From the NCBI RefSeq assembly GCF_010993745.1, contig NZ_WOTN01000001.1:127235-191234 (forward strand): DNA of 64,000 bases, written 5' to 3'. The translations under genes and the position numbers were made by a program. Shown here one piece after another: positions 1 through 64,000 of this stretch. A model generated the notes under the pieces. It was given only the letters and a program-made list of their open reading frames with translations. It searched no databases and was not told where the DNA came from. Source of the stretch: Fodinicola acaciae (GTDB taxonomy: Bacteria; Actinomycetota; Actinomycetes; Mycobacteriales; HKI-0501). Every line of letters starts with the position of its first letter. The stretch's first letter is position 1.

Positions 1-348
1 TGCGATGGCGACGAGGCGTTGGCGGTCGCGGTGGAGACGGCCGAGCGGTTTTGCCGGCGCGGCTGCGTACTCACTCTCGGGGAACGCGGCTCGATCGTCG
101 TGGAGGGCGGCGATCCGGTGTGGTTGCCGGCACATCAGGTGGCCACTGTGGACACTGTCGGCGCCGGAGACGCGTTTTGTGGTGCTCTGGCGGCAAGACT
201 GGCTGCCGGCGACAGCCTGGTCGAGGCGGCCAGATACGCCAACGCCGCCGGTGGCCTGTCCACCACGATCGCCGGCGCGGTGGACGGAATTCCGTCGACC
301 GAGGCGATTTCCGCGCTTCTCGCGAAGGCCACCCTGGTCGACGACTGA
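1..348 (+). CDS. PfkB-family carbohydrate kinase, C-terminal part (5' end outside window)
   Basis: Partial gene; the reading frame is open from the first base, so only about the last 115 residues are present. The motif DTVGAGDAFCGAL is the PfkB/ribokinase signature 2, containing the catalytic Asp of the GAGD loop and the anion hole. It is followed by the typical Ala-rich helix (ARYANAAGGLSTT). The family phosphorylates a sugar (ribose, fructose, KDG or similar) with ATP in the cytoplasm. The substrate cannot be read from this fragment. A LacI-type regulator starts 68 bases downstream on the same strand, so a sugar kinase/regulator pair is likely. Confidence 0.88.
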   Translation, partial: CDGDEALAVAVETAERFCRRGCVLTLGERGSIVVEGGDPVWLPAHQVATVDTVGAGDAFCGALAARLAAGDSLVEAARYANAAGGLSTTIAGAVDGIPSTEAISALLAKATLVDD

Positions 349-416
349 GTTTCGCCTGCCGGGCGGCACGGCGAACATCGTCTAGACTGAGCGCCGCGGT
401 CGAGAGCGGAGGGTGG

Positions 417-1409
417 ATGACGACTATCCACGATGTGGCGCGGCACGCCGGTGTGTCCGCGGCGACGGTGTCGCGTGTGCTGAACGGTCATCGCACCGTC
501 GACGAGACCTTGGCCACCCGCGTACGCGCGGCCGCCGAGGAGCTCGGCTATCAGCCCAACATCCTCGCCCGCAACCTGCGCAAGAGCCAGACCAACCTGT
601 GGGCCGTGATCATCTCGGACGTGAACAACCCGTTCTTCACCTCGCTGGTGCGCGGCGTCGAGGATGTCGCGCAACAGGCCGGATATTCGGTTTTGCTGTG
701 CAACAGCGACGAAAACCCGGACAAGGAGTCCAGCTACGTCACCGCGGTGCTGGCGCAGCAGATCGCCGGCGTCATCATTTCGCCGAGCACCAGGTCGGAA
801 AGCATCGCGCAACTGGTCGAGGGCAGCCGGGCCGTCGTCACCATCGACCGTGAGGTGTCCGATGTGGACACCGACGCCGTGCTGGTCGACAACGAGCGCG
901 GCGCGCAGGCCGCCACCGCGCATCTGATCGAGCAGGGCTACGCACGGATAGCCTGCATCACCGGTCCGCGCGACGTCACCACCGCGACGTCACGGCTGCA
1001 GGGCTATCGCGACGCCCTGCGCGAGGCCGGCCGGCCGTACGACGAAAACCTGGTCCGCTTCTCGAACTTCCGTGAGAGCGGTGGAAAACAGGCGATGGCC
1101 GACCTGCTCGACTCCGGCGTCGGACCCGACGCGGTTTTCGCCACCAACAACCTGATGACGGTCGGCGCGCTGGAAACGCTGGCCGAGCGCGGCATCGGCA
1201 TCCCGGACCCGGTCGGCGTGGTCGGCTTCGACGAGCTGCCCTGGGCCGACCTGGTCCGGCCGTCGCTGTCCACGGTCGCTCAGCCGACCTACGAGGTGGG
1301 CCAGACTGCCGCGCAGTTGTTGTTGAAACGACTGGAAAACCCGGACGAGGAATACGCCACGATCACCCTGTCGACCAAGCTCAACGTGCGCGACAGCTCA
1401 CGACGCTAG
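417..1409 (+). CDS. LacI-family transcriptional regulator
   Basis: 330 residues, the normal LacI length. Residues 1-55 hold the HTH and hinge (TIHDVARHAGVSAATVSRVLNG, then YQPNILARNLRK). The rest is the periplasmic-binding-like sensor domain, with NNPFFTSLVRG near the start and VGVVGFDELPWADL near the end. It binds operator DNA as a dimer and responds to a sugar-type ligand. The ATG at 417 follows a GGAGGG ribosome binding site, and the HTH begins directly after it. Upstream on the same strand is a PfkB kinase, so the regulon probably includes that kinase. The ligand is unknown. Confidence 0.92.
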   Translation: MTTIHDVARHAGVSAATVSRVLNGHRTVDETLATRVRAAAEELGYQPNILARNLRKSQTNLWAVIISDVNNPFFTSLVRGVEDVAQQAGYSVLLCNSDENPDKESSYVTAVLAQQIAGVIISPSTRSESIAQLVEGSRAVVTIDREVSDVDTDAVLVDNERGAQAATAHLIEQGYARIACITGPRDVTTATSRLQGYRDALREAGRPYDENLVRFSNFRESGGKQAMADLLDSGVGPDAVFATNNLMTVGALETLAERGIGIPDPVGVVGFDELPWADLVRPSLSTVAQPTYEVGQTAAQLLLKRLENPDEEYATITLSTKLNVRDSSRR

Positions 1410-1411
1410 TT

Positions 1412-2797
1412 CTAGCCTTTCCTGAACTGGTCGCGGACGGCGGCCAGGATGCGGGCCGGCCGGTCCGGCGCGAAGATTTCGATGGCGGGCGGCGGGATCG
1501 TGCCGGTCGCCGTGAAGGTCCAGTCGTCGGTGGTCTCGAAATCGGGGTTGTCGATGGTGAAACCGATGCTCTCCAGCTGGTCGAAGCCGACGTTGAGGTT
1601 CACCGGCGTGGTCTGCGCGTACGCGCGCAGGCGGAAGGCCAGCGTGGCGGTGGTTTTCCCGCGCAGCCAGCGGGTCACGTCGACCGGCCCCTGCAGCCCC
1701 TCACCCTGGATCCACAGCAGCCACGGATGGCCGAGCACGTCGGTCTCCCAGACGATTTCGTTGTCGATCAACACTTCCATGGCATAGTCGCCAGGTTTGG
1801 GATAGCGGCGCGTGAAAGCGCGATAGTGCCAGAAGGACAGCTCGTGCCGTGGCGCGTCCGGGTCGACGCGTACGGTCGTCGAGGCCTGCGCGTAGTTTCC
1901 GGCGCCGACCGGGATCGCCGGCACGACCAGGCTGAGCCGGCCGTCGCCGTACATCGAGTTGCGGTCGGTGCTCGGCGTCGGCGCGTTGTCCCACTGCAGG
2001 CCGTACGCGATCACGCCGTCGATCCGGCCGTCGGCGGTGTATTCCAGCCCGGTCGCGATGGCCTGCGCCACGTAGTCCTCGGTGAGGGGGATCGGCGCGT
2101 CGAGGAACCGTCCACTGTAGACAAGCTGCAGCAGGCCGAGTCCGCGCGGCTCGGTTTTCGCGCGGATGGCGTCGAGGCATTCGCCGGCGGTGCTGGCGAT
2201 GTGCGTGTTGGACCGGTGGCCGTCCAGATACGGATAGATGATGCCGTCGATGTACGGCCCGTAGCGGTCCAGAAATCCGTCGTCGATCGCCGCGTCATAG
2301 TACGCGCACGTGTAAAACCCGAGTTCGGGGTTGATTTCTCGTTGGGTGGCAACGATCTGCTGCATGTAGGAGTCGGTGAACAGCTTCGCGTTCATGTCGA
2401 ACTGGAAGTCGTCGATGGCCCACGAGGTGACGCTCGGCACGCTGACCGACAGCTCCGCGATCGCCTTGGCCCAGGCGACGTAGTCGGTCATGTACGGCCG
2501 GGACGCCTTGCCGTCCTGTCGGGTCTCCGACGGCGGCACGAGATACGGACAGATGGCGATCCCGGCCTCCAGCGCGGCCGGTGCGAACTCCAGTCGCAGG
2601 TCGTCCCAGTCGGTCGGCGAGTCCCACACGCCGTAGAGATAGCTGTTGGCGCCGAGATCTGTCAGCTTCGCGATCAGCGCCGGCGTGTCGATGTGCAGAT
2701 AGCCGTCGGCCCTTGGCTTCTTCTCGCGTACGGCCGCACCGATCGTGTTGCCGCCAGTCAGCGCGGCTCGCATCCCGCCTGCCGGGATCCCTCTCAT
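1412..2797 (-). CDS. Unassigned TIM-barrel-like protein with C-terminal beta domain
   Basis: 461 residues, no signal peptide. I do not recognise a named family. Residues about 15-290 look like a glycoside-hydrolase-type TIM barrel: GANSYLYGVWDSPTDW, an acidic WAIDDFQFD strand end, GFYTCAYYDAAID and DGIIYPYLDG are spaced like barrel strands. Residues about 300-430 look like a beta-sandwich (SFWHYRAF..., VLIDNEIVWETDVLG). The acidic pairs on strand ends could be catalytic, but this is inference. A second in-frame ATG at 2773 is preceded by a GGCGGG-like site and is a possible start. It ends 3 bases from the convergent LacI gene and may be cotranscribed with the upstream copD-like gene. Confidence 0.6.
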   Translation of the reverse strand: MRGIPAGGMRAALTGGNTIGAAVREKKPRADGYLHIDTPALIAKLTDLGANSYLYGVWDSPTDWDDLRLEFAPAALEAGIAICPYLVPPSETRQDGKASRPYMTDYVAWAKAIAELSVSVPSVTSWAIDDFQFDMNAKLFTDSYMQQIVATQREINPELGFYTCAYYDAAIDDGFLDRYGPYIDGIIYPYLDGHRSNTHIASTAGECLDAIRAKTEPRGLGLLQLVYSGRFLDAPIPLTEDYVAQAIATGLEYTADGRIDGVIAYGLQWDNAPTPSTDRNSMYGDGRLSLVVPAIPVGAGNYAQASTTVRVDPDAPRHELSFWHYRAFTRRYPKPGDYAMEVLIDNEIVWETDVLGHPWLLWIQGEGLQGPVDVTRWLRGKTTATLAFRLRAYAQTTPVNLNVGFDQLESIGFTIDNPDFETTDDWTFTATGTIPPPAIEIFAPDRPARILAAVRDQFRKG

Positions 2798-2878
2798 CTT
2801 TCACCATCCCGAAAAAGAAATCGATATCTCGTAGGATAGCAGTGATGCGGCACCTGTGGGGATGACGAGGAAAGAGTT

Positions 2879-3916
2879 TTACGAGATGACCGGCGCGCGG
2901 CTGAGCACGATCGCGACGCCGTACGCGAGCCCCATCACGGTCAGTTCGAGGCCGACCCAGCCGACGACCGCCGTTCGCCGGCCAGCGGCGATCGGGACGA
3001 GCAGGCGATAGCGGATGAACCCGCCGGTGGCCGCCAACGCCGTCACGAACACGATTTTCGCGACCACGAGTTGGCCGTACGCGGTCGTGACCAGTGACGC
3101 CGGAAAGCTCACGCCGGGCGTGAAGACCAGCTCGGTCACCGCGTTGAGCAGGCCGGTGACGGCGACGACGGACAGGCAAAGCGTGGCAAGCTTGGAAAAT
3201 CTCGGCAACGCGCCGGCCAGCAGCTCCGGCCGCCGCGCGAACAGCACGATGACCGACAGCAGGCCACCGGTCCACAGGCAGGCGCCGACGACGTGCAGTT
3301 CCATCGAGACCATCGTCAGGTCGTGCAGCCGCCAGGTGGAGGCGTGGCCGGTCACCGGCAGCGGCAGCAGGCCGAACAGCGCGATGCCGGCGCGCAGTTC
3401 GGCCGGCACCGCCTCGCCGAACCGTACGGCCAGCACGCCGAACACCAGATAGCCGAGCGCGAAGCCGCCGCTGAAGACCAGGCCCTGGCCGGCGCCGATG
3501 CGGCGTACGTAGTCGATGATCGCGTCGACCGTCACGGGCGCGCCCGGCAGCAGCTCGGCGGTCTGCAGCACGAGCGCCGAGAGCGCGCTGATGGCCCACA
3601 CGGCCGCCGTGAGCACGGCGACCGGTCGTGTCCTGGCCAGCGCGGACTCGGCGGCCGCCAGGTGTTCCGGCGGCAGCAGCCGCGGCACGACGCTCAGGCC
3701 GACGGTCGCGACCGCGCTGATGTCCAGTGCGGCGCGCGCGACGGCGATGCCGTACTCGATCGCCGGGCTCGGCAGCACCAACCCCGGCACCGGCTTGGCC
3801 AGCGTGTACGCGGTCGCCACCAGTGCCGCCAGGATCGCGGCGCCGGCCAGCGACCCGCCGAGCGCATACCTCGGAAAGTCGCGCCGGGTCGCCGGCTTGG
3901 TGGTCTCGGTGGTCAT
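2879..3916 (-). CDS. copD: CopD-family copper resistance membrane protein
   Basis: 345 residues with about eight hydrophobic segments. The C-terminal two thirds resemble the CopD/PcoD domain: GHASTWRLHDLTMVSMELHVVGACLWTGGLL carries the conserved His residues around two helices, followed by a typical FSKLATLCLSVVAVTGLLNA segment. Family role: inner-membrane protein for copper uptake or handling, often with CopC. No CopC partner is fused or adjacent here, so the exact role is open. It starts 40 bases downstream of the SDR gene on the same strand and may be the tail of the P450 operon. Confidence 0.8.
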   Translation of the reverse strand: MTTETTKPATRRDFPRYALGGSLAGAAILAALVATAYTLAKPVPGLVLPSPAIEYGIAVARAALDISAVATVGLSVVPRLLPPEHLAAAESALARTRPVAVLTAAVWAISALSALVLQTAELLPGAPVTVDAIIDYVRRIGAGQGLVFSGGFALGYLVFGVLAVRFGEAVPAELRAGIALFGLLPLPVTGHASTWRLHDLTMVSMELHVVGACLWTGGLLSVIVLFARRPELLAGALPRFSKLATLCLSVVAVTGLLNAVTELVFTPGVSFPASLVTTAYGQLVVAKIVFVTALAATGGFIRYRLLVPIAAGRRTAVVGWVGLELTVMGLAYGVAIVLSRAPVIS

Positions 3917-3956
3917 CTCGTCTCGCGGGTTCGGCAGTCGGCCGTACGAGCGTACG

Positions 3957-4757
3957 TCAGGCTCCGTTGCGAGCGCGTTTCTCGTACGCGTCGCGTGCGG
4001 CGGTGTCCGCGGTGGCCAGCACGTCGGCGGCGCCGGTGCCGCGCCCCAGCGCCTCGGCCAGCGGCCGGGGGAGCAGCACGGCCATCCGATAGAGCAGCCG
4101 GCCGGACCGCGGGATCCACGTTTCGAAGCGCGGTTTGCGCAGGACGCCGGCGATCGCGGCGGCCACGTCGGCGGCCTCGACCGTACGAGCGCCGCGTACC
4201 GTCGACAGACCGGAGCCGAGCTCGGTGTTGACGATCATCGGCACCATAACGGACACGTCGACGCCCGTGCCGCGCAGCTCCGCGCGCGTCGCCTCGCTCA
4301 GGCCGATGATCGCGTGTTTGGTGGCGCTGTAGGTCGCCGCGCCGGCCAACGCCACACGTCCGACGCCGGACGAGACGTTGACGATGTGACCACGGCCGCG
4401 TGGCACCATCCGCGCGATCGCGAGCTTCATGCCGAGGATCACGCCGTGCAGGTTGACGTCCACGATCCGGTGCGTGAGGTCGTCGTCCTCGTCGGCGAAT
4501 GTGCCGAGTGGCATGATGCCGGCATTGTTGACGAGCGCGTCGATCGGACCGAGCTCGCGCTCGGTTTCGTCAAGGAAACGCGCGAAAGACGCGCGGTCGG
4601 TGACATCGAGGTCGGTGCCGAAACAGCCCAGCTCGTCGGCCGCGGACGCCGCCGAGTCGAGGTCACCGATCGCGACTTTGGCGCCAGTGGCCAACAAAGT
4701 GCGCGCGGTGGCCAGGCCGATGCCACGCGCGCCACCGGTGATCGCGACGACCGTCAC
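3957..4757 (-). CDS. SDR-family NAD(P)-dependent oxidoreductase
   Basis: 266 residues. Rossmann motif TGGARGIGLATA at residues 7-18, NNAG at about 85, and the Ser...YSATK catalytic signature (YxxxK) near 150-155. The long C-terminal tail and the motif NTELGSGL resemble SDRs acting on lipids or retinol-like alcohols. The GTG start at 4757 overlaps the stop of the aldehyde dehydrogenase by four bases (GTGA), which indicates translational coupling. With the upstream P450-MpaB fusion and ALDH it suggests stepwise oxidation of an alkyl or terpenoid substrate (inference). Confidence 0.88.
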   Translation of the reverse strand: MTVVAITGGARGIGLATARTLLATGAKVAIGDLDSAASAADELGCFGTDLDVTDRASFARFLDETERELGPIDALVNNAGIMPLGTFADEDDDLTHRIVDVNLHGVILGMKLAIARMVPRGRGHIVNVSSGVGRVALAGAATYSATKHAIIGLSEATRAELRGTGVDVSVMVPMIVNTELGSGLSTVRGARTVEAADVAAAIAGVLRKPRFETWIPRSGRLLYRMAVLLPRPLAEALGRGTGAADVLATADTAARDAYEKRARNGA

Positions 4758-6127
4758 ATGAACCTCCGCAGCGCGCGCAGTTTTTCCGGCGTGTATGGCG
4801 GATAGAGCAACGCCAGGTCGGGCCAGGTCGGCTTGCGCAGCACCGATTTGCGGTGACTGAACGTCTCGAAGCCCCATTTTCCGTGGTAGGAGCCCATGCC
4901 GCTGGTGCCGACCCCGCCAAAGGGCAGCTGGTTGACCAGGAAATGGAACATCAGGTGGTTGATGACCGTGGCGCCGTTGCTGACCTCGGCGAGTACGCGT
5001 CGCTGCGTCGCCTTGGACGCGCTGAACAGATAGACCGCGAGCGGTTTGGCGCGCCGGCGTACGAAGTCGATGGCACTGTCCACAGAGGACACGGTCAGAA
5101 CCGGCAGGATGGGGCCGAAAATCTCCTCGGTCATCACCGCCGAGTCGTGGTCGGGGTCGAGGATGACCGTCGGCTCGCAGGTGCGGGTCGCCAGGTCCAG
5201 CGATCCACCGGTGACCGTACGCCCGCCGGTTTCTCCCAGCAGCCGCTGCAGCCGGCTCGCCTGGCGGCCGTCGACCAGCGGGACTGCTTTGTCCACGCGG
5301 AAAGTCGCAAGCGACGCCACGATGCCGTCGATGAGCTTGTCGCGTACGGATTCCTCGACCAGCACGTAGTCCGGCGCGATGCAGGTCTGGCCGGAGTTGG
5401 CCAGCTTCGACCACGCGATCCGTTTCGCCGCGACGGAAATGTCGGCGTCGGAGGTCACGATGACCGGGCTCTTGCCGCCGAGTTCGAGCGTCACCGGAGT
5501 CAGGTGCGGCGCGGCCGCCGCCATCACCGCCTTGCCGGCTTCGGTGCCACCGGTGAAGAAAACGTGGTCGAGGCCCTGGCCGATCAGCTCCTGCGTCTCG
5601 GCGACGGCGCCTTCGACGACGATCACCGCGGCCCGGTCGAGATAGGCCGGGATCGTCTCGGCCAGCAGCGCGGACACCGCCGGTGCGTGCTCGGACGGCT
5701 TGACGATCACGCAGTTTCCGGCCGACAACGCGGCGACCAACGGCGTCAGCGTGAGTGCGATCGGATAGTTCCAGGCGCCGATGACCAGCACGGTCCCCAG
5801 CGGCTCGTGGCGGATCCACGCCTTTCCGGGTCGTACGGTCAACGGCATGCCGACGCGCTCGTCGCGCATCCATCGCCGCAGGTGCTTGCGCGCGTACGCG
5901 GCCTCGGCGATGGTCGGCGCGATGTCGAGCAGCCACCCGTCGGCCATCGGCCGGCGCAGGTCTTTTTCCAGTGCGGCAGAGAAATCCGCCTCGCGCGCGG
6001 TCAGCATGCGTTCCAGCGCGGCCAGCTGCGCGATCCGCCAGGCGGCGTCTTTCGTGCGGCCACTGCGAAAAGTGGCGCGCAGACCGTCGACGCGCGCGGC
6101 GATGGACGAGACCTGCCCGGTCAGCAT
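4754..6127 (-). CDS. Aldehyde dehydrogenase (class 3-like)
   Basis: 457 residues, the short form typical of class 3 or fatty-aldehyde ALDHs. Catalytic Cys249 lies in NSGQTCIAPDY, the general base Glu215 in LELGGKSP, and the oxyanion Asn in GAWNYPIAL. The C-terminal FLVNQLPFGGVGTSGMG is diagnostic. It oxidises aldehydes to acids with NAD(P). The ATG at 6127 has an AGGAGGT site five bases upstream and shares one base with the stop of the P450-DUF2236 gene (TGATG). The end overlaps the SDR start by four bases. The neighbours suggest it oxidises an aldehyde made by the P450 or the SDR. Confidence 0.93.
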   Translation of the reverse strand: MLTGQVSSIAARVDGLRATFRSGRTKDAAWRIAQLAALERMLTAREADFSAALEKDLRRPMADGWLLDIAPTIAEAAYARKHLRRWMRDERVGMPLTVRPGKAWIRHEPLGTVLVIGAWNYPIALTLTPLVAALSAGNCVIVKPSEHAPAVSALLAETIPAYLDRAAVIVVEGAVAETQELIGQGLDHVFFTGGTEAGKAVMAAAAPHLTPVTLELGGKSPVIVTSDADISVAAKRIAWSKLANSGQTCIAPDYVLVEESVRDKLIDGIVASLATFRVDKAVPLVDGRQASRLQRLLGETGGRTVTGGSLDLATRTCEPTVILDPDHDSAVMTEEIFGPILPVLTVSSVDSAIDFVRRRAKPLAVYLFSASKATQRRVLAEVSNGATVINHLMFHFLVNQLPFGGVGTSGMGSYHGKWGFETFSHRKSVLRKPTWPDLALLYPPYTPEKLRALRRFM

Positions 6128-8268
6128 CAGGACCTCCTGGGACGACCATCGCGCGCGAATGCGCGGCGCGCCTGCGGGAGATAGCGTACGGCCTCCGGCA
6201 GCGTCCGCCACAGCGGATCGGCGCGTCGTACGGCCGCACTGAAGCGGCGATAGCGGCGTTCCTGCCGGTCGCTCCACGGCAGCCTGAGCTGCTCGCGCGT
6301 CGACGGCGGCATGCCGCCGGTGGTGACGAACGCGGCGAGGGTGTTGGCCGGCGGACGTACCGCTCGCCACAGCCAGCCCGGCACGCGCTTGGGTGCCGGC
6401 AGTCCTTTGGTGACATAGCCGACGCCGTAACGTGCCGTCTTGTGCGGCTCGATCTGTTCACGCAGCATTCGTTGCCAGTATTCCTGGAAACCCGGCCAGT
6501 CCGCCGGCATGACCCGGTCGCTGACGCCGTACATCCGAAACCAGGTCTTGGACTCCTGATAGAGCTGTTCCTTCTCCACTGTGGACAGTGGCCGGATGAA
6601 GGTCTCCACGCCGTAGATCAGGTTGTCCAGAAAGGTGGCGTGTGCCCAGTAGTACGTTTCCGGGTCGAGCGCGTGATAACGCGTGCCGTCCGGAAACTTC
6701 CCTTTGATGTCCAGGTGAAAGTCGCGGACCTTACGCCCGGTCTCAGCGGCACGCGCACCGCCGTAGACCGTGTTCATGATCGGCCCGACCGATCTTTTCG
6801 TGCGCGCGAAGGTCTCGGCGAAGAAGACCGAGTGGTCGAGCACGCCCTGGCCGAGCGCCGGCAGCATGTTCTGCAGCACACCGGCGCGTGGACCGACCAG
6901 CAACATCCTTGTGTCGCCGAAGAACTGCCAGGTGAGCGAGCCGGGGCCGAGCGGCGCCGGCTGGCCGGTGGGGTTGGTGAAGTCAAACGGCATCCGCTTG
7001 ATGCCGTTGACGAAGTTGGACAGCAGGCGCTCCGGCTCGCCGACCGTGCGGATGTCGGGCAGCCTGGTGAAAAGCTCGCGCAGCATCACGGTGATCTCGC
7101 GCCGGGCGAGGTGCGCGCCGAGGCAGTAATGCGGGCCGGGGCCGCCGAAGCCGACGTGTTTGTTGGGGGAGCGGGTGATGTCGAAGCGGTCCGGATCCTC
7201 GAAGACGGCCTCGTCGCGGTTGGCCGAGTTGTAGAACAGCACGACCTTGTCGCCTTTGCGAAACCGGTGGCCGTTGAGCTCGCAGTCCTGCGTGACCGTG
7301 CGCCGGAACTGGATGACCGGCGTGCTGTAGCGCAGGATTTCCTCGACGGCGCCGGCGATCCGGCCGTCGAAGTCGGACAGCAGCAGGTCGCGTTGTCCTT
7401 TGTGGACGGTGAAAAGGCGCAGCGCGTGCGCGATGGCCGTACGCGTGGTCTCGTTGCCGGCCACCACGAGCAGGATGAAGAACGAGCCGAGCTCCTGCGG
7501 CGTCAGCGACTCGCCGTCGACGTTTGCGTTGACCAGCCGCGAGATCACGTCACCGGTCGGCCTGCGCCTGCGTTCCCTGCCGAGCCGCTCCACCAGCCGG
7601 AACAGGTCGCGGCCGGCGCTGATCAGCCGGAACGACGCGAGCATCATGTCGGCGTGGTTGACGCTGCCGGACAGCAGCCGGTCGCGGGACAGGCCGATGT
7701 ATTCCGGGTCGGTGTTGCCGAGGATGACGTTCGTACGCCGCAACACCATCGGCTGATAGCGCTCCGGGATGCCGAGCAGGTCGCAGATCACCTCGACCGG
7801 CAGCCGCGCCGCCACCTGGCCGACGAAATCGTACGGTCCGGTCGCGATCAGCTCGTCGACGATCCTGGTCGCGCGCCGCTGCAGCTCCGGTTCGATGCTC
7901 TCCAGCACCCGCGGCGTGAACGCCTGTGACACGACCCGCCGGATCTGCGCGTGCCGCGGGTCGTCCATGTTGATCATCGAGCCGAAGTAGGTGGCGAACC
8001 ACCGCGGCATGTCCACCATCGCGTTGGCCGTCGGCTCGTTGCTGAACAGCTTCGGATTGCGGCTCGCCTCGCTCACGTCGGCATGCGTGACCAGCGCGTA
8101 CGCGCCGTTGCCTGACGGAAACAGCGGCACCTTCGGGATGTCGAAGAACAGCGGCGCCGGCTCCGCCCGCAACCGCGCGAACGCCGCGAGCCGCTCGGCC
8201 TCCGGCCTGGCCCAGAAGGAGAGCGCCATCAGCTCTGGCCGAGCCTGCGCAACCGCGGTCACCGTCAT
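6127..8268 (-). CDS. Cytochrome P450 - DUF2236/MpaB oxygenase fusion protein
   Basis: 713 residues in two domains. Residues 1 to about 432 are a complete bacterial P450: I-helix AGNETTRT at 270-277, ExxR within EEILR at 309-313, and haem loop FGGPGPHYCLGAH at 374-386 with the thiolate Cys382. Residues about 440-713 are a DUF2236 (MpaB/Lcp-type) haem oxygenase domain with the hallmark YYWAHATFLD at 539-548 and PADWPGFQEYW further on. Both domains appear complete. The ATG at 8268 has an AGGAGG site, and the reading frame is continuous with no stop between the domains. It heads an operon with ALDH and SDR. Substrate unknown; lipid or terpenoid oxidation is inferred. Confidence 0.92.
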   Translation of the reverse strand: MTVTAVAQARPELMALSFWARPEAERLAAFARLRAEPAPLFFDIPKVPLFPSGNGAYALVTHADVSEASRNPKLFSNEPTANAMVDMPRWFATYFGSMINMDDPRHAQIRRVVSQAFTPRVLESIEPELQRRATRIVDELIATGPYDFVGQVAARLPVEVICDLLGIPERYQPMVLRRTNVILGNTDPEYIGLSRDRLLSGSVNHADMMLASFRLISAGRDLFRLVERLGRERRRRPTGDVISRLVNANVDGESLTPQELGSFFILLVVAGNETTRTAIAHALRLFTVHKGQRDLLLSDFDGRIAGAVEEILRYSTPVIQFRRTVTQDCELNGHRFRKGDKVVLFYNSANRDEAVFEDPDRFDITRSPNKHVGFGGPGPHYCLGAHLARREITVMLRELFTRLPDIRTVGEPERLLSNFVNGIKRMPFDFTNPTGQPAPLGPGSLTWQFFGDTRMLLVGPRAGVLQNMLPALGQGVLDHSVFFAETFARTKRSVGPIMNTVYGGARAAETGRKVRDFHLDIKGKFPDGTRYHALDPETYYWAHATFLDNLIYGVETFIRPLSTVEKEQLYQESKTWFRMYGVSDRVMPADWPGFQEYWQRMLREQIEPHKTARYGVGYVTKGLPAPKRVPGWLWRAVRPPANTLAAFVTTGGMPPSTREQLRLPWSDRQERRYRRFSAAVRRADPLWRTLPEAVRYLPQARRAFARDGRPRRS

Positions 8269-8296
8269 GATCGCCTCCTGCCGGACGCCCTGTAAT

Positions 8297-8314
8297 ACAA
8301 ATATCAAATTTTGT
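8297..8314. promoter_or_regulatory. AT-rich segment in the divergent promoter region of the P450 operon
   Basis: In the 106-base gap between the P450 operon and the divergent membrane gene, ACAAATATCAAATTTTGT stands out as AT-rich against about 70% GC. It has outer inverted ACAAA/TTTGT pentamers, and TATCAA recurs about 30 bases away. Either a promoter core or a regulator site is plausible; which one is not decided by the sequence. Confidence 0.3.
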
Positions 8315-8374
8315 CTCGCCGTATCAAGACGTACGCTGGGACCGGTCCCTGCTCGACCTGACTAGCGTGTGCCC

Positions 8375-8800
8375 ATGACTGATCCAGTCGCTCCGCCAAA
8401 GGCGCCCGCCGCACTCCAGGCCGTACGCGTGATCCTCTACATCCAAGGCGCCGCCACGCTCCTCGGCGTCCTCGGCCTCACGCTGGACATCAAAACCCGC
8501 TTCGACCACGGCCAGGACGTCAACCCACTCGCGTACGTCCTGACCGTCGTCAGCATCATCGTCGGCGCCGCCGCCATCGTCTGCGCGGCGATGATCGTGG
8601 CGCAGAAGCGTTACTGGGTCCGGCAGTTGGTGGCGATCATCGAGGTGATCGCCGTCTTGTACGGCCTGATCAACGTGGTCACCGGTGTCTTCACCGGCGT
8701 CGTCGGCATCGCTCTGGCCGTCGCCGTACTCGTGTTGGCGTTCCGCTCGGAGGTCACCGCCTGGATCAACGGTCCCGCTCCGGACAACTCGACGCGTTAA
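8375..8800 (+). CDS. Small four-helix membrane protein, unknown function
   Basis: 141 residues with four hydrophobic stretches: ILYIQGAATLLGVLGL, VLTVVSIIVGAAAIVCAA, LVAIIEVIAVLYGLI and GVVGIALAVAVLVLAF. Short cytoplasmic N-terminus and a C-terminal SEVTAWINGP tail, resembling small actinobacterial integral membrane proteins of unknown role. The ATG at 8375 is preferred; a GTG two codons upstream (8369) is possible. It is transcribed away from the P450 operon and followed by a long gene-free stretch. Confidence 0.6.
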   Translation: MTDPVAPPKAPAALQAVRVILYIQGAATLLGVLGLTLDIKTRFDHGQDVNPLAYVLTVVSIIVGAAAIVCAAMIVAQKRYWVRQLVAIIEVIAVLYGLINVVTGVFTGVVGIALAVAVLVLAFRSEVTAWINGPAPDNSTR

Positions 8801-9046
8801 ATGTCCCAGTTTGATGCCTTGTTAAGCAAGTATTACGCAGTCAGCCCGCCTCGCCAGCATTGTCAGCCCCAACAGTCACACCCGCACCACCCTGGCCTTC
8901 CTGGGAAGTTCGCAAGGCCCCCATGCGTGCGTCGGGCGCACGTAAGAAGGCCCTGCTACCAAAACACAAACCGGCAAGACGGATATGTAGCGCTACAGCA
9001 CGATCGTTGGCATCCAGACCGACGGATTGCTTCCCGCGCGTGACCG
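8799..9046 (+). repeat. Intergenic repeat element, copy A
   Basis: This stretch shares two conserved blocks with 31012-31212, in opposite orientation. Block 1 (about 8801-8848) has AGTTTGATG, TGTTAA and CAAGTATTACG. Block 2 (about 8968-9046) has ACACAAACCGGCAAGACGGA, the perfect 12-base palindrome TGTAGCGCTACA at 8986-8997, then GATCGTT and CTTCCCGC. Copy A carries an extra hairpin of about 60 bases between the blocks. Conservation continues through third-codon positions and no frame has a convincing start and length, so it is treated as non-coding. The rest of the 540-base gap up to 9342 shows no gene, only C-rich sequence. Confidence 0.75.
8894..8952. terminator. Nested hairpin inside repeat copy A
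   Basis: Outer arms GGCCTTC (8894-8900) and GAAGGCC (8946-8952) enclose an inner perfect stem CGTGCG/CGCACG with a five-base loop (8926-8942). It lies about 95 bases after the stop of the small membrane gene and could terminate it. The string CATGCGTGCGTC also occurs in the terminator hairpin at 18452-18504, which suggests a recurrent hairpin family in this genome. Confidence 0.45.
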
Positions 9047-9342
9047 AGCAAGTCCAGAGAGAGCCCAGCCCCGCCATAAACCGCCGCCCGCACCCCTCGT
9101 GCACATGATTGGCGTTCCCGCGCCTCCTCCCTTGAGGTCGCTCGCCGCGCAGGCGCGCCCGCCGCGCAGGCGAAAAACCGACCACCCACACACGCAACGA
9201 GCGGGCGAAGCCGCCACCCCAACGCATCAACCAGAAAACCAACCCTTCACCCCGACGCCACACAGACGACCACCCCAACCCCTCGATCCCCCTCACCACC
9301 CCCGACTTGCGCGAAGCTATGAACCCCTGATTCACTTCTTGA

Positions 9343-9975
9343 GTGCCCTACCGCCGCACCCCCCGCGTCCAAGCCCGCCTGGACACCCAACGCGCCGCGA
9401 TCGTCGCCGCCGCGACGGACCTGCTTGCCGACCGCGGATACGCCGGCTGCTCGATGGCGGCGGTCGCGGCCAGGGCTGGCGTCGCGACGGGTACGGTCTA
9501 CAAGCACTTTCCCGGCAAGGCCGATCTCGCTGTCGAGCTGTTCCGCACGGTCGTCGACCGGGAAGTCGCGGCGGTTCACGATGCCATGGCCCTGCCGGGC
9601 ACGGCGACCGAGCGGGTCGTCGCGTTTCTGGAAACTTTCGCTGGCAGGGCGTTGAAATCGCCCCGGCTCGCGTACGCGCTGCTGGCGGAGCCGGTGGATC
9701 CGGCGGTGGAGGCGGAGCGGCTGGTCTTCCGGCGTACGTTCCGGGACGCGGCGGCGAAACAGATCGCGGAGGCCGTACGCGAGAACGCGCTTCCGCCACA
9801 GGATCCCGAACTCGCGGCCGCCGCGCTGATCGGCGCGGTCGGCGAGGTGCTGGTCGGGCCGCTCGCCGACGGCCAGCCGCATCCCGACGTCGTCCCGAAT
9901 CTGGTCAGTTTTGCCTTACGAGCATTAGGGACTTCGAAACAGACCCTAGGAGCATCCGATGCCGGCCACCCATGA
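9343..9975 (+). CDS. TetR/AcrR-family transcriptional regulator
   Basis: 210 residues. The N-terminal TetR HTH is clear: RAAIVAAATDLLADRGYAGCSM, then AARAGVATGTVYKHFPGKADL. The C-terminal part is the variable ligand domain. The GTG at 9343 is the start that keeps a normal pre-HTH length. Its last 17 bases overlap the acyl-CoA dehydrogenase gene, so the two are surely cotranscribed. It probably represses its own operon and senses an acyl-CoA or fatty compound, but no operator is evident upstream. Confidence 0.9.
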   Translation: MPYRRTPRVQARLDTQRAAIVAAATDLLADRGYAGCSMAAVAARAGVATGTVYKHFPGKADLAVELFRTVVDREVAAVHDAMALPGTATERVVAFLETFAGRALKSPRLAYALLAEPVDPAVEAERLVFRRTFRDAAAKQIAEAVRENALPPQDPELAAAALIGAVGEVLVGPLADGQPHPDVVPNLVSFALRALGTSKQTLGASDAGHP

Positions 9976-11587
9976 GGTCACCAACCAGGTTCCGCCGATC
10001 GACGGCTACAACGTGGCCGACGACCCGACTTTGCTCGACGGCATGCGAAAGTATGGCGCGGACTGGGCCGAGCGCGAGGTGCGCGAGCTCGGCAAGCTCG
10101 CCGGCAGCGAGAAAGCGCGTGAGTGGGGGCGGCTGGTCAACACCTATCCGCCGGCGCTGAAGACCCATGACCGCTTCGGCAACCGGATCGACGAGGTGGA
10201 GTTTCATCCGCACTGGCACGACCTGATGAAGGTCGCGGTGAAAAACGGCCTGCAGGCCTCGCCGTGGCTGATGCTCCGCGACGGCGAGCACGTGGCGCGC
10301 GCGGCCAAGTTCTACGTGTGGTCGCAGGTCGAAGCGGGTCACACCTGCCCGATTTCCATGACGTACGCGGCAATCCCGGCGCTGCGGGTCGAGCCGGAGC
10401 TGGCCAGGCAGTTCGAGGGCAAGCTCGGCGCGCGCACATACGACTACGGCCTGCGTGTGCCGACCGAAAAGAACGGCCTGATCGCCGGCATGTCGATGAC
10501 CGAGAAACAGGGCGGCTCGGACGTACGCGCCAACGCCACGGTCGCCAAACCGACCGCGAGCGGCATGTATCACCTGGTCGGGCACAAGTGGTTCACCTCG
10601 GCGCCGATGTCGGACCTGTTCCTCACGCTCGCGCAGGCTCCCGGCGGCCTGACCTGCTTCCTGCTGCCGCGGGTCCTGCCTGACGGCACGCGCAACCGGA
10701 TTTTGTTGCAGCGACTCAAAGACAAGCTTGGCAACAAGTCCAACGCGTCGGCCGAGATCGAGTACGACGGCGCGCTCGGCTGGCGGATCGGCGAGGAAGG
10801 CCGCGGCGTCCGGACGATCATCGCGATGGTCAACAACACCCGGCTGGACTGCGCGCTCGGCGGTGCGTCCGGCATGCGGCTGGCCGTCGTCAACGCCGTC
10901 CACCACTGCGCACACCGCCGAGCTTTTGGTGCCCTGCTCGTCGATCAGCCGCTGATGGCCAACGTACTGGCCGACCTGACGGTCGAGTCGGAGGCCGCGA
11001 CGATCGTCTCGATGCGGCTGGCCGGCGCCACCGACCTCGCCGCGAACGGCGATCGCAACGAAGAGACGTTCCGGCGGCTGGCCTTGGCGGTCACCAAATA
11101 CTGGGTCTGCAAGCGCGCTCCGGCGCATGCCGCCGAGGCGCTGGAATGCCTCGGCGGCAACGGATACGTCGAGGAGTCCGGCATGCCGCGGCTCTATCGC
11201 GAGGCGCCGCTGTCCTCGATCTGGGAAGGCTCCGGCAACGTGGCCGCGCTGGACGCGTTGCGGGCCATGGCCAAGCAGCCGGAGTCGGTGGAGGCGTTCT
11301 TCGCCGAGGTCGAGCTGGCCACCGGCGCCGACGTGCGGCTCGACACCGCGGTCGCGCACCTGCGCAAGGAACTGTCCGACCTGGCCGACCTCGAATACCG
11401 GGCGCGACGGATCGTCGAGCGGATGGCGCTGGTGCTGCAGGGGTCGCTGCTGGTGCGCGACGGCCACCCGGCGGTCGCGTCGGCGTTCTGCGCGTCGAGG
11501 CTGGCAGAGGACTGGGGTGTCGCCTTCGGTACGCTGCCGGCAGGCCTGGACACCAGCGCGATAATCGACCGCGCGCGTACGTCGTAG
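9959..11587 (+). CDS. aidB: AidB-like acyl-CoA dehydrogenase
   Basis: 542 residues, essentially the length of E. coli AidB and longer than ordinary acyl-CoA dehydrogenases. AidB-type features are SMTEKQGGSDVRAN in the FAD-binding middle domain, HKWFTSAPMSDLF, and the C-terminal ECLGGNGYVEESGMPRLYRE followed by SSIWEGSGN. AidB proteins are FAD-binding and linked to alkylation response or to isovaleryl-CoA-like oxidation. An AGGAG site lies seven bases before the ATG. The gene overlaps the TetR gene that presumably controls it. Catalytic activity cannot be judged from sequence alone. Confidence 0.88.
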   Translation: MPATHEVTNQVPPIDGYNVADDPTLLDGMRKYGADWAEREVRELGKLAGSEKAREWGRLVNTYPPALKTHDRFGNRIDEVEFHPHWHDLMKVAVKNGLQASPWLMLRDGEHVARAAKFYVWSQVEAGHTCPISMTYAAIPALRVEPELARQFEGKLGARTYDYGLRVPTEKNGLIAGMSMTEKQGGSDVRANATVAKPTASGMYHLVGHKWFTSAPMSDLFLTLAQAPGGLTCFLLPRVLPDGTRNRILLQRLKDKLGNKSNASAEIEYDGALGWRIGEEGRGVRTIIAMVNNTRLDCALGGASGMRLAVVNAVHHCAHRRAFGALLVDQPLMANVLADLTVESEAATIVSMRLAGATDLAANGDRNEETFRRLALAVTKYWVCKRAPAHAAEALECLGGNGYVEESGMPRLYREAPLSSIWEGSGNVAALDALRAMAKQPESVEAFFAEVELATGADVRLDTAVAHLRKELSDLADLEYRARRIVERMALVLQGSLLVRDGHPAVASAFCASRLAEDWGVAFGTLPAGLDTSAIIDRARTS

Positions 11588-11692
11588 GAGCCTTTTCCAA
11601 CGTCGTCAACCGCGCTTCACCGCGGCGATTCAGCGATCGTAAAGTCACATCTGCGTCAATGGCCTGACATCCCGATTATGTGAGGAGATGTC

Positions 11693-12274
11693 ATGGTCCG
11701 AAGACTCGCAGCGCTCGCCGTCGCGACCGTCGCGATGGCCGGCCTGCTCAGCGCGCTGCCGGCCAGCCCGGCATCGGCCGACGTACGCAGCGCGATCGCC
11801 GACGCCGCGATCAGCCAGATCGGCAAGGCCGAGACCGGCACGAACTACTACCCGATCGCGTACAAGATCAACGACTCGATCGTCCGGCCGGCCGCCTGGT
11901 GCGGCATCTTCGCCAACTGGGCCTGGTGGAAGGGCGGCGCGACGGCGCGGCCGAACATGACCGGCTCCGGCACCGCGCAGGGTCACTGGGCCACCTACTG
12001 GCAGAAGTGGGCCAAGGACCACAGCCGCTGGAAGCCGATCGCCAACAAGAACCCGGCGCCCGGTGACGTGGTCGTCTACGGCAACTACCCGGACAGCCGG
12101 CACGTCGGCGTCGTCGTGCAGGTGCGCAAGGGCAGCGACGGCAAGGTCACCCAGATCCGCAGCGTGGAAGGCAACTTCGGGGACAAGGTCACTGACCGCG
12201 GCTGGCGCAACATCGGCAGCCTGACCGGCGGCGGCGCCTCGGCGACCGGTTTCGCGTCGCCGGTGGCTCTCTAG
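11693..12274 (+). CDS. Secreted CHAP-domain protein 1
   Basis: 193 residues. Signal peptide in residues 1-29 (MVRRLAALAVATVAMAGLL, cleavage near ASA). The mature part is a CHAP cysteine amidase or peptidase fold: nucleophile Cys in PAAWCGIFANWAWW and His in SRHVGVVVQV, followed by an Asn-containing VEGNFGDKV. Family role: peptidoglycan cross-bridge or amide cleavage outside the cell. RBS GAGGAG lies five bases before the ATG. The next gene is a close paralogue in tandem. The catalytic pair is intact. Confidence 0.88.
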   Translation: MVRRLAALAVATVAMAGLLSALPASPASADVRSAIADAAISQIGKAETGTNYYPIAYKINDSIVRPAAWCGIFANWAWWKGGATARPNMTGSGTAQGHWATYWQKWAKDHSRWKPIANKNPAPGDVVVYGNYPDSRHVGVVVQVRKGSDGKVTQIRSVEGNFGDKVTDRGWRNIGSLTGGGASATGFASPVAL

Positions 12275-12280
12275 CCCGAC

Positions 12281-12318
12281 GTCCGGTCCGGCGGAGGAGG
12301 GAGGCCGCCGGGCCGGAC
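12281..12318 (+). terminator. Strong hairpin between the two CHAP genes
   Basis: GTCCGGTCCGGCGG (12281-12294) pairs with CCGCCGGGCCGGAC (12305-12318) through 14 pairs, one of them U-G, around a ten-base purine loop. It is followed by TTTCCCTTCT. It has the shape of an intrinsic terminator or attenuator. The next RBS (AAAGGAG) begins about 12 bases later, so it would uncouple or attenuate expression of the second CHAP gene. Confidence 0.7.
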
Positions 12319-12342
12319 TTTCCCTTCTGGAAAGGAGATCCG

Positions 12343-12939
12343 ATGGTGAGACGGTTGACGGCGGCGCTGGTCGTGGCGCTCGCGTTCGCGCTGGCCGGGT
12401 CGGTCAGCCTGGTGCCGGTGACGGCGGCGTACGCGGATCCGCCGAGCGCGCACATCCGTGACTCGATCGCGAAGGCGGCGATCAGCCAGATCGGCAAGAA
12501 GGAGACCGGCAACAACTACTACCCGAAGGCGTACAAGATCAGCAGCGCCATCCTGCGGCCGGCCGCCTGGTGCGGCATCTTCGCCAACTGGGCCTGGTGG
12601 AAGGGCGGCGCGACCAAGCGGCCGAACATGACCGGCAGCGGCACCAACCAGGGGCACTGGGCCACCTACTGGCAGAAGTGGGGCAAGGCGCAGCACCGCT
12701 GGAAGCCGATCAGCAAGAAGAGCACCGCGCCCGGTGACGTGGTGGTCTACGGCAACTATCCGGACAGCCGGCATGTCGGGGTCGTGGTGGGCGTGAAGTA
12801 CGACAGCCACGGCAACGTCTCGCAGGTGCGTACGGTCGAAGGCAATTTCGGGGACAAGGTGACCGACCGTGGTTGGCGCAAGATCGGGTCGATGTCCGGT
12901 GGTGGCGCGAAGGCGACCGGCTTCGTCTCGCCAGTCTGA
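12343..12939 (+). CDS. Secreted CHAP-domain protein 2 (tandem paralogue)
   Basis: 198 residues, clearly duplicated from the preceding gene: the mature parts share long identical runs such as PAAWCGIFANWAWWKGGAT, GHWATYWQKW, APGDVVVYGNYPDSRHVGVV and VEGNFGDKVTDRGWR. The signal peptide differs (MVRRLTAALVVALAFALAG, then a longer linker ending AYADPPSAH). Catalytic Cys and His are retained. AAAGGAG RBS five bases before the ATG. Likely an extracellular peptidoglycan or peptide hydrolase; the divergence in the exported leader and the surface Lys residues suggests specialisation. Confidence 0.88.
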   Translation: MVRRLTAALVVALAFALAGSVSLVPVTAAYADPPSAHIRDSIAKAAISQIGKKETGNNYYPKAYKISSAILRPAAWCGIFANWAWWKGGATKRPNMTGSGTNQGHWATYWQKWGKAQHRWKPISKKSTAPGDVVVYGNYPDSRHVGVVVGVKYDSHGNVSQVRTVEGNFGDKVTDRGWRKIGSMSGGGAKATGFVSPV

Positions 12940-13000
12940 GCAGAGGCCGTTTTCGTTGATTTGGCCCCGCACGCTTGCCTACGTGCGACAAAGTGGGGCT

Positions 13001-13942
13001 ATGTCGGAGCCCGATACGGTTCTGGATCCGGATCCGCGGCCGGCCCGGACCGCCGCGGAGTACGTGGACCTGTTGCGACGGTTGAAAGACCAGTCAGGTC
13101 TGACCTACCGGCAGCTCGAGCAGAAGGCCGCGGCGGCCGGCTGTGTGTTGCCGCGGAGCACCGCGGCGACGATGCTCAGCCGGCCGAGCCTGCCACGCGA
13201 GGAGCTGGTGACGGCGCTGGTACGCGCGACCGGTGGCGACGAGTCGGTGGCGCAGGTCTGGGTCGACGTGCGTAAGCGGCTCGCCGCCGCGCCGGAGGAA
13301 CCGCCGGACACGTCCGCCGGCCGGCCGGGAAAGTCGTTTCTGGCGCGGTTTTTCGGCCTCGCCAGCCGGCCGGTGTGGGCTTTGGTCGGCGCGCTGCTGA
13401 CCGTGTTCTTGCTCGCAGGTCCCGGTGCGTCGCTGCTCCAGACGCGGGCGCAACCCACCGGCGAGCCGTCCGCGTCGCTGGCGGTCACCCCGGCGGTCCC
13501 GCCGGACGGCACCTACCGCCTGCGCCTTCCGCGCTCCGGCATGTGCTTCTCCGAGGACCCGGCCAACTACTCCGGCCTGGACTTCCAGACCGCCTGTGCG
13601 TACGCTTTTCCGCCGATCGCCCTGGAAAAACAGCCGACCGGCACCTACCACCTGGCCACGCAGCATCCGAAGCTCGGACCCGGTTGCGTCGGCGTGAGCC
13701 ACGCCGATCCGAATCCCGGCGCGGTGGTGTCCAACGGTTACTGCGACTCGGGTGACGCGGTGGAATACACGTTGGAGCCGGTGACCGTGCCGCTGCGCGG
13801 CTTTCGTATCCACCCTGTCCACAGTGGACTCTGCCTCGGCGTTCCCAACAACTCCACCAGAAGCGGCGCACCGATCCGGCAGCTGACCTGCGACCGTACG
13901 GCGCCGGGACAGGTCTTCGCCTTCGACAAGTCAGGAGGTTGA
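13001..13942 (+). CDS. HTH - single TM - ricin-like extracellular domain protein
   Basis: 313 residues. Residues 10-90 form an XRE-like HTH (EYVDLLRRLKDQSGLTYRQLEQ, then RSTAATMLSRPSLPREELVTALVRATGG). One TM helix at about 125-147 (PVWALVGALLTVFLLAGPG). Residues about 165-313 are a Cys-containing beta-trefoil-like domain (GTYRLRLPRSGMCFSEDP, GFRIHPVHSGLCLGVPNN, QVFAFDKSGG). The layout would link extracellular sensing or carbohydrate binding to a cytoplasmic HTH. The ATG at 13001 is the first start before the HTH. It overlaps the convergent capA-like gene by 12 bases. Function inferred only. Confidence 0.72.
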   Translation: MSEPDTVLDPDPRPARTAAEYVDLLRRLKDQSGLTYRQLEQKAAAAGCVLPRSTAATMLSRPSLPREELVTALVRATGGDESVAQVWVDVRKRLAAAPEEPPDTSAGRPGKSFLARFFGLASRPVWALVGALLTVFLLAGPGASLLQTRAQPTGEPSASLAVTPAVPPDGTYRLRLPRSGMCFSEDPANYSGLDFQTACAYAFPPIALEKQPTGTYHLATQHPKLGPGCVGVSHADPNPGAVVSNGYCDSGDAVEYTLEPVTVPLRGFRIHPVHSGLCLGVPNNSTRSGAPIRQLTCDRTAPGQVFAFDKSGG

Positions 13943-15016
13943 CGCGCCGGCCAGCCTCGTGCACGCGCGCAGCTGCTGGAACTTCCGGCTGATCCGGTTG
14001 CCCTCGGCGCCGGTCGCCACCTCCGGCTGGCCGGTCCTGGTGATCCACGCCGGTACGAACGTCGACCCGGTGACCTTCTTGCCGTCGATCGTCAGGCGCA
14101 GCACACCGGTGTCGTTGCTCAGCTCGTTGTCCTTCCACCAAAGGAAGTTGCCGAGTCCGTAGGCGACATAGGTCCGGCCGAGCCAGCCGTCGCCGAGCAG
14201 CAGATGCGCGTGCGTCTCGATGAACGCGTCGGCGCCGGCGTCGGACAGCTGTTTGGCCAGCTTCTGCTGGGCGAGCGTGGCGCACTGCTGGCCTTCGGTG
14301 CCGCCGTGGACGTACGCGATGACGATGTCGGCCTGCTGTTTGGCGGCACGGATGGCGGCGAGCGTACGCGGCAGGTCGACCCATGCGGACGCCTCGCCTG
14401 GCCGGCTGTCGGTGGCGGTCCAGCTGTCGGACAGCTCGTGCAGCTGGCTGACCGAGACGATCGCGATCTTCGTGCCGCGTACGGTCGCGGTGTAGGGCTT
14501 CCACGCCTCGGTGGCGTTGTGCCCGATGCCGACGACCGGAAACTGGTGCTTTTCGGCCAGCGCCAAGGTGTCCGCGAGCCCGGACCTGCCGTAGTCCAGC
14601 GCGTGGTTGTTGGCCATCATCGCCGCGTCGACGCCGGCGGCCTTCAACGCGTCGAAGGCGCTGCCAGGAGCGCGGAAGTGATATTGCTTCGGCTCGGCGG
14701 TGCCGCCGTCGGTGATCGCGGTCTCCAGATTGACGAACGCGAGGTCTGCCGACTGGAATTGGGCGGCGATCGAGCCGAAGGCGGTCGCCGGGTCGTCGAG
14801 CAGTTTGGCCGTACGGCCGGCGAAGTGCACGTCACCGGCGAACGCGATGGTGATCGGTTTGTCGGCGTCAGCCTCGGCCCTGGTGGTCACGTCCGGCGCC
14901 GGCGCGGCGGACTTCCGAGGTGTCTGAGGGGCCCCGTTGGAACATCCGGCGATCGCGGCCGTGACGACCGCGATCGCGACAATCGCACGCATTCTCGCGT
15001 GCCGTCGTAAGCACAC
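13931..15016 (-). CDS. CapA-family (poly-gamma-glutamate-like) lipoprotein
   Basis: 361 residues. Lipobox AAIAGC near the N-terminus, then a Pro/Ala linker and a CapA metallophosphatase-like domain. Motifs: AFAGDVHFAG, FVNLETAITDGG, AMMANNHALDYGRSG, IAYVHGGTEG and ETHAHLLLG, followed by YGLGNFLWW. Such proteins belong to the PGA-synthesis CapA family, but many actinobacterial members lack the other cap genes, as here. Surface-anchored; the substrate is unknown. Start uncertain: GTG at 15016 gives a basic n-region, while ATG at 14992 gives a minimal leader. Confidence 0.85.
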   Translation of the reverse strand: MCLRRHARMRAIVAIAVVTAAIAGCSNGAPQTPRKSAAPAPDVTTRAEADADKPITIAFAGDVHFAGRTAKLLDDPATAFGSIAAQFQSADLAFVNLETAITDGGTAEPKQYHFRAPGSAFDALKAAGVDAAMMANNHALDYGRSGLADTLALAEKHQFPVVGIGHNATEAWKPYTATVRGTKIAIVSVSQLHELSDSWTATDSRPGEASAWVDLPRTLAAIRAAKQQADIVIAYVHGGTEGQQCATLAQQKLAKQLSDAGADAFIETHAHLLLGDGWLGRTYVAYGLGNFLWWKDNELSNDTGVLRLTIDGKKVTGSTFVPAWITRTGQPEVATGAEGNRISRKFQQLRACTRLAGASTS

Positions 15017-15112
15017 AACCGCACTGTACTGGCCTTATGTGGCGTCATCTCGCGGCAGCCACCGGCTTCGGGTTACGGTCAAGTGTTACCAACCAGTAGG
15101 CGAGAGGGCGGC

Positions 15113-15865
15113 ATGGGCGGTTTCGACGGGAAAGTGGCGGTGGTGACCGGCGCCAGCCGTGGCATCGGTCTGGCGGTCGCGCGGGAGCTGGTCGACAGCG
15201 GAGCCAAGGTCTGCGTCACCGCGCGGTCCGCGGAGCCGCTGGCCGAGGCCGTACGGCAGCTCGGCGGTGAGCAGCACGCGATCGGCATCGCCGGCAAGGC
15301 ACATGACCCCGACCACCAGGCCGAGGTGGTGGAGACGGTCATCAAGACCTTCGGCAGCCTGGACGTACTGGTCAACAACACCGGCACCAATCCGGTCTTC
15401 GGCCGGATGGTCGACATCGAGCCGCGCGCTGTGTCGAAGATCTTCGAGGTCAACGTGTTCGCCGCGATGTCCTGGGTATCCCGCGTCCATGCCGCGTGGA
15501 TGGAGCAGCACGGTGGGTCGATCGTGAACGTCGCCTCGCTCGGCGGCCTGCGGCCGGCACCGGGCATCGGCACGTACGGTGCGAGCAAGGCCGCCCTGAT
15601 CCACATCACGCAGGAGTACGCGCTGGAGCTGGCGCCGAACGTACGCGTCAATGCGGTCGCGCCGGCCGTCGTGAAAACGCGGTTCGCCGAGAAGCTGTAT
15701 GCCGCCGACGAGGACGGCGTCGCCGCGCATTATCCGCTGCAGCGCCTCGGCGTGCCGGAGGACGTGGCCGCCGCGGTCACTTTCCTGGCCTCCGACCGGG
15801 CCGGCTGGATCACCGGCCAGACGCTCCTTCTGGACGGTGGGATCACGCTGCGCGGCGGGGTCTGA
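15113..15865 (+). CDS. SDR-family oxidoreductase (FabG-like)
   Basis: 250 residues. TGASRGIGLAVA cofactor motif at 12-23, NNTG at about 88, catalytic Ser in NVASLGG and YGASK (YxxxK) near 157-161, and the FabG-like C-terminus GQTLLLDGG. It reduces or oxidises an acyl or hydroxy substrate with NAD(P)H. The ATG at 15113 lies 1 codon before the GFDGKVAVVTG strand. The alpha/beta hydrolase gene starts one base after its stop, so the two are one operon. Confidence 0.9.
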   Translation: MGGFDGKVAVVTGASRGIGLAVARELVDSGAKVCVTARSAEPLAEAVRQLGGEQHAIGIAGKAHDPDHQAEVVETVIKTFGSLDVLVNNTGTNPVFGRMVDIEPRAVSKIFEVNVFAAMSWVSRVHAAWMEQHGGSIVNVASLGGLRPAPGIGTYGASKAALIHITQEYALELAPNVRVNAVAPAVVKTRFAEKLYAADEDGVAAHYPLQRLGVPEDVAAAVTFLASDRAGWITGQTLLLDGGITLRGGV

Positions 15866-15866
15866 C

Positions 15867-16778
15867 GTGCGCGTACGGACCGTGTCCACTGACGACGGCG
15901 CGCGGCTGCACGCCGACATCACCGGCGACCCCGACGGCGCCGTCACCGTCGTGCTCGCACATGGCTGGACGTTGCGCGCGCAGTCGTGGACGCCGGTGTT
16001 GCGCGCGCTGCGGCCGCTCGCACATGACGCGGAGGTCGGTGGGACCCGGTTCGTACGCTATGACCAGCGTTGCCACGGCCAGTCGACCTGGGGGACCGAC
16101 CCGGTCACCGTGGCACGCCTCGGTGAGGATCTTTTCCAGGTTTTGCGGGCACTCGCGCCGACCGGGCCGGTGGTGCTCGCCGGCATGTCGATGGGTGGCA
16201 TGACGATCATGTCGCTGGCCGGCTCGCATCCGGAGATCTTCGGCGATCTGGTGACCGGCGTCGTACTGGTGAGCACGGCGGCCGGCGGCCTGGCCGAGCG
16301 GCATCCGCGGCGCGGTCCGATCGCCCATTTCGTCCGCAACGTGCCGGCGCCGCTGGTCGCCGTCGGCCAACGCTATCCGCGCGGCGTCGACCGTGCGCGA
16401 CGGATTTTTTCGTTGCGCCACAAGCCGATGCTGCGCCGCTTCGAACGCGTCGGCTTCGGCCCGGAGCCGGCCCCGCAGGTCGTACGCGCCACCGCCGCGA
16501 TGATCGAGGCCACGCCTTTCCGCACCATCGTTGAGTTTTATCCGGTGTTGCTGCGCCATGACATGCGTACGCAACTGAATGCGCTCGCGCGCGTACCGGT
16601 TTCGGTTGTGGTTGGCCGTAACGACCAGCTGACGCCGGTGCGGCACAGCCGCGAGATCGCCGAGGCCATTCCGTCGGCAACCCTGCACGTCGAGCCGGAC
16701 ACCGGCCACATGCTGCTGATGGAACGTCCACACGTCGTCGCCGCGCCCATCCGAAAAATGGTCCACGCCACCGCCTGA
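15867..16778 (+). CDS. Alpha/beta-fold hydrolase
   Basis: 303 residues. Nucleophile elbow GMSMGG (G-x-S-x-G) near residue 110, oxyanion region AHGWTLRAQSW, catalytic Asp in VVGRNDQLTP and His in EPDTGHMLLME. The sequence type matches actinobacterial lipase/esterase-like hydrolases associated with lipid metabolism. The GTG at 15867 is one base after the SDR stop, implying translational coupling. The leaving group and substrate are not predictable. Confidence 0.88.
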   Translation: MRVRTVSTDDGARLHADITGDPDGAVTVVLAHGWTLRAQSWTPVLRALRPLAHDAEVGGTRFVRYDQRCHGQSTWGTDPVTVARLGEDLFQVLRALAPTGPVVLAGMSMGGMTIMSLAGSHPEIFGDLVTGVVLVSTAAGGLAERHPRRGPIAHFVRNVPAPLVAVGQRYPRGVDRARRIFSLRHKPMLRRFERVGFGPEPAPQVVRATAAMIEATPFRTIVEFYPVLLRHDMRTQLNALARVPVSVVVGRNDQLTPVRHSREIAEAIPSATLHVEPDTGHMLLMERPHVVAAPIRKMVHATA

Positions 16779-16838
16779 CCGCGACCACGCCACCCTCGCG
16801 TCGGTTGTGCCAACTGATGGTGGGTTACCGTCGTGATC

Positions 16839-17579
16839 ATGGCGAAGGTGACGATCGTGACGGGTGGCGGCCGGGGGATCGGCGCGGCGACGGCGCGGCG
16901 GTTGGTGGCCGGCGGTCACGCCGTGGCGCTCAGCTATCTGTCCGATGTGGACAGTGCGGACAAGCTGGTCGCCGAGCTCGGCGCCGACAACGCGCTCGCG
17001 GTACGCGGCGACATGGCCTCGGAGACCGATGTCGACGAGCTTTTCGCGCGTACGACGGAGAAGTTCGGGCCGGTCACCGGCCTGGTCAACAACGCCGGCT
17101 ACACCGGACCTCTCGGACCGTTTCCGGACGTAACGGGCGACGTGCTCCGCCGCGTCGTTGAGGTCAACATCCTCGGCCTCGAATACTGCACGCAGCGAGC
17201 CGTCAAAGTCATGTCGACCGAACGCGGTGGCAGCGGTGGAGCGATCGTCAACCTGTCGTCCGGCGCGGCGACGATCGGCAGTCCCGGCGAGTACGTGCAT
17301 TACGCGGCGAGCAAGGCGGCGGTGGACGCCTTCACGGTCGGCCTCTCCAAGGAGGTCGGCGGCCAGGGGATCCGGGTCAATGCGGTCGCACCGGGTCTGG
17401 TGGCGACCCGCATCCACGCCGACGCCGGTGACCCCGGACGGGTCGAGCGGATGGCGCCGGGGGTTCCGATCGGCCGGCCCGGGGAGCCCGACGAGATCGC
17501 CGCCGCGATCTGCTGGCTGCTCTCCGACGACGCGTCGTACACCACCGGCGCCATCCTGCGCGTCGCCGGCGGTCGCTGA
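16839..17579 (+). CDS. SDR-family oxidoreductase
   Basis: 246 residues. TGGGRGIGAATA at 7-18, NNAG at about 84, Ser in NLSSGAAT and YAASK as the YxxxK pair, C-terminal GAILRVAGG. A typical classical SDR of the glucose-dehydrogenase/FabG group. The ATG at 16839 is chosen; a GTG two codons upstream is possible. 60 bases separate it from the hydrolase gene, and the FabG gene follows 99 bases after it on the same strand. Confidence 0.88.
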   Translation: MAKVTIVTGGGRGIGAATARRLVAGGHAVALSYLSDVDSADKLVAELGADNALAVRGDMASETDVDELFARTTEKFGPVTGLVNNAGYTGPLGPFPDVTGDVLRRVVEVNILGLEYCTQRAVKVMSTERGGSGGAIVNLSSGAATIGSPGEYVHYAASKAAVDAFTVGLSKEVGGQGIRVNAVAPGLVATRIHADAGDPGRVERMAPGVPIGRPGEPDEIAAAICWLLSDDASYTTGAILRVAGGR

Positions 17580-17678
17580 CACTCAGGCCGGGGGATAGCT
17601 CACACCGGCGCGGCGGCAAACCGAATCCCGTTCTAGAGTTTCGGCTAACTGGTGCCAACGGAAAGGCGAGACGAACTG

Positions 17679-18446
17679 ATGGCCACATCCGAGCAGAGAG
17701 TCGCTTTGGTCACCGGGGCCGCGCGCGGCATCGGCGCCGCGGTCGCGCGCCGGCTGGCGTCCGACGGTGCGGCGGTCGGCGTACTCGACCTGGAGGAGTC
17801 CAACTGCGGCGCCACCGTCGACGCCATCACCTCGGCCGGTGGCCAGGCGCTGGCGCTCGGGGCGGACGTGTCCAACGCCGACCAGATCACCGCGGCGGTG
17901 GACCGGCTGGCCAAGGAGTTCGGCTCGGTCGACATCCTGGTCAACAACGCCGGCGTGACCAGGGACAACCTGCTGTTCAAGATGACCGAGCAGGACTGGG
18001 ACACGGTCATCGCCGTCCACCTCAAAGGCGCGTTCCTGACCACCAAGGCCGCGCAGAAACACATGGTGGCGCGCAAGTACGGCAAGATCGTCAGCCTGTC
18101 CAGCATCTCCGCGCTCGGCAACCGCGGTCAGGCCAACTACTCCGCCGTCAAGGCCGGCCTGCAGGGCTTCACCCGTACGCTCGCCATCGAGCTCGGCCCC
18201 TTCGGCATCAACGTCAACGCGGTGGCGCCCGGCTTCATCGTCACCGACATGACCGACGACACCGCCCGCCGCGTCGGCGTCACGCCGGAGCAGCTGCAGC
18301 AGGCCGCCGCGGAGGCCACACCCGTACGCCGGGTCGGCTATCCGGAGGACATCGCCAACGCGATCGCCTTCCTGACCAGCGACGAGTCGTCGTTCATCAC
18401 CGGCCAGGTGCTCTACGTCGACGGCGGCCGGAAGATGGCCAGCTAG
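17679..18446 (+). CDS. fabG: 3-oxoacyl-ACP reductase-like SDR (FabG)
   Basis: 255 residues. TGAARGIGAAVA at 13-24, NNAGVTRDNLLFKMTEQDWD is the FabG hallmark segment, catalytic Ser in SLSSISALGNRGQANYSAVK with YxxxK, and ITGQVLYVDGG at the C-terminus. It is expected to reduce 3-oxoacyl thioesters with NADPH in fatty-acid or polyhydroxyalkanoate-type metabolism. RBS GGAAAGGCGAG precedes the ATG. It ends just before a long bidirectional hairpin. Confidence 0.88.
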   Translation: MATSEQRVALVTGAARGIGAAVARRLASDGAAVGVLDLEESNCGATVDAITSAGGQALALGADVSNADQITAAVDRLAKEFGSVDILVNNAGVTRDNLLFKMTEQDWDTVIAVHLKGAFLTTKAAQKHMVARKYGKIVSLSSISALGNRGQANYSAVKAGLQGFTRTLAIELGPFGINVNAVAPGFIVTDMTDDTARRVGVTPEQLQQAAAEATPVRRVGYPEDIANAIAFLTSDESSFITGQVLYVDGGRKMAS

Positions 18447-18451
18447 CGTGT

Positions 18452-18504
18452 GGTCGCATGGCCACCATGCGTGCGTCCAACGCAAGCATGGTGGCCATGC
18501 GACC
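18452..18504. terminator. Long near-perfect bidirectional terminator hairpin
   Basis: Arms 18452-18470 and 18486-18504 (19 bases each, starting GGTCGCATGG) are exact reverse complements. Inside, TGCGT/ACGCA pair again around a three-base CCA loop after one G/A mismatch. It sits exactly between the convergent fabG (ends 18446) and LLM oxidoreductase (ends 18507) genes. No U-run is needed in such GC-rich actinobacterial terminators. Confidence 0.8.
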
Positions 18505-18506
18505 GC

Positions 18507-19463
18507 TCAGCGTAAGGCGGCCAGCAGCGGCTCGGCCGACACCAGGTGAGCGTCGAGGTCGAGCGCCGGATGCACGACGACCGCGTCGGCGCCAGCGGAC
18601 TCCAGCTCACCGATCGCGCGTACGCAGTCGTCAACCGTCCCCACGACCGCCAGCTCGCGCAGCCACTCGTCCTTCAGGCCGGCGGCAAACTCCTCACGCG
18701 AGCCAGCAGACGTGCGCAGCGCACGCAGTTCGTCGGCGAAGGGCAGCATCGACACGTGTGCGTCGGTCTCCGGGTTGGACAGCGCGTGGCTGGCCCTCTC
18801 TCGTACGATCGCCAGCGCGTCGGCCGGGTCCTCGGCGCAAGCGAACAACGCGTACGCGATCACCGTGTGTGGACCGGTGGCGGCGATCTGCTGACGCGTG
18901 GCGTGCACGTACGCCGGCGCCGCCGGCTCGGCGAGCACCGTGCCGTCGGCCGACCGGCCGGCCACGGCCAGCGACTTCGGACCGCGTACGCCGGCGACCA
19001 CGGGCGGCACGATCTCCGGCTTGTGCACCAGCTCCACGTCGCGGATCCGCACATACCGATCGTCCATCGTGACCCGCTCACCGGCCAGGATCCGGCGGAT
19101 GGCCCGCAGGTTTTCCTCCAACAGCGTGACCGGAGACGCCGGCCAGGCGCCGACCTGGCGGATCCAGTCGGGTACGCCGTGGCCGATGCCGGCGATCAGC
19201 CGGCCGGGATGCAGCTCGGCCAGCGTGGCGAACTCCATCGCGGTGAAGGCCGCGTTGCGCACCGCCGCCGGCAGGATGCCGACGCCGACGGTGATGTGCT
19301 CGGTCGCCGCCAGTGCCGTGCCACCGGCCGCGATGCCGCCGCCGAAGAAGCAGTCCTCGACGACCCACAGCTGGCCGAAGCCGGCGGCCTCGGCTCGTTT
19401 CGCGTACGCCGGCAGCCGGCGCGGCGAGATCTGGCAGGGAAAGGTCGTGCCAATGGTCACCAT
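18507..19463 (-). CDS. LLM-class F420-dependent oxidoreductase
   Basis: 318 residues. Luciferase-like monooxygenase fold: IGTTFPCQISPRRLPAYAKRAEAAGFGQLWVVED at the start, ITVGVGILPAAVRNAAFTAMEFATLAELHPGRLIAGIGHG in the barrel, and VAGRSADGTVLAEPAAPAYV. This is the F420/FMN-binding actinobacterial subgroup. The ATG at 19463 overlaps the end of the acetyltransferase gene by seven bases. It reduces or oxidises an unknown substrate with F420. Confidence 0.87.
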   Translation of the reverse strand: MVTIGTTFPCQISPRRLPAYAKRAEAAGFGQLWVVEDCFFGGGIAAGGTALAATEHITVGVGILPAAVRNAAFTAMEFATLAELHPGRLIAGIGHGVPDWIRQVGAWPASPVTLLEENLRAIRRILAGERVTMDDRYVRIRDVELVHKPEIVPPVVAGVRGPKSLAVAGRSADGTVLAEPAAPAYVHATRQQIAATGPHTVIAYALFACAEDPADALAIVRERASHALSNPETDAHVSMLPFADELRALRTSAGSREEFAAGLKDEWLRELAVVGTVDDCVRAIGELESAGADAVVVHPALDLDAHLVSAEPLLAALR

Positions 19464-20050
19464 GGATCGGGAATCCCTTCGGTACGTCCGCCGGTCGGCA
19501 CCGGCCGCAACACGCGCGCCGGATTGCCGACGGCGATGACATTTGGCGGCAGGTCGCGTGTCACTACGCTGCCGGCGCCGACGACGGTGTTGTCGCCGAT
19601 GGTCACGCCGGGACACACGATCACACCGCCGCCGAGCCACACGCCGTCGCCGACGGTGATCGGCTCGGCGGCCTCCCACTCGGTCCTGCGTACGGCCGGA
19701 TCGAGTGGATGCGTCGCGGTCAGCAGCTGCACTCGCGGACCGATCTGCACGTCGGACCCGATGCGTACGGGTGCGCAGTCGATCACCAGGAAACCGTTGT
19801 TGATGAACGTGCGCGCGCCGATCGACAGCAGGTCGCCGTACTCGATCTGCAGTGGCGCGCGCACGTTGGTGTCCTCGCCGACCTCGGCCAGCATCTCCTT
19901 GAGCAGGGCCCGCCGCTGCTCGCGCTCCACGATCGACAGCGCGTTGAACCGCTCCAGCAGCTGCTGACAGCGGACGTAGTTGGCGACGAGCTCGGGATCG
20001 CTGGCCAGGTAGGGCTGGCCGCTGATCATCCGGTCGCGGTGTTCGCTCAT
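19457..20050 (-). CDS. maa: Maltose/galactoside O-acetyltransferase-like left-handed beta-helix protein
   Basis: 197 residues. N-terminal Mac domain (RMISGQPYLASDPELVANYVRCQQLLERFN) followed by hexapeptide repeats: INNGFLVIDCAPVRIGSDVQIGPRVQLLTATHPLD with the catalytic His in ATHP, then VWLGGGVIVCPGVTIGDNTVVGAGSVVTRD. It transfers acetyl from acetyl-CoA to a sugar in the cytoplasm as a trimer. Length matches the family. Divergent from acetoacetyl-CoA synthetase and overlapping the LLM gene. Confidence 0.92.
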   Translation of the reverse strand: MSEHRDRMISGQPYLASDPELVANYVRCQQLLERFNALSIVEREQRRALLKEMLAEVGEDTNVRAPLQIEYGDLLSIGARTFINNGFLVIDCAPVRIGSDVQIGPRVQLLTATHPLDPAVRRTEWEAAEPITVGDGVWLGGGVIVCPGVTIGDNTVVGAGSVVTRDLPPNVIAVGNPARVLRPVPTGGRTEGIPDPW

Positions 20051-20126
20051 GATCTGCAGATCCTCGCACGGCGGTGTGATGGGGTAACAATGAAGCGCGA
20101 GTCACCGAACGGAGAGGGAGACGCCG

Positions 20127-22103
20127 ATGCCGGAGGAACCCGAGGTCCTGTGGCGGCCGGATCCGGAGCGCGCCGACCGCAGCCGGCTGGCCGAGTTCAC
20201 CAGGTGGGTACGCGACAACCGCGGCGTCGACCTGCCTGACCCGGTCGGCGGATACGCGGCGCTGCACGAGTGGTCGGTGACCGACCTGGAGGGCTTCTGG
20301 GGCGCGGCCGTCGAGTTTTTCGACGTACGTTTCCACGCTGCGCCGTCGCGCGTACTCGCCGACGACTCGATGCCTGGCGCCAAGTGGTTTCCTGGTGCGA
20401 CGCTCAACTACGCCGAGCACGCGCTGCGTGATGTGCCTGGTCGCGACCCCGGTGACGTCGCGGTCGTCTTTCGGCGTGAGGACGGCAAATCCGCCGAGCT
20501 GACGCTTGCTGAGCTGCGATCGCGCGTTGCCGCCGCTCGCGCCGGTTTGGTCGAGCTCGGCGTAGGCAAAGGCGACCGCGTCGTCGCGCTTTCGCCAAAC
20601 TCTCCGGAAACACTGGTCGCCTTCCTGGCCGCCGCCAGCCTCGGCGTGGTCTGGTCGTCCTGTTCGCCGGATTTCGGACCGCGTGCGATCTTCGACCGGT
20701 TCGCGCAGATCGAGCCCGTCGTGCTGTTCGCGGTGAACGGCTATTGCTACGGTGGGAACACCTTCGACGCCACGCCGACAGTGCAACGGCTGCGCGACGA
20801 GATCCCCAGCCTTCGCGCCACGGTTTTGGTCGACTACGTCGACGGCCCCTCCTTGGATGGGACGCTCGCGTGGGACGATTTTCTGGCCGGTGGCGCCGGT
20901 GACGAGCTGGCGTTCGAGGCGGTCGACTTCGACCATCCGTTGTGGGTGCTGTATTCGTCCGGCACGACCGGCCTGCCGAAAGGCATCGTGCAGGGTCACG
21001 GCGGAATCCTGGTCGAGCACCTCAAAGTGCTGACGATGCACTGTGACCTCGGCCCGGGATCGCGGTTTTTCTGGTTCACCACCACCGGCTGGATGATGTG
21101 GAACTTCCTCATCTCTGGCCTGCTGGTCGGCTCCACGATCGTACTTTTCGATGGAAACCCCGGATTCCCGGATCTCGGCGTGCTGTGGCGGCTGGCCGCC
21201 GAGGCGCGCGTCGACTTCTTTGGTACGTCGGCGCCGTTTGTCCAGAGTTGCTTGAAAAAGGGGCTGCGGCCGCGCGATGACGTTGACCTGACCGGCATCC
21301 GCGCGCTCGGCTCCACCGGGTCGCCGCTGTCCACCGAGGGCTTCCGGTGGATCGCCGACGCGGTCGGTGAGCACGTACAGATCTGCAGCACCTCCGGCGG
21401 CACCGACCTGTGCACGGCCTTCATCGGTGCCGCGCCCACCGTGCCCGTGTGGATGGGCGAGATGTCCTGCGCCTCGCTCGGTTCTGCGGCCTACGCGTAC
21501 GACGAAGCCGGAAAACCGGTCGTCGGCGAGGTCGGCGAGCTGGTCGTCACGCGCCCGATGCCATCGATGCCGGTGTTCTTCTGGAACGACCCGGACGGCA
21601 CTCGGCTGCGCGAGGCATATTTCGAGATGTATCCGGGAAAGTGGCGGCACGGTGACTGGTTCATGGTCACCGACCGCGGCTCCTGCGTGATTTTCGGCCG
21701 CAGCGACTCGACCCTCAACCGCGGCGGCGTACGCATGGGGACCGCCGAGTTCTATCGTGTCGTAGAGGGATTTGACGAGGTGCTTGACTCTCTCGTCATT
21801 GACACGACCAGGCTCGGCGGTGAGTCCGAAGGCGAGCTGTTGTGCTTCCTGGTGCTGGCTCCCGGCGCAGATCTTGAGGAGCTGAAGCCGAAGGTGAAGG
21901 CCGCGCTGCGTACGGAACTGTCGCCTCGCCACGTGCCTGACTCTTTCGTTGTCGTGGATGACGTTCCGCGTACGCTCAACGGCAAGAAATGCGAGGTGCC
22001 GGTCAAGAAGATCCTCGCCGGCACACCGGCCGAGAAAGCCGTCAGCCGCGACGCTCTCGCCAACCCGGCCGCCCTGGACACTTTCGTCGCGTTCGCGCGT
22101 TAG
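20127..22103 (+). CDS. aacS: Acetoacetyl-CoA synthetase
   Basis: 658 residues, the usual AacS length. ANL-family features: N-terminal LHEWSVTDLEGFWGAAVEFFDVRF and ADDSMPGAKWFPGATLNYAEHAL (the ACAS-N signature of AacS), P-loop-like YSSGTTGLPKGIVQGHGG, FFWFTTTGWMMWNFL, and the C-terminal lysine segment DVPRTLNGKKCEVPVKKIL. It activates acetoacetate with ATP and CoA, feeding ketone bodies into lipid synthesis. GGAGAGGGAG before the ATG. It fits the SDR and hydrolase genes nearby. Confidence 0.95.
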   Translation: MPEEPEVLWRPDPERADRSRLAEFTRWVRDNRGVDLPDPVGGYAALHEWSVTDLEGFWGAAVEFFDVRFHAAPSRVLADDSMPGAKWFPGATLNYAEHALRDVPGRDPGDVAVVFRREDGKSAELTLAELRSRVAAARAGLVELGVGKGDRVVALSPNSPETLVAFLAAASLGVVWSSCSPDFGPRAIFDRFAQIEPVVLFAVNGYCYGGNTFDATPTVQRLRDEIPSLRATVLVDYVDGPSLDGTLAWDDFLAGGAGDELAFEAVDFDHPLWVLYSSGTTGLPKGIVQGHGGILVEHLKVLTMHCDLGPGSRFFWFTTTGWMMWNFLISGLLVGSTIVLFDGNPGFPDLGVLWRLAAEARVDFFGTSAPFVQSCLKKGLRPRDDVDLTGIRALGSTGSPLSTEGFRWIADAVGEHVQICSTSGGTDLCTAFIGAAPTVPVWMGEMSCASLGSAAYAYDEAGKPVVGEVGELVVTRPMPSMPVFFWNDPDGTRLREAYFEMYPGKWRHGDWFMVTDRGSCVIFGRSDSTLNRGGVRMGTAEFYRVVEGFDEVLDSLVIDTTRLGGESEGELLCFLVLAPGADLEELKPKVKAALRTELSPRHVPDSFVVVDDVPRTLNGKKCEVPVKKILAGTPAEKAVSRDALANPAALDTFVAFAR

Positions 22104-22312
22104 TCACGGTCGAAGGAGTCGACCTCGATCGAGATCATGTCGAGTATCAACTGAAAGGCGAGCAGCTTGCCGACGAAATGTGCCACTCGAACGTTGTCCG
22201 CCCGGCATCGAGCCGCCTGAAACAGAGCCTTGGTGTCCACTTTGGACTGCTCGATCTGTCGTCGTAAGGCCAGCAGGCCGCGCAGTGTCTCGACAGGCTG
22301 TGCCTTTCTCAT
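22100..22312 (-). CDS. Small hypothetical ORF downstream of the broken DUF5753 gene
   Basis: 70 residues from ATG at 22312; a GTG at 22360 would give 86. Largely helical, charged (ALRRQIEQSKVDTKALFQAARCRADNVRVAHFVGKLLAFQLILD). No known domain recognised. It begins about ten bases (GTG start) or 57 bases (ATG start) after the DUF5753 relic and overlaps the end of aacS by four bases. It could be the last gene of the same small module, now of doubtful value because its neighbours are broken. Start site and reality are both uncertain. Confidence 0.35.
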   Translation of the reverse strand: MRKAQPVETLRGLLALRRQIEQSKVDTKALFQAARCRADNVRVAHFVGKLLAFQLILDMISIEVDSFDRD

Positions 22313-22369
22313 AACGAAAATGCTAGGAATCAGGCACTCGCGCCCGCTAGTGCTGTGCACGTCCTCGAA

Positions 22370-23221
22370 TTATTTGCCACTCCGAAAGTCGTCAGCAAGG
22401 GTCTCCAGCAGGCCGCGTGCCTCGTTGTCCCACACCGCGTACTCACTGAAAAAGTCGAACAGATCTCGGTAATGATCGATGTCCTTGGGATCTCGCAGGA
22501 CTACCCGGCCGGAGAAGAGCTCGATCGTGACAAGCCGTCGGTCGTACGGGACAAAGGTATCGAAGGCGCCGTGCGGGACCTGTCGGGTCAACGGGATGAC
22601 ACCGATCCGAATATTCGGCAACCGTGAGACTTCAGTCAGGTGGTCGAGTTGCGCCGCCATGATTGACGGATCGCAGAGCCGCCACCTGACGGTCGGTTCG
22701 GTCAGCAGAAACCTGAACTCCTTGTTGGAGTCACGCAAGATCACCCTGGCGTGCGAGCTTCAGGTCGATGGTTCTGGACGGATCCGCGCCTGCCGGAGTG
22801 ACTGGTGTGTTCATCGCCGCTTGCATGTATTCAGGCGTTTGGAGGAGTCCAGTGATGAGACTCGGCAGGACATGTTGCATGAGTGTGGCGTTCGACACGA
22901 GCGTCGCCAGCCCTCGTTGGCGATGATGAAGCCCACTGCGTACGAGTGCTCATATGTCTTCATATTCGGTGTTGGCGACTTGCGCGAGTGCGACCAGATC
23001 CGCCTGCGTCGGTTGGTCGACACCGAGGGCTGCGAGTATCTGCTGAACGTCGACGACGCTAGGAAGCAACCGTCCTGTCTCGATCCGGCTGACCTTGCTC
23101 TGGCGCATGCCACAGCGCCGGGCTAGTCGATCTCCCGACAGACCCGACGCAGGCGCAGGTTCGCCAGCGCATCCGCCAGGCTTTCGCGATCACGTCCGGC
23201 CTGCGCGGGGTCGAGCTTCAC
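22370..23221 (-). pseudogene. Broken XRE HTH - DUF5753 (Scr1-type) regulator
   Basis: The full family protein can be traced across three frames, so this is a decayed gene. The N-terminal start GTG at 23221 reads MKLDPAQAGRDRESLADALANLRLRR, then a shift near 23147 is needed to continue SGLSGDRLARRCGMRQSKVSRIETGR (HTH) to EYEDI. A second shift near 22955 gives RSGLHHRQRGLATLVSNAT and GLLQTPEYMQAAMN. A third near 22744 gives NKEFRFLLTEPTVRWRL to the end. Intact relatives are about 280 residues and often pair with DUF397/DUF6879 partners. The start overlaps the stop of the DUF6879 relic (GTGA), so this was once a coupled operon. Confidence 0.85.
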
Positions 23222-23605
23222 CCGTCTATTTTAGCCTTCAGGCACTCCTGATACGGGACTGAGTGCTCCATAGCCAGATGTTTCCAAGCGACGTATGGTG
23301 CCGGGTCGACGCCTTCGAGAAGTTCACGTCCGATCTGCGTGCCGTCCGGGTTTGTTGGTCTCGTCGAACATCCAGAAATCCTGGTCTGGTAGACCGGGAT
23401 TCGGCCGATCGGTGACGTCGAGGATGCGTACGTCTTCTCCAGCGGCAACGTTGTACCGGTAGGCGGCAAGTTCGAAGCGGAGGTAGTCCGTCAGCGGACG
23501 CCTAATGACGTGGACTCGGCCGATCCACTTGCCTGACTGGCGGTAGCCTCGAACACGTACGTCACCTTGCAAGCAATCGCCATGAGCGATTCGTTTGAGC
23601 TTCAC
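23218..23605 (-). pseudogene. Frameshifted DUF6879-like gene
   Basis: The GTG at 23605 has a GGGGAGAG site four bases upstream. The frame reads GRVHVIRRPLTDYLRFELAAYRYNVAAGEDVRILDV and LPDQDFWMFDE, which is the DUF6879 core, then runs out at 23324. A shift near 23350 restores ELLEGVDPAPYVAWKHLAMEHSVPYQECLK, the expected family C-terminus, ending at 23218. Both genes of this pair are therefore damaged. DUF6879 proteins usually accompany HTH-DUF5753 regulators in actinomycetes. The N-terminal part also looks short. Confidence 0.78.
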
Positions 23606-23642
23606 GTTACTCTCCCCGGTTGGTTGAACACGTAACGTGAAG
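23600..23642 (-). promoter_or_regulatory. Inverted repeat enclosing the RBS and start of the DUF6879 relic
   Basis: CTTCACGTTAC and GTAACGTGAAG (11 bases each, 23600-23610 and 23632-23642) are exact reverse complements about 21 bases apart. In the transcript the right arm contains the GTG start codon and the loop contains the GGGGAGAG ribosome binding site. As DNA it could be an operator; as RNA it would bury the start codon. Confidence 0.5.
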
Positions 23643-23673
23643 GTAGAGGGACAAAATCCGGCTCGGTCAAGGG

Positions 23674-23693
23674 TTATGCGCGTTACCGCATAA
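23674..23693. promoter_or_regulatory. Perfect 7-base inverted repeat
   Basis: TTATGCG and CGCATAA surround six bases in the 100-base gap between the acyltransferase stop (23708) and the DUF6879 relic. It may be a weak terminator for the acyltransferase or an operator for the relic operon. Confidence 0.35.
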
Positions 23694-23707
23694 GCGTCCT
23701 TTCGCCG

Positions 23708-25048
23708 CTACCGCACCGGGTTTCGCGAGCCGCTGGCGTAGAGCAGCGCCACTCCGGAGAAGAGGATCGCCAACGCGCCGAGGCCGGTCATCGGGATGCC
23801 GTCGACCAGTTCGGTCGAGAACGACAGCAGGCCGTCGAGTCCGGTCGCGGCGACCGCGAACATGCCGAGGCCGGCGAGTACGGTGCCGACGACCGCGGCC
23901 ACCTGGTAACCGACGCCTGACCGAGAGGCCGACGGCAACGGGATCCGTTCGAAGCGGCGGAAAATCGCAACCAATGCGACGAGTGCGATGGTGCAGGCAC
24001 CGAACCAGACCGGTACGGCGACGGTCCACCACGCGGCCGTGCCGGCGGCCGGCACCGGAATTCCGGTGAGCAATCGTGCGCCTTCGGCGAGGAAGGTCGC
24101 GGTCAGGTGCCAGCAGAATATCGTCATGATGACACCGTTTCCGACGATCACGCCGGTCCACACGCGGCGGTTGCGCAGCCAGCGGTTGACGACCGGCCGC
24201 AGCAGCATCGCCAGGCCGACGATCCAGAATCCGTGTGACAGCAACGCAAAGCTGGCCGGGCCGGCGTTGGACGGGATGCCGGCGAAGCCGACCATCGCGA
24301 CTGGATAGATACCAGTGCCGAGCGTCAGAACAGTCGTGACGGCCAGTGCGCCAAATGTCATCACCGCGACAAACCGGCGACCGGCGGCGACCAAGGAGCC
24401 GTCGGCGTAACAAAAGCCGAGCTGGTGGATCGTCAGCCACACCAGCAGCTCGGTGCCCAGGCCGAGCACCGGCAGGTGCCCGGCCAGACGCAACACATCG
24501 ACGGCAGCCGTTGCCACGACCAGAAAAACGACGACTCTCGCGCCGTAATGCCGATGCAGACGGTCCATCGCCGGCGCGAGCACGGCAACAGCCAGATAAA
24601 CACCGATGAACCACAGCGGACCGGTCACCGTCTCCGCCGCGAGCGCGTACGGATTTCCGGACAGGCCAACGGTTTCCAGGATCACCGACAGGGCGGCATA
24701 GCTGCCGAGCATGAGGACGACCGGTGGCAGCAGCCGCAGTACGCGCGCACGCAGGAAATCCGCGTTCGTGCCACCGCGTTTGCGCAGCGAGCGCAGCGTG
24801 ACGGCGTGGGAGAAGCCGCCGACGAAGAAAAACAGCGGCATGACCTGCCACAGCCAGGTCACCAGCTGCACCGCGAAGGTCTTCGCCAGCCAGATCTCGT
24901 TGTGAACCAGCATCAGCGCCAGGAACCAGTGGCCGACGACGACCGCGCCGATCGAGAAGACGCGCAGAAAGTCGACGTAGCGGTCGCGGTTGTCAGTCGT
25001 GGCAGCGGCCAGCTCGGCGGCGGTCGCCGGCAGCGTTGTCGTTGTCAT
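23708..25048 (-). CDS. Acyltransferase-3 family membrane protein
   Basis: 446 residues with about ten TM helices. N-terminal RYVDFLRVFSIGAVVVGHWFLALM carries the conserved R/H pair of the OafA/YrhL family, followed by QVMPLFFFVGGFSHAVTLRS and RARVLRLLPP. These proteins O-acylate surface polysaccharides, lipids or antibiotics using acyl-CoA. The ATG at 25048 is the first plausible start. No polysaccharide genes adjoin it, so the acceptor is unknown. Confidence 0.88.
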   Translation of the reverse strand: MTTTTLPATAAELAAATTDNRDRYVDFLRVFSIGAVVVGHWFLALMLVHNEIWLAKTFAVQLVTWLWQVMPLFFFVGGFSHAVTLRSLRKRGGTNADFLRARVLRLLPPVVLMLGSYAALSVILETVGLSGNPYALAAETVTGPLWFIGVYLAVAVLAPAMDRLHRHYGARVVVFLVVATAAVDVLRLAGHLPVLGLGTELLVWLTIHQLGFCYADGSLVAAGRRFVAVMTFGALAVTTVLTLGTGIYPVAMVGFAGIPSNAGPASFALLSHGFWIVGLAMLLRPVVNRWLRNRRVWTGVIVGNGVIMTIFCWHLTATFLAEGARLLTGIPVPAAGTAAWWTVAVPVWFGACTIALVALVAIFRRFERIPLPSASRSGVGYQVAAVVGTVLAGLGMFAVAATGLDGLLSFSTELVDGIPMTGLGALAILFSGVALLYASGSRNPVR

Positions 25049-25118
25049 GCTTTCAGGCTGCCGGCCGCCGACCGCGATTTCCTGAGCACAACCGCGACGA
25101 TCGGCCGGGTAGAACTAC

Positions 25119-25763
25119 TCAGTCGTGGCGACCGGTGATCGCCAGCTCGACCCCGAGTCCGATCATCACGACACCGCCGGCGCCGCCGAGCAGCGACAGC
25201 CGGTTGGACGACCGGCTCAGCCAGGTACGCGCCGCGCCGGCCGCCAGGGCCCACGCGCTGTCCGCGGCCAGGCCGATCACCGCCGCGATCAGGCCCAGCA
25301 CCATCATCTGCAGCCACACATGGCCGGCCGCAGGCGCGACGAACTGCGGCAGGATCGCGCCGAACAGCACGTACGTCTTCGGATTCGAGAAGCCGACCCA
25401 CACGCCGGCGCGGAACGCGCGGCGGTCCGACCGCCGCACCTCGGTGCTCGGCCGCGCGGCGGCGTCGCCCAGCGACCGGCGGTCGAGGATCGCGCGTACG
25501 CCGAGAAACACCAGGTAGGCGGCGCCGACCAGCTTGACGACGGTGAACACGGTGTCGGAGGTCTGGATGACCGCGCCGAGGCCGAAAGCCACCGCGAGCA
25601 CCACCACGTAGACCCCGACGGCGTTGCCGAGCACGGTCACCAGCGCGGTCCGCCGGCCGTACGAGACGGCTCGGCTGACCACGAACAGCACGCTCGGACC
25701 GGGCACGACGATGATCAGGAAGGCGGTCAGCGCGAAGCCGAGGACGAGGCTCAGATTGGTCAC
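25119..25763 (-). CDS. LysE/RhtB-family amino-acid exporter
   Basis: 214 residues, six TM helices. Family motif FLIIVVPGPSVLFVVSRAVSYGRRTALVTVLGNAVG at residues 12-47 and VGFSNPKTYVLFGAILPQFV in the middle. It exports amino acids or homoserine-lactone-like compounds by proton antiport. GTG start at 25763; a GGAGGG site lies about a dozen bases upstream. Divergent from the LCP-family gene. Confidence 0.88.
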   Translation of the reverse strand: MTNLSLVLGFALTAFLIIVVPGPSVLFVVSRAVSYGRRTALVTVLGNAVGVYVVVLAVAFGLGAVIQTSDTVFTVVKLVGAAYLVFLGVRAILDRRSLGDAAARPSTEVRRSDRRAFRAGVWVGFSNPKTYVLFGAILPQFVAPAAGHVWLQMMVLGLIAAVIGLAADSAWALAAGAARTWLSRSSNRLSLLGGAGGVVMIGLGVELAITGRHD

Positions 25764-25850
25764 GCCACACGATAACCCTCCCCGCGTGTCCGAATTGCGA
25801 AAAAGATCCCATCGGCGTTTGATGTTTGCGCAGCTCAACTTGGGGGGACG

Positions 25851-26849
25851 ATGAACAGACGACTGCTGTTGGCCATGCTGCCGACGATGATCCTGCTCGC
25901 GGCGGCCACCGTCCTGCCGACGACGGCGGCGGCGATCAGGGACGCGGTGATCGACCGGGTCGCCGAACGCTACGCGGCGCAGGTCAACCGTGCCGACCTG
26001 CTGCCGGGTGCCACCGCCGCGCGAGGTCCGATGACGATCCTGATGCTCGGCTCGGACAACTTCGAGAACAACCGCGGCTATCAGGGGATCACCGGCCAGC
26101 GGTCGGACGCGATCATCGTGCTGCACGTCGACCGCGACTTCCGGCACGTCTCGGCGATCTCGATCCAGCGCGACGCGTACGTCAACGTGCCGGCCGCCGG
26201 GCCGTGGCACGGTGGCAAGACCAAGATCAACGCGGCGCTGGCGTACGGCGGGGCGCCGCTGGCGGTGCGTACGGTGCAGGGCCTGCTCGGCGTGCGGATC
26301 GACCACGTCATGGTGGTCGGCTTCGGCGCCGTACACACGGCGACCGACGCCGTCGGCGGCGTCAACGTGAAGATCGACAAACCGGTTTACGACAACCAGT
26401 TCCACATCCACTGGCCGGCCGGCTGGAACCACCTCACCGGCAAGCAGGCGGAGTTTTACCTGCGCCAACGCCACGGCCTGCCCAACGGCGACTTCGACCG
26501 GATGAAGCGACACCAGCAATTCCTGCGCGCGCTGATGTACAAGGGTCTCTCGCTCGGCATGCGCGGCGATGTCATCCGGCTCGACCAAGCGTTGTCGGCG
26601 GTGGCCAAGTCGACCACCGTCGACAGGGGCATGCCGGTCAAGAACCTCGCGGTGGCGGTCGCGAAGCTCGACGTCGGCGCGATCACGTACGGCTCGCTGC
26701 ACATGAAAGGCGCGATGACGATCAACCACATCCAGTATCAGGAGGTCGATCCGACCGCGGTGGCGGCGCTCGCGCGCGCGATCAAGTCCGACAACTACGC
26801 GGCCTACTGGCGTGCGTACGCACCGAACGCGGTGACGCACGGCGCGTAG
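25851..26849 (+). CDS. LytR-CpsA-Psr (LCP) family protein
   Basis: 332 residues. N-terminal membrane anchor (LLLAMLPTMILLAAATVLP), then the extracytoplasmic LCP domain: MTILMLGSDN, GQRSDAIIVLHVD, VSAISIQRDAYVNVP with the catalytic Arg, TKINAALAYGG, and VVGFGAVHTATDAVGGVNVKI. LCP enzymes attach teichoic-acid or arabinogalactan-type polymers to peptidoglycan from polyprenyl-diphosphate carriers. GGGGGG precedes the ATG. It is a single gene divergent from the LysE exporter. Confidence 0.92.
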   Translation: MNRRLLLAMLPTMILLAAATVLPTTAAAIRDAVIDRVAERYAAQVNRADLLPGATAARGPMTILMLGSDNFENNRGYQGITGQRSDAIIVLHVDRDFRHVSAISIQRDAYVNVPAAGPWHGGKTKINAALAYGGAPLAVRTVQGLLGVRIDHVMVVGFGAVHTATDAVGGVNVKIDKPVYDNQFHIHWPAGWNHLTGKQAEFYLRQRHGLPNGDFDRMKRHQQFLRALMYKGLSLGMRGDVIRLDQALSAVAKSTTVDRGMPVKNLAVAVAKLDVGAITYGSLHMKGAMTINHIQYQEVDPTAVAALARAIKSDNYAAYWRAYAPNAVTHGA

Positions 26850-26890
26850 CGCGCTCGGCGACTGTCGGTGGCCGGTGACATCATCGGGAT

Positions 26891-27592
26891 GTGTACGAGG
26901 AACGGCTGGCGCGGTTGCCAGGTGCGCTGCTGTGGACACGGACCGATCCGCTCGTCCCGGCCGCCGCCCCGACCCGCGTGCTGCCGGACGGCTGCATCGA
27001 CCTGATCTGGGTCGACGGCGAGCTGATGGTCGCCGGCCCGGACACGGTCGCGCAGCTCTCGCCGGCCAGTCCCGGCCGCCACTACGCCGGCATCCGGTTC
27101 CGGCCGGGCCTGGGCCCGGAGGTATTCGGCGTTCCGGCGTACGAGCTGGTCAACCGCCGCGTGCCGCTGGCCGAGCTGTGGCCGGCCGGCCGCGTACGCC
27201 GGCTGACCGGGGAGGTCTCGGCCGCGCACGACCGCGGCCACGCGCTCGAGCGGATCGCCGGCGACGCGCTGGCCGGCCGAGAGCCCGACCCGCTGACCCG
27301 CGCGCTGGCCGTTGACCTGCGCAAAGGCGTGTCCGTGGCGGACGCAGCCGGTGCCGCCGGCCTGAGCGAGCGGCAGCTGCTGAGACGCTGCCGGCAGGCC
27401 TTCGGCTATGGCCCCAAGACGCTGATGCGGATCATCCGGTTTGGCCGCGCGCTGGACGCGGCGCGGATCGGCACGCCGTACGCGACGGTCGCGATCGAGA
27501 ACGGTTACGCCGACCAGGCGCACTTCGCGCGTGACGTGAAGGCGCTGGCCGGCGTGTCGCTGCGCGGCCTGCTGACTCAGGAAGCCGGCTGA
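26891..27592 (+). CDS. AraC-family regulator
   Basis: 233 residues. The N-terminal beta domain is of the DUF6597 type (VLPDGCIDLIWVDGELMVAGPD, YAGIRFRPGLGPEVFGVPAYEL). The C-terminal AraC HTH pair is SVADAAGAAGLSERQLLRRCRQAFGYGPKTLMRIIRFGRAL and VAIENGYADQAHFARDVKALAG. GTG start at 26891. It overlaps the convergent lipoprotein gene by 16 bases. Target and ligand unknown. Confidence 0.9.
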   Translation: MYEERLARLPGALLWTRTDPLVPAAAPTRVLPDGCIDLIWVDGELMVAGPDTVAQLSPASPGRHYAGIRFRPGLGPEVFGVPAYELVNRRVPLAELWPAGRVRRLTGEVSAAHDRGHALERIAGDALAGREPDPLTRALAVDLRKGVSVADAAGAAGLSERQLLRRCRQAFGYGPKTLMRIIRFGRALDAARIGTPYATVAIENGYADQAHFARDVKALAGVSLRGLLTQEAG

Positions 27593-28008
27593 GCCGACAC
27601 CACCTGGAACATCGTGCCCTGCATGCAGTGGCTCATCTTGCCTTTCGTCCGATAGCCGTGCACGACCACTTTCGCGTTCGCGCGCAGGACCGTACGGTCG
27701 CCGCCGATCAGCTCGAACTTGCCGTCCGCCGCGTTGAGGATCAGGCAGCCGCCTTCGACGCCGTTGGTCACAGTGCCTTGGTGGCTCTCCAAAGCGGCCG
27801 GTGGCGGCTGCGTACGACCAGGCGGTTTGCGGATCGGCGGGTGCGTGGCCGGTGTCGACGGTGAGCCTGACGCCGACGGTGAGGTTGATGCCGACGGTGA
27901 CGAGGTCGCCGACGGCGATACGAGCGGTGCCGTGCCGCCGGTCGGTCCGCAGGCTGCCAGCAACGCGGCGACAGCGACGGCGGCGGCGCAGAGCGGGAGG
28001 ATGCGCAT
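27577..28008 (-). CDS. Small lipoprotein, unknown function
   Basis: 143 residues. Lipobox LLAAC at residues 16-20 and a long Ser/Pro/Thr linker (about 25-72), then a small globular domain with two cysteines (GGCLILNAADGKFELIGGDRTVLRANAKVVVHGY, SHCMQGTMFQVVSA). The domain looks like an OB-like beta-barrel with a disulphide. Surface anchored. Nothing nearby indicates a role. Confidence 0.72.
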   Translation of the reverse strand: MRILPLCAAAVAVAALLAACGPTGGTAPLVSPSATSSPSASTSPSASGSPSTPATHPPIRKPPGRTQPPPAALESHQGTVTNGVEGGCLILNAADGKFELIGGDRTVLRANAKVVVHGYRTKGKMSHCMQGTMFQVVSAQPAS

Positions 28009-28042
28009 ATCGCTAGGACGCGGCCGCCGCCGCGTTGGTTCC

Positions 28043-28432
28043 TTACTTCAGCGGTGCGAAGAGGTCGACGCCATAGCCGTCCGGGTCGAGTACGGTCGCG
28101 TACCGCATGCCCCAGAAGGCGTCCCACGGCTTGTGTTTTGCCTGGTAGCCGGCGTCCATCAGGTCGCAGAAGATCTCGTCGACGCCGGCCGGTGTGGCGC
28201 AGTCGAAGGCCAGCGCCAGGCCGGAGCCGGTCGGCATGGTGAAGTCGGGATCGAAGGACTTCACCGTCTCCACCGGGTCCCAGCTGATCGACATGCCGCC
28301 AGGCAGCTCGTACGCGACGTGCGACTTGTCGGTCAGGTCCTCCGGCACCGCCAGGCCGAGCCGCCGATAGAAGGCCAGGCTCGCGTCGATGTCGTTCGTG
28401 ACGATCTGGACAACGCTCAGCTTTGGTGTCAT
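28043..28432 (-). CDS. VOC-family (glyoxalase-like) protein
   Basis: 129 residues, a single VOC unit: KLSVVQIVTNDIDASLAFYRRLGL at the N-terminus and GMRYATVLDPDGYGVDLFAPL at the C-terminus. Metal-ligand residues of active glyoxalases are only partly recognisable, so it may be a binding or bleomycin-resistance-like protein rather than an enzyme. Minus strand, clustered with two other small stress-type genes. Confidence 0.85.
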   Translation of the reverse strand: MTPKLSVVQIVTNDIDASLAFYRRLGLAVPEDLTDKSHVAYELPGGMSISWDPVETVKSFDPDFTMPTGSGLALAFDCATPAGVDEIFCDLMDAGYQAKHKPWDAFWGMRYATVLDPDGYGVDLFAPLK

Positions 28433-28476
28433 GGCCGTGACGCTAGCCGCGACCGCCGTACGCGGTCTTTGACGAA

Positions 28477-28803
28477 TCAGACGTCGTAGTCGAGCCGGAT
28501 GGTGTGCCCGCCAGCTTCGTCGATCTCGATCTGCGCGCTGCCGGTGAGGCCTTTCAGGTCGCCGGTGCCGGAGCCGGCCAGCACGGTCAGGTCGAAAAAC
28601 CCCTGGTCACCCTGCGCGGCGCGGTGATGCAGCATGAAGGTGCCTTTGCGGCCCTGCAGGTCGGCGGTGACGATCTCGAATCCGCCGTACGCCGGCGAGT
28701 CCTCGGCCTTGCTGCCGAACAGCAGCCTGGTGACGCTCGTGCCGGCCAGCTCGCCGGCGTAGGTCTTGTCCAGCGTGAAGGTGGCGGTGGCGCGCTTGCT
28801 CAT
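28477..28803 (-). CDS. DUF3224-family small protein
   Basis: 108 residues. An all-beta barrel pattern: SKRATATFTLDKTYAGELAGTSVTRLLFGS, GGFEIVTADLQGRKGTFMLHHRA, GDLKGLTGSAQIEID. It matches the DUF3224 pattern (allene-oxide-cyclase-like barrel). ATG at 28803 with a GAGGAG site. No known catalytic function. Confidence 0.8.
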   Translation of the reverse strand: MSKRATATFTLDKTYAGELAGTSVTRLLFGSKAEDSPAYGGFEIVTADLQGRKGTFMLHHRAAQGDQGFFDLTVLAGSGTGDLKGLTGSAQIEIDEAGGHTIRLDYDV

Positions 28804-28863
28804 CAGATGGCTCCTCGAAGTCGGTGTCGGAGCCATCGTGTCGTACATACCTGACAGGTTCGG

Positions 28864-29163
28864 TCAGTCGGCGATCGCCATCTGGACGGCGTTGCGGCCG
28901 GCCACGATCGGCTGCACGAAGTTCTTCACCAGCTCCACGTGCGCGGGATGCTCGAGGTAGCCGCGTACGCCGTCGGCGTCGTCCACCACCGCGGCGACGG
29001 CGAAGTCCGCGTTGCCGTCGCGCAGCCGCAGGTCGGGGCCGAAGTGATAGGAGCGCAGCGCGGGGATCTTCGACGGCAGCGTGGCGAGCTCCTTGGTCAG
29101 CGCGCGGATCTGGTCCTCCGACGCGTCCGGCCGCCAGGTGAACGTCACCACGTGCATGATCAT
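28864..29163 (-). CDS. Dabb (stress-responsive A/B barrel) domain protein
   Basis: 99 residues. MHVVTFTWRPDASEDQIRALTKELATLPSKIPALRSYHFGPDL and the C-terminal YLEHPAHVELVKNFVQPIVAGRNAVQMAI are the Dabb signature. Dimeric ferredoxin-like barrel, linked to stress or to minor enzymatic roles. Two ATGs (29163, 29157) are possible starts. Confidence 0.87.
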   Translation of the reverse strand: MIMHVVTFTWRPDASEDQIRALTKELATLPSKIPALRSYHFGPDLRLRDGNADFAVAAVVDDADGVRGYLEHPAHVELVKNFVQPIVAGRNAVQMAIAD

Positions 29164-29256
29164 TGGCCGCTCCGTTCGTCCCACCTGTGGCTGATTCCAC
29201 AGAAGGCTAGTGCACGGTAAGCGTTTTGTGGCCTGCCCGGCTGGTATGACGAATAG

Positions 29257-29766
29257 GTGAGTGTGCGCACAGTGGTCGTCGTCATGGGGGTCTCGTCCTC
29301 CGGCAAGTCCACTGTGGGTAGGCAACTGGCCGACCGGCTCGGTGTGCCGTTCGCCGAGGCCGACGACTTCCATCCGGCGGAAAACGTGGCCAAGATGTCC
29401 CGCGGCGAGCCGCTGACCGACACCGACCGCTGGCCGTGGCTGCGTACGCTCGCCGGCTGGATTCACCGACACCAGGACGGCGGTGGGGTCGTCACCTGCT
29501 CCGCGCTCAAACGCGCCTACCGAGACCTTCTCCGCGAGGACAACCCGGCGACCTGGTTTCTGCATCTGGACGGCTCGGAGGCGCTCATTACAGAGCGGTC
29601 GCGCCGGCGCGGGCAGCATTTCATGGCACCGTCGATGGTGCGGTCGCAGTTCGCCGACCTGGAGCCGCTCGGACCGGACGAACCGGGGCTGGTCGTCAGC
29701 GTCGAGGAGCCGCCGGCGCGGATCGTCGAACAGGCGGTCGAGTACGGAAAGAAGGTGGTCCGGTGA
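29257..29766 (+). CDS. gntK: Gluconokinase
   Basis: 169 residues. P-loop GVSSSGKSTVG at 11-21, FAEADDFHPAENVAKMSRGEPLTDTDRWPWL is the GntK substrate loop, and ALKRAYRDLLR lies beyond. It phosphorylates D-gluconate to 6-phosphogluconate with ATP. GTG start at 29257. The next gene overlaps it by four bases (GTGA), so both are cotranscribed. Confidence 0.93.
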   Translation: MSVRTVVVVMGVSSSGKSTVGRQLADRLGVPFAEADDFHPAENVAKMSRGEPLTDTDRWPWLRTLAGWIHRHQDGGGVVTCSALKRAYRDLLREDNPATWFLHLDGSEALITERSRRRGQHFMAPSMVRSQFADLEPLGPDEPGLVVSVEEPPARIVEQAVEYGKKVVR

Positions 29767-30797
29767 GCGAGTTCGCCGTACGCGAGGAAGGCGACGCGAC
29801 CGACTGGACGCAGCCCGGTGTCTTCCGGGTCGCGGACAACGTCTATCGCATTCCGCTGCCGTTGCCAAACGACGGCCTGCGCGCGGTCAACGTCTACGCG
29901 ATCGTCGACGACGGTGGCCTGACGATGATCGACTCCGGATGGGCGTTGGCCGAGTCGGAGCAGCGGCTCGGGCGGGCGATCGGCGCGCTCGGCTTTGGTT
30001 TCGGTGATATCCGGCGGTTTCTCGTCACGCACGTACACCGTGACCACTACACGCAGGCGGTGACGATACGCCGCAAGTTTGGCAACGAGGTCGCGCTGGG
30101 CATCGGCGAGAAGGAGTCGCTGATCGCCGCCGGCACACCGCGTGCCCTGCGTGGCTTCGAAGGACTTCGCAGTGTTGGCGCGGATCCGCTGATCGAGCTG
30201 TTCCGTAACATGGACCGGCCGCCGCCGGAGCCGTCGGACATGTGGGAAATGCCCGACGAGTGGATCGAGGGCCGAAGCGACATCAAGCTGGTTTCTCGTT
30301 CCCTGACGGCGATCCCGACTCCTGGCCACACCGCCGGCCACCTCGTTTTCCGCGACGACGCCAATGTCCTGACCTTCACTGGCGACCACGTGTTGCCGCA
30401 CATCACGCCGTCGATCGGTTTCGAGGCGGTGCCGGTGAAACTTCCGCTCGCCGACTATCTCGGCTCGCTGAAGCTGGTGCGCGGCATGCCGGACACCGCG
30501 ATGCTGCCGGCGCACGGTCCGGCACGCGAGAGTGTCCACGCCAGGGTCGACGAGCTGCTCGAGCACCATGACCATCGCCTGGACCTTTCGCTTGCCGCGG
30601 TTGAGAAAGGCGCGAGTACGGCCTACGAGGCGGCTGGGCTGATCGGCTGGACGCGACGGGAGAAGAAGCTGCTCGACCTGGATCCGTTCAACCAGATGCT
30701 CGCGGTTTTCGAGACCAGCGCGCATCTGAACGTACTGGTGCTGCAGGGTCGGCTCACATCGTCCAAAGTGGACGGTGTGTGGCGCTATTCTAGCTGA
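29763..30797 (+). CDS. MBL-fold metallo-hydrolase
   Basis: 344 residues. Metal-binding HxHxDH as THVHRDHY near residue 92, ID SGW (DGGLTMIDSGWA) upstream, TPGHTAGHLVF, FTGDHVLPHI and AHGP near the C-terminus. The C-terminal helical extension resembles the lactonase/LACTB2-like group. A zinc hydrolase of an ester or thioester. The start GTG at 29763 overlaps the gntK stop. Confidence 0.88.
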   Translation: MSEFAVREEGDATDWTQPGVFRVADNVYRIPLPLPNDGLRAVNVYAIVDDGGLTMIDSGWALAESEQRLGRAIGALGFGFGDIRRFLVTHVHRDHYTQAVTIRRKFGNEVALGIGEKESLIAAGTPRALRGFEGLRSVGADPLIELFRNMDRPPPEPSDMWEMPDEWIEGRSDIKLVSRSLTAIPTPGHTAGHLVFRDDANVLTFTGDHVLPHITPSIGFEAVPVKLPLADYLGSLKLVRGMPDTAMLPAHGPARESVHARVDELLEHHDHRLDLSLAAVEKGASTAYEAAGLIGWTRREKKLLDLDPFNQMLAVFETSAHLNVLVLQGRLTSSKVDGVWRYSS

Positions 30798-31011
30798 CGG
30801 CGCGTACGACCAGCGGGCGGTTCTGGGGTGGTGTTGCGGTGGGGAGGTGGTTGGGTTTTCTGGGCTTGCTCGTTCTCCCGTCGGCGCCCTGGAGGGAACC
30901 ACGTTTTCGGGGTAGGCCGCCGAGCTTGCGTACGTGGTTGCGTTTGGTGGGCGGCGGCCCCTCCGAAAATGTGGTTGGCTGCGCCCGTCGACGGAGAGAA
31001 CGAGCAAGCCA
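30798..31011. other. Gene-free stretch before repeat copy B
   Basis: Together with repeat copy B this makes a 450-base gap without a credible gene. It is G-rich on the plus strand. Any ORFs here are composed of low-complexity Pro/Arg-rich reading of GC sequence and I reject them. No clear promoter seen. Confidence 0.5.
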
Positions 31012-31212
31012 GGTCACGTGCGGGAAGTAGCCCGTTGGTATGAACGCCAAACGATCTTCCTGTAGCGCTACATGTCCGTCTTGCCGGTTTGTGTTTGGTG
31101 GCCATGCGCCCATTGAGTGGCGGGCGGGGTGGTGCTGGTGTGACTGGTAATGCAGGTGAGTGCGGTCAGTCTACGTAATACTTGTTTAACATGCCATCAA
31201 ACTGGACATTTA
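31012..31212 (-). repeat. Intergenic repeat element, copy B (inverted relative to copy A)
   Basis: Read on the minus strand it repeats the two blocks of copy A at 8799-9046: AATGTCCAGTTTGATGG, TGTTAAACAAGTATTACG, then AAACACAAACCGGCAAGACG, the palindrome TGTAGCGCTACA (31061-31072) and CTTCCCGCACGTGACC. It lacks the hairpin that separates the blocks in copy A. It lies between the MBL-fold gene and the GH87-like gene, 22 kb from copy A. Confidence 0.75.
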
Positions 31213-31222
31213 CCGGCGAGTG

Positions 31223-31242
31223 ACCAGCGGCGCTGCTGGTCG
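31223..31242 (-). terminator. Small hairpin after the GH87-like gene
   Basis: GACCAGC and GCTGGTC form a seven-pair stem with a six-base loop six bases past the stop of the glucanase gene. No T-run, so only a weak terminator candidate. Confidence 0.3.
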
Positions 31243-31247
31243 CCAGC

Positions 31248-33533
31248 TCAGCTGTGGTAGATCTCGAACTCGGCGGCCTGGCCGGCCGGCCAGCCGGTGT
31301 TGGCGGTGAAGCTCAGCCGCAGATAGCGCAGCGACCGCGCGGAAAACGTGATCGTCGCCGTGTTGCCGGTGGCCGGATTGAAGGTGTAACTCTCCGATCC
31401 GACGACACTGCTGAAATTGGATCCGTCCGTCGAGCCGGTGACCGACAACGTCTGCGTACGTGTGCCCCACGCCGTGGACGGCGGCAGTTTCAGCACGATC
31501 CGGCCGACATTGGTGGCCGAGCCGAGGTCGGCCTGCAGCCACTGCGGAAACGAGTTGTTCACGCTTTCCCAGTAACTGTTGGCGTTCCCGTCGTTCGCAT
31601 TGGCCGGGCCGTACACCTGCGTGTAGCCGCTGGCGGTCATCGACTTGCCCAGCGCCAGGTTGGCGTTCGGATCCTCGGTTGGCGGCTGCGTGGTCGGCGG
31701 GGGACTGGTCGGGTTGCCCGGATAGGTGTAGACCGGCGGAGGCCAGCCACCGCAGTACGGGTTTGCCGTGTACCAGCCGGAGTTTCCGCTGCCCTGGTTA
31801 ATGGTGAACGAGGTCCCCATGCAGCTGTAGATCGGGTTCGAATAACCGATGTGTGCCGCGGTCACGTTGGTGAAGCTCGCCGAGCCGGACGTTTGGATCT
31901 GCAGCGCGAAAGTCCCGGCGCCGTCGATGCGTACGTTGTTGAAGCTCACGCCAGTGATCGAGCCGCCCTCGACCCATTGGATGCCTTCGTACGAGCTGTC
32001 CAGCAGATCAGTGTCGGTCACGTTGATCGTCGCGTTTATGTTGCCGTTCAAGGCATCGAACCACAGCGCGCCGACGCCGAACTGCCAGTTGGGGTCGAGC
32101 ACGCCGGCTCTCAGCGTCGTGTTGCGCGCGACCGTGATCGTGCCGGCGAGCACGACGGAGTTGAACCGGTTGGCGACATGCAACCCGCCACCCTGGGTTT
32201 GCGTGTCCGACACGACATTGTCGGTCACGCTGATGTCACGGCCGCCGTAGATCGCGATGTTGTTGGCCAGAATGGGAAGTTCGACGGTGTTCCAGGAGAA
32301 TGTGTTGTTGTGGTCGGCATTCTGGTCCGACCACATCGCCAGCCCGTCGTCGCCCGTGTTGCGAACATAGTTCTGCGTGACGGTCGTGTTGGAGATGCCG
32401 TTGTGCAGGTTCAAACCGTCCGCGGTCTGGTCGAGGATCCGGCAGTTGCGTACGGTCAGGCCGTCGAACGGTCCGTCCAGCCACAGGCCGACCTTGGTGT
32501 GCTGCATCCAGACGTGGTCGACGACCGAGCCCCCACCGAGAGCGCCGCCTATCGCGTTGACCTGCGCGCCGTCGTTGCGGTCAGTGGTTTCGCCGAATAT
32601 CGCGAAATCCTGGAGGTGGACGTTGCTGCTCGGGTTGGGCGCGTAGTTTCCGTAGACGCCGACGCCGTTGCCGTGCAGCACCGAATACCACTGACCGGCG
32701 CCTTGGATTGTCACGTTGTTGACGATGATGTGCTGGTTGACGGTGTAAGTGCCCTGCGGCACATAGAGAACGCGACCCTGCGAGGACGCCGCGTTCACGG
32801 CGTTCTGGATCGCGCTGCCGGAATCCGCCGCGCCGCTGGGATCCGCGCCATAGTCGGTGACCAACAGCGAGTTGGCCGGCCGGCCGATCGGTGCCGCCAC
32901 ATTTTCGAACTCCGCGGTGTCGACGGTGATCGGCACCGAGCTCGAGTCGCGCTGGAAGCGTACGTGCGTGCCGGCGGCCAGCGTGCTGCCAAACATCGTC
33001 CGCACGTCGTCGTAGAAATGGTGCGGCTTGCCGTCACCGGGGTCGTTGGTGAACGGATACGAGCCATAGAACCAGCTGAACCGGTTGGTCAGCGTGAGGT
33101 CGCGGTTTTTGCTGCCATTGACGTAAACCGCGATCGTCGTCGTGTAGTCGGAGCCGTTCGACGTGTCCGGCACGCTGTAATGTAGGTTCACCGCGTTGGC
33201 CGCCGCGGTCAGCGTGAAGTCCACGTATTGGCCGCTGCCGCTGAGGGTCACCGCTGACCGGCCGGCTCCTTCCGAGGCGAGCGTGCCGGCCGTACGGCTG
33301 CGCGCCAGCACGGAGCCGTTGGTGGCCGCGTTTTCCGCCTCGTACTGTGTGAACGGCACGGTCGCGCCGCGGCCAGGCACGCTGACGGCCGGTGTCGCCG
33401 CCGCGGCCGCCGCGGGTTTCGGTGCGTACGCCTCATAACTCGTGACGGCGACCGCGCCGAGCGCGACCACGGCGACGGCCAGTCCGGCGGCGAAGCTGGT
33501 GGTCAGCCAGTTTCGCGTGGTTTGGCTGGACAT
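31248..33533 (-). CDS. Secreted GH87-like alpha-1,3-glucanase (mutanase/mycodextranase type)
   Basis: 761 residues. Signal or anchor helix in 1-37. Residues about 60-210 are a CBM6/35-like beta-sandwich (FTQYEAENAAT, GSGQYVDFTL). About 220-610 is a right-handed beta-helix starting YGADPSGAADSGSAIQNAV, with acidic residues Asp372 in DQTADGLN and Asp395/Asp396 in NTGDDGLAMW. Their spacing (23 and 1) equals that of the catalytic Asps I recall for GH87 Agl-KA. A Pro/Thr linker is followed by a discoidin (F5/8C) domain at about 645-760. The start ATG 33533 has AAAGGAG five bases upstream. It presumably cuts alpha-1,3-glucan outside the cell to feed the linked transporter. Confidence 0.8.
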   Translation of the reverse strand: MSSQTTRNWLTTSFAAGLAVAVVALGAVAVTSYEAYAPKPAAAAAATPAVSVPGRGATVPFTQYEAENAATNGSVLARSRTAGTLASEGAGRSAVTLSGSGQYVDFTLTAAANAVNLHYSVPDTSNGSDYTTTIAVYVNGSKNRDLTLTNRFSWFYGSYPFTNDPGDGKPHHFYDDVRTMFGSTLAAGTHVRFQRDSSSVPITVDTAEFENVAAPIGRPANSLLVTDYGADPSGAADSGSAIQNAVNAASSQGRVLYVPQGTYTVNQHIIVNNVTIQGAGQWYSVLHGNGVGVYGNYAPNPSSNVHLQDFAIFGETTDRNDGAQVNAIGGALGGGSVVDHVWMQHTKVGLWLDGPFDGLTVRNCRILDQTADGLNLHNGISNTTVTQNYVRNTGDDGLAMWSDQNADHNNTFSWNTVELPILANNIAIYGGRDISVTDNVVSDTQTQGGGLHVANRFNSVVLAGTITVARNTTLRAGVLDPNWQFGVGALWFDALNGNINATINVTDTDLLDSSYEGIQWVEGGSITGVSFNNVRIDGAGTFALQIQTSGSASFTNVTAAHIGYSNPIYSCMGTSFTINQGSGNSGWYTANPYCGGWPPPVYTYPGNPTSPPPTTQPPTEDPNANLALGKSMTASGYTQVYGPANANDGNANSYWESVNNSFPQWLQADLGSATNVGRIVLKLPPSTAWGTRTQTLSVTGSTDGSNFSSVVGSESYTFNPATGNTATITFSARSLRYLRLSFTANTGWPAGQAAEFEIYHS

Positions 33534-33584
33534 CTGCGCTCCTTTCGACTTGCGTGAGACTGTCGGGGGCAAGGACAGGTGTTC

Positions 33585-35198
33585 CTAGCCGATACGCAGC
33601 CAGACGGTGGTGTCCGGCGGAAGGAGGCCGCTGTCCAGCGGACTGCTGGACAGCAGGATGTGCCGGTGTTTCGGTAACCCGACCGGTGTCGCGGAGAGGT
33701 TGACGACACAGGCAAAACTCGGGTCTCGCTCGAACGCCAGCACGTCCGGGCCGAAGCCGCCGGACCACCGCAAATCGCCGTCGCCGAGCGCTGTTTCGGT
33801 GCGCCGCAACCCAAGCGCCGCGCGATAGAGGGCGAGCATGGAGCCGGGGTCGGTGGCCTGCGCCGACATCGTGACGTCGGACCAGTCCGCCGGCTGCGGC
33901 AGCCACGGTGCGGCCGAGTCCGGTGGACTGAATCCGTACGGCGGCGCGGATCCGCTCCACGGCAGCGGCACACGGCAGCCGTCGCGGCCGCGGTCCGTGT
34001 GTCCTGAGCGCGTCCAGACCGGGTCCTGGCGCACCTCGTCCGGCAGGTCCTCGACCTCCGCGAGACCGAATTCCTCGCCTTGGTAAAGGTAAACGCTGCC
34101 CGGCAGCGCCATCGCCAGCAGCGCCGCGGCTCTGGCTCGGCGGGTGCCAAGCGCGCGGTCGGTCGGTGCGCCGTGTTGCCGGTCGCCGAAGTCGAATCCA
34201 GTGTCCTCGCGGCCATATCTGGTGACGTGGCGGGTCACGTCGTGGTTGGACAGGACCCAGCTCGGCGCCGCCTGGACCGGCGCGTGCGTCGCGAGCGTAC
34301 GGTCGACTACCGCGCGCAGCGCACCAGCTTTCCACTGACAGGACAGAAAGTCGAAGTTGAAGGCGGTGTGCAGTTCGTCGGATCGCAGATAGCGGGCGAA
34401 TCTGTCCGGATCCGGCTGCCACATCTCCGCGACGAACGCGCGGTCGCCGTCGTAGGCGTCGGAGATTTTCCGCCAGCTGCGATAGATCTCGTGCACGCCG
34501 TCCTGGTCGAAGTACGGCGTCGCCGGCGACTCGAAGTCGACGATGTCCGGCAGGCCGTCCTGTTTCACCAGCCCGTCGGCCACGTCGATGCGCAGGCCGT
34601 CGACGCCGCGCTCCAGCCAGAACCGCAGGATGTCCTCGAACTCCTTGCGTACGCGCGAGTTGTCCCAGTTGAGATCGGGTTGTTCCGGGCTGAAGATGTG
34701 CAGGTACCACTGGCCTGGCGAGCCGTCCGGCTCGGTCACCCTGGTCCATGCTGGTCCGCCAAACCTGGAGCGCCAGTTGTTCGGCGGCAGCTCGCCGTTT
34801 TCGCCGCGACCGTCGCGAAACCAGAACAGCTCTCTGGCCGGTGAGCCGGGACCGCCGGCGAGCGCGTCGACAAACCACGGATGTGCGTCGGAGCAGTGGT
34901 TTGGCACGATGTCCAGGACGATGCGGAGGTTTTTCTCGTGTGCTTCCGCGATGACCGCCTCTGCCTCCGCGAGCGTGCCATACTTCGGCTCTATCGAACG
35001 ATAGTCGGAGACGTCATAGCCGGCGTCGGCCATCGGCGACGGATACCATGGAGTGATCCAGATCGCGTCGATCCCCAGGTCGGCCAGATACGGCAACCGC
35101 TGGCGCAGGCCCGCGAGGTCGCCGATGCCGTCGCCGTTTCCGTCCGCGAAACTCTGGAGATATACCTGATAGATCGCGGCGCTTCGCCACCAACGCAC
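33585..35198 (-). CDS. GH13 alpha-glucosidase
   Basis: 537 residues, cytoplasmic (no signal). Classic GH13 regions: YQVYLQSFADGNGDGIGDLAG, DAIWITPWYPSPMADAGYDVSDY, DIVPNHCSDAHPWF, QPDLNWDN, nucleophile Asp in DGLRIDVADG, acid Glu in FVAEMW, and Asp in LSNHDVTRH. It hydrolyses alpha-glucosidic ends of imported malto- or nigero-oligosaccharides to glucose. GTG start at 35198 with GAAAGGCG upstream, 26 bases after the permease stop. Part of the ABC operon. Confidence 0.92.
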   Translation of the reverse strand: MRWWRSAAIYQVYLQSFADGNGDGIGDLAGLRQRLPYLADLGIDAIWITPWYPSPMADAGYDVSDYRSIEPKYGTLAEAEAVIAEAHEKNLRIVLDIVPNHCSDAHPWFVDALAGGPGSPARELFWFRDGRGENGELPPNNWRSRFGGPAWTRVTEPDGSPGQWYLHIFSPEQPDLNWDNSRVRKEFEDILRFWLERGVDGLRIDVADGLVKQDGLPDIVDFESPATPYFDQDGVHEIYRSWRKISDAYDGDRAFVAEMWQPDPDRFARYLRSDELHTAFNFDFLSCQWKAGALRAVVDRTLATHAPVQAAPSWVLSNHDVTRHVTRYGREDTGFDFGDRQHGAPTDRALGTRRARAAALLAMALPGSVYLYQGEEFGLAEVEDLPDEVRQDPVWTRSGHTDRGRDGCRVPLPWSGSAPPYGFSPPDSAAPWLPQPADWSDVTMSAQATDPGSMLALYRAALGLRRTETALGDGDLRWSGGFGPDVLAFERDPSFACVVNLSATPVGLPKHRHILLSSSPLDSGLLPPDTTVWLRIG

Positions 35199-35224
35199 GT
35201 CGTGACGCCTTTCTGTCGGAGAGA

Positions 35225-36115
35225 TCAGCCTTTGATGCCGCCGGCGGTCAGGCCGGCGATGATGTGTCGCTGGAACAGCAGGAAAAGCGCGATCGTCGGC
35301 AGGCAGGTGAGCACCAGTCCGGCCAGCAGCAGGTTGATCGGCGTGAACTCGACGACCCGCTGCAGCGCGACGCTGAGCGTCTGGCTGTCCGGTTCGGGGA
35401 AGACCAGCAACGGCCAGATGAAGTCCTTCCAGGCGGCCACCACCGCGAAAATCGAGACCACTGCGAGGATCGGACGCGCCAGCGGCAGGACGACGCGTAC
35501 GAGCGTCGTCACCGGACCGGCGCCGTCGATCCTGGCGGCGTCGATAAGCTCGGCGGGGATCTGGTCGAAGAACCGCTTCAACAAATAGATGTTGAAGGCG
35601 TTGGCCGCGGCCGGCAGCCAGACAGCCGCTGGGTTGTTGATCAGGTTGACGTGGATCAGCGGCACGTCGCTGACCGTCAGGTACGTCGGCACCAGCACGG
35701 CCGAGGCCGGAAGCATCAGCGTCGCCAGCATCATGCCGAGCACGAGCCGGCCGAGTTTCGGCCGCAGTTTGGAAAGCGCGTACGCTGCCGGCACCGCTAT
35801 CGTCAGTTGGACGAGCCAGGCGCCGATCGTGACGACCAGCGTGTTGACGAAGTAGTGGCCGAGCTCCAGCTTGTCCCATGCCTGCGGATAGGTCTGCGGC
35901 TGCCACGACTGGGGGAGAACGGTCGGTGGCACGCGCGCCAACTCGGCCGCCGGCTTCATCGCGCCGAGCACCATCCACACCAACGGCAGGACGAAAGCCA
36001 CTGTGAACGCGATGAAAACCAGGCAGAAGACGGTCCAGTAGATGACGCGTCCACGCGTGCTCCGCAGGGCTGAAGGTGACACGAGTGTCCTGATCGGACG
36101 GTCGATGGTCGCCAT
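35225..36115 (-). CDS. Carbohydrate ABC transporter permease (MalG type)
   Basis: 296 residues, six TM helices. EAA loop ELIDAARIDGAGPVTTLVRVVLPLARPILA, typical MalG C-terminal HIIAGLTAGGIKG. It forms the sugar channel with the next upstream permease. It is ten bases from that gene and 26 bases ahead of the alpha-glucosidase. The ATPase partner is not in this operon. Confidence 0.92.
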   Translation of the reverse strand: MATIDRPIRTLVSPSALRSTRGRVIYWTVFCLVFIAFTVAFVLPLVWMVLGAMKPAAELARVPPTVLPQSWQPQTYPQAWDKLELGHYFVNTLVVTIGAWLVQLTIAVPAAYALSKLRPKLGRLVLGMMLATLMLPASAVLVPTYLTVSDVPLIHVNLINNPAAVWLPAAANAFNIYLLKRFFDQIPAELIDAARIDGAGPVTTLVRVVLPLARPILAVVSIFAVVAAWKDFIWPLLVFPEPDSQTLSVALQRVVEFTPINLLLAGLVLTCLPTIALFLLFQRHIIAGLTAGGIKG

Positions 36116-36125
36116 GATGCTCCGC

Positions 36126-37064
36126 TCAGCTCTCGGACCGGGTCAGCCGCAGGTAGAGGCCGGAAAACGCTGCCAGCACCAGGAAAAGCAACAAGCTCAA
36201 CGCGCTGGCCGTGCCGAAGTCGTTGTAGACGAACGCATATCGATAGAGCAGCAGCAGGACGGTCACCGTCGAGTCTTCCGGCCCGCCACCGGTGAGGATG
36301 TATGGCTCCGTGAAAACCTGCATGGTGGCCACGATCTGCAGCAGCAGCAGAATCAGCAGCACAAACCGGGTCTGCGGGATGGTGACGTGCCGCAGCCGCT
36401 GCCACAGTCCGGCGCCGTCCAGCTCGGCCGCCTCGTACAGGTCGCCGCGAATGGTTTGCAGTGCGGCCAGATAGATCAGCGTGGCCGAGCCCATGTTGGC
36501 CCAGGTGGAGACCAACACCAGCGAGATCATCGCGGTGCTGGTCGAGTCCAGCCAGGCCGGTTGTGGCAGGCCGAAAATCCGCAGGACGCTGTTGAAAGGG
36601 CCGGGACCGGGGTCATACAGCCATTTCCACAACAGCGCGGCGACCACCGGAGGCAGCATCACCGGCAGATAGACCAGCAGCCGGAAGTACGCACGCAGGT
36701 GTCGCAGCTCGTTGAGCACCACCGCGGTGGCGAATGGCACTGCGAATCCGAGCACCAGCGCCAACACCGTGAAGTAGAGCGTGTTTCGCCAAGCCACCAG
36801 GAAAAGCGGGTCCTTGACGAGTTTTGCGAAGTTGTCCAGGCCGACCCAGGCCGGTGCGTTGACGAAGTCGACCTGTTGGAAGCTGAGCAGCACGCCGCGA
36901 ACGATCGGATACCAGGAGAAGACCGCGAAGACCACGAGCGCGGCACAGAGGAAACCGTACGCAGTCAGGTTGTCGGTCACCAGCCGCCGCAACCGTCCGT
37001 TTTGGCGGACCGGCGGTGATTCCGTAACGATCTGCTCCGCGGCGCGCCTGCTCAGCAACGTCAT
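36126..37064 (-). CDS. Carbohydrate ABC transporter permease (MalF/LacF type)
   Basis: 312 residues with six TM helices and the N-terminal AYGFLCAALVVFAVFSWYPIV helix. EAA motif DLYEAAELDGAGLWQRLRHVTIPQTRFVLLIL, followed by TEPYILTGGGPEDSTVTVLLLLYRYAF typical of sugar permeases. The ATG at 37064 is eight bases from the upstream lipoprotein stop. It pairs with the MalG-type permease. Confidence 0.92.
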   Translation of the reverse strand: MTLLSRRAAEQIVTESPPVRQNGRLRRLVTDNLTAYGFLCAALVVFAVFSWYPIVRGVLLSFQQVDFVNAPAWVGLDNFAKLVKDPLFLVAWRNTLYFTVLALVLGFAVPFATAVVLNELRHLRAYFRLLVYLPVMLPPVVAALLWKWLYDPGPGPFNSVLRIFGLPQPAWLDSTSTAMISLVLVSTWANMGSATLIYLAALQTIRGDLYEAAELDGAGLWQRLRHVTIPQTRFVLLILLLLQIVATMQVFTEPYILTGGGPEDSTVTVLLLLYRYAFVYNDFGTASALSLLLFLVLAAFSGLYLRLTRSES

Positions 37065-37071
37065 CGCGCGG

Positions 37072-38433
37072 TCACCGTGCCTGTGCGTAGATCGCGTCGA
37101 CCTTGGCCTGCGCGTCAGCCAACAGCTTGTTGATGTCCGCGTCACGGTTGGTCAACACGGCCTGCATGACGTTGTCCAGCACGGCATAGACCTGTTGCGC
37201 GTTTGGCGGCTCGACGTTTTGCTTCAGTGCCGTGACCCCGTCGACATAGGGCTGGTAGTTTCGCACCGGCACGGTCGCATTGGCCTTCTTGAGCTGCTCC
37301 TGCCGGTCGCGGACCGGTCCGGCGGTCCAGATGTCGGTGACCGGCGAGACCGGCAGGCCGACCGGCTGCTTGTCCGCGACATAACGCCTGAGGTTGGTCT
37401 CGATCCGGTCCGGGTTGAGGAATTTCCACTGCAGCCAGGTCAGACCGGCCTTGATCTTGGCCGGCGTCGCCTTCGGATTGAGCATGTAGCCCTCGCCGCC
37501 GACCAGCGTGCCCTGGCCGCCAGGCATCGCGGCCAGACCGTAGTCGGCGTAGTTTCCCTTGAACTGGTTGACAAGCACCGGCACGTTGTCCGGCGCGGCG
37601 AGATACATGCCGAGCTGGCCGGCTCCCATCATCCGCTGTACGTCCTCGATCTGCAGCAGCTGCCGAGATCCCATCGAGTTGTCATCCCAGCGCATCTGGT
37701 GCAGATACGTCAGTGCCGCGCGGCCTTTGTCGTTGTTGAAATCCGACTTCCAGGTGTCGCCGCTCCTGACCGCGACATCGCCACCCATCGCATACATCCA
37801 GGCGGTGAAATGCCAGCCACCCTGGTTGTTCTTACTGTAGTCGGCATATCCGACGGTGTTGTTGCCGAGCGCTGCGATCTTCTTGGCCGCGGCGCGTACG
37901 TCGTCCCAGGTTTTCGGAGGTTTGTTGGGATCGAGGCCTGCTTTGGTGAAGAGCGTACGGTTGTAGAGCAGGCCCATGGTGTAGTTGGCGGTCGGCACGC
38001 CGTAGTATTTGCCTTTGCCGTCACTGAAAACGTCGCGCAGTTGCGGCTGGATGTCCTGGTAGTGCGCGACCGACGGCAGATAGGACGTGATGTCCGCAGC
38101 CTGGTGGCGCGCGATCAGCTGCGCCGGATCGGTGAGATAGACATAGAAAACGTCCTCGAGCTTGCCGCTGGCCAGCTTGGCGTTGAAGGTCTTGGGATCC
38201 ATGAAACCTTCGTGCGGCTGGATGTCGATGGTGGGATGCGCCTTCTCGAAGGCGGCCACGTCCTGGTCGAAAATCTTCCGGTCGAATGCCTGGCTCTTCG
38301 GTGGCTGGCCGTTGATCGAGATGACCACCTTGCCGTTGGCGTCGCCGGGGGAGGAGCCGCAGGCGGTCGCGGCCAGGCACACGGCGGCGACGCCGATGAG
38401 TGCGAGCGTTCTCGTGGTGCGGGAAAAGGTCAT
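37072..38433 (-). CDS. Sugar-binding lipoprotein of the ABC transporter
   Basis: 453 residues. Lipobox AATACGSS gives a lipid-anchored Cys at about 25. Then a type-1 extracellular solute-binding fold: KVVISINGQPP, FEKAHPTIDIQPHEGF, YYGVPTANYTMGLLYNRTLFTKAGLDPNKPPKTWDDV and GEGYMLNP. It captures oligosaccharides for the two permeases. GGAAGG lies ten bases before the ATG at 38433. First gene of the operon; operator half-sites lie about 110 bases upstream. Confidence 0.92.
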   Translation of the reverse strand: MTFSRTTRTLALIGVAAVCLAATACGSSPGDANGKVVISINGQPPKSQAFDRKIFDQDVAAFEKAHPTIDIQPHEGFMDPKTFNAKLASGKLEDVFYVYLTDPAQLIARHQAADITSYLPSVAHYQDIQPQLRDVFSDGKGKYYGVPTANYTMGLLYNRTLFTKAGLDPNKPPKTWDDVRAAAKKIAALGNNTVGYADYSKNNQGGWHFTAWMYAMGGDVAVRSGDTWKSDFNNDKGRAALTYLHQMRWDDNSMGSRQLLQIEDVQRMMGAGQLGMYLAAPDNVPVLVNQFKGNYADYGLAAMPGGQGTLVGGEGYMLNPKATPAKIKAGLTWLQWKFLNPDRIETNLRRYVADKQPVGLPVSPVTDIWTAGPVRDRQEQLKKANATVPVRNYQPYVDGVTALKQNVEPPNAQQVYAVLDNVMQAVLTNRDADINKLLADAQAKVDAIYAQAR

Positions 38434-38540
38434 CGGTGCAGCGCCTTCCTGCGCGTGGGGAGGCCGATGTGTGACTGGCACCATAAGCGGCCGATGCAGC
38501 GCGACGCAATATCACGACGGAAATTCGTAAAATCCTGACA

Positions 38541-38567
38541 GGCTGCAAGAGAAGGCAAGTTTTGCAA
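38541..38567 (-). promoter_or_regulatory. MalR-like operator upstream of the ABC/glucanase operon
   Basis: On the minus strand three half-sites TTGCA(A), CTTGCC and CTTGCAG follow each other (TTGCAAAACTTGCC, then CTTGCAG) just upstream of GGATTTTACG, a possible -10 region. The same half-sites occur as a perfect palindrome upstream of the lacI gene. This arrangement resembles MalR/Reg1 operators of Streptomyces (family knowledge). Confidence 0.65.
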
Positions 38568-38623
38568 CGGTCAAACATCAAGCAAGCAGTGAATTGCCGA
38601 CAATTCGGTCGGCGACGACGTGG

Positions 38624-39655
38624 TCAGTGTGAAGCGGCTGACGTTGGTTGCAGCGCCGGCGCCGTCGATCCGCGTACGACCAGCTCCGGCTCGTACAGCA
38701 GCTCCTCGGTCGGCACATGGCCGCCGTCCAACTGCGTCGCGAGCAACTCGACGGCCGCGTATCCCATCGCTTCGATCGGTTGGCGGATCGTGGTCAGCGG
38801 CGGGTCGACGCAGGTCATCAGCGCGGAGTCGTCGTATCCGACAACGGAAACTCCGGTCGGACACCGCATGCCGGCGCGGCGTACGGCACGGATCGCGCCG
38901 AGCGCCAGCGGATCGCTCGCGCAGACCACCGCCGTGACGTCGTTGCGCAGCAGGCGCACCGTCGCGGCTTGTCCGCCTTCCAGCGAGAACATCGCGTGCT
39001 CGATCACGTCCGGTGTCGCTGGGAGGCCGACTTCTCTCGCGTACGCGCGAAAAGCCGCCAGCTTACGCCGGGACGGCAGGTGGTCAGGCGGACCGAGCAG
39101 CAACCCGACGCGGCGATGGCCGAGCGCGACCAGATGGGTCAGCGCCTGTTCCGCGGCAACCGCGTCATCGCAGGAAACGCGAGGAAAATCCAGGCCATCC
39201 ACTGCCGCGTTGACCAACACGGTCGGCAGCCGTCGTTCCATCAAAGCGCGGTAGTGGTCATGCCGCGCGGCGGCTTGCGTATAAAGGCCACCGGCGAAGA
39301 CGACACCAGAAACGTGCTGCTGCAGCAGAAGATCGAGGTGGTCGGCTTCCGAGACGCCACCTGCCGTACCGGTGCACAACACCGGCGTGAAGCCGCGTTG
39401 CGCGAGCGCATTTCCGACGACGTCCGCGAAAGCGGGAAAAATCGGGTTTTGCAGCTCCGGCACCACCAGACCGACGAGTTTGGCGCGCTCGCCGCGCAAC
39501 TGCGTCGGCCGTTCGTATCCGAGCACGTCAAGCGCGGTCAGCACGGCCACTCTGGTGGCCTCCGCGACGCCGGGTTTGCCGTTCAGGACGCGGCTGACCG
39601 TCGCCTCGCTGACTCCCACCTTCTCGGCGACCTCGGCCAGCCTTTTACGCGCCAT
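38624..39655 (-). CDS. LacI-family regulator of the alpha-glucan operon (MalR-like)
   Basis: 343 residues. HTH and hinge RLAEVAEKVGVSEATVSRVLNGKPGVAEATRVAVLTALDVLGYERPTQLR at 5-54; sensor domain with VVPELQNPIFPAFADVVGN and VSVVGYDDSALMTCVDPPLTTIRQP. Expected to repress the transporter operon until an oligosaccharide inducer binds. It is transcribed from its own promoter with a perfect TTGCAA palindrome 30-50 bases upstream, so autoregulation is likely. The operon it controls lies directly downstream on the same strand. Confidence 0.92.
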   Translation of the reverse strand: MARKRLAEVAEKVGVSEATVSRVLNGKPGVAEATRVAVLTALDVLGYERPTQLRGERAKLVGLVVPELQNPIFPAFADVVGNALAQRGFTPVLCTGTAGGVSEADHLDLLLQQHVSGVVFAGGLYTQAAARHDHYRALMERRLPTVLVNAAVDGLDFPRVSCDDAVAAEQALTHLVALGHRRVGLLLGPPDHLPSRRKLAAFRAYAREVGLPATPDVIEHAMFSLEGGQAATVRLLRNDVTAVVCASDPLALGAIRAVRRAGMRCPTGVSVVGYDDSALMTCVDPPLTTIRQPIEAMGYAAVELLATQLDGGHVPTEELLYEPELVVRGSTAPALQPTSAASH

Positions 39656-39674
39656 GCGAGCATCTTACGGCACG

Positions 39675-39705
39675 GCTTGCGAAAGCTTGCAAAATCTTTG
39701 CAAGC
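39675..39705 (-). promoter_or_regulatory. Perfect 9+3+9 palindromic operator before the LacI-type gene
   Basis: GCTTGCAAA (39685-39693) and TTTGCAAGC (39697-39705) are exact reverse complements around ATC. A third half-site GCTTGCGAA lies at 39675-39683. The motif sits 20-50 bases upstream of the lacI start and touches the stop codon of the iclR gene. LacI-family proteins of the MalR group bind CTTGCA half-sites. Confidence 0.75.
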
Positions 39706-40496
39706 TATGGTTGCGGTGTCGCGTTGGCGACGTACCACGGTGCGAGCAGCGCGGCTGTCTCGGTGAGCCGCGGCGCGTAGCCGAGGAGTTCGTCGATGCC
39801 GACCAGGAAGGTCACCGTCGACACGCTCAGGCCGCCGATCGGCCGCCCGCGCCGGTCGAGCAGTGGCGCGGCGACGCACCGGATGGTCGGCTCGTTTTCC
39901 TCGTCGTCCAACGCATAACCTTGCTCGCGTACTTCCGCGAGGTGCGTTTCGAGTTGGTCGGGATCGGTGATCGTCGCAGCGGTGCGCGCCGGCAGACCGG
40001 ACTCGGCGAGCAGATGGCGGCGCTCGGCGGACGGCAGGTGCGCCAGGATCGCCTTGCCGATCGCCGTGCTGTGCAACGGAAGCTGCATGCCGACGTGCGA
40101 GGCCATCCGATATGGCTGATTTCCCTCGATCTTGTTGACGTAGACGGCCTGGTTTCCGCTGCGCAGCGCCACATGCACGGTGTGGTCCACAGTGGACTGG
40201 AACTGCCGCAGGATCGACTCGGCGCCGGCACCGTGCGCGCCGGCCAGCCGCGCGGACAGCGCGTACGACCGCGGACCCGGCGCGTACCGGCCGGAACCGT
40301 CCGCGCTGACGAAGCCGGCTTCGCCCAGCTGGGCCAAAATCCGGTGCACGCTCGGCTTGCTGACGCCGGTCTCGGCGGCGATGTGGCCGAGCCGGTGCGG
40401 ACCGACGCCGGTCGCCACCGCCTCCAGGATGCGCAGTGCTCGCAGCGCCGCGCCATCCACCGGTTGCTCCGTCTGGTCCGTGGCCGGGACCGTCAC
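39705..40496 (-). CDS. IclR-family regulator
   Basis: 263 residues. Winged HTH ALRALRILEAVATGVGPHRLGHIAAETGVSKPSVHRILAQLGEAGFV, then the IclR effector domain (GSGRYAPGPRSYALSARL; VYVNKIEGNQPYRMASHVGMQLPLHSTAIGKAILAHL; GLSVSTVTF). GTG start at 40496, divergent from the KDPG-type aldolase 38 bases away, which it probably controls. IclR regulators of this kind sense sugar acids or aromatic acids. Confidence 0.92.
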   Translation of the reverse strand: MTVPATDQTEQPVDGAALRALRILEAVATGVGPHRLGHIAAETGVSKPSVHRILAQLGEAGFVSADGSGRYAPGPRSYALSARLAGAHGAGAESILRQFQSTVDHTVHVALRSGNQAVYVNKIEGNQPYRMASHVGMQLPLHSTAIGKAILAHLPSAERRHLLAESGLPARTAATITDPDQLETHLAEVREQGYALDDEENEPTIRCVAAPLLDRRGRPIGGLSVSTVTFLVGIDELLGYAPRLTETAALLAPWYVANATPQP

Positions 40497-40534
40497 GTTG
40501 ACACCTCCGCCGCTGCGTCCATAGGCTCCCGTTC

Positions 40535-41155
40535 ATGGTAATGGAATCACGTTCCGCTCACCAGAATTCGGCGGTCGTCGATCGTATTGGTGCGGCCAAG
40601 GTGCTGCCGGTGCTGCGCGCGGCGGACGTCGAGACCGCGAACGGCTATGTGCAGGCGGTGCGGCGTGCCGGCCTGGGGGCCATCGAGCTGACGGCGACCA
40701 TCCCCGGCTGGCAGGAGCTGTTGCCGGATGTGGTCAAGAACGCCGGGGACGCGTTGATCGGCATGGGCACGGTCACCACTGCCGCTGACGCGCAGGTCGC
40801 CGTCGACCGCGGCGCGCATTTCCTGGTGAGTCCCTATCCGGCTGCCGCCGTACGGAGTTTTGCGGCGGAGGCGGGGATTCTGTTCATCGAAGGTGGCATG
40901 ACCCCAGGAGAGCTGGCGGTGACCATGTCGGCCGGCATCGGCAAACTCTTTCCCGCACACGTCGGCGGACCGAGTTTCCTGAAGTCGGTGATGGCCATCC
41001 TGCCTGGCCTGAAAATCGTTCCCACCGGCGGAATTTCCGTCGCGGACGTACCAAAATGGCTTGCCGCCGGTGCTTTCGCGGTCGGAGTCGGCAGCGATCT
41101 CTACGCCGATGGAGACATCGCCGCCAAACTCGCCGCCGTCATTAGCGCTCAATAG
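40535..41155 (+). CDS. eda: KDPG/KDPGal-type aldolase
   Basis: 206 residues. Class I aldolase of the Eda family: VVDRIGAAKVLPVLRAADVETA, Glu in GLGAIELTATIPGW, GMGTVTT, Schiff-base Lys in GIGKLFPAHVGGPSFLKS, and PTGGISVADVPKWLAAGAFAVGVGSDL. It cleaves 2-keto-3-deoxy-6-phosphogluconate or a related acid to pyruvate and an aldehyde phosphate. The Arg that follows the Glu in E. coli Eda is replaced (ELTAT), so substrate choice may differ. Two ATGs (40535, 40541). Confidence 0.9.
   Translation: MVMESRSAHQNSAVVDRIGAAKVLPVLRAADVETANGYVQAVRRAGLGAIELTATIPGWQELLPDVVKNAGDALIGMGTVTTAADAQVAVDRGAHFLVSPYPAAAVRSFAAEAGILFIEGGMTPGELAVTMSAGIGKLFPAHVGGPSFLKSVMAILPGLKIVPTGGISVADVPKWLAAGAFAVGVGSDLYADGDIAAKLAAVISAQ
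40543..40555. promoter_or_regulatory. Short palindrome near the start of the aldolase gene
   Basis: GGAATCACGTTCC, with GGAA/TTCC arms and a five-base centre, resembles the TGGAA...TTCCA pattern of IclR operators. It lies just inside the proposed aldolase start, which would be unusual for an operator unless transcription begins near the start codon. Confidence 0.35.
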
Positions 41156-41236
41156 CCACATTCGCGGCGTCCGGCCGATCCGTCATCCAGGTCACCCTGG
41201 CTGAGATCTCCGGTGCTATCCCGAACCACCGCACGG

Positions 41237-42060
41237 CTATGGCGCATCCCCGCTCCACTCAGCCTGGACGCGCAGGATTATTGAGCGTGCCTCCGATCCA
41301 TACTGTGCGATCTTGGCCATCTCGCCGAAGATCCGGAGGTAAATCGCTATCTCGTCGGGCTCGGTGATGTGGAGATCGGCCGCGAATGTCTCCGCGTTGA
41401 CGATGTTTTGGTCGTATACCCAGAAGCCATGCATTGGCGGAACGGCAGGCTGAGATTCATCCGGAATGCCCCCAAAACGCGGGCTAGGAATTGTGGTCGC
41501 GCTCACGAGTCTGTCGAACTGGCCGTGCACTATCTCTGGTGTGCACACTCGGTATCGCAGCGCAGCTTCGGTTAGCGCGATGTGAATACGCCTGCCTCGC
41601 CGGTAGAAGCAGTTGTTGCCGCCCCATGCGAGCAGCCACGGCGTCGTCCAGATCATCCGGCGCGCCGTAGTAGTCCATGCCTGGTTCGAGGAGTGTGTAG
41701 GCGTATTCCGGAGTCTGTAACAAACCTGAGATCAGCGCCGACTCGAAGTTTCGGACAACGCTGCTGTTCGCCTCGATTTTCGAGTAGTCGCGCTGATAGG
41801 ACGCCTGGCCGTAGCGCAGCTGGCGGCGGAATTGGCGATAATGATCTTCGAGCGTGTGAAGTGCCGCGAGCAGGTTCGCTGTTTCGCTCGTCGCGTCACA
41901 GCTGGCTGTCCATGCTCGGATGTCGGCGTCTGACGGCGTTTACTTGCCGGCCTCGATCCGCGAGACCTTGCTCTGGTGCCAACCGTGCGGCTCCGCGAGC
42001 TGCTGGCCGGTCAGACGTGTAGTTGCACCTGACGAGTGTCTCGGGATCTTCGGTCAACTC
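41237..42060 (-). pseudogene. Second broken XRE HTH - DUF5753 regulator
   Basis: Traceable family protein with several lesions. Near 42010-42030 the frame breaks before GQQLAEPHGWHQSKVSRIEAGK. A TAA stop at 41940-41942 interrupts the HTH directly after EAGK. The frame then continues TPSDADIRAWTAS... SALISGLLQTPEYAYTLLEPGMDYYG until a shift near 41608, after which RRIHIALTEAALRYRV and FWVYDQNIVNAETFAADLHITEPDEIAIYLRIFGEMA complete the DUF5753 end. No intact partner gene (DUF397 or DUF6879) is present. The extreme N-terminus is not recognisable. Confidence 0.8.
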
Positions 42061-42130
42061 GGCCTCCGGGAGCGTACCGGCCTTTGTATGCCAGGGTATG
42101 CGTCAATAGCGGAGTGTAGCCAGGAGGTCG

Positions 42131-42787
42131 CTAGCCGAGACCCCAGAAGGGGCCGGTGAGGCCGACGGAGGCAAAGTACGAGGCGGCGGATGACGGCTCG
42201 CGGCGTTGGTAGCCGCGGTCCAGGCGGCCGGCATACCAGCCTCGTGCGAGCCGCCACAGGGTGGCCAGGTCCATTTCGTAGCCGCGCGGATTGTGCGTAC
42301 GGGCCAGCCAGGTGGTGACGCAGGCGGAGTCGCAGAAAATCCGTTGGTTGTCGCACGCGCGCACGACGTCGTCCCAGACTTTGGCGACTGGCAGGAGAAA
42401 ATGCGCGACCTGCGGTCCCGGTGGTGGCTCGTCGGCGCGTACGGTCCAGGCGTGGGGCGTGCCGCAGTTGCGGCAGCGGGTGGCGACCAGCACCTCCGGC
42501 TCGGCCGGCACCAGGTGAGGGATCGCGAAGGAGTCCCAGGCGCAGCCACCCCACCACAGGGTTTTGGTCCCCATCACGGAAAATCCGAGCGGGATGGTGG
42601 CAAAGGGATGCGCCATCACGATGTGTCCGTCGCGCAACACGAGGTCGCGGCTTTCGTGCAGCCGGCCGAGTGCGGCGGTGACGGTTGCGACGTCCAGTCC
42701 GGTGTCCATGGCCAGGTCCGCGACAGTCGGCTCGATGCCGGTGGCGCTCAGGCGAGCATAAACGGCAAGGCGTACGTCCTCATCCAC
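42131..42787 (-). CDS. Alkylmercury (organomercurial) lyase family protein, MerB-like
   Basis: 218 residues from GTG at 42787; a TTG at 42811 would add eight. N-terminal winged-helix-like part (TVADLAMDTGLDVATVTAALGRL), then the MerB core. The catalytic set is present: Cys82 and Asp85 in WWGGCAWDSF match the MerB C-x-x-D pair, and Cys152 in RIFCDSAC matches the second active Cys. MerB breaks carbon-mercury bonds. No merA, merR or transport gene adjoins it, so mercury resistance as an operon is not supported. It follows the XRE regulator four bases after that gene's stop. Confidence 0.78.
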   Translation of the reverse strand: MDEDVRLAVYARLSATGIEPTVADLAMDTGLDVATVTAALGRLHESRDLVLRDGHIVMAHPFATIPLGFSVMGTKTLWWGGCAWDSFAIPHLVPAEPEVLVATRCRNCGTPHAWTVRADEPPPGPQVAHFLLPVAKVWDDVVRACDNQRIFCDSACVTTWLARTHNPRGYEMDLATLWRLARGWYAGRLDRGYQRREPSSAASYFASVGLTGPFWGLG

Positions 42788-42791
42788 GTTT

Positions 42792-43586
42792 TCACCGTAC
42801 AGCGCCGGCAAACGCGCGTCGCGTCGGTTCGTCGGCGGGGAAGAACGACTCGATGGCCAGCTCTGTCAAGGTGATGTCCATCGGCGTGCCGAAGGTGGCG
42901 ATAGTGCTGAAAAAAGACAGCTCAGCGTCACCTTGGCGGATCCGCATCGGAATGACAAGGTCTGCGGCGGAAGGGAAAGCCGGGTGGTCATCGACCGGAG
43001 CGCCGTACGCGACAACCTCGTCGTAGAGCTTCTTCAGCGCCTCGCTGCCGCTCGCGACGATCTGCCGATGCAGCCGAGCGAGCAGATGTTCGCGCCACTG
43101 AGCCAAATTGACGATCCGCGTCGCGGCGCCGTCCGGATGCAGTGCGAGCCGCATGACATTGATCGGCGGCTTGAGCAGTTCAGGCGAAATGCCGTCGAGC
43201 AATGCGGTCATGCCGGTGTTGCTGGCGACCAAGGTCCAGCTCTCGTCCATGACCAGCGCCGGATATGGCTCGTGGCCGGCCAGGATCGTGTCGATCGCGA
43301 CGCGTACGTCGTGCATTTCCGGCGCATCCAACGGAGTCTCCGAGTATGCGGGTGCGTGGCCGGCGGCGACCAGAAGTGCGTTGCGCGCCCGGACCGGCAC
43401 GTCGAGATGTTCGGCCAGTCGCAACACCATGTCGCGACTCGGCTGCGCGCGACCGGTTTCGATGAAGCTGAGATGGCGCGCCGAGATGTTGGCGATCAGT
43501 GCGAGCTCAAGCTGGCTCAGCCGCCGGCGCTGCCGCCAGTCGCGCAGCAGCGGACCGATGCGCAGCGTTTGTTGAGGAGCGACCAC
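42792..43586 (-). CDS. XRE-MmyB-like transcriptional regulator
   Basis: 264 residues. HTH at 11-66 (IGPLLRDWRQRRRLSQLELALIANISARHLSFIETGRAQPSRDMVLRLAEHLDVP). MmyB-like ligand domain: ARNALLVAAGHAPAYSETPLDAPEM, YPALVMDESWTLVASNTGMTALL and the C-terminal ITLTELAIESFFPADEPT. Family members regulate a divergent oxidoreductase, as here (LLM gene). GTG start at 43586. It is followed by the MerB-like gene. A perfect palindrome lies between the divergent genes. Confidence 0.92.
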   Translation of the reverse strand: MVAPQQTLRIGPLLRDWRQRRRLSQLELALIANISARHLSFIETGRAQPSRDMVLRLAEHLDVPVRARNALLVAAGHAPAYSETPLDAPEMHDVRVAIDTILAGHEPYPALVMDESWTLVASNTGMTALLDGISPELLKPPINVMRLALHPDGAATRIVNLAQWREHLLARLHRQIVASGSEALKKLYDEVVAYGAPVDDHPAFPSAADLVIPMRIRQGDAELSFFSTIATFGTPMDITLTELAIESFFPADEPTRRAFAGAVR

Positions 43587-43621
43587 AACGGCGACTCTAC
43601 GGCGGCGGGTGCCGGAAGCCT

Positions 43622-43638
43622 ATTACCTCCGAGGTAAT
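43622..43638. promoter_or_regulatory. Perfect palindrome between XRE-MmyB regulator and LLM gene
   Basis: ATTACCTC and GAGGTAAT are exact reverse complements around one C. It lies 36 bases upstream of the regulator's start and 35 bases upstream of the LLM start at 43673. It is a strong candidate operator of the divergently transcribed XRE-MmyB protein. Confidence 0.75.
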
Positions 43639-43672
43639 GGACGCCGTTCTCGCGGCCGGTCAGGATGCGACC

Positions 43673-44572
43673 ATGCAGATCGGGATCATGCTGCCGAGCC
43701 GTGAGACCGCGATGACCGGCCGGCACGACGCGGCAGGCCTGGTGCGGTTCGCGCGGCGCGCCGAGGAAGCGGGCCTCGACTCGGTGTGGACCGGCGAATC
43801 CGTGTTGGCGCGTACGCGCGTCGAGCCGCTGTCGTTGCTCTCCGCGGTCGCGGGGGCGACCAGCCGCGTATGCCTCGGCACCGCCGCGCTGATCGGTCCA
43901 CTCCGCCATCACTTGGCCCTGGCTTCGCAGGCCGCGACGGTCGACCAGCTCTCCGGCGGCCGGCTCATCCTCGGACTCGGTGCCGGCGCGCCGATGCCGG
44001 AAAGCAGAGGCGAGTTCGAGGCGCTCGGCGTCCCGTTCGCCGGTCGTACGAGCCGGCTGGACGACCTGGTCGATCAGTGCCGCCAGTGGTGGCGCGGCGG
44101 CGACGCGTTGCCGGCCGTACAACCAGGCGGGCCGCCATTGTGGCTCGCCGGTGGCGACAGCCCACGTGTCATTGCGCGCGTCGCCAGCCATTTCGACGGC
44201 TGGCTGCCTTACATGCCGGACGCCGGAGCATATGCGCGTGCCTGGAAGGAGATTTCGTCGCAGACGGAGGAAAACGGGCGCATGGTGACACCTGGTCTTT
44301 ACGCGACGCTGGTGATCGCCGACCGAGCGAACGACGTTCTCGACGCGTATGCGCGTGCGTACTATCGCCAGCCGTTGTCGGTCATGAACCAGCTGCAGGC
44401 ATATCACGGGGGCTCGGCGGCGTCGTGTCTCGACTGGCTCGGCCACTATGTCGAGGCCGGCGCGCGGCACCTGATCCTGCGCATCGGATCGGTTGACGCG
44501 GATGAACAGCTGGATCTGATCGGTGAGCGGCTGCTGCCGGATCTACGCTCGATGTCGAGGAGGATTCCATGA
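43673..44572 (+). CDS. LLM-class flavin/F420-dependent oxidoreductase
   Basis: 299 residues. QIGIMLPSRETAMTG, LVRFARRAEEAGLDSVWTGES, VCLGTAALIGPLRHHLALASQAATVDQLSGGRLILGLGAG and PPLWLAGGDSPRVIARVASHFDGWLPY form the luciferase-like barrel. Start: the ATG at 43673 directly precedes the first strand; an upstream in-frame ATG at 43637 overlaps the palindrome. It overlaps the thioesterase gene by four bases (ATGA). Likely controlled by the divergent XRE-MmyB protein. Confidence 0.88.
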   Translation: MQIGIMLPSRETAMTGRHDAAGLVRFARRAEEAGLDSVWTGESVLARTRVEPLSLLSAVAGATSRVCLGTAALIGPLRHHLALASQAATVDQLSGGRLILGLGAGAPMPESRGEFEALGVPFAGRTSRLDDLVDQCRQWWRGGDALPAVQPGGPPLWLAGGDSPRVIARVASHFDGWLPYMPDAGAYARAWKEISSQTEENGRMVTPGLYATLVIADRANDVLDAYARAYYRQPLSVMNQLQAYHGGSAASCLDWLGHYVEAGARHLILRIGSVDADEQLDLIGERLLPDLRSMSRRIP

Positions 44573-45009
44573 CTGTGCTGTCGACCGATGACCTCGCGGG
44601 CCTGATCAGGCTGATCCCGTTCGCGGAGGAACTGGGGATCGAGCTGACCGAGGCGACTCCCGAGCGTGTGGTCGCCACGATGGCGTGGGCCGAGCAGAGG
44701 TGTACGACGGGCGGCGTCATCCACGGCGGCGCGTTGATGGCCTTCGCCGACACGATCGGCGCCTTGTGTGCGGCGGTGAACCTGCCGGCTGGTGCCGGCA
44801 CCGCGACGATCGAGTCGAAGACCAACTTCTTCCGCGCCGTACGCGACGGTGTCGTGACCGCGACCGGGAAGCCTTTGCACGTCGGACGGAGCACGATCGT
44901 CGCGCAGACGAACCTCACCGACGACAAGGGTCGGCTGGTCGGCCAGGTGACCCAGACGCAGGCGGTGTTGCCCGGCCGACCGCAGGACACACCGGCCGCG
45001 AAGGACTAG
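44569..45009 (+). CDS. PaaI-family thioesterase
   Basis: 146 residues, hot-dog fold. RCTTGGVIHGGALMAFADTIGALCAAVNLPAGAG carries the HGG...AD active-site motif, then ATIESKTNFFRAVRDG and STIVAQTNLTDDKGRLVGQVTQTQAVL. It hydrolyses acyl- or aryl-CoA thioesters. Start ATG overlaps the LLM stop, so coupled translation. The two may act on the same substrate. Confidence 0.9.
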   Translation: MTVLSTDDLAGLIRLIPFAEELGIELTEATPERVVATMAWAEQRCTTGGVIHGGALMAFADTIGALCAAVNLPAGAGTATIESKTNFFRAVRDGVVTATGKPLHVGRSTIVAQTNLTDDKGRLVGQVTQTQAVLPGRPQDTPAAKD

Positions 45010-46640
45010 TACGGCGGCTCTTCTGGGTAGCCGGGCTGCCTGTGTGGTGGTGGCCGGTTTTCGGTGGGTGGTGTGACGCCGCCGAGTGGTGGCGGCCGGG
45101 TGGCGTAGGTGTGGCCGGTGGGGGTGGTCCAGATGGTTTCGGCGGTGTCCGGGTCGATGCGGAAGTGCCAGTTGGAGTGGGTTTTGCGCTGGTGGTGGTG
45201 GGCGCAGAGCATCTCGTTGCTCTCCACGCACGTCTCACCACCGGCGTCAAACGGGATGCCGTGGTCGTACTGGCACCGTTCGGCGATGCGGCCGCAGCCG
45301 GGGCTGCGGCAGGTCTGGTCGCGCAACTCCACGAACTCGCGGACCTGCGGACTCGGCCGGTAGCGCCGCTCCCCGAGAGCGACAAGCTGTCCGGTCTGCG
45401 GGTCGTGCACGGCGGTTTTCCAGAACGCCGCCTGCGCGGCCAACTGGCGGCACAGCTCTGGAGGGATCGACCCGAATCCTGGCAGATAGCCAGGGTCACC
45501 GGTCAACCCGAGCAGGGTCCCGAGCGGGACCAGGACGCGGATGTCGATACGCGGCAACGGCTGCCGCAGAAACCCGACGGCAACCGGCCGGTACCCGCTG
45601 GCGGCGGACCCTCGACGCGGCGGGTGTCCTCCTCGGCGGCGAACCGGCGCTCACCGTCGCAGAGCTGGCCGCACATCTCGTCACACGCGTCCGGGTGCGC
45701 ATCCCGGTGCTCGGTTTCGCCGACTGTGGAATCGGTGTGCGCATCAGGCTGCGCATCAGGCTGCGGCGCAGCCGGCGGTTCCGGCCGCTGCTCAACAGCC
45801 GACTCAGCAGCCGACTCGGCCGGCGGGTCGGTTGGCGGGTTGGGTGGGTCGGTGAGGGTGTCGCGGAGCTTGTCGCCGATCGTGTTGTTGAGCCGGTCGG
45901 CCAGATCCTCGGACAGCCCCGGCATCGGGCCGATGCCGCCGCGGACCACGATGTCCACCAGAGCATCCGCGCGGCGCTGCTGAATACCACGAGGGTCGTC
46001 GGGTGCGGCGGTCCGCGCGTACGCGTCGATCACCGCCATCACCTGCACCACCTCATCGGCGGTCAACACCGCGCAGAGCAGGCCATGGCGTCATCCAAGG
46101 CACGGATCGAGACGTTGCGGGTCTTCTTCGCCGACCGATGCCGACGATTAGCCGCCTGCGGGTCGGCTTTGTCGATCTCGTACCGCAACGCCCGCCGCAA
46201 CTCCCGCGAGTTATACCCACCCGCCTTCGGCAGCACGATCGCCCGCACCCGCGCCGCGATCAGCGGGTCATCAACGGCGGCCAGCTCTTCGGTGCAGATC
46301 TGCGACGTGTAGTCATTGATCACCCCGGCCGCCTGCGCCACCCACACATCCCGATACGTACCGGTGACCTGCAACGACCGATCCACCCGCCACCGCGCCT
46401 GACCCGGTGTCAACCGCAACGCGGCAGCGAACTCATCAGCACACCAACTCCGCGCCAACTCCGCCATCATCGCCAACTTCTGCGCACCAGCAGCCGACTC
46501 CACCCGATCAAGCCCACCGCCGCATCCACAATCTCCGCATCCGACAACAACACAGGATCCGGCACATCGCGCGAGTCGAACAGCAACCGCAGACCACCAG
46601 AGGCACCCCCGGCGACCCGCGGCAACTCCTCAACCAACAT
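45006..46640 (-). pseudogene. Degraded DUF222 / HNH endonuclease (13E12 type)
   Basis: Start ATG at 46640 reads MLVEELPRVAGGASGGLRLLFDSRD. Shifts are then needed near 46503 (to ESAAGAQKLAMMAELARSWCADEFAAAL), near 46068 (to LTADEVVQVMAVIDAYAR) and near 45560 (to RIDIRVLVPLGTLLGLTGDPGYLPG). After the last shift the HNH region RDQTCRSPGCGRIAERCQYDHGIPF and ETCVESNEMLCAHHHQRKTH is intact. The catalytic HNH is therefore readable but not in one frame. These genes are mobile, multicopy elements in actinobacteria. It overlaps the PaaI gene end by four bases. Confidence 0.87.
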
Positions 46641-46688
46641 AACCCATATCGTACAGACGTTCGAGAACACTTCGAACACCGGGTCCGG

Positions 46689-47636
46689 TCAAACGGCGCG
46701 GAAGGTACGCCGATAGGCCATCGGCGACTGCCCGACGTACCTGCCGAAATGCTGGCGCATCGCCACCGAGCTGCCAAACCCACAATGTCGACAGATGACC
46801 TCGACGGACAGGCTGGTGGTCTCCAGCAGCTCCTGAGCACGGTGTACGCGCTGCCGCAGCAGCCACCGCAGCGGCGTCGTGCCGGTCTGTTCCTGGAATT
46901 TTCGGCGCAGCGTACGCGGACTCATTCCCGCGTACGCCGCGATGTCCGCGATGGTCAGCGGCTCGGCGAGCCGTTGCCGGACCCACCGCATCGTCGGCTC
47001 GAGCGAACCGAGCGCCGGATGTGTCGTGTACGGCGCCTGACCTCCGTCGCGCTGTGGCGCCGCGACCATGTGGCGAGCGACGTCGGCGGCGACCGCGGCA
47101 CCGAAATCCTTGCGGATCATATGAAGACACATGTCGATGCCGCTGGCGGCGCCGGCGGAGGTGAGTACGTCGCCGTAGTCGACGAAAAGCGCCTTCGTGT
47201 CGACCTGCACCCGCGCATAGCGCTCGGCGATGACATGCCGCCGCGACCAGTGCGTCGCGGTCCGCCGGCCGTCCAGCAGCCCGGACGCCGCCACCACTCG
47301 CGCACCTCCGGAGCTGACGGACGCGATCCGGATGCCACGCCGATGCGCCTCCCTCAGCAGGTCAAGCGCTTCGGCTGAAGGCTCGTCGTGGCTGGCCAGA
47401 CCGATGACGACGATGGTGTCGGCGTCGAGTGCGTCGGCCAACGCGTACCTGGCCGTATAGCGATACATCTCGACGCCGCCGACGCCGGTGACGGCCAGAT
47501 CGTGACCGTCGCCGCACACGCGTACGTCGTAAAGGCGCTGCTTTTCCGATGAGTACGCGGCACTGAACACCTGCAGCGGCATCGACAGGTCGAGGCTGTG
47601 GACCCCGTCGAAGACAAGAACTGCCAGCCGATGCAT
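46689..47636 (-). CDS. GlxA-type AraC regulator with DJ-1/PfpI domain
   Basis: 315 residues. N-terminal DJ-1/PfpI domain (LAVLVFDGVHSLDLSMPLQVFSAAY, DADTIVVIGL) and C-terminal AraC pair (LTIADIAAYAGMSPRTLRRKFQEQTGTTPLRWLLRQRV, VICRHCGFGSSVAMRQHFGRYVG). In the position of the family's SxCTG nucleophile elbow the sequence reads VSSGGARVVAASGLLDGRR, with no Cys, so it is a sensor and not an enzyme. Divergent from the frameshifted MFS gene. Confidence 0.9.
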   Translation of the reverse strand: MHRLAVLVFDGVHSLDLSMPLQVFSAAYSSEKQRLYDVRVCGDGHDLAVTGVGGVEMYRYTARYALADALDADTIVVIGLASHDEPSAEALDLLREAHRRGIRIASVSSGGARVVAASGLLDGRRTATHWSRRHVIAERYARVQVDTKALFVDYGDVLTSAGAASGIDMCLHMIRKDFGAAVAADVARHMVAAPQRDGGQAPYTTHPALGSLEPTMRWVRQRLAEPLTIADIAAYAGMSPRTLRRKFQEQTGTTPLRWLLRQRVHRAQELLETTSLSVEVICRHCGFGSSVAMRQHFGRYVGQSPMAYRRTFRAV

Positions 47637-47706
47637 GACCGAAATCTATCGGAGATCGGCATTCCCGCGTATGTCATGAAACCTCGATCGCCACGACGAT
47701 GAGCAG

Positions 47707-48917
47707 ATGCGGGCGACAGACCTACGACGCATCCTCGCCGTGCAGGGATTGCGCTCGTGCGGCTACGGATTCGGCAGCGTGTTCCTCGGAACAACGCTGG
47801 CGACAAGTGGACTGTCCGCCACCCAGGTCGGAGCCGTGTTCGCGACCATGCTCGCCGGCATGGCCGGCTCGTCGCTGCTGGTCGGCCGGTACGCGGATCG
47901 CCTCGGCCGGCGGCGCTGCTACGTCACCTTTCTCGTGGTCATGGCGGTCGCCGCCGCGGTGTTCGCTCTCACCGACTGGTTTCCGCTGCTCGTTATCGCC
48001 GCGCTCACCGGCACACTTTCCATCGATCCCAACGAATCCGGACCGATCAGCACCTTGGAACAAGCCATGATCGGCAATGCGCCTGCGCGCGTACGCGTTT
48101 TCGGCCGGTACACGCCGTCGCCTACCTCGCCGGATCACTCGGCACATTGCTCGCCGGCGGTCCCGCCGCACTTCGCGGTCTCTGGCCGGGTGTTCCGGCC
48201 GACCGGCGATGGCTGCTCGTCCTGTCCGTGTTGGCGATCCTCGCCGCGCTCATCGCCACTCGGCTCAGCGATGCCGTCGAACCGACGGTCGCGCACAGGT
48301 CGTGCGGGGGACTGGTGCATTCTCGCCGTACGGTGCGACGGCTTGCCGCCTTGTTCGCCGTCGACGCGTTCGCCGGCGGTTTCACCGCACAGGCGTTCCT
48401 GGTTTTCTGGTTCACCCGCGAATACGGCGCGACCGCGCAGCTGATGGCCGTCGTGTTTTTCGCCGCCGGGCTGCTCCAGGCGGCGTCGAGTGTCGTGGCA
48501 GGCCGGCTCGGCGAGCGCATTGGACTGCTCAACACGATGGTCTTCACCCATCTGCCGGCCAACCTGCTCCTTGCCGCGATTCCTTTCATGCCTGCCTTGC
48601 CGATCGCGGTGATTCTGCTGCTAGTGCGCTCCGCGCTGTCGCAAATGGACGTACCAGCACGCCAGGCCTACGTCGTCACCATGGTCGACCCCGGCGAACG
48701 CACCGCGGCCGCCGCCTACACCAACACCGCGCGATACGCCGCGCGGCCGGTCGCGCCGCTGGCCGCCGTCGCGCTGATGCAGTTTCCCTGGATCGGTCTG
48801 CCATTCCTCGCCGCCGCCGGACTGAGAATCGCCTACGACCTCACGCTCTACACGCTTTTCCGGCACGCGCGACCGATGAGTGACCAGGCACGAGCGTATG
48901 GTCATCAACCATGTTGA
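47707..48917 (+). pseudogene. MFS transporter with a single frameshift
   Basis: About 400 residues over two frames. The first half (47707 to about 48110) has a typical MFS start (AVQGLRSCGYGFGSVFLGTTLATSGL) and GRYADRLGRRRCYVTFLVV. The other half resumes at AVAYLAGSLGTLLAGGPAAL and runs to 48917 with five or six more helices (VFFAAGLLQAASSVVAGRLG). Loss of one base at TACAC-GCC near 48113 explains the break: insertion of one A would give the usual RYNAVAYLAG. A sequencing error cannot be excluded. Divergent from the GlxA regulator. Confidence 0.78.
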
Positions 48918-49684
48918 TCATCGGTGGCAGCGGCCTGCTTGGACGCGAGTTGGTACGCCAATCGCTGGCCGCTGGCAAGGAAGTCGCTGCGACCTATCTG
49001 ACGAGACCGGCCGAATTGGCCGCGTCCTGGCACCCGCTGGATCTGCGCGACCGAGACGCCGTCGCGGACCTCATGCGAGTCGTACGACCAAATGTCGTCA
49101 TCAACGCCGCGTTCCAGCAGTACGACTGGTCGAGCACAGCCGATGGCGCCGCGCATCTCGCACTCGCCGCGGCCGGAACGCGTTTTGTTCACGTGTCGAG
49201 CGACGCCGTCTTCTCCGGAGAGGCAGTCCATTACGACGAAACAGCAATGCCAGACCCGATAACTCCCTACGGTGCTGCGAAAGCGGCGGCCGAGACCGCC
49301 ATAAAAGCCATCGCGCCAAGCGCCGTCATCGCGCGTACGTCGCTGATTATTGGTGGCGGCGCATCACAACACGAGCGGCGCGTATCTGCCGGTGGCGAGT
49401 TTTTCGTGAACGACATCCGTTGCCCCGTCCACGTGACGGACCTGGCCGCCGCGTTGCTCGAACTCGCCGACTCCGACCATGCCGGCATCCATCACGTCGC
49501 CGGCACGGACGCGATCAGCCGTTACGAGCTCGGCAGGCTGATCGCCGAGCGTGACGGCTTGGATCCGGCCAGACTCCGGTCGGGTCGGCGCGTCATCGGA
49601 CCATTCGACGTGCGCCTCGACTGTGCCTGTACGCAGCGGAAACTGCGGACCAGGCTACGCGGCGCGCGTGAGTTCCTGGGCTAG
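48911..49684 (+). CDS. RmlD-like NAD(P)-dependent sugar or epimerase-type reductase
   Basis: 257 residues. Short N-terminus: LIIGGSGLLGRELVRQ (GxxGxxG), VVRPNVVINAAFQQYDWS, FVHVSSDAVFSGEAVHYDETAMPDPITPYGAAKAAAE with the YxxxK pair, and the RmlD-type C-terminal RCPVHVTDLAAALLELAD, HHVAGTDAISRYELGRLIA. The extended SDR fold suggests dTDP-4-dehydrorhamnose reductase-like chemistry; no other rml genes are near. Overlaps the MFS end by seven bases. Confidence 0.85.
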   Translation: MLIIGGSGLLGRELVRQSLAAGKEVAATYLTRPAELAASWHPLDLRDRDAVADLMRVVRPNVVINAAFQQYDWSSTADGAAHLALAAAGTRFVHVSSDAVFSGEAVHYDETAMPDPITPYGAAKAAAETAIKAIAPSAVIARTSLIIGGGASQHERRVSAGGEFFVNDIRCPVHVTDLAAALLELADSDHAGIHHVAGTDAISRYELGRLIAERDGLDPARLRSGRRVIGPFDVRLDCACTQRKLRTRLRGAREFLG

Positions 49685-49713
49685 CCGAAATGCCGACATG
49701 CGCGAGCCGTGAT

Positions 49714-49730
49714 ATGCATAACTCATGCAT
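49714..49730. promoter_or_regulatory. ATGCAT repeat palindrome at the start of the MarR gene
   Basis: Two ATGCAT hexamers are separated by AACTC (49714-49719 and 49725-49730). ATGCAT is itself palindromic, so the pair is an inverted and direct repeat. The second hexamer contains the proposed start codon. It is a likely MarR autoregulatory site. Confidence 0.5.
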
Positions 49731-50255
49731 GATAGAGTGGCGAATCTGGTCGGTGCCGCCGCGCTCACGATCGGTGACCAGCTGACGGCGGCGGCCACCG
49801 CGGCGGCAGGTACCAGCGCGAGCGGTGCGGCCGCGCTGATGGCACTGCACTACCAGCCTGGACTCGGCATTACCGAGCTGGGGACGCGGATCGGGCTGAG
49901 TCAGCCGGCAGCCGTACGCATGGTCGACGCGCTCGAGGCGGCTGGCCTGGTCAAACGTCAACGGCCGGGCGGACGCGCGATTTCGGTGCGGCTCACGGCC
50001 TCCGGTGCGCGGGCGGCCGAACGTGCCCGGCAGGCAAAGCAGGACGTGTTGGTGCGTACGGTCAGCCGCTTGCCGGCGACTCAACGCAAGGAGCTTGAGC
50101 GAGCGCTGGTGGTCGTGCTCGACGGCTTGTACGACGACGTCCGGTCCGAGCACGTCGTGTGCCGGCTGTGTGACCGCGATGCCTGTCTGGCAAAGAAAAA
50201 CGTGTGTCCGGTCGGCCGCGCGGCGCGGGAGCGAGGAGGTGGTCCGGATGGGTGA
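49725..50255 (+). CDS. MarR-family regulator with C-terminal cysteine cluster
   Basis: 176 residues. wHTH: GAAALMALHYQPGLGITELGTRIGLSQPAAVRMVDALEAAGLVKRQRPGGRAISVRLTASG. The C-terminus has CRLCDRDACLAKKNVC, four cysteines spaced 2-4-6, which could bind metal or sense redox. The ATG at 49725 lies inside the palindrome and the transcript may be leaderless. The EamA transporter start overlaps its end by eight bases. It likely controls that transporter. Confidence 0.85.
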   Translation: MHDRVANLVGAAALTIGDQLTAAATAAAGTSASGAAALMALHYQPGLGITELGTRIGLSQPAAVRMVDALEAAGLVKRQRPGGRAISVRLTASGARAAERARQAKQDVLVRTVSRLPATQRKELERALVVVLDGLYDDVRSEHVVCRLCDRDACLAKKNVCPVGRAARERGGGPDG

Positions 50256-51075
50256 GGCGTTCGCTCTGTCGGCCGCATTGTGTTTCGGCGTCACACATTT
50301 CGTCTGCGGTGTGCTGGCGAAGCGATCCGACGGCGTGACGGTTGCGTTGTACGGTCAGATAAGTGGCACGATCGCCAGCGTTCCACTGCTCTGGCTCGGC
50401 TCGTCGAGCCCGGGCGCTCTCGGTTGGGGTGCGTTGTCCGGTCTCGGGACGGCGGCCGGCATCGGCTGCCTCTATCTGGCGATGGGGCGCGGGGCGGTGA
50501 GCATCGCCGCGCCGGCCAGCGATCTGGGTGCGGCTGTTTTGCCAGTGTTGGTGGGGATCGTGTTTCTCGCCGAGCGGCCAGCGGTCTTCGCGCTCGTCGG
50601 CATGGTCGCGGCGCTGCCGGCGATCTATCTGGTCTCGCGCGGCAAGGAGACCGGCGCGTCCGACCTGAGCTCGTTGGGCCTGGCGCTGCTCGCCGGCGTT
50701 GGCTTGGGTACGCATTTCGTTGCCATTGGGGCGATCGGTCCGCACGACGGTTTCGCGCCGATCGTGGTCAGCCGGCTGGTTTCCGTGCTGCCGCTGGCCT
50801 TTCTGGCCGCGGTACGGTCAAAGCTGACGATGCCGGCGAAACCGATGGTCGGTGCCGCCGCGGCCGGGGTGGTCGGCACGCTCGCGACCGTGCTGTATTT
50901 TGTCGCGACACGCAGCGAACTGGTGGCGACCGCTGCCGTACTCTCCGCACTCTATCCGGCGATTCCGGTCGTCCTCGCGCTGGTTTTCCTGCGTGAGCGG
51001 ATCAGCCGCCGGCAGGTCGCCGGCCTGCTCTGCGCCGGCGCGGCGATCGGGTTGATCGCCGCGTCCGGAAACTGA
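50248..51075 (+). CDS. EamA/DMT-family transporter
   Basis: 275 residues with about ten TM helices in two EamA halves (ALSAALCFGVTHFVCGVLAKRSDGVTVALYGQ; FVAIGAIGPHDGFAPIVVSRLVSVLPLAF), closing with YPAIPVVLALVFLRERISRRQVAGLLCAGAAIGLI. It exports or imports a small metabolite. AGGAGGT lies seven bases before the ATG. It is coupled to the MarR gene and 38 bases ahead of hen1. Confidence 0.9.
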   Translation: MGEAFALSAALCFGVTHFVCGVLAKRSDGVTVALYGQISGTIASVPLLWLGSSSPGALGWGALSGLGTAAGIGCLYLAMGRGAVSIAAPASDLGAAVLPVLVGIVFLAERPAVFALVGMVAALPAIYLVSRGKETGASDLSSLGLALLAGVGLGTHFVAIGAIGPHDGFAPIVVSRLVSVLPLAFLAAVRSKLTMPAKPMVGAAAAGVVGTLATVLYFVATRSELVATAAVLSALYPAIPVVLALVFLRERISRRQVAGLLCAGAAIGLIAASGN

Positions 51076-51113
51076 CGGGCGTTTCGCCGCCGGATAAGGG
51101 ATGATCGGCGACT

Positions 51114-52517
51114 GTGTTGTTGACGATCACGACCGACCGCGAACCGGCGACCGACCTGGGCTTCCTGCTGCACAAGCATCCCGACCGGGTGCAGACTTTT
51201 GGTGTCAGCGCTGGACAGGCGCAGGTGTTCTATCCGGAGGCGGCCGAGCGGCGCTGCACGGTGGCGCTGCTGCTGGAGGTCGACCCGGTCGAGTTGGTAC
51301 GGGGACGTGGTCGCCGGGATGACGGCTTCACCCTCGGTCAGTATGTGAACGACCGGCCGTACGCGGCGTCCAGCCTGCTGGCGGTCGCCATGAACCAGGT
51401 TTTCCGTACGGCCATGGCCGGCCGTTGCGACAAGAAGCCGGAGCTCCCAAACAGCGCGCTGCCATTGACGATCCACGTGCCGGTGCTGCCGTGTCTCGGC
51501 GGCGCCGCGATGGCCGCTCGGCTGTTCGAGCCGCTTGGCTGGCGGGTCGACGCGGCCGAGATCCCTTTGGACGAAACGTTTCCGGAGTGGGGACCGTCCA
51601 GGTACGTCGACCTGACGCTGACCGGCACGATGCGGCTGGCGGAGGCGTTGAACCACCTCTACGTCATGATGCCGGTGCTCGACGATGCCAAGCATTATTG
51701 GGTGAGTCCGGACGAGGTCGACAAACTTATCCGCGCCGGCGCGGGTTGGTTGGCCACGCATCCGGACAAAGCGTTGATCAGTCGGCGATATCTCAACCAT
51801 CGGGGCCGGCTGTTCCGGTCGGCGATGAGCCGGCTGGCCGAGATCGACGACACCGAGCCGGAAGAGCTCGACAACGCGGTCGAGGAGTCCGAGGAAAAGC
51901 CGGTGCCGCTGGTACGTCAGCGGCACGGCGCGGTTTTGGCGGCGTTGCGCGCGTCCGGCGCCAGTCGGGTCGCCGACCTCGGATGCGGTGAAGGTGCGTT
52001 GGTCGCCGAGCTGCTGGCCGATCCGTCCTTCGGCGAGGTGCTGGCGACCGACGTTTCGGTGCGAGCGCTGGAGATCGCCGCGCGGCGGCTGCGGCTGGAC
52101 ACCATGCCGGAGCGGAAGAAGCAGCGGCTCAAGCTGTTCCAGTCGTCCCTGAGCTATCGCGACGAGCGACTGTCCGAAGTGGACGCGGCCGTGCTGATGG
52201 AGGTCATCGAGCACGTCGACCCGCCGCGGCTGTCGGCGCTGGAGCGAGCGGTCTTCGCCGAGGCCAAGCCGAAGACGGTGATCGTCACGACACCCAACGG
52301 TGAGTACAACGTGCGGTGGGAGAGCCTGCCGGCCGGACAGTTCCGGCATCGCGACCATCGCTTCGAGTGGAGCCGCGAGGAGTTTCGCGCCTGGTCGGCG
52401 AAAACCGCCGAGACATGGGGTTACCGTTTTCGGCTGCTGCCGGTCGGTCCCGACGACCCCGAGGTCGGCTCGCCGACGCAGATGGCCGTTTTCAGCCGGG
52501 AGGAGGTGACCGGATGA
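51114..52517 (+). CDS. hen1: Hen1 3'-terminal RNA ribose 2'-O-methyltransferase
   Basis: 467 residues. The N-terminal half is the bacterial Hen1-specific domain that activates Pnkp ligase (LLTITTDREPATDLGFLLHKHPDRVQTF, YAASSLLAVAMNQVFRTAMAGR). The C-terminal half is the methyltransferase: SAM motif DLGCGEG at 288-294, metal-binding EVIEH at 363-367 and HRDH at 412-415. It 2'-O-methylates the RNA end before Pnkp seals it, so the repaired RNA resists the same ribotoxin. GTG start at 51114. The stop overlaps the pnkp start (ATGA). Confidence 0.95.
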   Translation: MLLTITTDREPATDLGFLLHKHPDRVQTFGVSAGQAQVFYPEAAERRCTVALLLEVDPVELVRGRGRRDDGFTLGQYVNDRPYAASSLLAVAMNQVFRTAMAGRCDKKPELPNSALPLTIHVPVLPCLGGAAMAARLFEPLGWRVDAAEIPLDETFPEWGPSRYVDLTLTGTMRLAEALNHLYVMMPVLDDAKHYWVSPDEVDKLIRAGAGWLATHPDKALISRRYLNHRGRLFRSAMSRLAEIDDTEPEELDNAVEESEEKPVPLVRQRHGAVLAALRASGASRVADLGCGEGALVAELLADPSFGEVLATDVSVRALEIAARRLRLDTMPERKKQRLKLFQSSLSYRDERLSEVDAAVLMEVIEHVDPPRLSALERAVFAEAKPKTVIVTTPNGEYNVRWESLPAGQFRHRDHRFEWSREEFRAWSAKTAETWGYRFRLLPVGPDDPEVGSPTQMAVFSREEVTG

Positions 52518-55054
52518 CCAAGAAGCTCGAGGTGCCCGAGCTCAGCCTGGTGGTGCTGATCGGCACCACCGGCGCCGGAAAGTCGACCTTCGCGCGCGCA
52601 CATTTCCGCACCACCGAGGTCATCTCCAGCGACTTCTGTCGCGCTTTGGTCTCCGACGACGAAAACGACCAGACCGCGACCGCGGATGCCTTCGAGGTGC
52701 TGCATGTCATCGCCGGCAAGCGGCTCGCCGCCGGCCGGCTGACGGTGATCGACGCGACGAACGTGCAGCCGGAGGCGCGTAAGCAGCTGGTGGCGTTGGC
52801 GCGCGAGCACGACGTGCTGCCGGTGGCTATCGTCCTGGACGTGCCCGAATCGGTCTGTGCGCGCCGAAACGCGACTCGTACGGACCGGCAGTTTGGCTCG
52901 CACGTGCTGCACCGGCAGCGCGACCAACTGCGCCGGAGCCTGCGCAACCTGTCGCGAGAAGGCTTCCGGCACGTGCACACGCTCCGCGGCGAGGACGAGA
53001 TCGCGGATGTCGACATCGTACGCACGAAGCTCTACAACGACCTGCGCGAGGAGCGTGGTCCTTTCGACGTGATCGGGGACGTCCACGGCTGTCGGTCGGA
53101 ACTGGTGTCGTTGCTGGAAAAGCTCGGCTATGCGGTGACCGCCGATGGCGCGCGGCATCCGAACGGCCGGCGCGCGGTGTTCGTCGGCGACCTGGTCGAC
53201 CGCGGGCCGGACACGCCCGGCGTGCTGCGGCTGGTGATGGGGATGGTGGCCGCCGGCGACGCGTACTGCGTGAGCGGCAACCACGAAGCCAAGCTGTTGC
53301 GCGCGTTGCGCGGCAGGAACGTACGGGTAACCCATGGGCTGGCCGAGTCGCTGGAGCAGCTGACCGTCGAGCCGGCGGATTTCCGTGCCCGGGTGGAGAA
53401 GTTCGCCGATGGCCTGATCTCGCACTATGTCCTCGACGACGGACGGCTGGTGGTCTCGCACGCCGGACTCATCGAGCGCTACCACGGCCGCGCGTCCGGT
53501 CGCGTACGTTCTTTCGCTCTGTACGGTGAAACCACCGGTGAGACCGACGAGTTCGGGCTGCCGGTGCGCTATCCGTGGGCCAACGACTATCGCGGCAAGG
53601 CGATGGTGCTCTACGGCCACACTCCGGTGCCGGCGCCGGAGTGGGTCAACAACACGATGTGCCTGGACACCGGCTGCGTTTTCGGCGGCCGGCTGACCGC
53701 TTTGCGTTATCCGGAGCGAGAAGTCGTGTCCGTGCCGGCGCAGAAGGTCTATTACCAGCCGGCGAAGCCGTTTCCGCGCGACCCGGCGACCGCGCCGGCC
53801 GACTCGGTGCGCCGTGATCCGGTCGTGCTCGATCTGAAGGACGTGCTCGGCAACACCGGCATCGAGACGCGGCTGCACGGCCGGGTGACCGTACGCGAGG
53901 GAAACGCGGCAGCGGCGCTGGAGGTGATGAGCCGCTTCGCGGTCGACCCGCGATGGCTGCTCTACCTGCCGCCGACCATGTCGCCGGTGGCGACCTCACA
54001 GCTGCCGGACTCTTTGGAACATCCGCTGCAGGCCTTCGAGGCTTATCGTGCCGATGGCGTGGATGCCGTCGTGTGCGAGGAAAAGCACATGGGGTCACGA
54101 GCGGTTGCCTTGGTCTGTCGCGATTCCGCCGTCGCGGCCGAGCGTTTCGGCATGCCGGAAGGAAGTCTCGGTGAGCTGTGGACCCGCACCGGCCGGCCGT
54201 TTTTCGATCCTGCGCGTACGATCCGGTTTCTGACCCGGCTGGCCGAAGCAGCCGACCGCGCCGGACTTTTCCAGGAGCTCAACACGTCATGGCTGCTGCT
54301 GGACACCGAGCTGCTGCCGTGGAGCGTCAAGGCCGAGGGTTTGCTGCGCGGACAGTACGCCGCCGTGGGCGCCGCCGCCGGCGCGGTTTTTCCCGCGGCG
54401 GCTGATGTCCTGGCGCGTGCGGCGGCCCGCGGCCTGGACGTCGGCGAGCTGTCCGCGCGTGCGGACCGGCGTGCCGCCAACGCCGCCGCGTTCACCGCGG
54501 CATACCGGCGTTACTGCTGGCAGACCGAGGATCTGACCGGCGTACGGATCGCGCCGTTCCAACTGCTCGCGACCGAAGGCGCCGCCTATCACGAGCGGCC
54601 GCACGCCGAGCACCTGGCCTGGGCCGACCGGCTGGTGGAGGCCGATCCCGAGCTGGTCACGGCGACCCGGCGGTCCTATGTGGACACCACCGATCCGGCG
54701 GCCGTCGAGGCGGCGGTCGGCTGGTGGGAGGCGCTGACCGCCGAAGGCGGCGAAGGGATGGTCGTCAAGCCCGCCGCGAACCTCGTTCGCGGCGGGCGCG
54801 GTCTGGTGCAGCCGGGGTTGAAGGTGCGCGGCCGCGAATACCTGCGGATCATCTACGGCCCTGACTACGTCGACCACCTGCCGCGGCTGCGATCCCGCGG
54901 CCTCGGGCACAAGCGGTCGATGGCGGCGCGCGAGTACGCGCTGGGGATCGAGGCGCTGGAGCGGCTGGCCCGCGGCGAGCCGCTCTGGCGCGTCCACGAG
55001 TGCGTCTTCGCGGTGCTCGCGCTGGAATCCGAGCCGGTGGACCCGCGGCTGTAG
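52514..55054 (+). CDS. pnkp: Bacterial polynucleotide kinase-phosphatase-ligase (Pnkp)
   Basis: 846 residues, three domains. Kinase P-loop GTTGAGKST at 17-25; metallophosphatase GDVHGC 188-193, GDLVDRG 225-231 and GNHE 255-258; adenylyltransferase with nucleotidyl Lys524 in EEKHMGSR and EGMVVKP near 755. It heals 5'-OH and 2',3'-cyclic-phosphate RNA ends and, with Hen1, ligates them. ATG at 52514 overlaps the hen1 stop. All catalytic motifs are intact. The small membrane gene follows 40 bases later. Confidence 0.96.
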   Translation: MTKKLEVPELSLVVLIGTTGAGKSTFARAHFRTTEVISSDFCRALVSDDENDQTATADAFEVLHVIAGKRLAAGRLTVIDATNVQPEARKQLVALAREHDVLPVAIVLDVPESVCARRNATRTDRQFGSHVLHRQRDQLRRSLRNLSREGFRHVHTLRGEDEIADVDIVRTKLYNDLREERGPFDVIGDVHGCRSELVSLLEKLGYAVTADGARHPNGRRAVFVGDLVDRGPDTPGVLRLVMGMVAAGDAYCVSGNHEAKLLRALRGRNVRVTHGLAESLEQLTVEPADFRARVEKFADGLISHYVLDDGRLVVSHAGLIERYHGRASGRVRSFALYGETTGETDEFGLPVRYPWANDYRGKAMVLYGHTPVPAPEWVNNTMCLDTGCVFGGRLTALRYPEREVVSVPAQKVYYQPAKPFPRDPATAPADSVRRDPVVLDLKDVLGNTGIETRLHGRVTVREGNAAAALEVMSRFAVDPRWLLYLPPTMSPVATSQLPDSLEHPLQAFEAYRADGVDAVVCEEKHMGSRAVALVCRDSAVAAERFGMPEGSLGELWTRTGRPFFDPARTIRFLTRLAEAADRAGLFQELNTSWLLLDTELLPWSVKAEGLLRGQYAAVGAAAGAVFPAAADVLARAAARGLDVGELSARADRRAANAAAFTAAYRRYCWQTEDLTGVRIAPFQLLATEGAAYHERPHAEHLAWADRLVEADPELVTATRRSYVDTTDPAAVEAAVGWWEALTAEGGEGMVVKPAANLVRGGRGLVQPGLKVRGREYLRIIYGPDYVDHLPRLRSRGLGHKRSMAAREYALGIEALERLARGEPLWRVHECVFAVLALESEPVDPRL

Positions 55055-55094
55055 AACTTGCCGGCCGCGTGCGTCGGGGCCGCATAATGGTCGG

Positions 55095-55481
55095 ATGCAG
55101 CAGGCGACCACTGTCCAGATGCTCGGCGCCGGCGCTTTCGGCTTCCTTATCGGCTGGTTTGTCTATTACATCAACCGGCACCGCTCCGCGCCGGTACGAT
55201 TCTCCGACATCGCCGGACTGGTCGGTGCGGTCGGCGGCGGGGCGGTGCTGGCGCTGTTCCCGGCCGGCACCGACCTGTTCGGCGCGTACGGTATCGGGCT
55301 TTTTCTCGGCTTTTTCGGCTATCTCGGGGTGCTTGCCGTGCTGGTGGCGATTTCGGGGAACTTCGGCGTCGACTACTTCATCGACGGCCGTCGCAACCGG
55401 CCGGGCGCGACCGAGTCGCTGCCGGACGGACCGGACCGTGGTGCGATGGGTGACGCGACCGAAAAGGGTATCCGCCGCTGA
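55095..55481 (+). CDS. Small three-helix membrane protein, unknown function
   Basis: 128 residues. Three hydrophobic segments: MLGAGAFGFLIGWFVYYI, IAGLVGAVGGGAVLALFP and YGIGLFLGFFGYLGVLAVLVAI; polar C-terminal tail of about 30 residues. I recognise no family. Its last base is the A of the CHAT gene's ATG (TGATG), so it is translated as a pair with the CHAT gene. It could be the membrane sensor or anchor of the cluster (inference). Confidence 0.72.
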   Translation: MQQATTVQMLGAGAFGFLIGWFVYYINRHRSAPVRFSDIAGLVGAVGGGAVLALFPAGTDLFGAYGIGLFLGFFGYLGVLAVLVAISGNFGVDYFIDGRRNRPGATESLPDGPDRGAMGDATEKGIRR

Positions 55482-57889
55482 TGCCGGACTTACTGTACTT
55501 CGCCGCCCTGCCGCCGGCCCCGGTCGAGCCGACCGCCGACCGCCGCCAGCTCGCCGCCTCGGTGTCGATCGAGGCGACACCGCACCCCAACGGCGTTCCG
55601 GCGACCGAAACCGTGGTCCACGTGCGGGCGTTGGCCGGCGCGACGGTCGAGCGAATCGGCGAGTACGGCGGCGGATTCGCCGGTCCGGAGACGGCGGCCG
55701 ACCAGGCCTCGTTCGCGATGTCCGAGTGGCGTCCCGGCCGGCGCGACCTGTTCGTCCACCTGTCCGTCGGCGCGGTCGCCAGCGGCTATGCGCCGACGCT
55801 GGTGGCGCAGGTGTGGATGGTCGACCTGGCCGGAAACCTGTTGGCCAGCGCGGATGTCTGGATGGCTCCGCTTGCGCTCCCGCCGGTGCCGACGCCTTCG
55901 CCGTATCCGTCCACCGGCCCGATTCAGCCCGGCGGTCAACCAGGGTGGGGCAGCCAGCCACTGCAGGGCGGTCCCTCGGGTGGCGCCGCCGCTCAGCCGG
56001 ACCTGAGTCCGTGGGCTCCGCCGACGACGTGGCGGCCGGATCCGCCGGGGGCCGAGGCCGAGGAGCACGAGCCGGCTGAGCCGTACGTGCCCTCCGAGCC
56101 GGCGTCTCCGATGTCCCGGGACGCGGTCGTCAACACTGGTTTCGCGTTGCCGCAGACGCCGTCGACGCCACTGGATGCCGACCACGCGCTGGCCACCCGC
56201 GGAAAGTACCTGTTCTGGCTGGACGTCGGCCGGCCGCTGGCCGCCTCGATCGAGCGGGAAGCCGTGTCGCTGCCGGCAAACCTGCCGGCTCGCGCCATGC
56301 TCACGGTGTCGCTCTTCCAGGTGCCGGACGGACTGCAGGTCGACCCTGGCCGCGCGATCGGACGGCTGACGCTGCGGTCGGACGGCAGCGCGTACGTCAC
56401 CTACCAACCGTCCTTTGTGGACAGTGAGGTGCCGTCGGACCGGCTGTTCTTTCCGGTGACCGCGCCGGACCGGCCGGGCAAGGCGCGGTTGTGGTGCCAC
56501 ATCTACTGGCGGCAGGTGCTGCTGCAGACCAGGCTGATCGAGGCCGAGGTCGCCTCGTCGTCGATCTTCGCGCCGCACGCGCTCACGTCCACAGTGGACT
56601 ACCGGATCGCCGATCCGTACGACATCGTTGCCAGCAAACAACATCCGGAGCACGCGGCGAGCGTCGCGGTCGGTACGCACGCGTTGCAGGTGTTGGCGAC
56701 CGACGGCAGCAGCCTGCTGCGCGCCGAGGCCACCATCGGCGAAGGGCAGCTCGGCGACCAGATCGCGCAGGCGCGCGGCGCGCTCAGCCGGGTGGCCTGG
56801 GGCTCGGAGGAGCCGTGGCGCCCGGACCTGCCTTACCGGTACGAAAACCAGCCGTCCGTCGAGCAGATCACCGCCGACCTCGCGGTGCTGGCGGTCAACG
56901 GCTATCGGCTGCACCACCTGCTGTTGCGGTCGCTCGGCCGGGGGAGTGGCACCGACGCGTACGCGATGGCCGACAAGGTCGGGAAAGCCTTGCGACGTCC
57001 CGGATTCGTGCAGATCGCGCTCACGCAGGCGGCGCAACATGTCGTGCCGGCCGCGATGCTTTACGACCTGCCGTTGGACACCAACGCGCGCGAGCTCCGG
57101 CTCTGTTCGGATTTCCTGGACGTGGCACAGAAAGGTCAGATCTTCGGCAGCGCGTGCCTGACCGGCGACTGCGTCCAGGCGCGCGAGCCTGACCCGGAAG
57201 TCGTGTGTCCAGGCGGATTCTGGGGTTTCCGGCACGCGCTGGGCATCCCGCTGTCGATCGGCGCCGCGCCGACCGTGCCGTTGACCATGTGGTACGACGG
57301 CGGCGTCCGGCTGGCCGGTGGCGTCTACCGCGATTTTCCATCCACCGCAACGCATGTCGAGGCGCTGCGCGGCCTGCTGCCATGGCGCGACTACCAGCTC
57401 GGCCACGACCGTACGAGCACGTTGCGGGCACTGACCAGCGGCGACCCGCAGGTCGTCTACTTCTATTGCCACGGCGGCGTCGACGGCTCGGTGCCCTATG
57501 TGAAGGTCGGCAGCGGCGACGAGCAGGTGATCACGCCGGACAACCTGCACCAGCGGATCGTCCGCTGGCCGGTCAGCCGGCCACTGGTGTTTCTCAACGG
57601 CTGCCGTACGTCCGACCTGGCGCCGGAGCGGGCCATCGACTTCGTCAGCTTCTTCGTCGAGCAGGCCTGGGCCAGCGGTGTGATCGGCACCGAGATCACC
57701 GTCTTCGAACCGCTCGCCGACGCGTTCGCGCGCGAGTGCCTGCGCGCCTTCCTGGTGGATGGCGACCCGATCGGCGCAGCGGTGACCAAGGCCAGGATTT
57801 CCCTGCTGGCCGGTGGAAATCCGCTCGGTCTGGGCTACATCCCGTTCGTGCTGCCGGCGATCCGGCTGGAAAAGTCCTGGTTTGGGTGA
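55481..57889 (+). CDS. CHAT-domain (caspase-like) protein with N-terminal beta-sandwich
   Basis: 802 residues, no signal peptide. About 25-130 is a beta-sandwich-like domain (SVSIEATPHPNG... VVHVRALAGATVERIGEYGGG, WRPGRRDLFVHLSVG), then a Pro/Gly-rich linker of about 70 residues and a second beta-rich part (about 240-360). The C-terminal 350 residues are a CHAT domain: His664 in VVYFYCHGGVDG and Cys708 in PLVFLNGCRTSDL form the caspase-type dyad, and WASGVIGTEITVFEPLADAFARECLRAFL is typical. CHAT proteases act as effectors in conflict systems. The N-terminal domain resembles the next gene's product. Confidence 0.82.
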   Translation: MPDLLYFAALPPAPVEPTADRRQLAASVSIEATPHPNGVPATETVVHVRALAGATVERIGEYGGGFAGPETAADQASFAMSEWRPGRRDLFVHLSVGAVASGYAPTLVAQVWMVDLAGNLLASADVWMAPLALPPVPTPSPYPSTGPIQPGGQPGWGSQPLQGGPSGGAAAQPDLSPWAPPTTWRPDPPGAEAEEHEPAEPYVPSEPASPMSRDAVVNTGFALPQTPSTPLDADHALATRGKYLFWLDVGRPLAASIEREAVSLPANLPARAMLTVSLFQVPDGLQVDPGRAIGRLTLRSDGSAYVTYQPSFVDSEVPSDRLFFPVTAPDRPGKARLWCHIYWRQVLLQTRLIEAEVASSSIFAPHALTSTVDYRIADPYDIVASKQHPEHAASVAVGTHALQVLATDGSSLLRAEATIGEGQLGDQIAQARGALSRVAWGSEEPWRPDLPYRYENQPSVEQITADLAVLAVNGYRLHHLLLRSLGRGSGTDAYAMADKVGKALRRPGFVQIALTQAAQHVVPAAMLYDLPLDTNARELRLCSDFLDVAQKGQIFGSACLTGDCVQAREPDPEVVCPGGFWGFRHALGIPLSIGAAPTVPLTMWYDGGVRLAGGVYRDFPSTATHVEALRGLLPWRDYQLGHDRTSTLRALTSGDPQVVYFYCHGGVDGSVPYVKVGSGDEQVITPDNLHQRIVRWPVSRPLVFLNGCRTSDLAPERAIDFVSFFVEQAWASGVIGTEITVFEPLADAFARECLRAFLVDGDPIGAAVTKARISLLAGGNPLGLGYIPFVLPAIRLEKSWFG

Positions 57890-57927
57890 CCGGCCGCGCC
57901 TTGATCAACTTCCGATAAAGTGCCGCT

Positions 57928-58335
57928 GTGCCCGCACCGTTGGACTTCCGGATGCAGATCCTCGTCCTGCCAGGCGCCACCGAGGTGCACGCGATCGTCT
58001 CGGTCACGGCGACCGGAGACGCGCCGGCCGAGCCGGAGACCGCGTTATGGATCGAGCCGGAGCCGGGCGCGTCGGTGCGGTTCCTCCGGCAGACCAGGCC
58101 GAGCCGCGCCGAGATCCGTCCCATCGACGGCGCCTACCGCACCGGCAGCTGGGCGGCCGAGGAGCGCGAATTCCACCTGTGCCTGGACATGCCGGCGCTG
58201 GCCGACGGCCGCAAGCGGATGGTAGCGGTGGTTTTCCTGCTGCGGCCCGAAGACCACGTCCTCGCTGAGGGGACGGTGCTCGCCGGCCGTGACGACGGTT
58301 TCGTCGCGCCGCCCCCGCCGTTGCCGCGCGGTTAG
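57928..58335 (+). CDS. Stand-alone beta-sandwich protein, vWA-associated type
   Basis: 135 residues. MQILVLPGATEVHAIVSVTATGDAP, GASVRFLRQTRPSRAEIRPIDGAYRTGSWAAEEREFHLCLDMP and MVAVVFLLRPEDHVLAEGTVLAGRDDG. The pattern is like the beta-sandwich that follows vWA domains in actinobacterial conflict proteins and like residues 25-130 of the CHAT protein. No catalytic residues are evident. It starts 38 bases after the CHAT gene and overlaps the convergent DUF2236 gene by four bases. Family assignment is from pattern only. Confidence 0.62.
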   Translation: MPAPLDFRMQILVLPGATEVHAIVSVTATGDAPAEPETALWIEPEPGASVRFLRQTRPSRAEIRPIDGAYRTGSWAAEEREFHLCLDMPALADGRKRMVAVVFLLRPEDHVLAEGTVLAGRDDGFVAPPPPLPRG

Positions 58336-59159
58336 ACCAGCGGTTTGCCGGCCCTGATCCGCCGGCGTACGTCCCACATGTAAGCGTTCATCGGGAAAAT
58401 CCGCACCGGACGCGGCATCAGGCGGACGGCGGCGGCCATCGCGGCCAGCGTACGGTCGAAAAGCCGCTGGTCGCGGTCGGTCCACGGCAGCCGCATCTGG
58501 TCGCGAAACTCCGGCGGCAGGAAGCCGGTGGTGAAAAACCTGTTCATCGGCGCCAAAGGAGCGCCGACGATCCACGGCAGAAACCGCAGCGAGGCGAGAT
58601 CCCGCAAATAGCCGCGTACGGTGTCGTCGATCGAGATCCGCGCGACGCCGTCCCGCCAGTACGCCTCGAAAGCCGCGCGGTCGGCCGGCCACCGGTCTTC
58701 TGGCACCTGCAGCGTCGTGCCGAGCACCGCCGCCTCGCGATAGAGATGGTCCCACTCGGCGTCGGTCAGCGGCCGCGAGCCAAAATAACGGTACGAATCC
58801 TCGAAACCCTTCCACAGGCAGGCGGCGACCCACAGCTGCAGCTCCGGGTCGAAAGCGTTGTATTTCACCGGACTCGACGGGCTCGAGCGCACCTGCGCGT
58901 GCGACTTGTTGACCGCGAGCCGATAGGCGCGGCGCTCGGCCGGCGTGCCGAGCATCGCGACGGCCAGATAGCTCAGCGTCGTACGCGTCCGCTTGACCGG
59001 ATGCCGGAACAGGCTGCCGCTGTCCACCTTGCTCTCGTAGACGCCATAGCCGACCCCCGGCCACGACAGCTGCATGATCACGTTGGCGCCGCCGCCGATC
59101 ACCGCGAGCCCGATGACCAGGTCGTCCAGCCGTACGTCCGGCCTCACCGCGGTCGTCAT
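58332..59159 (-). CDS. DUF2236 (MpaB-type) oxygenase-like protein
   Basis: 275 residues. LDDLVIGLAVIGGGANVIMQLSWPGVGYGVYESKV, RTTLSYLAVAMLGTPAERRAYR, YNAFDPELQLWVAACLWKGFEDSYRYFG and PEFRDQMRLPWTDRDQRLFDR are the family landmarks. At the position of the His in the WxHAT motif of the P450 fusion this protein has WVAAC (109-114), so the His is absent. Haem binding may thus differ. GGGGAGG lies four bases before the ATG. Divergent from TetR. Confidence 0.85.
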   Translation of the reverse strand: MTTAVRPDVRLDDLVIGLAVIGGGANVIMQLSWPGVGYGVYESKVDSGSLFRHPVKRTRTTLSYLAVAMLGTPAERRAYRLAVNKSHAQVRSSPSSPVKYNAFDPELQLWVAACLWKGFEDSYRYFGSRPLTDAEWDHLYREAAVLGTTLQVPEDRWPADRAAFEAYWRDGVARISIDDTVRGYLRDLASLRFLPWIVGAPLAPMNRFFTTGFLPPEFRDQMRLPWTDRDQRLFDRTLAAMAAAVRLMPRPVRIFPMNAYMWDVRRRIRAGKPLV

Positions 59160-59234
59160 CGGGCCTCCCCAAATCTGCACACAGGCGTATTCAGATATCC
59201 AACGCGTGCGTCGAAGGTCTGTCAAGATGGACGG

Positions 59235-59840
59235 ATGCGGGTGTACGGAGGAGTCCAGGGTGACCTGCGCCGCGACGAGCGGCGGACGCAGCTGCTGGAG
59301 GCCGGCCTCGAGCTGCTCGGCGCGGCGGAGGAGACGGCGCTGACCGTACGCGGCGTCTGCCAGCGGGCCGGCCTGGCGACGCGCTACTTCTACGAAAGCT
59401 TCGCCGACCGTGACGCGCTCGCCGAGGCCGTGTTCGACAAGGTCATCACCGATATCGCGCAGACCGCGCTGCATGCCGTCACCGAGGCGCCGCCGGAGGC
59501 GGAAGCCAAGGTCAGAGCCGGTCTGTCGGCGATCGTACGCACCGTCGCCGACGATCCACGCCGCGGCCGGCTGCTGTTCGCCACCTCATTGTCGAGCCTG
59601 CTCGCGCAGCGGCGGCTGCGGTCGGCGCAGCTGTTCGCGTCGCTGCTGACCGCCGAGGCGCGCGAGTTTTACCAGCTGGAGGCCGACAACCGGCTCGCCG
59701 TGGTCGCGCAGTTCATGGTCGGCGGCCTGGCGCAGACGCTGACCGCCTGGCTGGCCGGCGATCTGGCCGTCGACCAGCAGGAGATCGTCGACCACTGCAC
59801 GACTGTCTTCCTCGCCGTCGCGGCACGACAGATAACCTGA
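59235..59840 (+). CDS. TetR-family regulator
   Basis: 201 residues. [55 protein letters not shown]. TetR-like C-terminal domain with [35 protein letters not shown] at 59235. It is divergent from the DUF2236 gene and likely its repressor; the aroQ gene starts five bases after its stop on the same strand. Confidence 0.9.
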
Positions 59841-59844
59841 GCCG

Positions 59845-60270
59845 GTGACTGTCCTCGTCCTCAACGGCGCCAACCTCGGCCGGCTCGGCAAACGCGAGCC
59901 GGACAAGTACGGCGCCACCACCTACGCCGACCTGGTCGAGCTGCTGGAAACCACCGGCAAGGAGCTCGGCCTGGCCGTCGACGTGCGGCAGACCGACAGC
60001 GAGGCCGAGCTGATCGGCTGGCTGCACGAGGCCGCCGACGCCGGCCATCCGGTGGTGCTCAACCCGGCCGGCTGGAGCCACACCAGCGTGGTCGTCCGCG
60101 ACGCCTGCGCACAGCTCACCGCGCCACTGGTGGAGGTGCACATCAGCAACATCCACCAGCGCGAGGAGTTTCGGCACCACAGCTTCGTTTCCGGCGTCGC
60201 GACCGGCGTGATCGCCGGTCTGGGCGTACGCGGATATGTCCTCGCGCTGCACTGGCTAGCCGCGCGATGA
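59845..60270 (+). CDS. aroQ: 3-dehydroquinate dehydratase, type II
   Basis: 141 residues. [28 protein letters not shown] holds the catalytic Tyr, Arg-containing GKREP and [15 protein letters not shown] follow, and [19 protein letters not shown] has the catalytic His pair. It dehydrates 3-dehydroquinate in the shikimate pathway. GTG start at 59845. It overlaps the first GNAT gene by four bases. Confidence 0.95.
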
Positions 60271-60779
60271 CCGTGCGGGCGCTCGACACCGAGCGGCTGC
60301 ACCTGCGGGCACTGCGGATCGAGGACGCCGAGCACCTCTATCCGCTCTATGCCGAGCCGGATTTCGTCCGGTTCATCTCGCTGCGGCCGGCGACCGTGGC
60401 CGAGCTGACCGACGCGGTGGCCAAACGGCTCGCCGAGCCGAAGCCGCCGGGCATGGGCAACTGGGTCTGGCTCGACCGCGCCACCGGCGCGTACGTCGGC
60501 CAGGGTGGCCTGTGGCCGAGCATCCACCTGCCTGGCGCGCCGGTGGAGATGGGATGGTTTCTGGCCCGCGACCGCTGGGGCCAGGGACTGGCCGCCGAGG
60601 CCGTACGCGCACAGCTCGACTACGCGTTCGGCGAGCTGGACGTGCCGGAGGTGTGGGCCACCGTTCACGTGGACAACGAGCGGTCGCTGGCGCTCGCCGC
60701 GCGCTTCGGTTTTGCCGAGCGTGGCGGCGGTGAGCTGCCGGCCGGACCGCACACGTTTCTCGCATTGGAGCGACCATGA
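60267..60779 (+). CDS. GNAT-family N-acetyltransferase (RimJ/RimL-like) 1
   Basis: 170 residues. [25 protein letters not shown], then [59 protein letters not shown], the AcCoA-binding and Asn/Tyr segments of GNATs. Acetylates an amine or N-terminus. Sandwiched between aroQ and a second GNAT with ATGA overlaps on both sides. The two GNATs look like diverged duplicates. Confidence 0.87.
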
Positions 60780-61294
60780 ACGTGCCGACCCTGCGTACGC
60801 GGCGGCTGGTGCTGCGGCAGTACGCGATCGCCGACGCGGTCGGCCTGCTCCGGTTGGCGCGCCAGCCGGAGACCACCCGATATCTGCAGGGCCTGCCGCA
60901 GGATCTGCGTTCGCACGCCGAGTCGGTGCGCCGCGTGCTGGCCGCCGACTACCCGGACGGCCTCGGCAGCTGGGTCGTCACCGAGCCGGACAGCGGCCTG
61001 GTGATCGGCCGTAGCCACCTGCGCCCGAGCGACCAGTTGCCTGGCGCGCCGGCCGAGATCGGCTGGTTTCTGATGCCGGAGCGGTGGGGCCTCGGGTTGG
61101 CGCGTGAGGCTACCGAGGCGGTCATCCGGCATGGCTTCGACACGGTCGGCGTGCCGGAGATCTGGGCCCTCGTCCACGAGGACAACAAGCCGTCTTTTGG
61201 TCTGGCGCAACGGTTTGGCTTCGAGGAGGCCGGCAGCGGCGTACATTATGGCGCCGTGCACCGCCGCCTGGTCCTCACGCCTTCGGCAGCGTGA
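60776..61294 (+). CDS. GNAT-family N-acetyltransferase (RimJ/RimL-like) 2
   Basis: 172 residues. LRTRRLVLRQYAIADAVGLLRLARQPETTRYLQ, IGWFLMPERWGLGLAREATEAVIRHGFDTVGVPEIWALVHEDNKPSFGLAQRFGFEEAG. Same architecture as the preceding gene, with which it overlaps by ATGA; the shared motifs suggest a duplication. It overlaps the convergent histidine kinase gene by 20 bases. Confidence 0.87.
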   Translation: MNVPTLRTRRLVLRQYAIADAVGLLRLARQPETTRYLQGLPQDLRSHAESVRRVLAADYPDGLGSWVVTEPDSGLVIGRSHLRPSDQLPGAPAEIGWFLMPERWGLGLAREATEAVIRHGFDTVGVPEIWALVHEDNKPSFGLAQRFGFEEAGSGVHYGAVHRRLVLTPSAA

Positions 61295-62300
61295 ACACGA
61301 CGGTCAGGCCGCCTTCCGGTCGTGCTGTCGCGGTGACGCTGCCGCCGTGAGCGACCGCCACCGACCGTACGATGGCCAGCCCGAGGCCGACCCGTCCGGT
61401 GCCGGCGGTCCGCGGTCCGAGCCGGTGGAACGGCTGGAAAATCTCGTCCGTCTGCTCCGCGCCGACGACCGGACCGCTGTTGGTCACGGTCAACGTGGCG
61501 GGGTGCGAGGTCTGGATGTCGACCTGGCCGCCGGAGTGGTTGTAGGTGACCGCGTTTTGCAGCAGGTTGAGGACAACGCGCTCCAGCAGCACCGGATCGC
61601 CAAGACAGACCGCCGGTTTCAGGGTCGTACGCAGCTCGACACCGGCCTTTTCGGCCGGACGGCGGGAAACTTCCACGGCCGCGGCGGTGACGTCGGCCAG
61701 ATCGACCGGCGTACGAGCCGTGCGGCCTTCGTCGCTGCGCGCGAGCGTCAGCAGCCCGTCGAGCAGTTTTTCGTGCCGTGCGGTGGCTTCCAGCAGTTTT
61801 CCGGCCAGCACGCGCACGTCGTCCGATGCGTCGGGCCGGGCGGCGGCGACTTCCAGCAGCGTACGGTTGACCGCCAGCGGCGTCCGTAACTCATGCGACG
61901 CGTCCGCGACGAACCGGCGCTGGTTGCTGAGCGCGCGGTCCAGCGGACGCAGCGCACGGCCGGCCAGCACCCAACCGCCGCACATCGCGAACACGCTGAC
62001 CAGTCCCAGCGCGATCGCCGAATTGGTGACCAGCGACTGCGCGGCCGCGTTTTCGACCGCGCGTTGTTTGGCGGCGATCTGCGCTTTGAGCAGCGCGCTG
62101 TCCCGCTGCGAGTAAGCACCTGACTGGAGTTTGTCGATGGTTTTGCTCAGGCCGGGGTCGTTTTTCGGGTCCACGACGACTTTCGCGATGTTTCCGTGCA
62201 AAGTGCCGAGAAACAGCACGTACGTCACGACCATCAGCACCAGGCCACTGAGGATCAGCATGCCGCCATACCAAAGCGTCAGTCGCGCGCGGACGGTCAA
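61275..62300 (-). CDS. Sensor histidine kinase
   Basis: About 341 residues. Two TM helices (LWYGGMLILSGLVLMVVTYVLFLG; NSAIALGLVSVFAMCGGWVLAG) with a short extracytoplasmic loop. HisKA: RRFVADASHELRTPLAVNRTLLEV with the phospho-acceptor His. HATPase: VLNLLQNAVTYNHSGG and GTGRVGLGLAIVRSVAVAHGG. The TTG at 62300 would overlap the response regulator stop (TTGA); upstream starts within that gene are possible. It phosphorylates the adjacent OmpR-type regulator. Confidence 0.9.
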   Translation of the reverse strand: MTVRARLTLWYGGMLILSGLVLMVVTYVLFLGTLHGNIAKVVVDPKNDPGLSKTIDKLQSGAYSQRDSALLKAQIAAKQRAVENAAAQSLVTNSAIALGLVSVFAMCGGWVLAGRALRPLDRALSNQRRFVADASHELRTPLAVNRTLLEVAAARPDASDDVRVLAGKLLEATARHEKLLDGLLTLARSDEGRTARTPVDLADVTAAAVEVSRRPAEKAGVELRTTLKPAVCLGDPVLLERVVLNLLQNAVTYNHSGGQVDIQTSHPATLTVTNSGPVVGAEQTDEIFQPFHRLGPRTAGTGRVGLGLAIVRSVAVAHGGSVTATARPEGGLTVVFTLPKA

Positions 62301-62953
62301 CGCAGCTCGTAGCCAACTCCGCGGACCGTGCCGATCAGCGGCGGCTGGCCGAGCTTGCGGCGCAACGTCATCACCGTCACGCGTACGACGTTCGTGAACG
62401 GATCGATGTTCTCGTCCCATACCCGCTCCAACAGCGTCTCGGCCGACACCACCGCGCCGTCCGCGCGCATCAGCTCTTCCAGTACGGCGAATTCCTTGAG
62501 CGACAGGAAAACCGGATGCCCGTCGCGGAGCACCTCGCGGCGGCCGGGATCGACTCGCAGGCCCGATCTGACCAGCCGCGGCGGCGCGGCCGGACGCGAC
62601 CGGCGGGCCAACGCGCGTACGCGCGCGACCAGCTCGGCGAAGGCGAACGGTTTGCCGAGATAGTCGTCGGCACCGAGCGCGAGTCCGTCGACCCGGTCGT
62701 CCACCGTGGTCGACGCGGTCAGCATGAGTACGCGCGTGTCGCGTCCGTCCTGGACCATCCGCCGGCAGATCTCGTCGCCGGAGACCGCCGGCAGGTCGCG
62801 GTCGAGCACCACCACGTCGTACGCGTTCACCGCGATCCGTTGCAGCGCCTGATCGCCGTCGTAGGTCACGTCGACAGCGATCGCTTCCTGCCGCAGCCCT
62901 TCGGCGATCGCGTCGGCGAGCAGCCGCTCGTCCTCCACGACCAGTACGCGCAC
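62297..62953 (-). CDS. OmpR/PhoB-family response regulator
   Basis: 218 residues. Receiver domain: VRVLVVEDERLLADAIAEGL, phospho-Asp in DVVVLDRDLPAVSGDE, MLTAS, and Lys in DDYLGKPFAF. C-terminal winged helix DGAVVSAETLLERVWDENIDPFTNVVRVTVMTLRRKLG and TVRGVGYEL. GTG at 62953 has GGAGGT seven bases upstream. Cotranscribed with the kinase. Divergent from the lipoprotein and efflux adaptor, which are its likely targets. Confidence 0.94.
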   Translation of the reverse strand: MRVLVVEDERLLADAIAEGLRQEAIAVDVTYDGDQALQRIAVNAYDVVVLDRDLPAVSGDEICRRMVQDGRDTRVLMLTASTTVDDRVDGLALGADDYLGKPFAFAELVARVRALARRSRPAAPPRLVRSGLRVDPGRREVLRDGHPVFLSLKEFAVLEELMRADGAVVSAETLLERVWDENIDPFTNVVRVTVMTLRRKLGQPPLIGTVRGVGYELR

Positions 62954-63053
62954 TCCGACCACCTCCGCGACACCATTGTCGTCAGAAAACATAAAACCGC
63001 GATAAGGAGAAACGCTGACGCTGGCCTTATCGGCCGGTCGGTTCAATGCCGCC

Positions 63054-63527
63054 ATGCGTACTCTCGTTGCGATTTTGTTGGTGTTTTTCGCGGTCAGCGC
63101 GTGTTCGTCCACGTCACCGCCGAAGGTGGCGACCGCCGGCGGTGCCACGTCGTCCGCTTCGACGACCGCCGCGCCAGCCGCGGATCCACACGAGCGCGCT
63201 CTGCAGTTCAGCCGCTGCCTGCGAGCGCACGGCGTGGACGTACCGGATCCGGGTCCGAGCGGCGGGCTCACCGTCACCGGCAAGGACAAGACCAAGCTGA
63301 ACAGCGCCATGCGGGCGTGTGCGGCGTACAACCCGAAAGGCACCGGTGGGCCGGTCACGCCGGCGCAGCTGGCACAGCTGCGCCGTTGGGCCGCGTGCAT
63401 CCGGGCACACGGCCTGCCGAGTTTCCCCGATCCGCGGCCGGACGGCGGATTCACGCTGGACAAGAAGGACAAAGCGAAGTTCGACGTCGCGCAGCAGGCC
63501 TGCCGGTCCAACGGGGGCAGGAAATGA
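63054..63527 (+). CDS. Lipoprotein with two Cys-containing repeats
   Basis: 157 residues. Lipobox AVSAC at residues 13-17, Ala/Thr linker, then two related units: ALQFSRCLRAHGVDVPDPGPSGGLTVT and LRRWAACIRAHGLPSFPDPRPDGGFTL, each with CxRxHG and a later Cys. Such proteins commonly precede MacA/RND-type efflux genes in actinomycetes. The adaptor gene starts within its stop (ATGA). Probably under the adjacent two-component system. Confidence 0.8.
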   Translation: MRTLVAILLVFFAVSACSSTSPPKVATAGGATSSASTTAAPAADPHERALQFSRCLRAHGVDVPDPGPSGGLTVTGKDKTKLNSAMRACAAYNPKGTGGPVTPAQLAQLRRWAACIRAHGLPSFPDPRPDGGFTLDKKDKAKFDVAQQACRSNGGRK

Positions 63528-64000
63528 GGCGGATCGTCGCGGTCGCCGGCGGTGCCGCGGTCGTCATCGGCGCGACCGCGGTCGCCGCGACCGGCCTGTT
63601 GTCCGGAGCAGCCAAGCCGCCGGCCACCAGCGGCCTGCCGGCGGCGACCGCCACCGTGACACGCGCGGACATCGAGGAGACCGTCGACGTGGACGGCGCC
63701 ATCTCCTACGGCACGCCGGCCGACCTGGTGGCTCGCACCGCCGGCACGATCACCTCGATTGCCGCGCAGGCCAGCCAAGTCTCGCGCGGGCAGGCGCTCT
63801 ACGCGGTGGACGCGCAGCCGGTTTTCCTGATGTACGGCTCGGTCCCGTTCTATCGTCCACTGTCGACGGACGCGACCGGTGCCGATGTGGCCGAGCTGGA
63901 AAGCAATCTCGCGGCGCTCGGCTATGGCGGTTTCACCGTCGACGATCGGTTTACCAGCAACACGGCCGATGCCGTACGCCGCTGGCAGACCGACCGGGGC
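63524..64000 (+). CDS. Efflux periplasmic-adaptor-like protein with peptidoglycan-binding domain (3' end outside window)
   Basis: Only 159 residues are present. N-terminal TM/signal (IVAVAGGAAVVIGATAVAATGLL). TVTRADIEETVDVDGAISYGTPADLVARTAGTITSIAAQASQVSRGQALYAVD is a biotinyl-lipoyl-like hairpin as in RND/MacA adaptors. Then PVFLMYGSVPFYRPLSTDATGADVAELESNLAALGYGG and FTSNTADAVRRWQ is a PG_binding_1 unit. The start overlaps the lipoprotein stop. It probably links an ABC (MacB-like) efflux pump beyond the window edge. Confidence 0.82.
   Translation, partial: MRRIVAVAGGAAVVIGATAVAATGLLSGAAKPPATSGLPAATATVTRADIEETVDVDGAISYGTPADLVARTAGTITSIAAQASQVSRGQALYAVDAQPVFLMYGSVPFYRPLSTDATGADVAELESNLAALGYGGFTVDDRFTSNTADAVRRWQTDRG

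Follow-up and report, generated by a model that had tools for sequence, protein, structure and literature searches.

This locus of Fodinicola acaciae raises the question of whether a single reading frame codes for two complete haem-oxygenase-type domains in one polypeptide chain and, if so, what the two would do together. The window, meaning the whole 64-kb stretch of DNA that was analysed, belongs to a genome of 8.86 Mb in 4 contigs. The first-pass annotation had proposed such a protein at positions 6127-8268; these coordinates stood, while the ORF check corrected the strand to minus. The frame has 713 uninterrupted codons followed by a stop, and its ATG at 8268 has AGGAGG just 5′. Pfam and motif inspection bear out the description of one 713-residue protein with a complete P450 and a complete DUF2236 domain: p450 and MPAB_Lcp_cat are the only domains found by Pfam, with no fused reductase or ferredoxin domain of the kind found in self-sufficient BM3-like P450s. 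The gene and its partners are organised as follows.

6127..8268, minus strand: fusion gene, 713 amino acids, CYP124-type P450 plus MpaB/Lcp-type (DUF2236) domain (ORF, Pfam, orthologous fusion in Fodinicola feengrottensis)
6973..8244, minus strand: P450 domain, residues 9-432 (phmmer match to CYP124A1; stand-alone relatives stop at the same point)
6949..6972, minus strand: linker of ~8 residues, about residues 433-440, PTGQPAPL (C-termini of relatives; junction open in both species)
6130..6948, minus strand: DUF2236 / MPAB_Lcp_cat domain, residues 441-713 (PF09995 match, structure model, fold search)
4754..6127, minus strand: class-3 aldehyde dehydrogenase (ALDH), start overlapping the fusion stop in TGATG (domain search, junction sequence)
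3957..4757, minus strand: short-chain dehydrogenase (SDR) of the PRK07825 subfamily, GTG start overlapping the ALDH stop in GTGA (domain search, junction sequence)

The first point to settle is whether the junction is genuine. A hidden stop near residue 432, which would have made two genes of one, was the test named beforehand; no stop is present, codons 415-455 being open and in frame in F. acaciae and also in F. feengrottensis HKI 0501, which was sequenced independently. The latter has the same order P450-DUF2236-ALDH-SDR, fused likewise, with identities to F. acaciae of 84-86% (P450), 80% (DUF2236), 75% (ALDH) and 70-77% (SDR), and the linker, whose conservation was to be checked, is kept there together with the junction. 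Both Fodinicola species with the fusion are soil actinobacteria. At the junction neither species has a Shine-Dalgarno site that could serve a second start. The F. feengrottensis assembly has a 1-nt frameshift within the P450 near residue 371, away from the junction, a sign of errors or decay at the locus that could speak for two genes joined by a sequencing or assembly error near residue 432. We reject such an error because the second species is fused as well and the junction codons are open in both, with neither ribosome-binding site nor separate start, which makes an artefact extremely improbable and a single-chain fusion of two complete haem-oxygenase-type domains practically certain.

Collinear DNA shared by the two Fodinicola loci spans the operon and its promoter (4.4 kb, 78% nucleotide identity); beyond it a single 44-base match was seen. 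Between the two species the P450 gave a dN/dS of 0.18 over residues 1-368 and 0.06 in its tail, and the DUF2236 half one of 0.20; at about 0.2, both halves are judged to be under purifying selection.

The P450 half matches Pfam p450 (8.6e-24) and, by phmmer, Mycobacterium tuberculosis CYP124A1 (1e-106), to which it is identical at 195 of 402 aligned positions. This identity of 48.5% exceeds the usual threshold for a P450 family (>40% to a member) and is the basis of the CYP124-type assignment. The claim that all P450 motifs are intact was correct: the I-helix AGNETTR (270-276), ExxR (310-313) and the haem loop FGGPGPHYCLG are all present, the last with the cysteine ligand.

7123..7125, minus strand: Cys382, P450 haem-thiolate ligand in FGGPGPHYCLG (motif position)

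CYP124A1 is an omega-hydroxylase that prefers methyl-branched lipids (PMC6469627).

The DUF2236 half matches PF09995 over the entire profile (1-231 of 231; residues 447-682; 1.4e-68), scoring 231.8 bits against a curated cut-off of 23. Searches of PDB sequences with this half found no relative, and its structural matches came through fold search only. Modelled alone (pLDDT 85), it comes closest to t-anethole oxygenase (240 residues aligned at rmsd 3.4, Z 16.0), then to Lcp (241 residues at rmsd 4.2, Z 14.0); globins score Z about 7, and Foldseek alone gave weak E-values (0.2). Its motifs are R489-T-K-R492-S493, VRDFH518 and WAHAT (541-545). No variation was seen among 49 homologues at R489, R492, R515 and H518, and very little at S493. 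The WxHAT motif highlighted in the first-pass annotation is indeed conserved, but not as the haem-ligand motif, the predicted ligand being H518 of VRDFH. The positions below were matched to Lcp by motif spacing and fold, not by residue-level superposition.

6790..6804, minus strand: R489-T-K-R492-S493, counterpart of Lcp R164-x-x-K167-T168 on the distal haem side (motif spacing)
6715..6717, minus strand: His518 in R515-D-F-H518, predicted proximal haem ligand and counterpart of Lcp H198 (invariant in 49 homologues)

In LcpK30 the haem ligands are H198 (proximal) and K167 (distal); H198 and R164 are both indispensable and T168 almost so, R195 is structurally important, and Thr occupies the T168 position in 99.6% of Lcp homologues (PMC6311187). 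The Fodinicola protein has Arg (R492) at the K167 position and Ser493 at the T168 position, and so lacks the Thr that marks the Lcp rubber oxygenases proper. It differs also from their secreted character, since it begins with the P450 and no leader was seen by eye in the translation. Each half is predicted to carry a haem of its own, held by the Cys382 thiolate in the P450 and by the His518 imidazole in the DUF2236 domain. The model of the full-length fusion (pLDDT 50) is too poor for placing both haems.

The enzymes of the MpaB family and Lcp contain b-haem and cleave C=C bonds (PMC12724181; PMC6311187). Nro1 of Gordonia, which has Arg at the T168 position, shows b-haem bands and sets free aldehydes/ketones from nitrile rubber (PMC12724181). 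The DUF2236 half might nevertheless be a haem oxygenase with another reaction (hydroxylation, peroxygenation or epoxidation), as allowed by the size of a family whose members are mostly uncharacterised and by the Arg and Ser at the K167 and T168 positions. We find this unlikely: t-anethole oxygenase and Lcp, the two close folds whose reaction is known, both take their names from alkene substrates, and Nro1 and MpaB cleave C=C bonds although Nro1 has no Thr either. It is more unlikely still that one half is inactive and serves as scaffold or sensor. The F. feengrottensis frameshift, if real, would inactivate the P450 there, but the haem-binding motifs are all intact in the F. acaciae protein and the selection measured above acts on both halves.

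The distribution of the fusion was studied at three levels. For the order, 397 genomes were sampled and the query was the P450 tail plus DUF2236; for the class (394 genomes) and the phylum (296 genomes) it was the whole fusion. The samples share some genomes and amount to about 1,000 actinobacterial genomes, the best few candidates being scored in each. A match spanning both domains was found in Fodinicola alone. The recommended search for other proteins with both domains in the same order thus yielded the F. feengrottensis fusion and, within these samples, no other genus. Three candidates were discarded: G501, whose match extends to residue 536, is an ordinary P450 with no adjoining DUF2236, and L127 and L134 proved to be stand-alone DUF2236 genes with matches that start close to the P450 tail. 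When 84,980 species genomes were scanned with a DUF2236 alignment, at least 588 relatives were confirmed; among the best 80, which were examined, only that of F. feengrottensis is fused. The statement that the two domains occur apart across actinobacteria holds, whereas the rarity of the fusion had to be revised to a single genus. No plasmid record covered 80% of the fusion query, no P450 relative was found in the viral contigs searched, and the open-licence literature searched has no report of a P450-DUF2236/MpaB fusion.

The stand-alone relatives indicate how the two halves may have come together. Among the same best 80 of at least 588, the nearest stand-alone DUF2236 proteins are from Thermomonosporaceae (Actinomadura, Spirillospora; mostly 70-77% identity), followed by those of Mycobacteriaceae (57-64%). 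A tree of 53 rows places both Fodinicola DUF2236 domains nearest to the Actinomadura rows, the exact branching being weakly supported. The nearest stand-alone P450s (62-69% identity) are also in Thermomonosporaceae genomes, and an unfused P450 at ≥60% is present in 14 of the 15 genomes that have a close DUF2236 gene. Of 24 genomes chosen across the class for their P450, just 2 have a close DUF2236 gene, from which we conclude that the P450 is independent of it. The join is near-seamless: a stand-alone P450 ends in GIKRMPFTFTPPAEGR, a stand-alone DUF2236 protein starts with MTDQAETQSPAPLGPGSLTW, and the fusion reads GIKRMPFDFTNPTGQPAPLGPGSLTW.

A putative control element was identified upstream of the P450 start.

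8296..8314, minus strand: ACAAAATTTGATATTTGTA, DUF2236-type control element, ACAA-N11-TGTA, upstream of the P450 start (post hoc pattern)

Of 79 stand-alone DUF2236 genes, 55 have ACAA-N10-12-TGTA, a pattern defined after viewing the sequences, in the 190 nt upstream, compared to 0.16 expected from Markov shuffles; none of the 19 stand-alone P450 genes is preceded by it. In the two fusions, whose sites are non-independent, it lies 46 and 40 nt ahead of the P450 start. Since the element that precedes the P450 is of the DUF2236 type and is missing from stand-alone P450s, insertion of the P450 behind a DUF2236 promoter is the simplest history. Most Mycobacteriaceae loci, and 14 of the 15 from Thermomonosporaceae, have a TetR gene of one family next to DUF2236, and in F. 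feengrottensis a gene of this family (43% identity) is divergent from the fusion; none was found within the 64-kb F. acaciae window. The P450 reading frame was probably inserted into a TetR-associated DUF2236 gene, behind its promoter/operator and ahead of its coding region.

The genes that accompany the two domains bear on their function. The coupling of ALDH and SDR genes to the fusion, proposed earlier, was seen in the TGATG and GTGA overlaps. The ALDH matches ALDH3A1 (6e-122) and fatty aldehyde dehydrogenase (6e-114). The operon has no ferredoxin or reductase gene. The surroundings of DUF2236 are conserved in Thermomonosporaceae: esterase, TetR and DUF2236 genes, then an SDR (13/15) and a P450 of another family (14/15), with a hydrolase/AMP-binding protein beyond the P450. 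The Fodinicola and Actinomadura SDRs belong to one NCBIfam subfamily, PRK07825. The presence of an unfused SDR and P450 beside DUF2236 in Actinomadura is a second linkage, which strengthens the pathway link. In mycobacteria a P450 is found some kilobases away from DUF2236 in a minority of loci, which was not taken as conserved. Stand-alone relatives of the P450 adjoin genes for acyl-CoA ligase, GMC oxidoreductase and alpha/beta-hydrolase, company that would fit a chain-oxidation pathway.

MpaB acts on a farnesyl chain and Lcp on polyisoprene. Because relatives of both halves (CYP124, MpaB, Lcp) act on methyl-branched or isoprenoid chains, hydroxylation and C=C cleavage of one unsaturated, isoprenoid-like substrate is the most economical proposal. 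On this basis hydroxylation of the lipid, methyl-branched or isoprenoid-like, would fall to the P450 half, supplied by a separate ferredoxin and reductase; the DUF2236 half would use O2 to cleave a C=C bond of the same or a sequential intermediate, giving carbonyl products; and the SDR and class-3 ALDH would oxidise alcohol and aldehyde to the acid. That the fusion is a two-haem enzyme hydroxylating and oxidatively cleaving such a lipid, finished by SDR and ALDH, is in our analysis an evenly balanced proposition. It is weakened by the Ser at the Lcp T168 position and by P450 relatives that mostly occur without DUF2236, as well as by an operon without ferredoxin or reductase gene and the frameshifted P450 of F. 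feengrottensis. The stricter version, where a single isoprenoid-type lipid is worked on by both haems and the intermediate passes from one to the other, hydroxylation coming before or after an ozonolysis-like C=C cleavage, is put forward tentatively. As the two halves are apart in all other sampled genomes, their natural fusion hints at work in sequence on one oily substrate. Alternatively, the fusion may serve only co-expression or fixed stoichiometry of two active halves that work on different molecules or at separate steps, with no intermediate handed over. This is possible, if rather doubtful. It would agree with purifying selection on both halves and with the Thermomonosporaceae genomes that hold close homologues of both, unlinked and unfused, but P450, SDR and DUF2236 genes adjoin without fusion too, which favours one pathway, and the linker is short.

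Mycobacteriaceae and Actinomadura commonly carry this DUF2236 subfamily, for which no function was found in the open literature searched; the locus offers a testable pathway for it. Through the natural fusion, a little-studied bacterial family of alkene-cleaving oxygenases is tied to P450, SDR and aldehyde dehydrogenase. Should both haems prove to share a substrate, the fusion would provide, as it stands, a biocatalyst that combines hydroxylation with alkene cleavage.

In comparison with known systems, the Fodinicola P450 resembles CYP124A1 (Rv2266) in sequence (the 48.5% identity and all P450 motifs), but the latter is a stand-alone P450 with no DUF2236 domain. The t-anethole oxygenase of Stenotrophomonas maltophilia (PDB 8S1J), the top structural match of the DUF2236 half, is stand-alone as well and has 8% sequence identity to it. 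LcpK30 (PDB 5O1L/5O1M) shares the Pfam family, the fold and the counterparts of R164 and H198, yet it is an extracellular, single-domain enzyme acting on polyisoprene. MpaB of the mycophenolic acid pathway and Nro1, the Gordonia nitrile rubber oxygenase, are of the same Pfam family and cleave C=C bonds, but are membrane-bound with no P450 attached. Oomycete CYP5619 is also reported to join a P450 to a second oxidative enzyme (peroxidase/dioxygenase) in one chain, although partner domain and lineage are unrelated (PMC5919972). The closest parallel in gene content is the DUF2236-SDR-P450 cluster of Actinomadura, with a DUF2236 protein 73-77% identical, the same SDR subfamily and a P450 nearby; there the genes are separate and the P450 is of another family (about 25% identical). 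What is new in the Fodinicola protein is how two known enzyme families are combined, not the kind of enzyme.

The fused P450-DUF2236 gene of F. feengrottensis (L065) carries a 1-base frameshift in its P450 part (L065:7962-7974), 5′ of the haem-Cys loop. Since the completeness of this genome is rated at 74%, the frameshift may be a sequencing error.

The window encodes a second DUF2236 gene, and further genes lie near the fused one:

9343-9975: TetR gene, overlapping the AidB-like gene
9959-11587: AidB-like acyl-CoA dehydrogenase gene
11693-12274 and 12343-12939: two neighbouring secreted-looking ORFs sharing NYYP.AYKI...AWCGIFANWAWWKGGA...
58332-59840, minus strand: second DUF2236 gene (PF09995, 2.6e-68)

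The second DUF2236 gene is only a distant relative; its comparison with the Spirillospora DUF2236 gives 28%. A TetR-like ORF on the plus strand overlaps or diverges from its gene, and the two are another DUF2236-TetR pair. The TetR encoded at 9343-9975 falls outside the TetR family associated with DUF2236 genes. The two secreted-looking ORFs are clearly alike and constitute a tandem duplication.

In Mycobacteriaceae (among loci L081-L144, e.g., L081, L083 and L144), the control region TTGGTACAAAGTnCnnAATcTGTAACACTGT, found 5′ of the DUF2236 start and adjoining a TetR gene, is strongly conserved and is a candidate TetR operator. The Nonomuraea gerenzanensis locus L064 belongs to a record filed in the plasmid collection under the title “plasmid I” (NZ_LT559118.1), which is probably a chromosome because of its size (11.85 Mb). 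The Thermomonosporaceae loci (L066-L078 and L080) keep a gene cluster composed of an esterase, a TetR, DUF2236, an SDR, a P450 of another family and a large protein (~900-980 amino acids) with matches to AMP-binding and alpha/beta-hydrolase.
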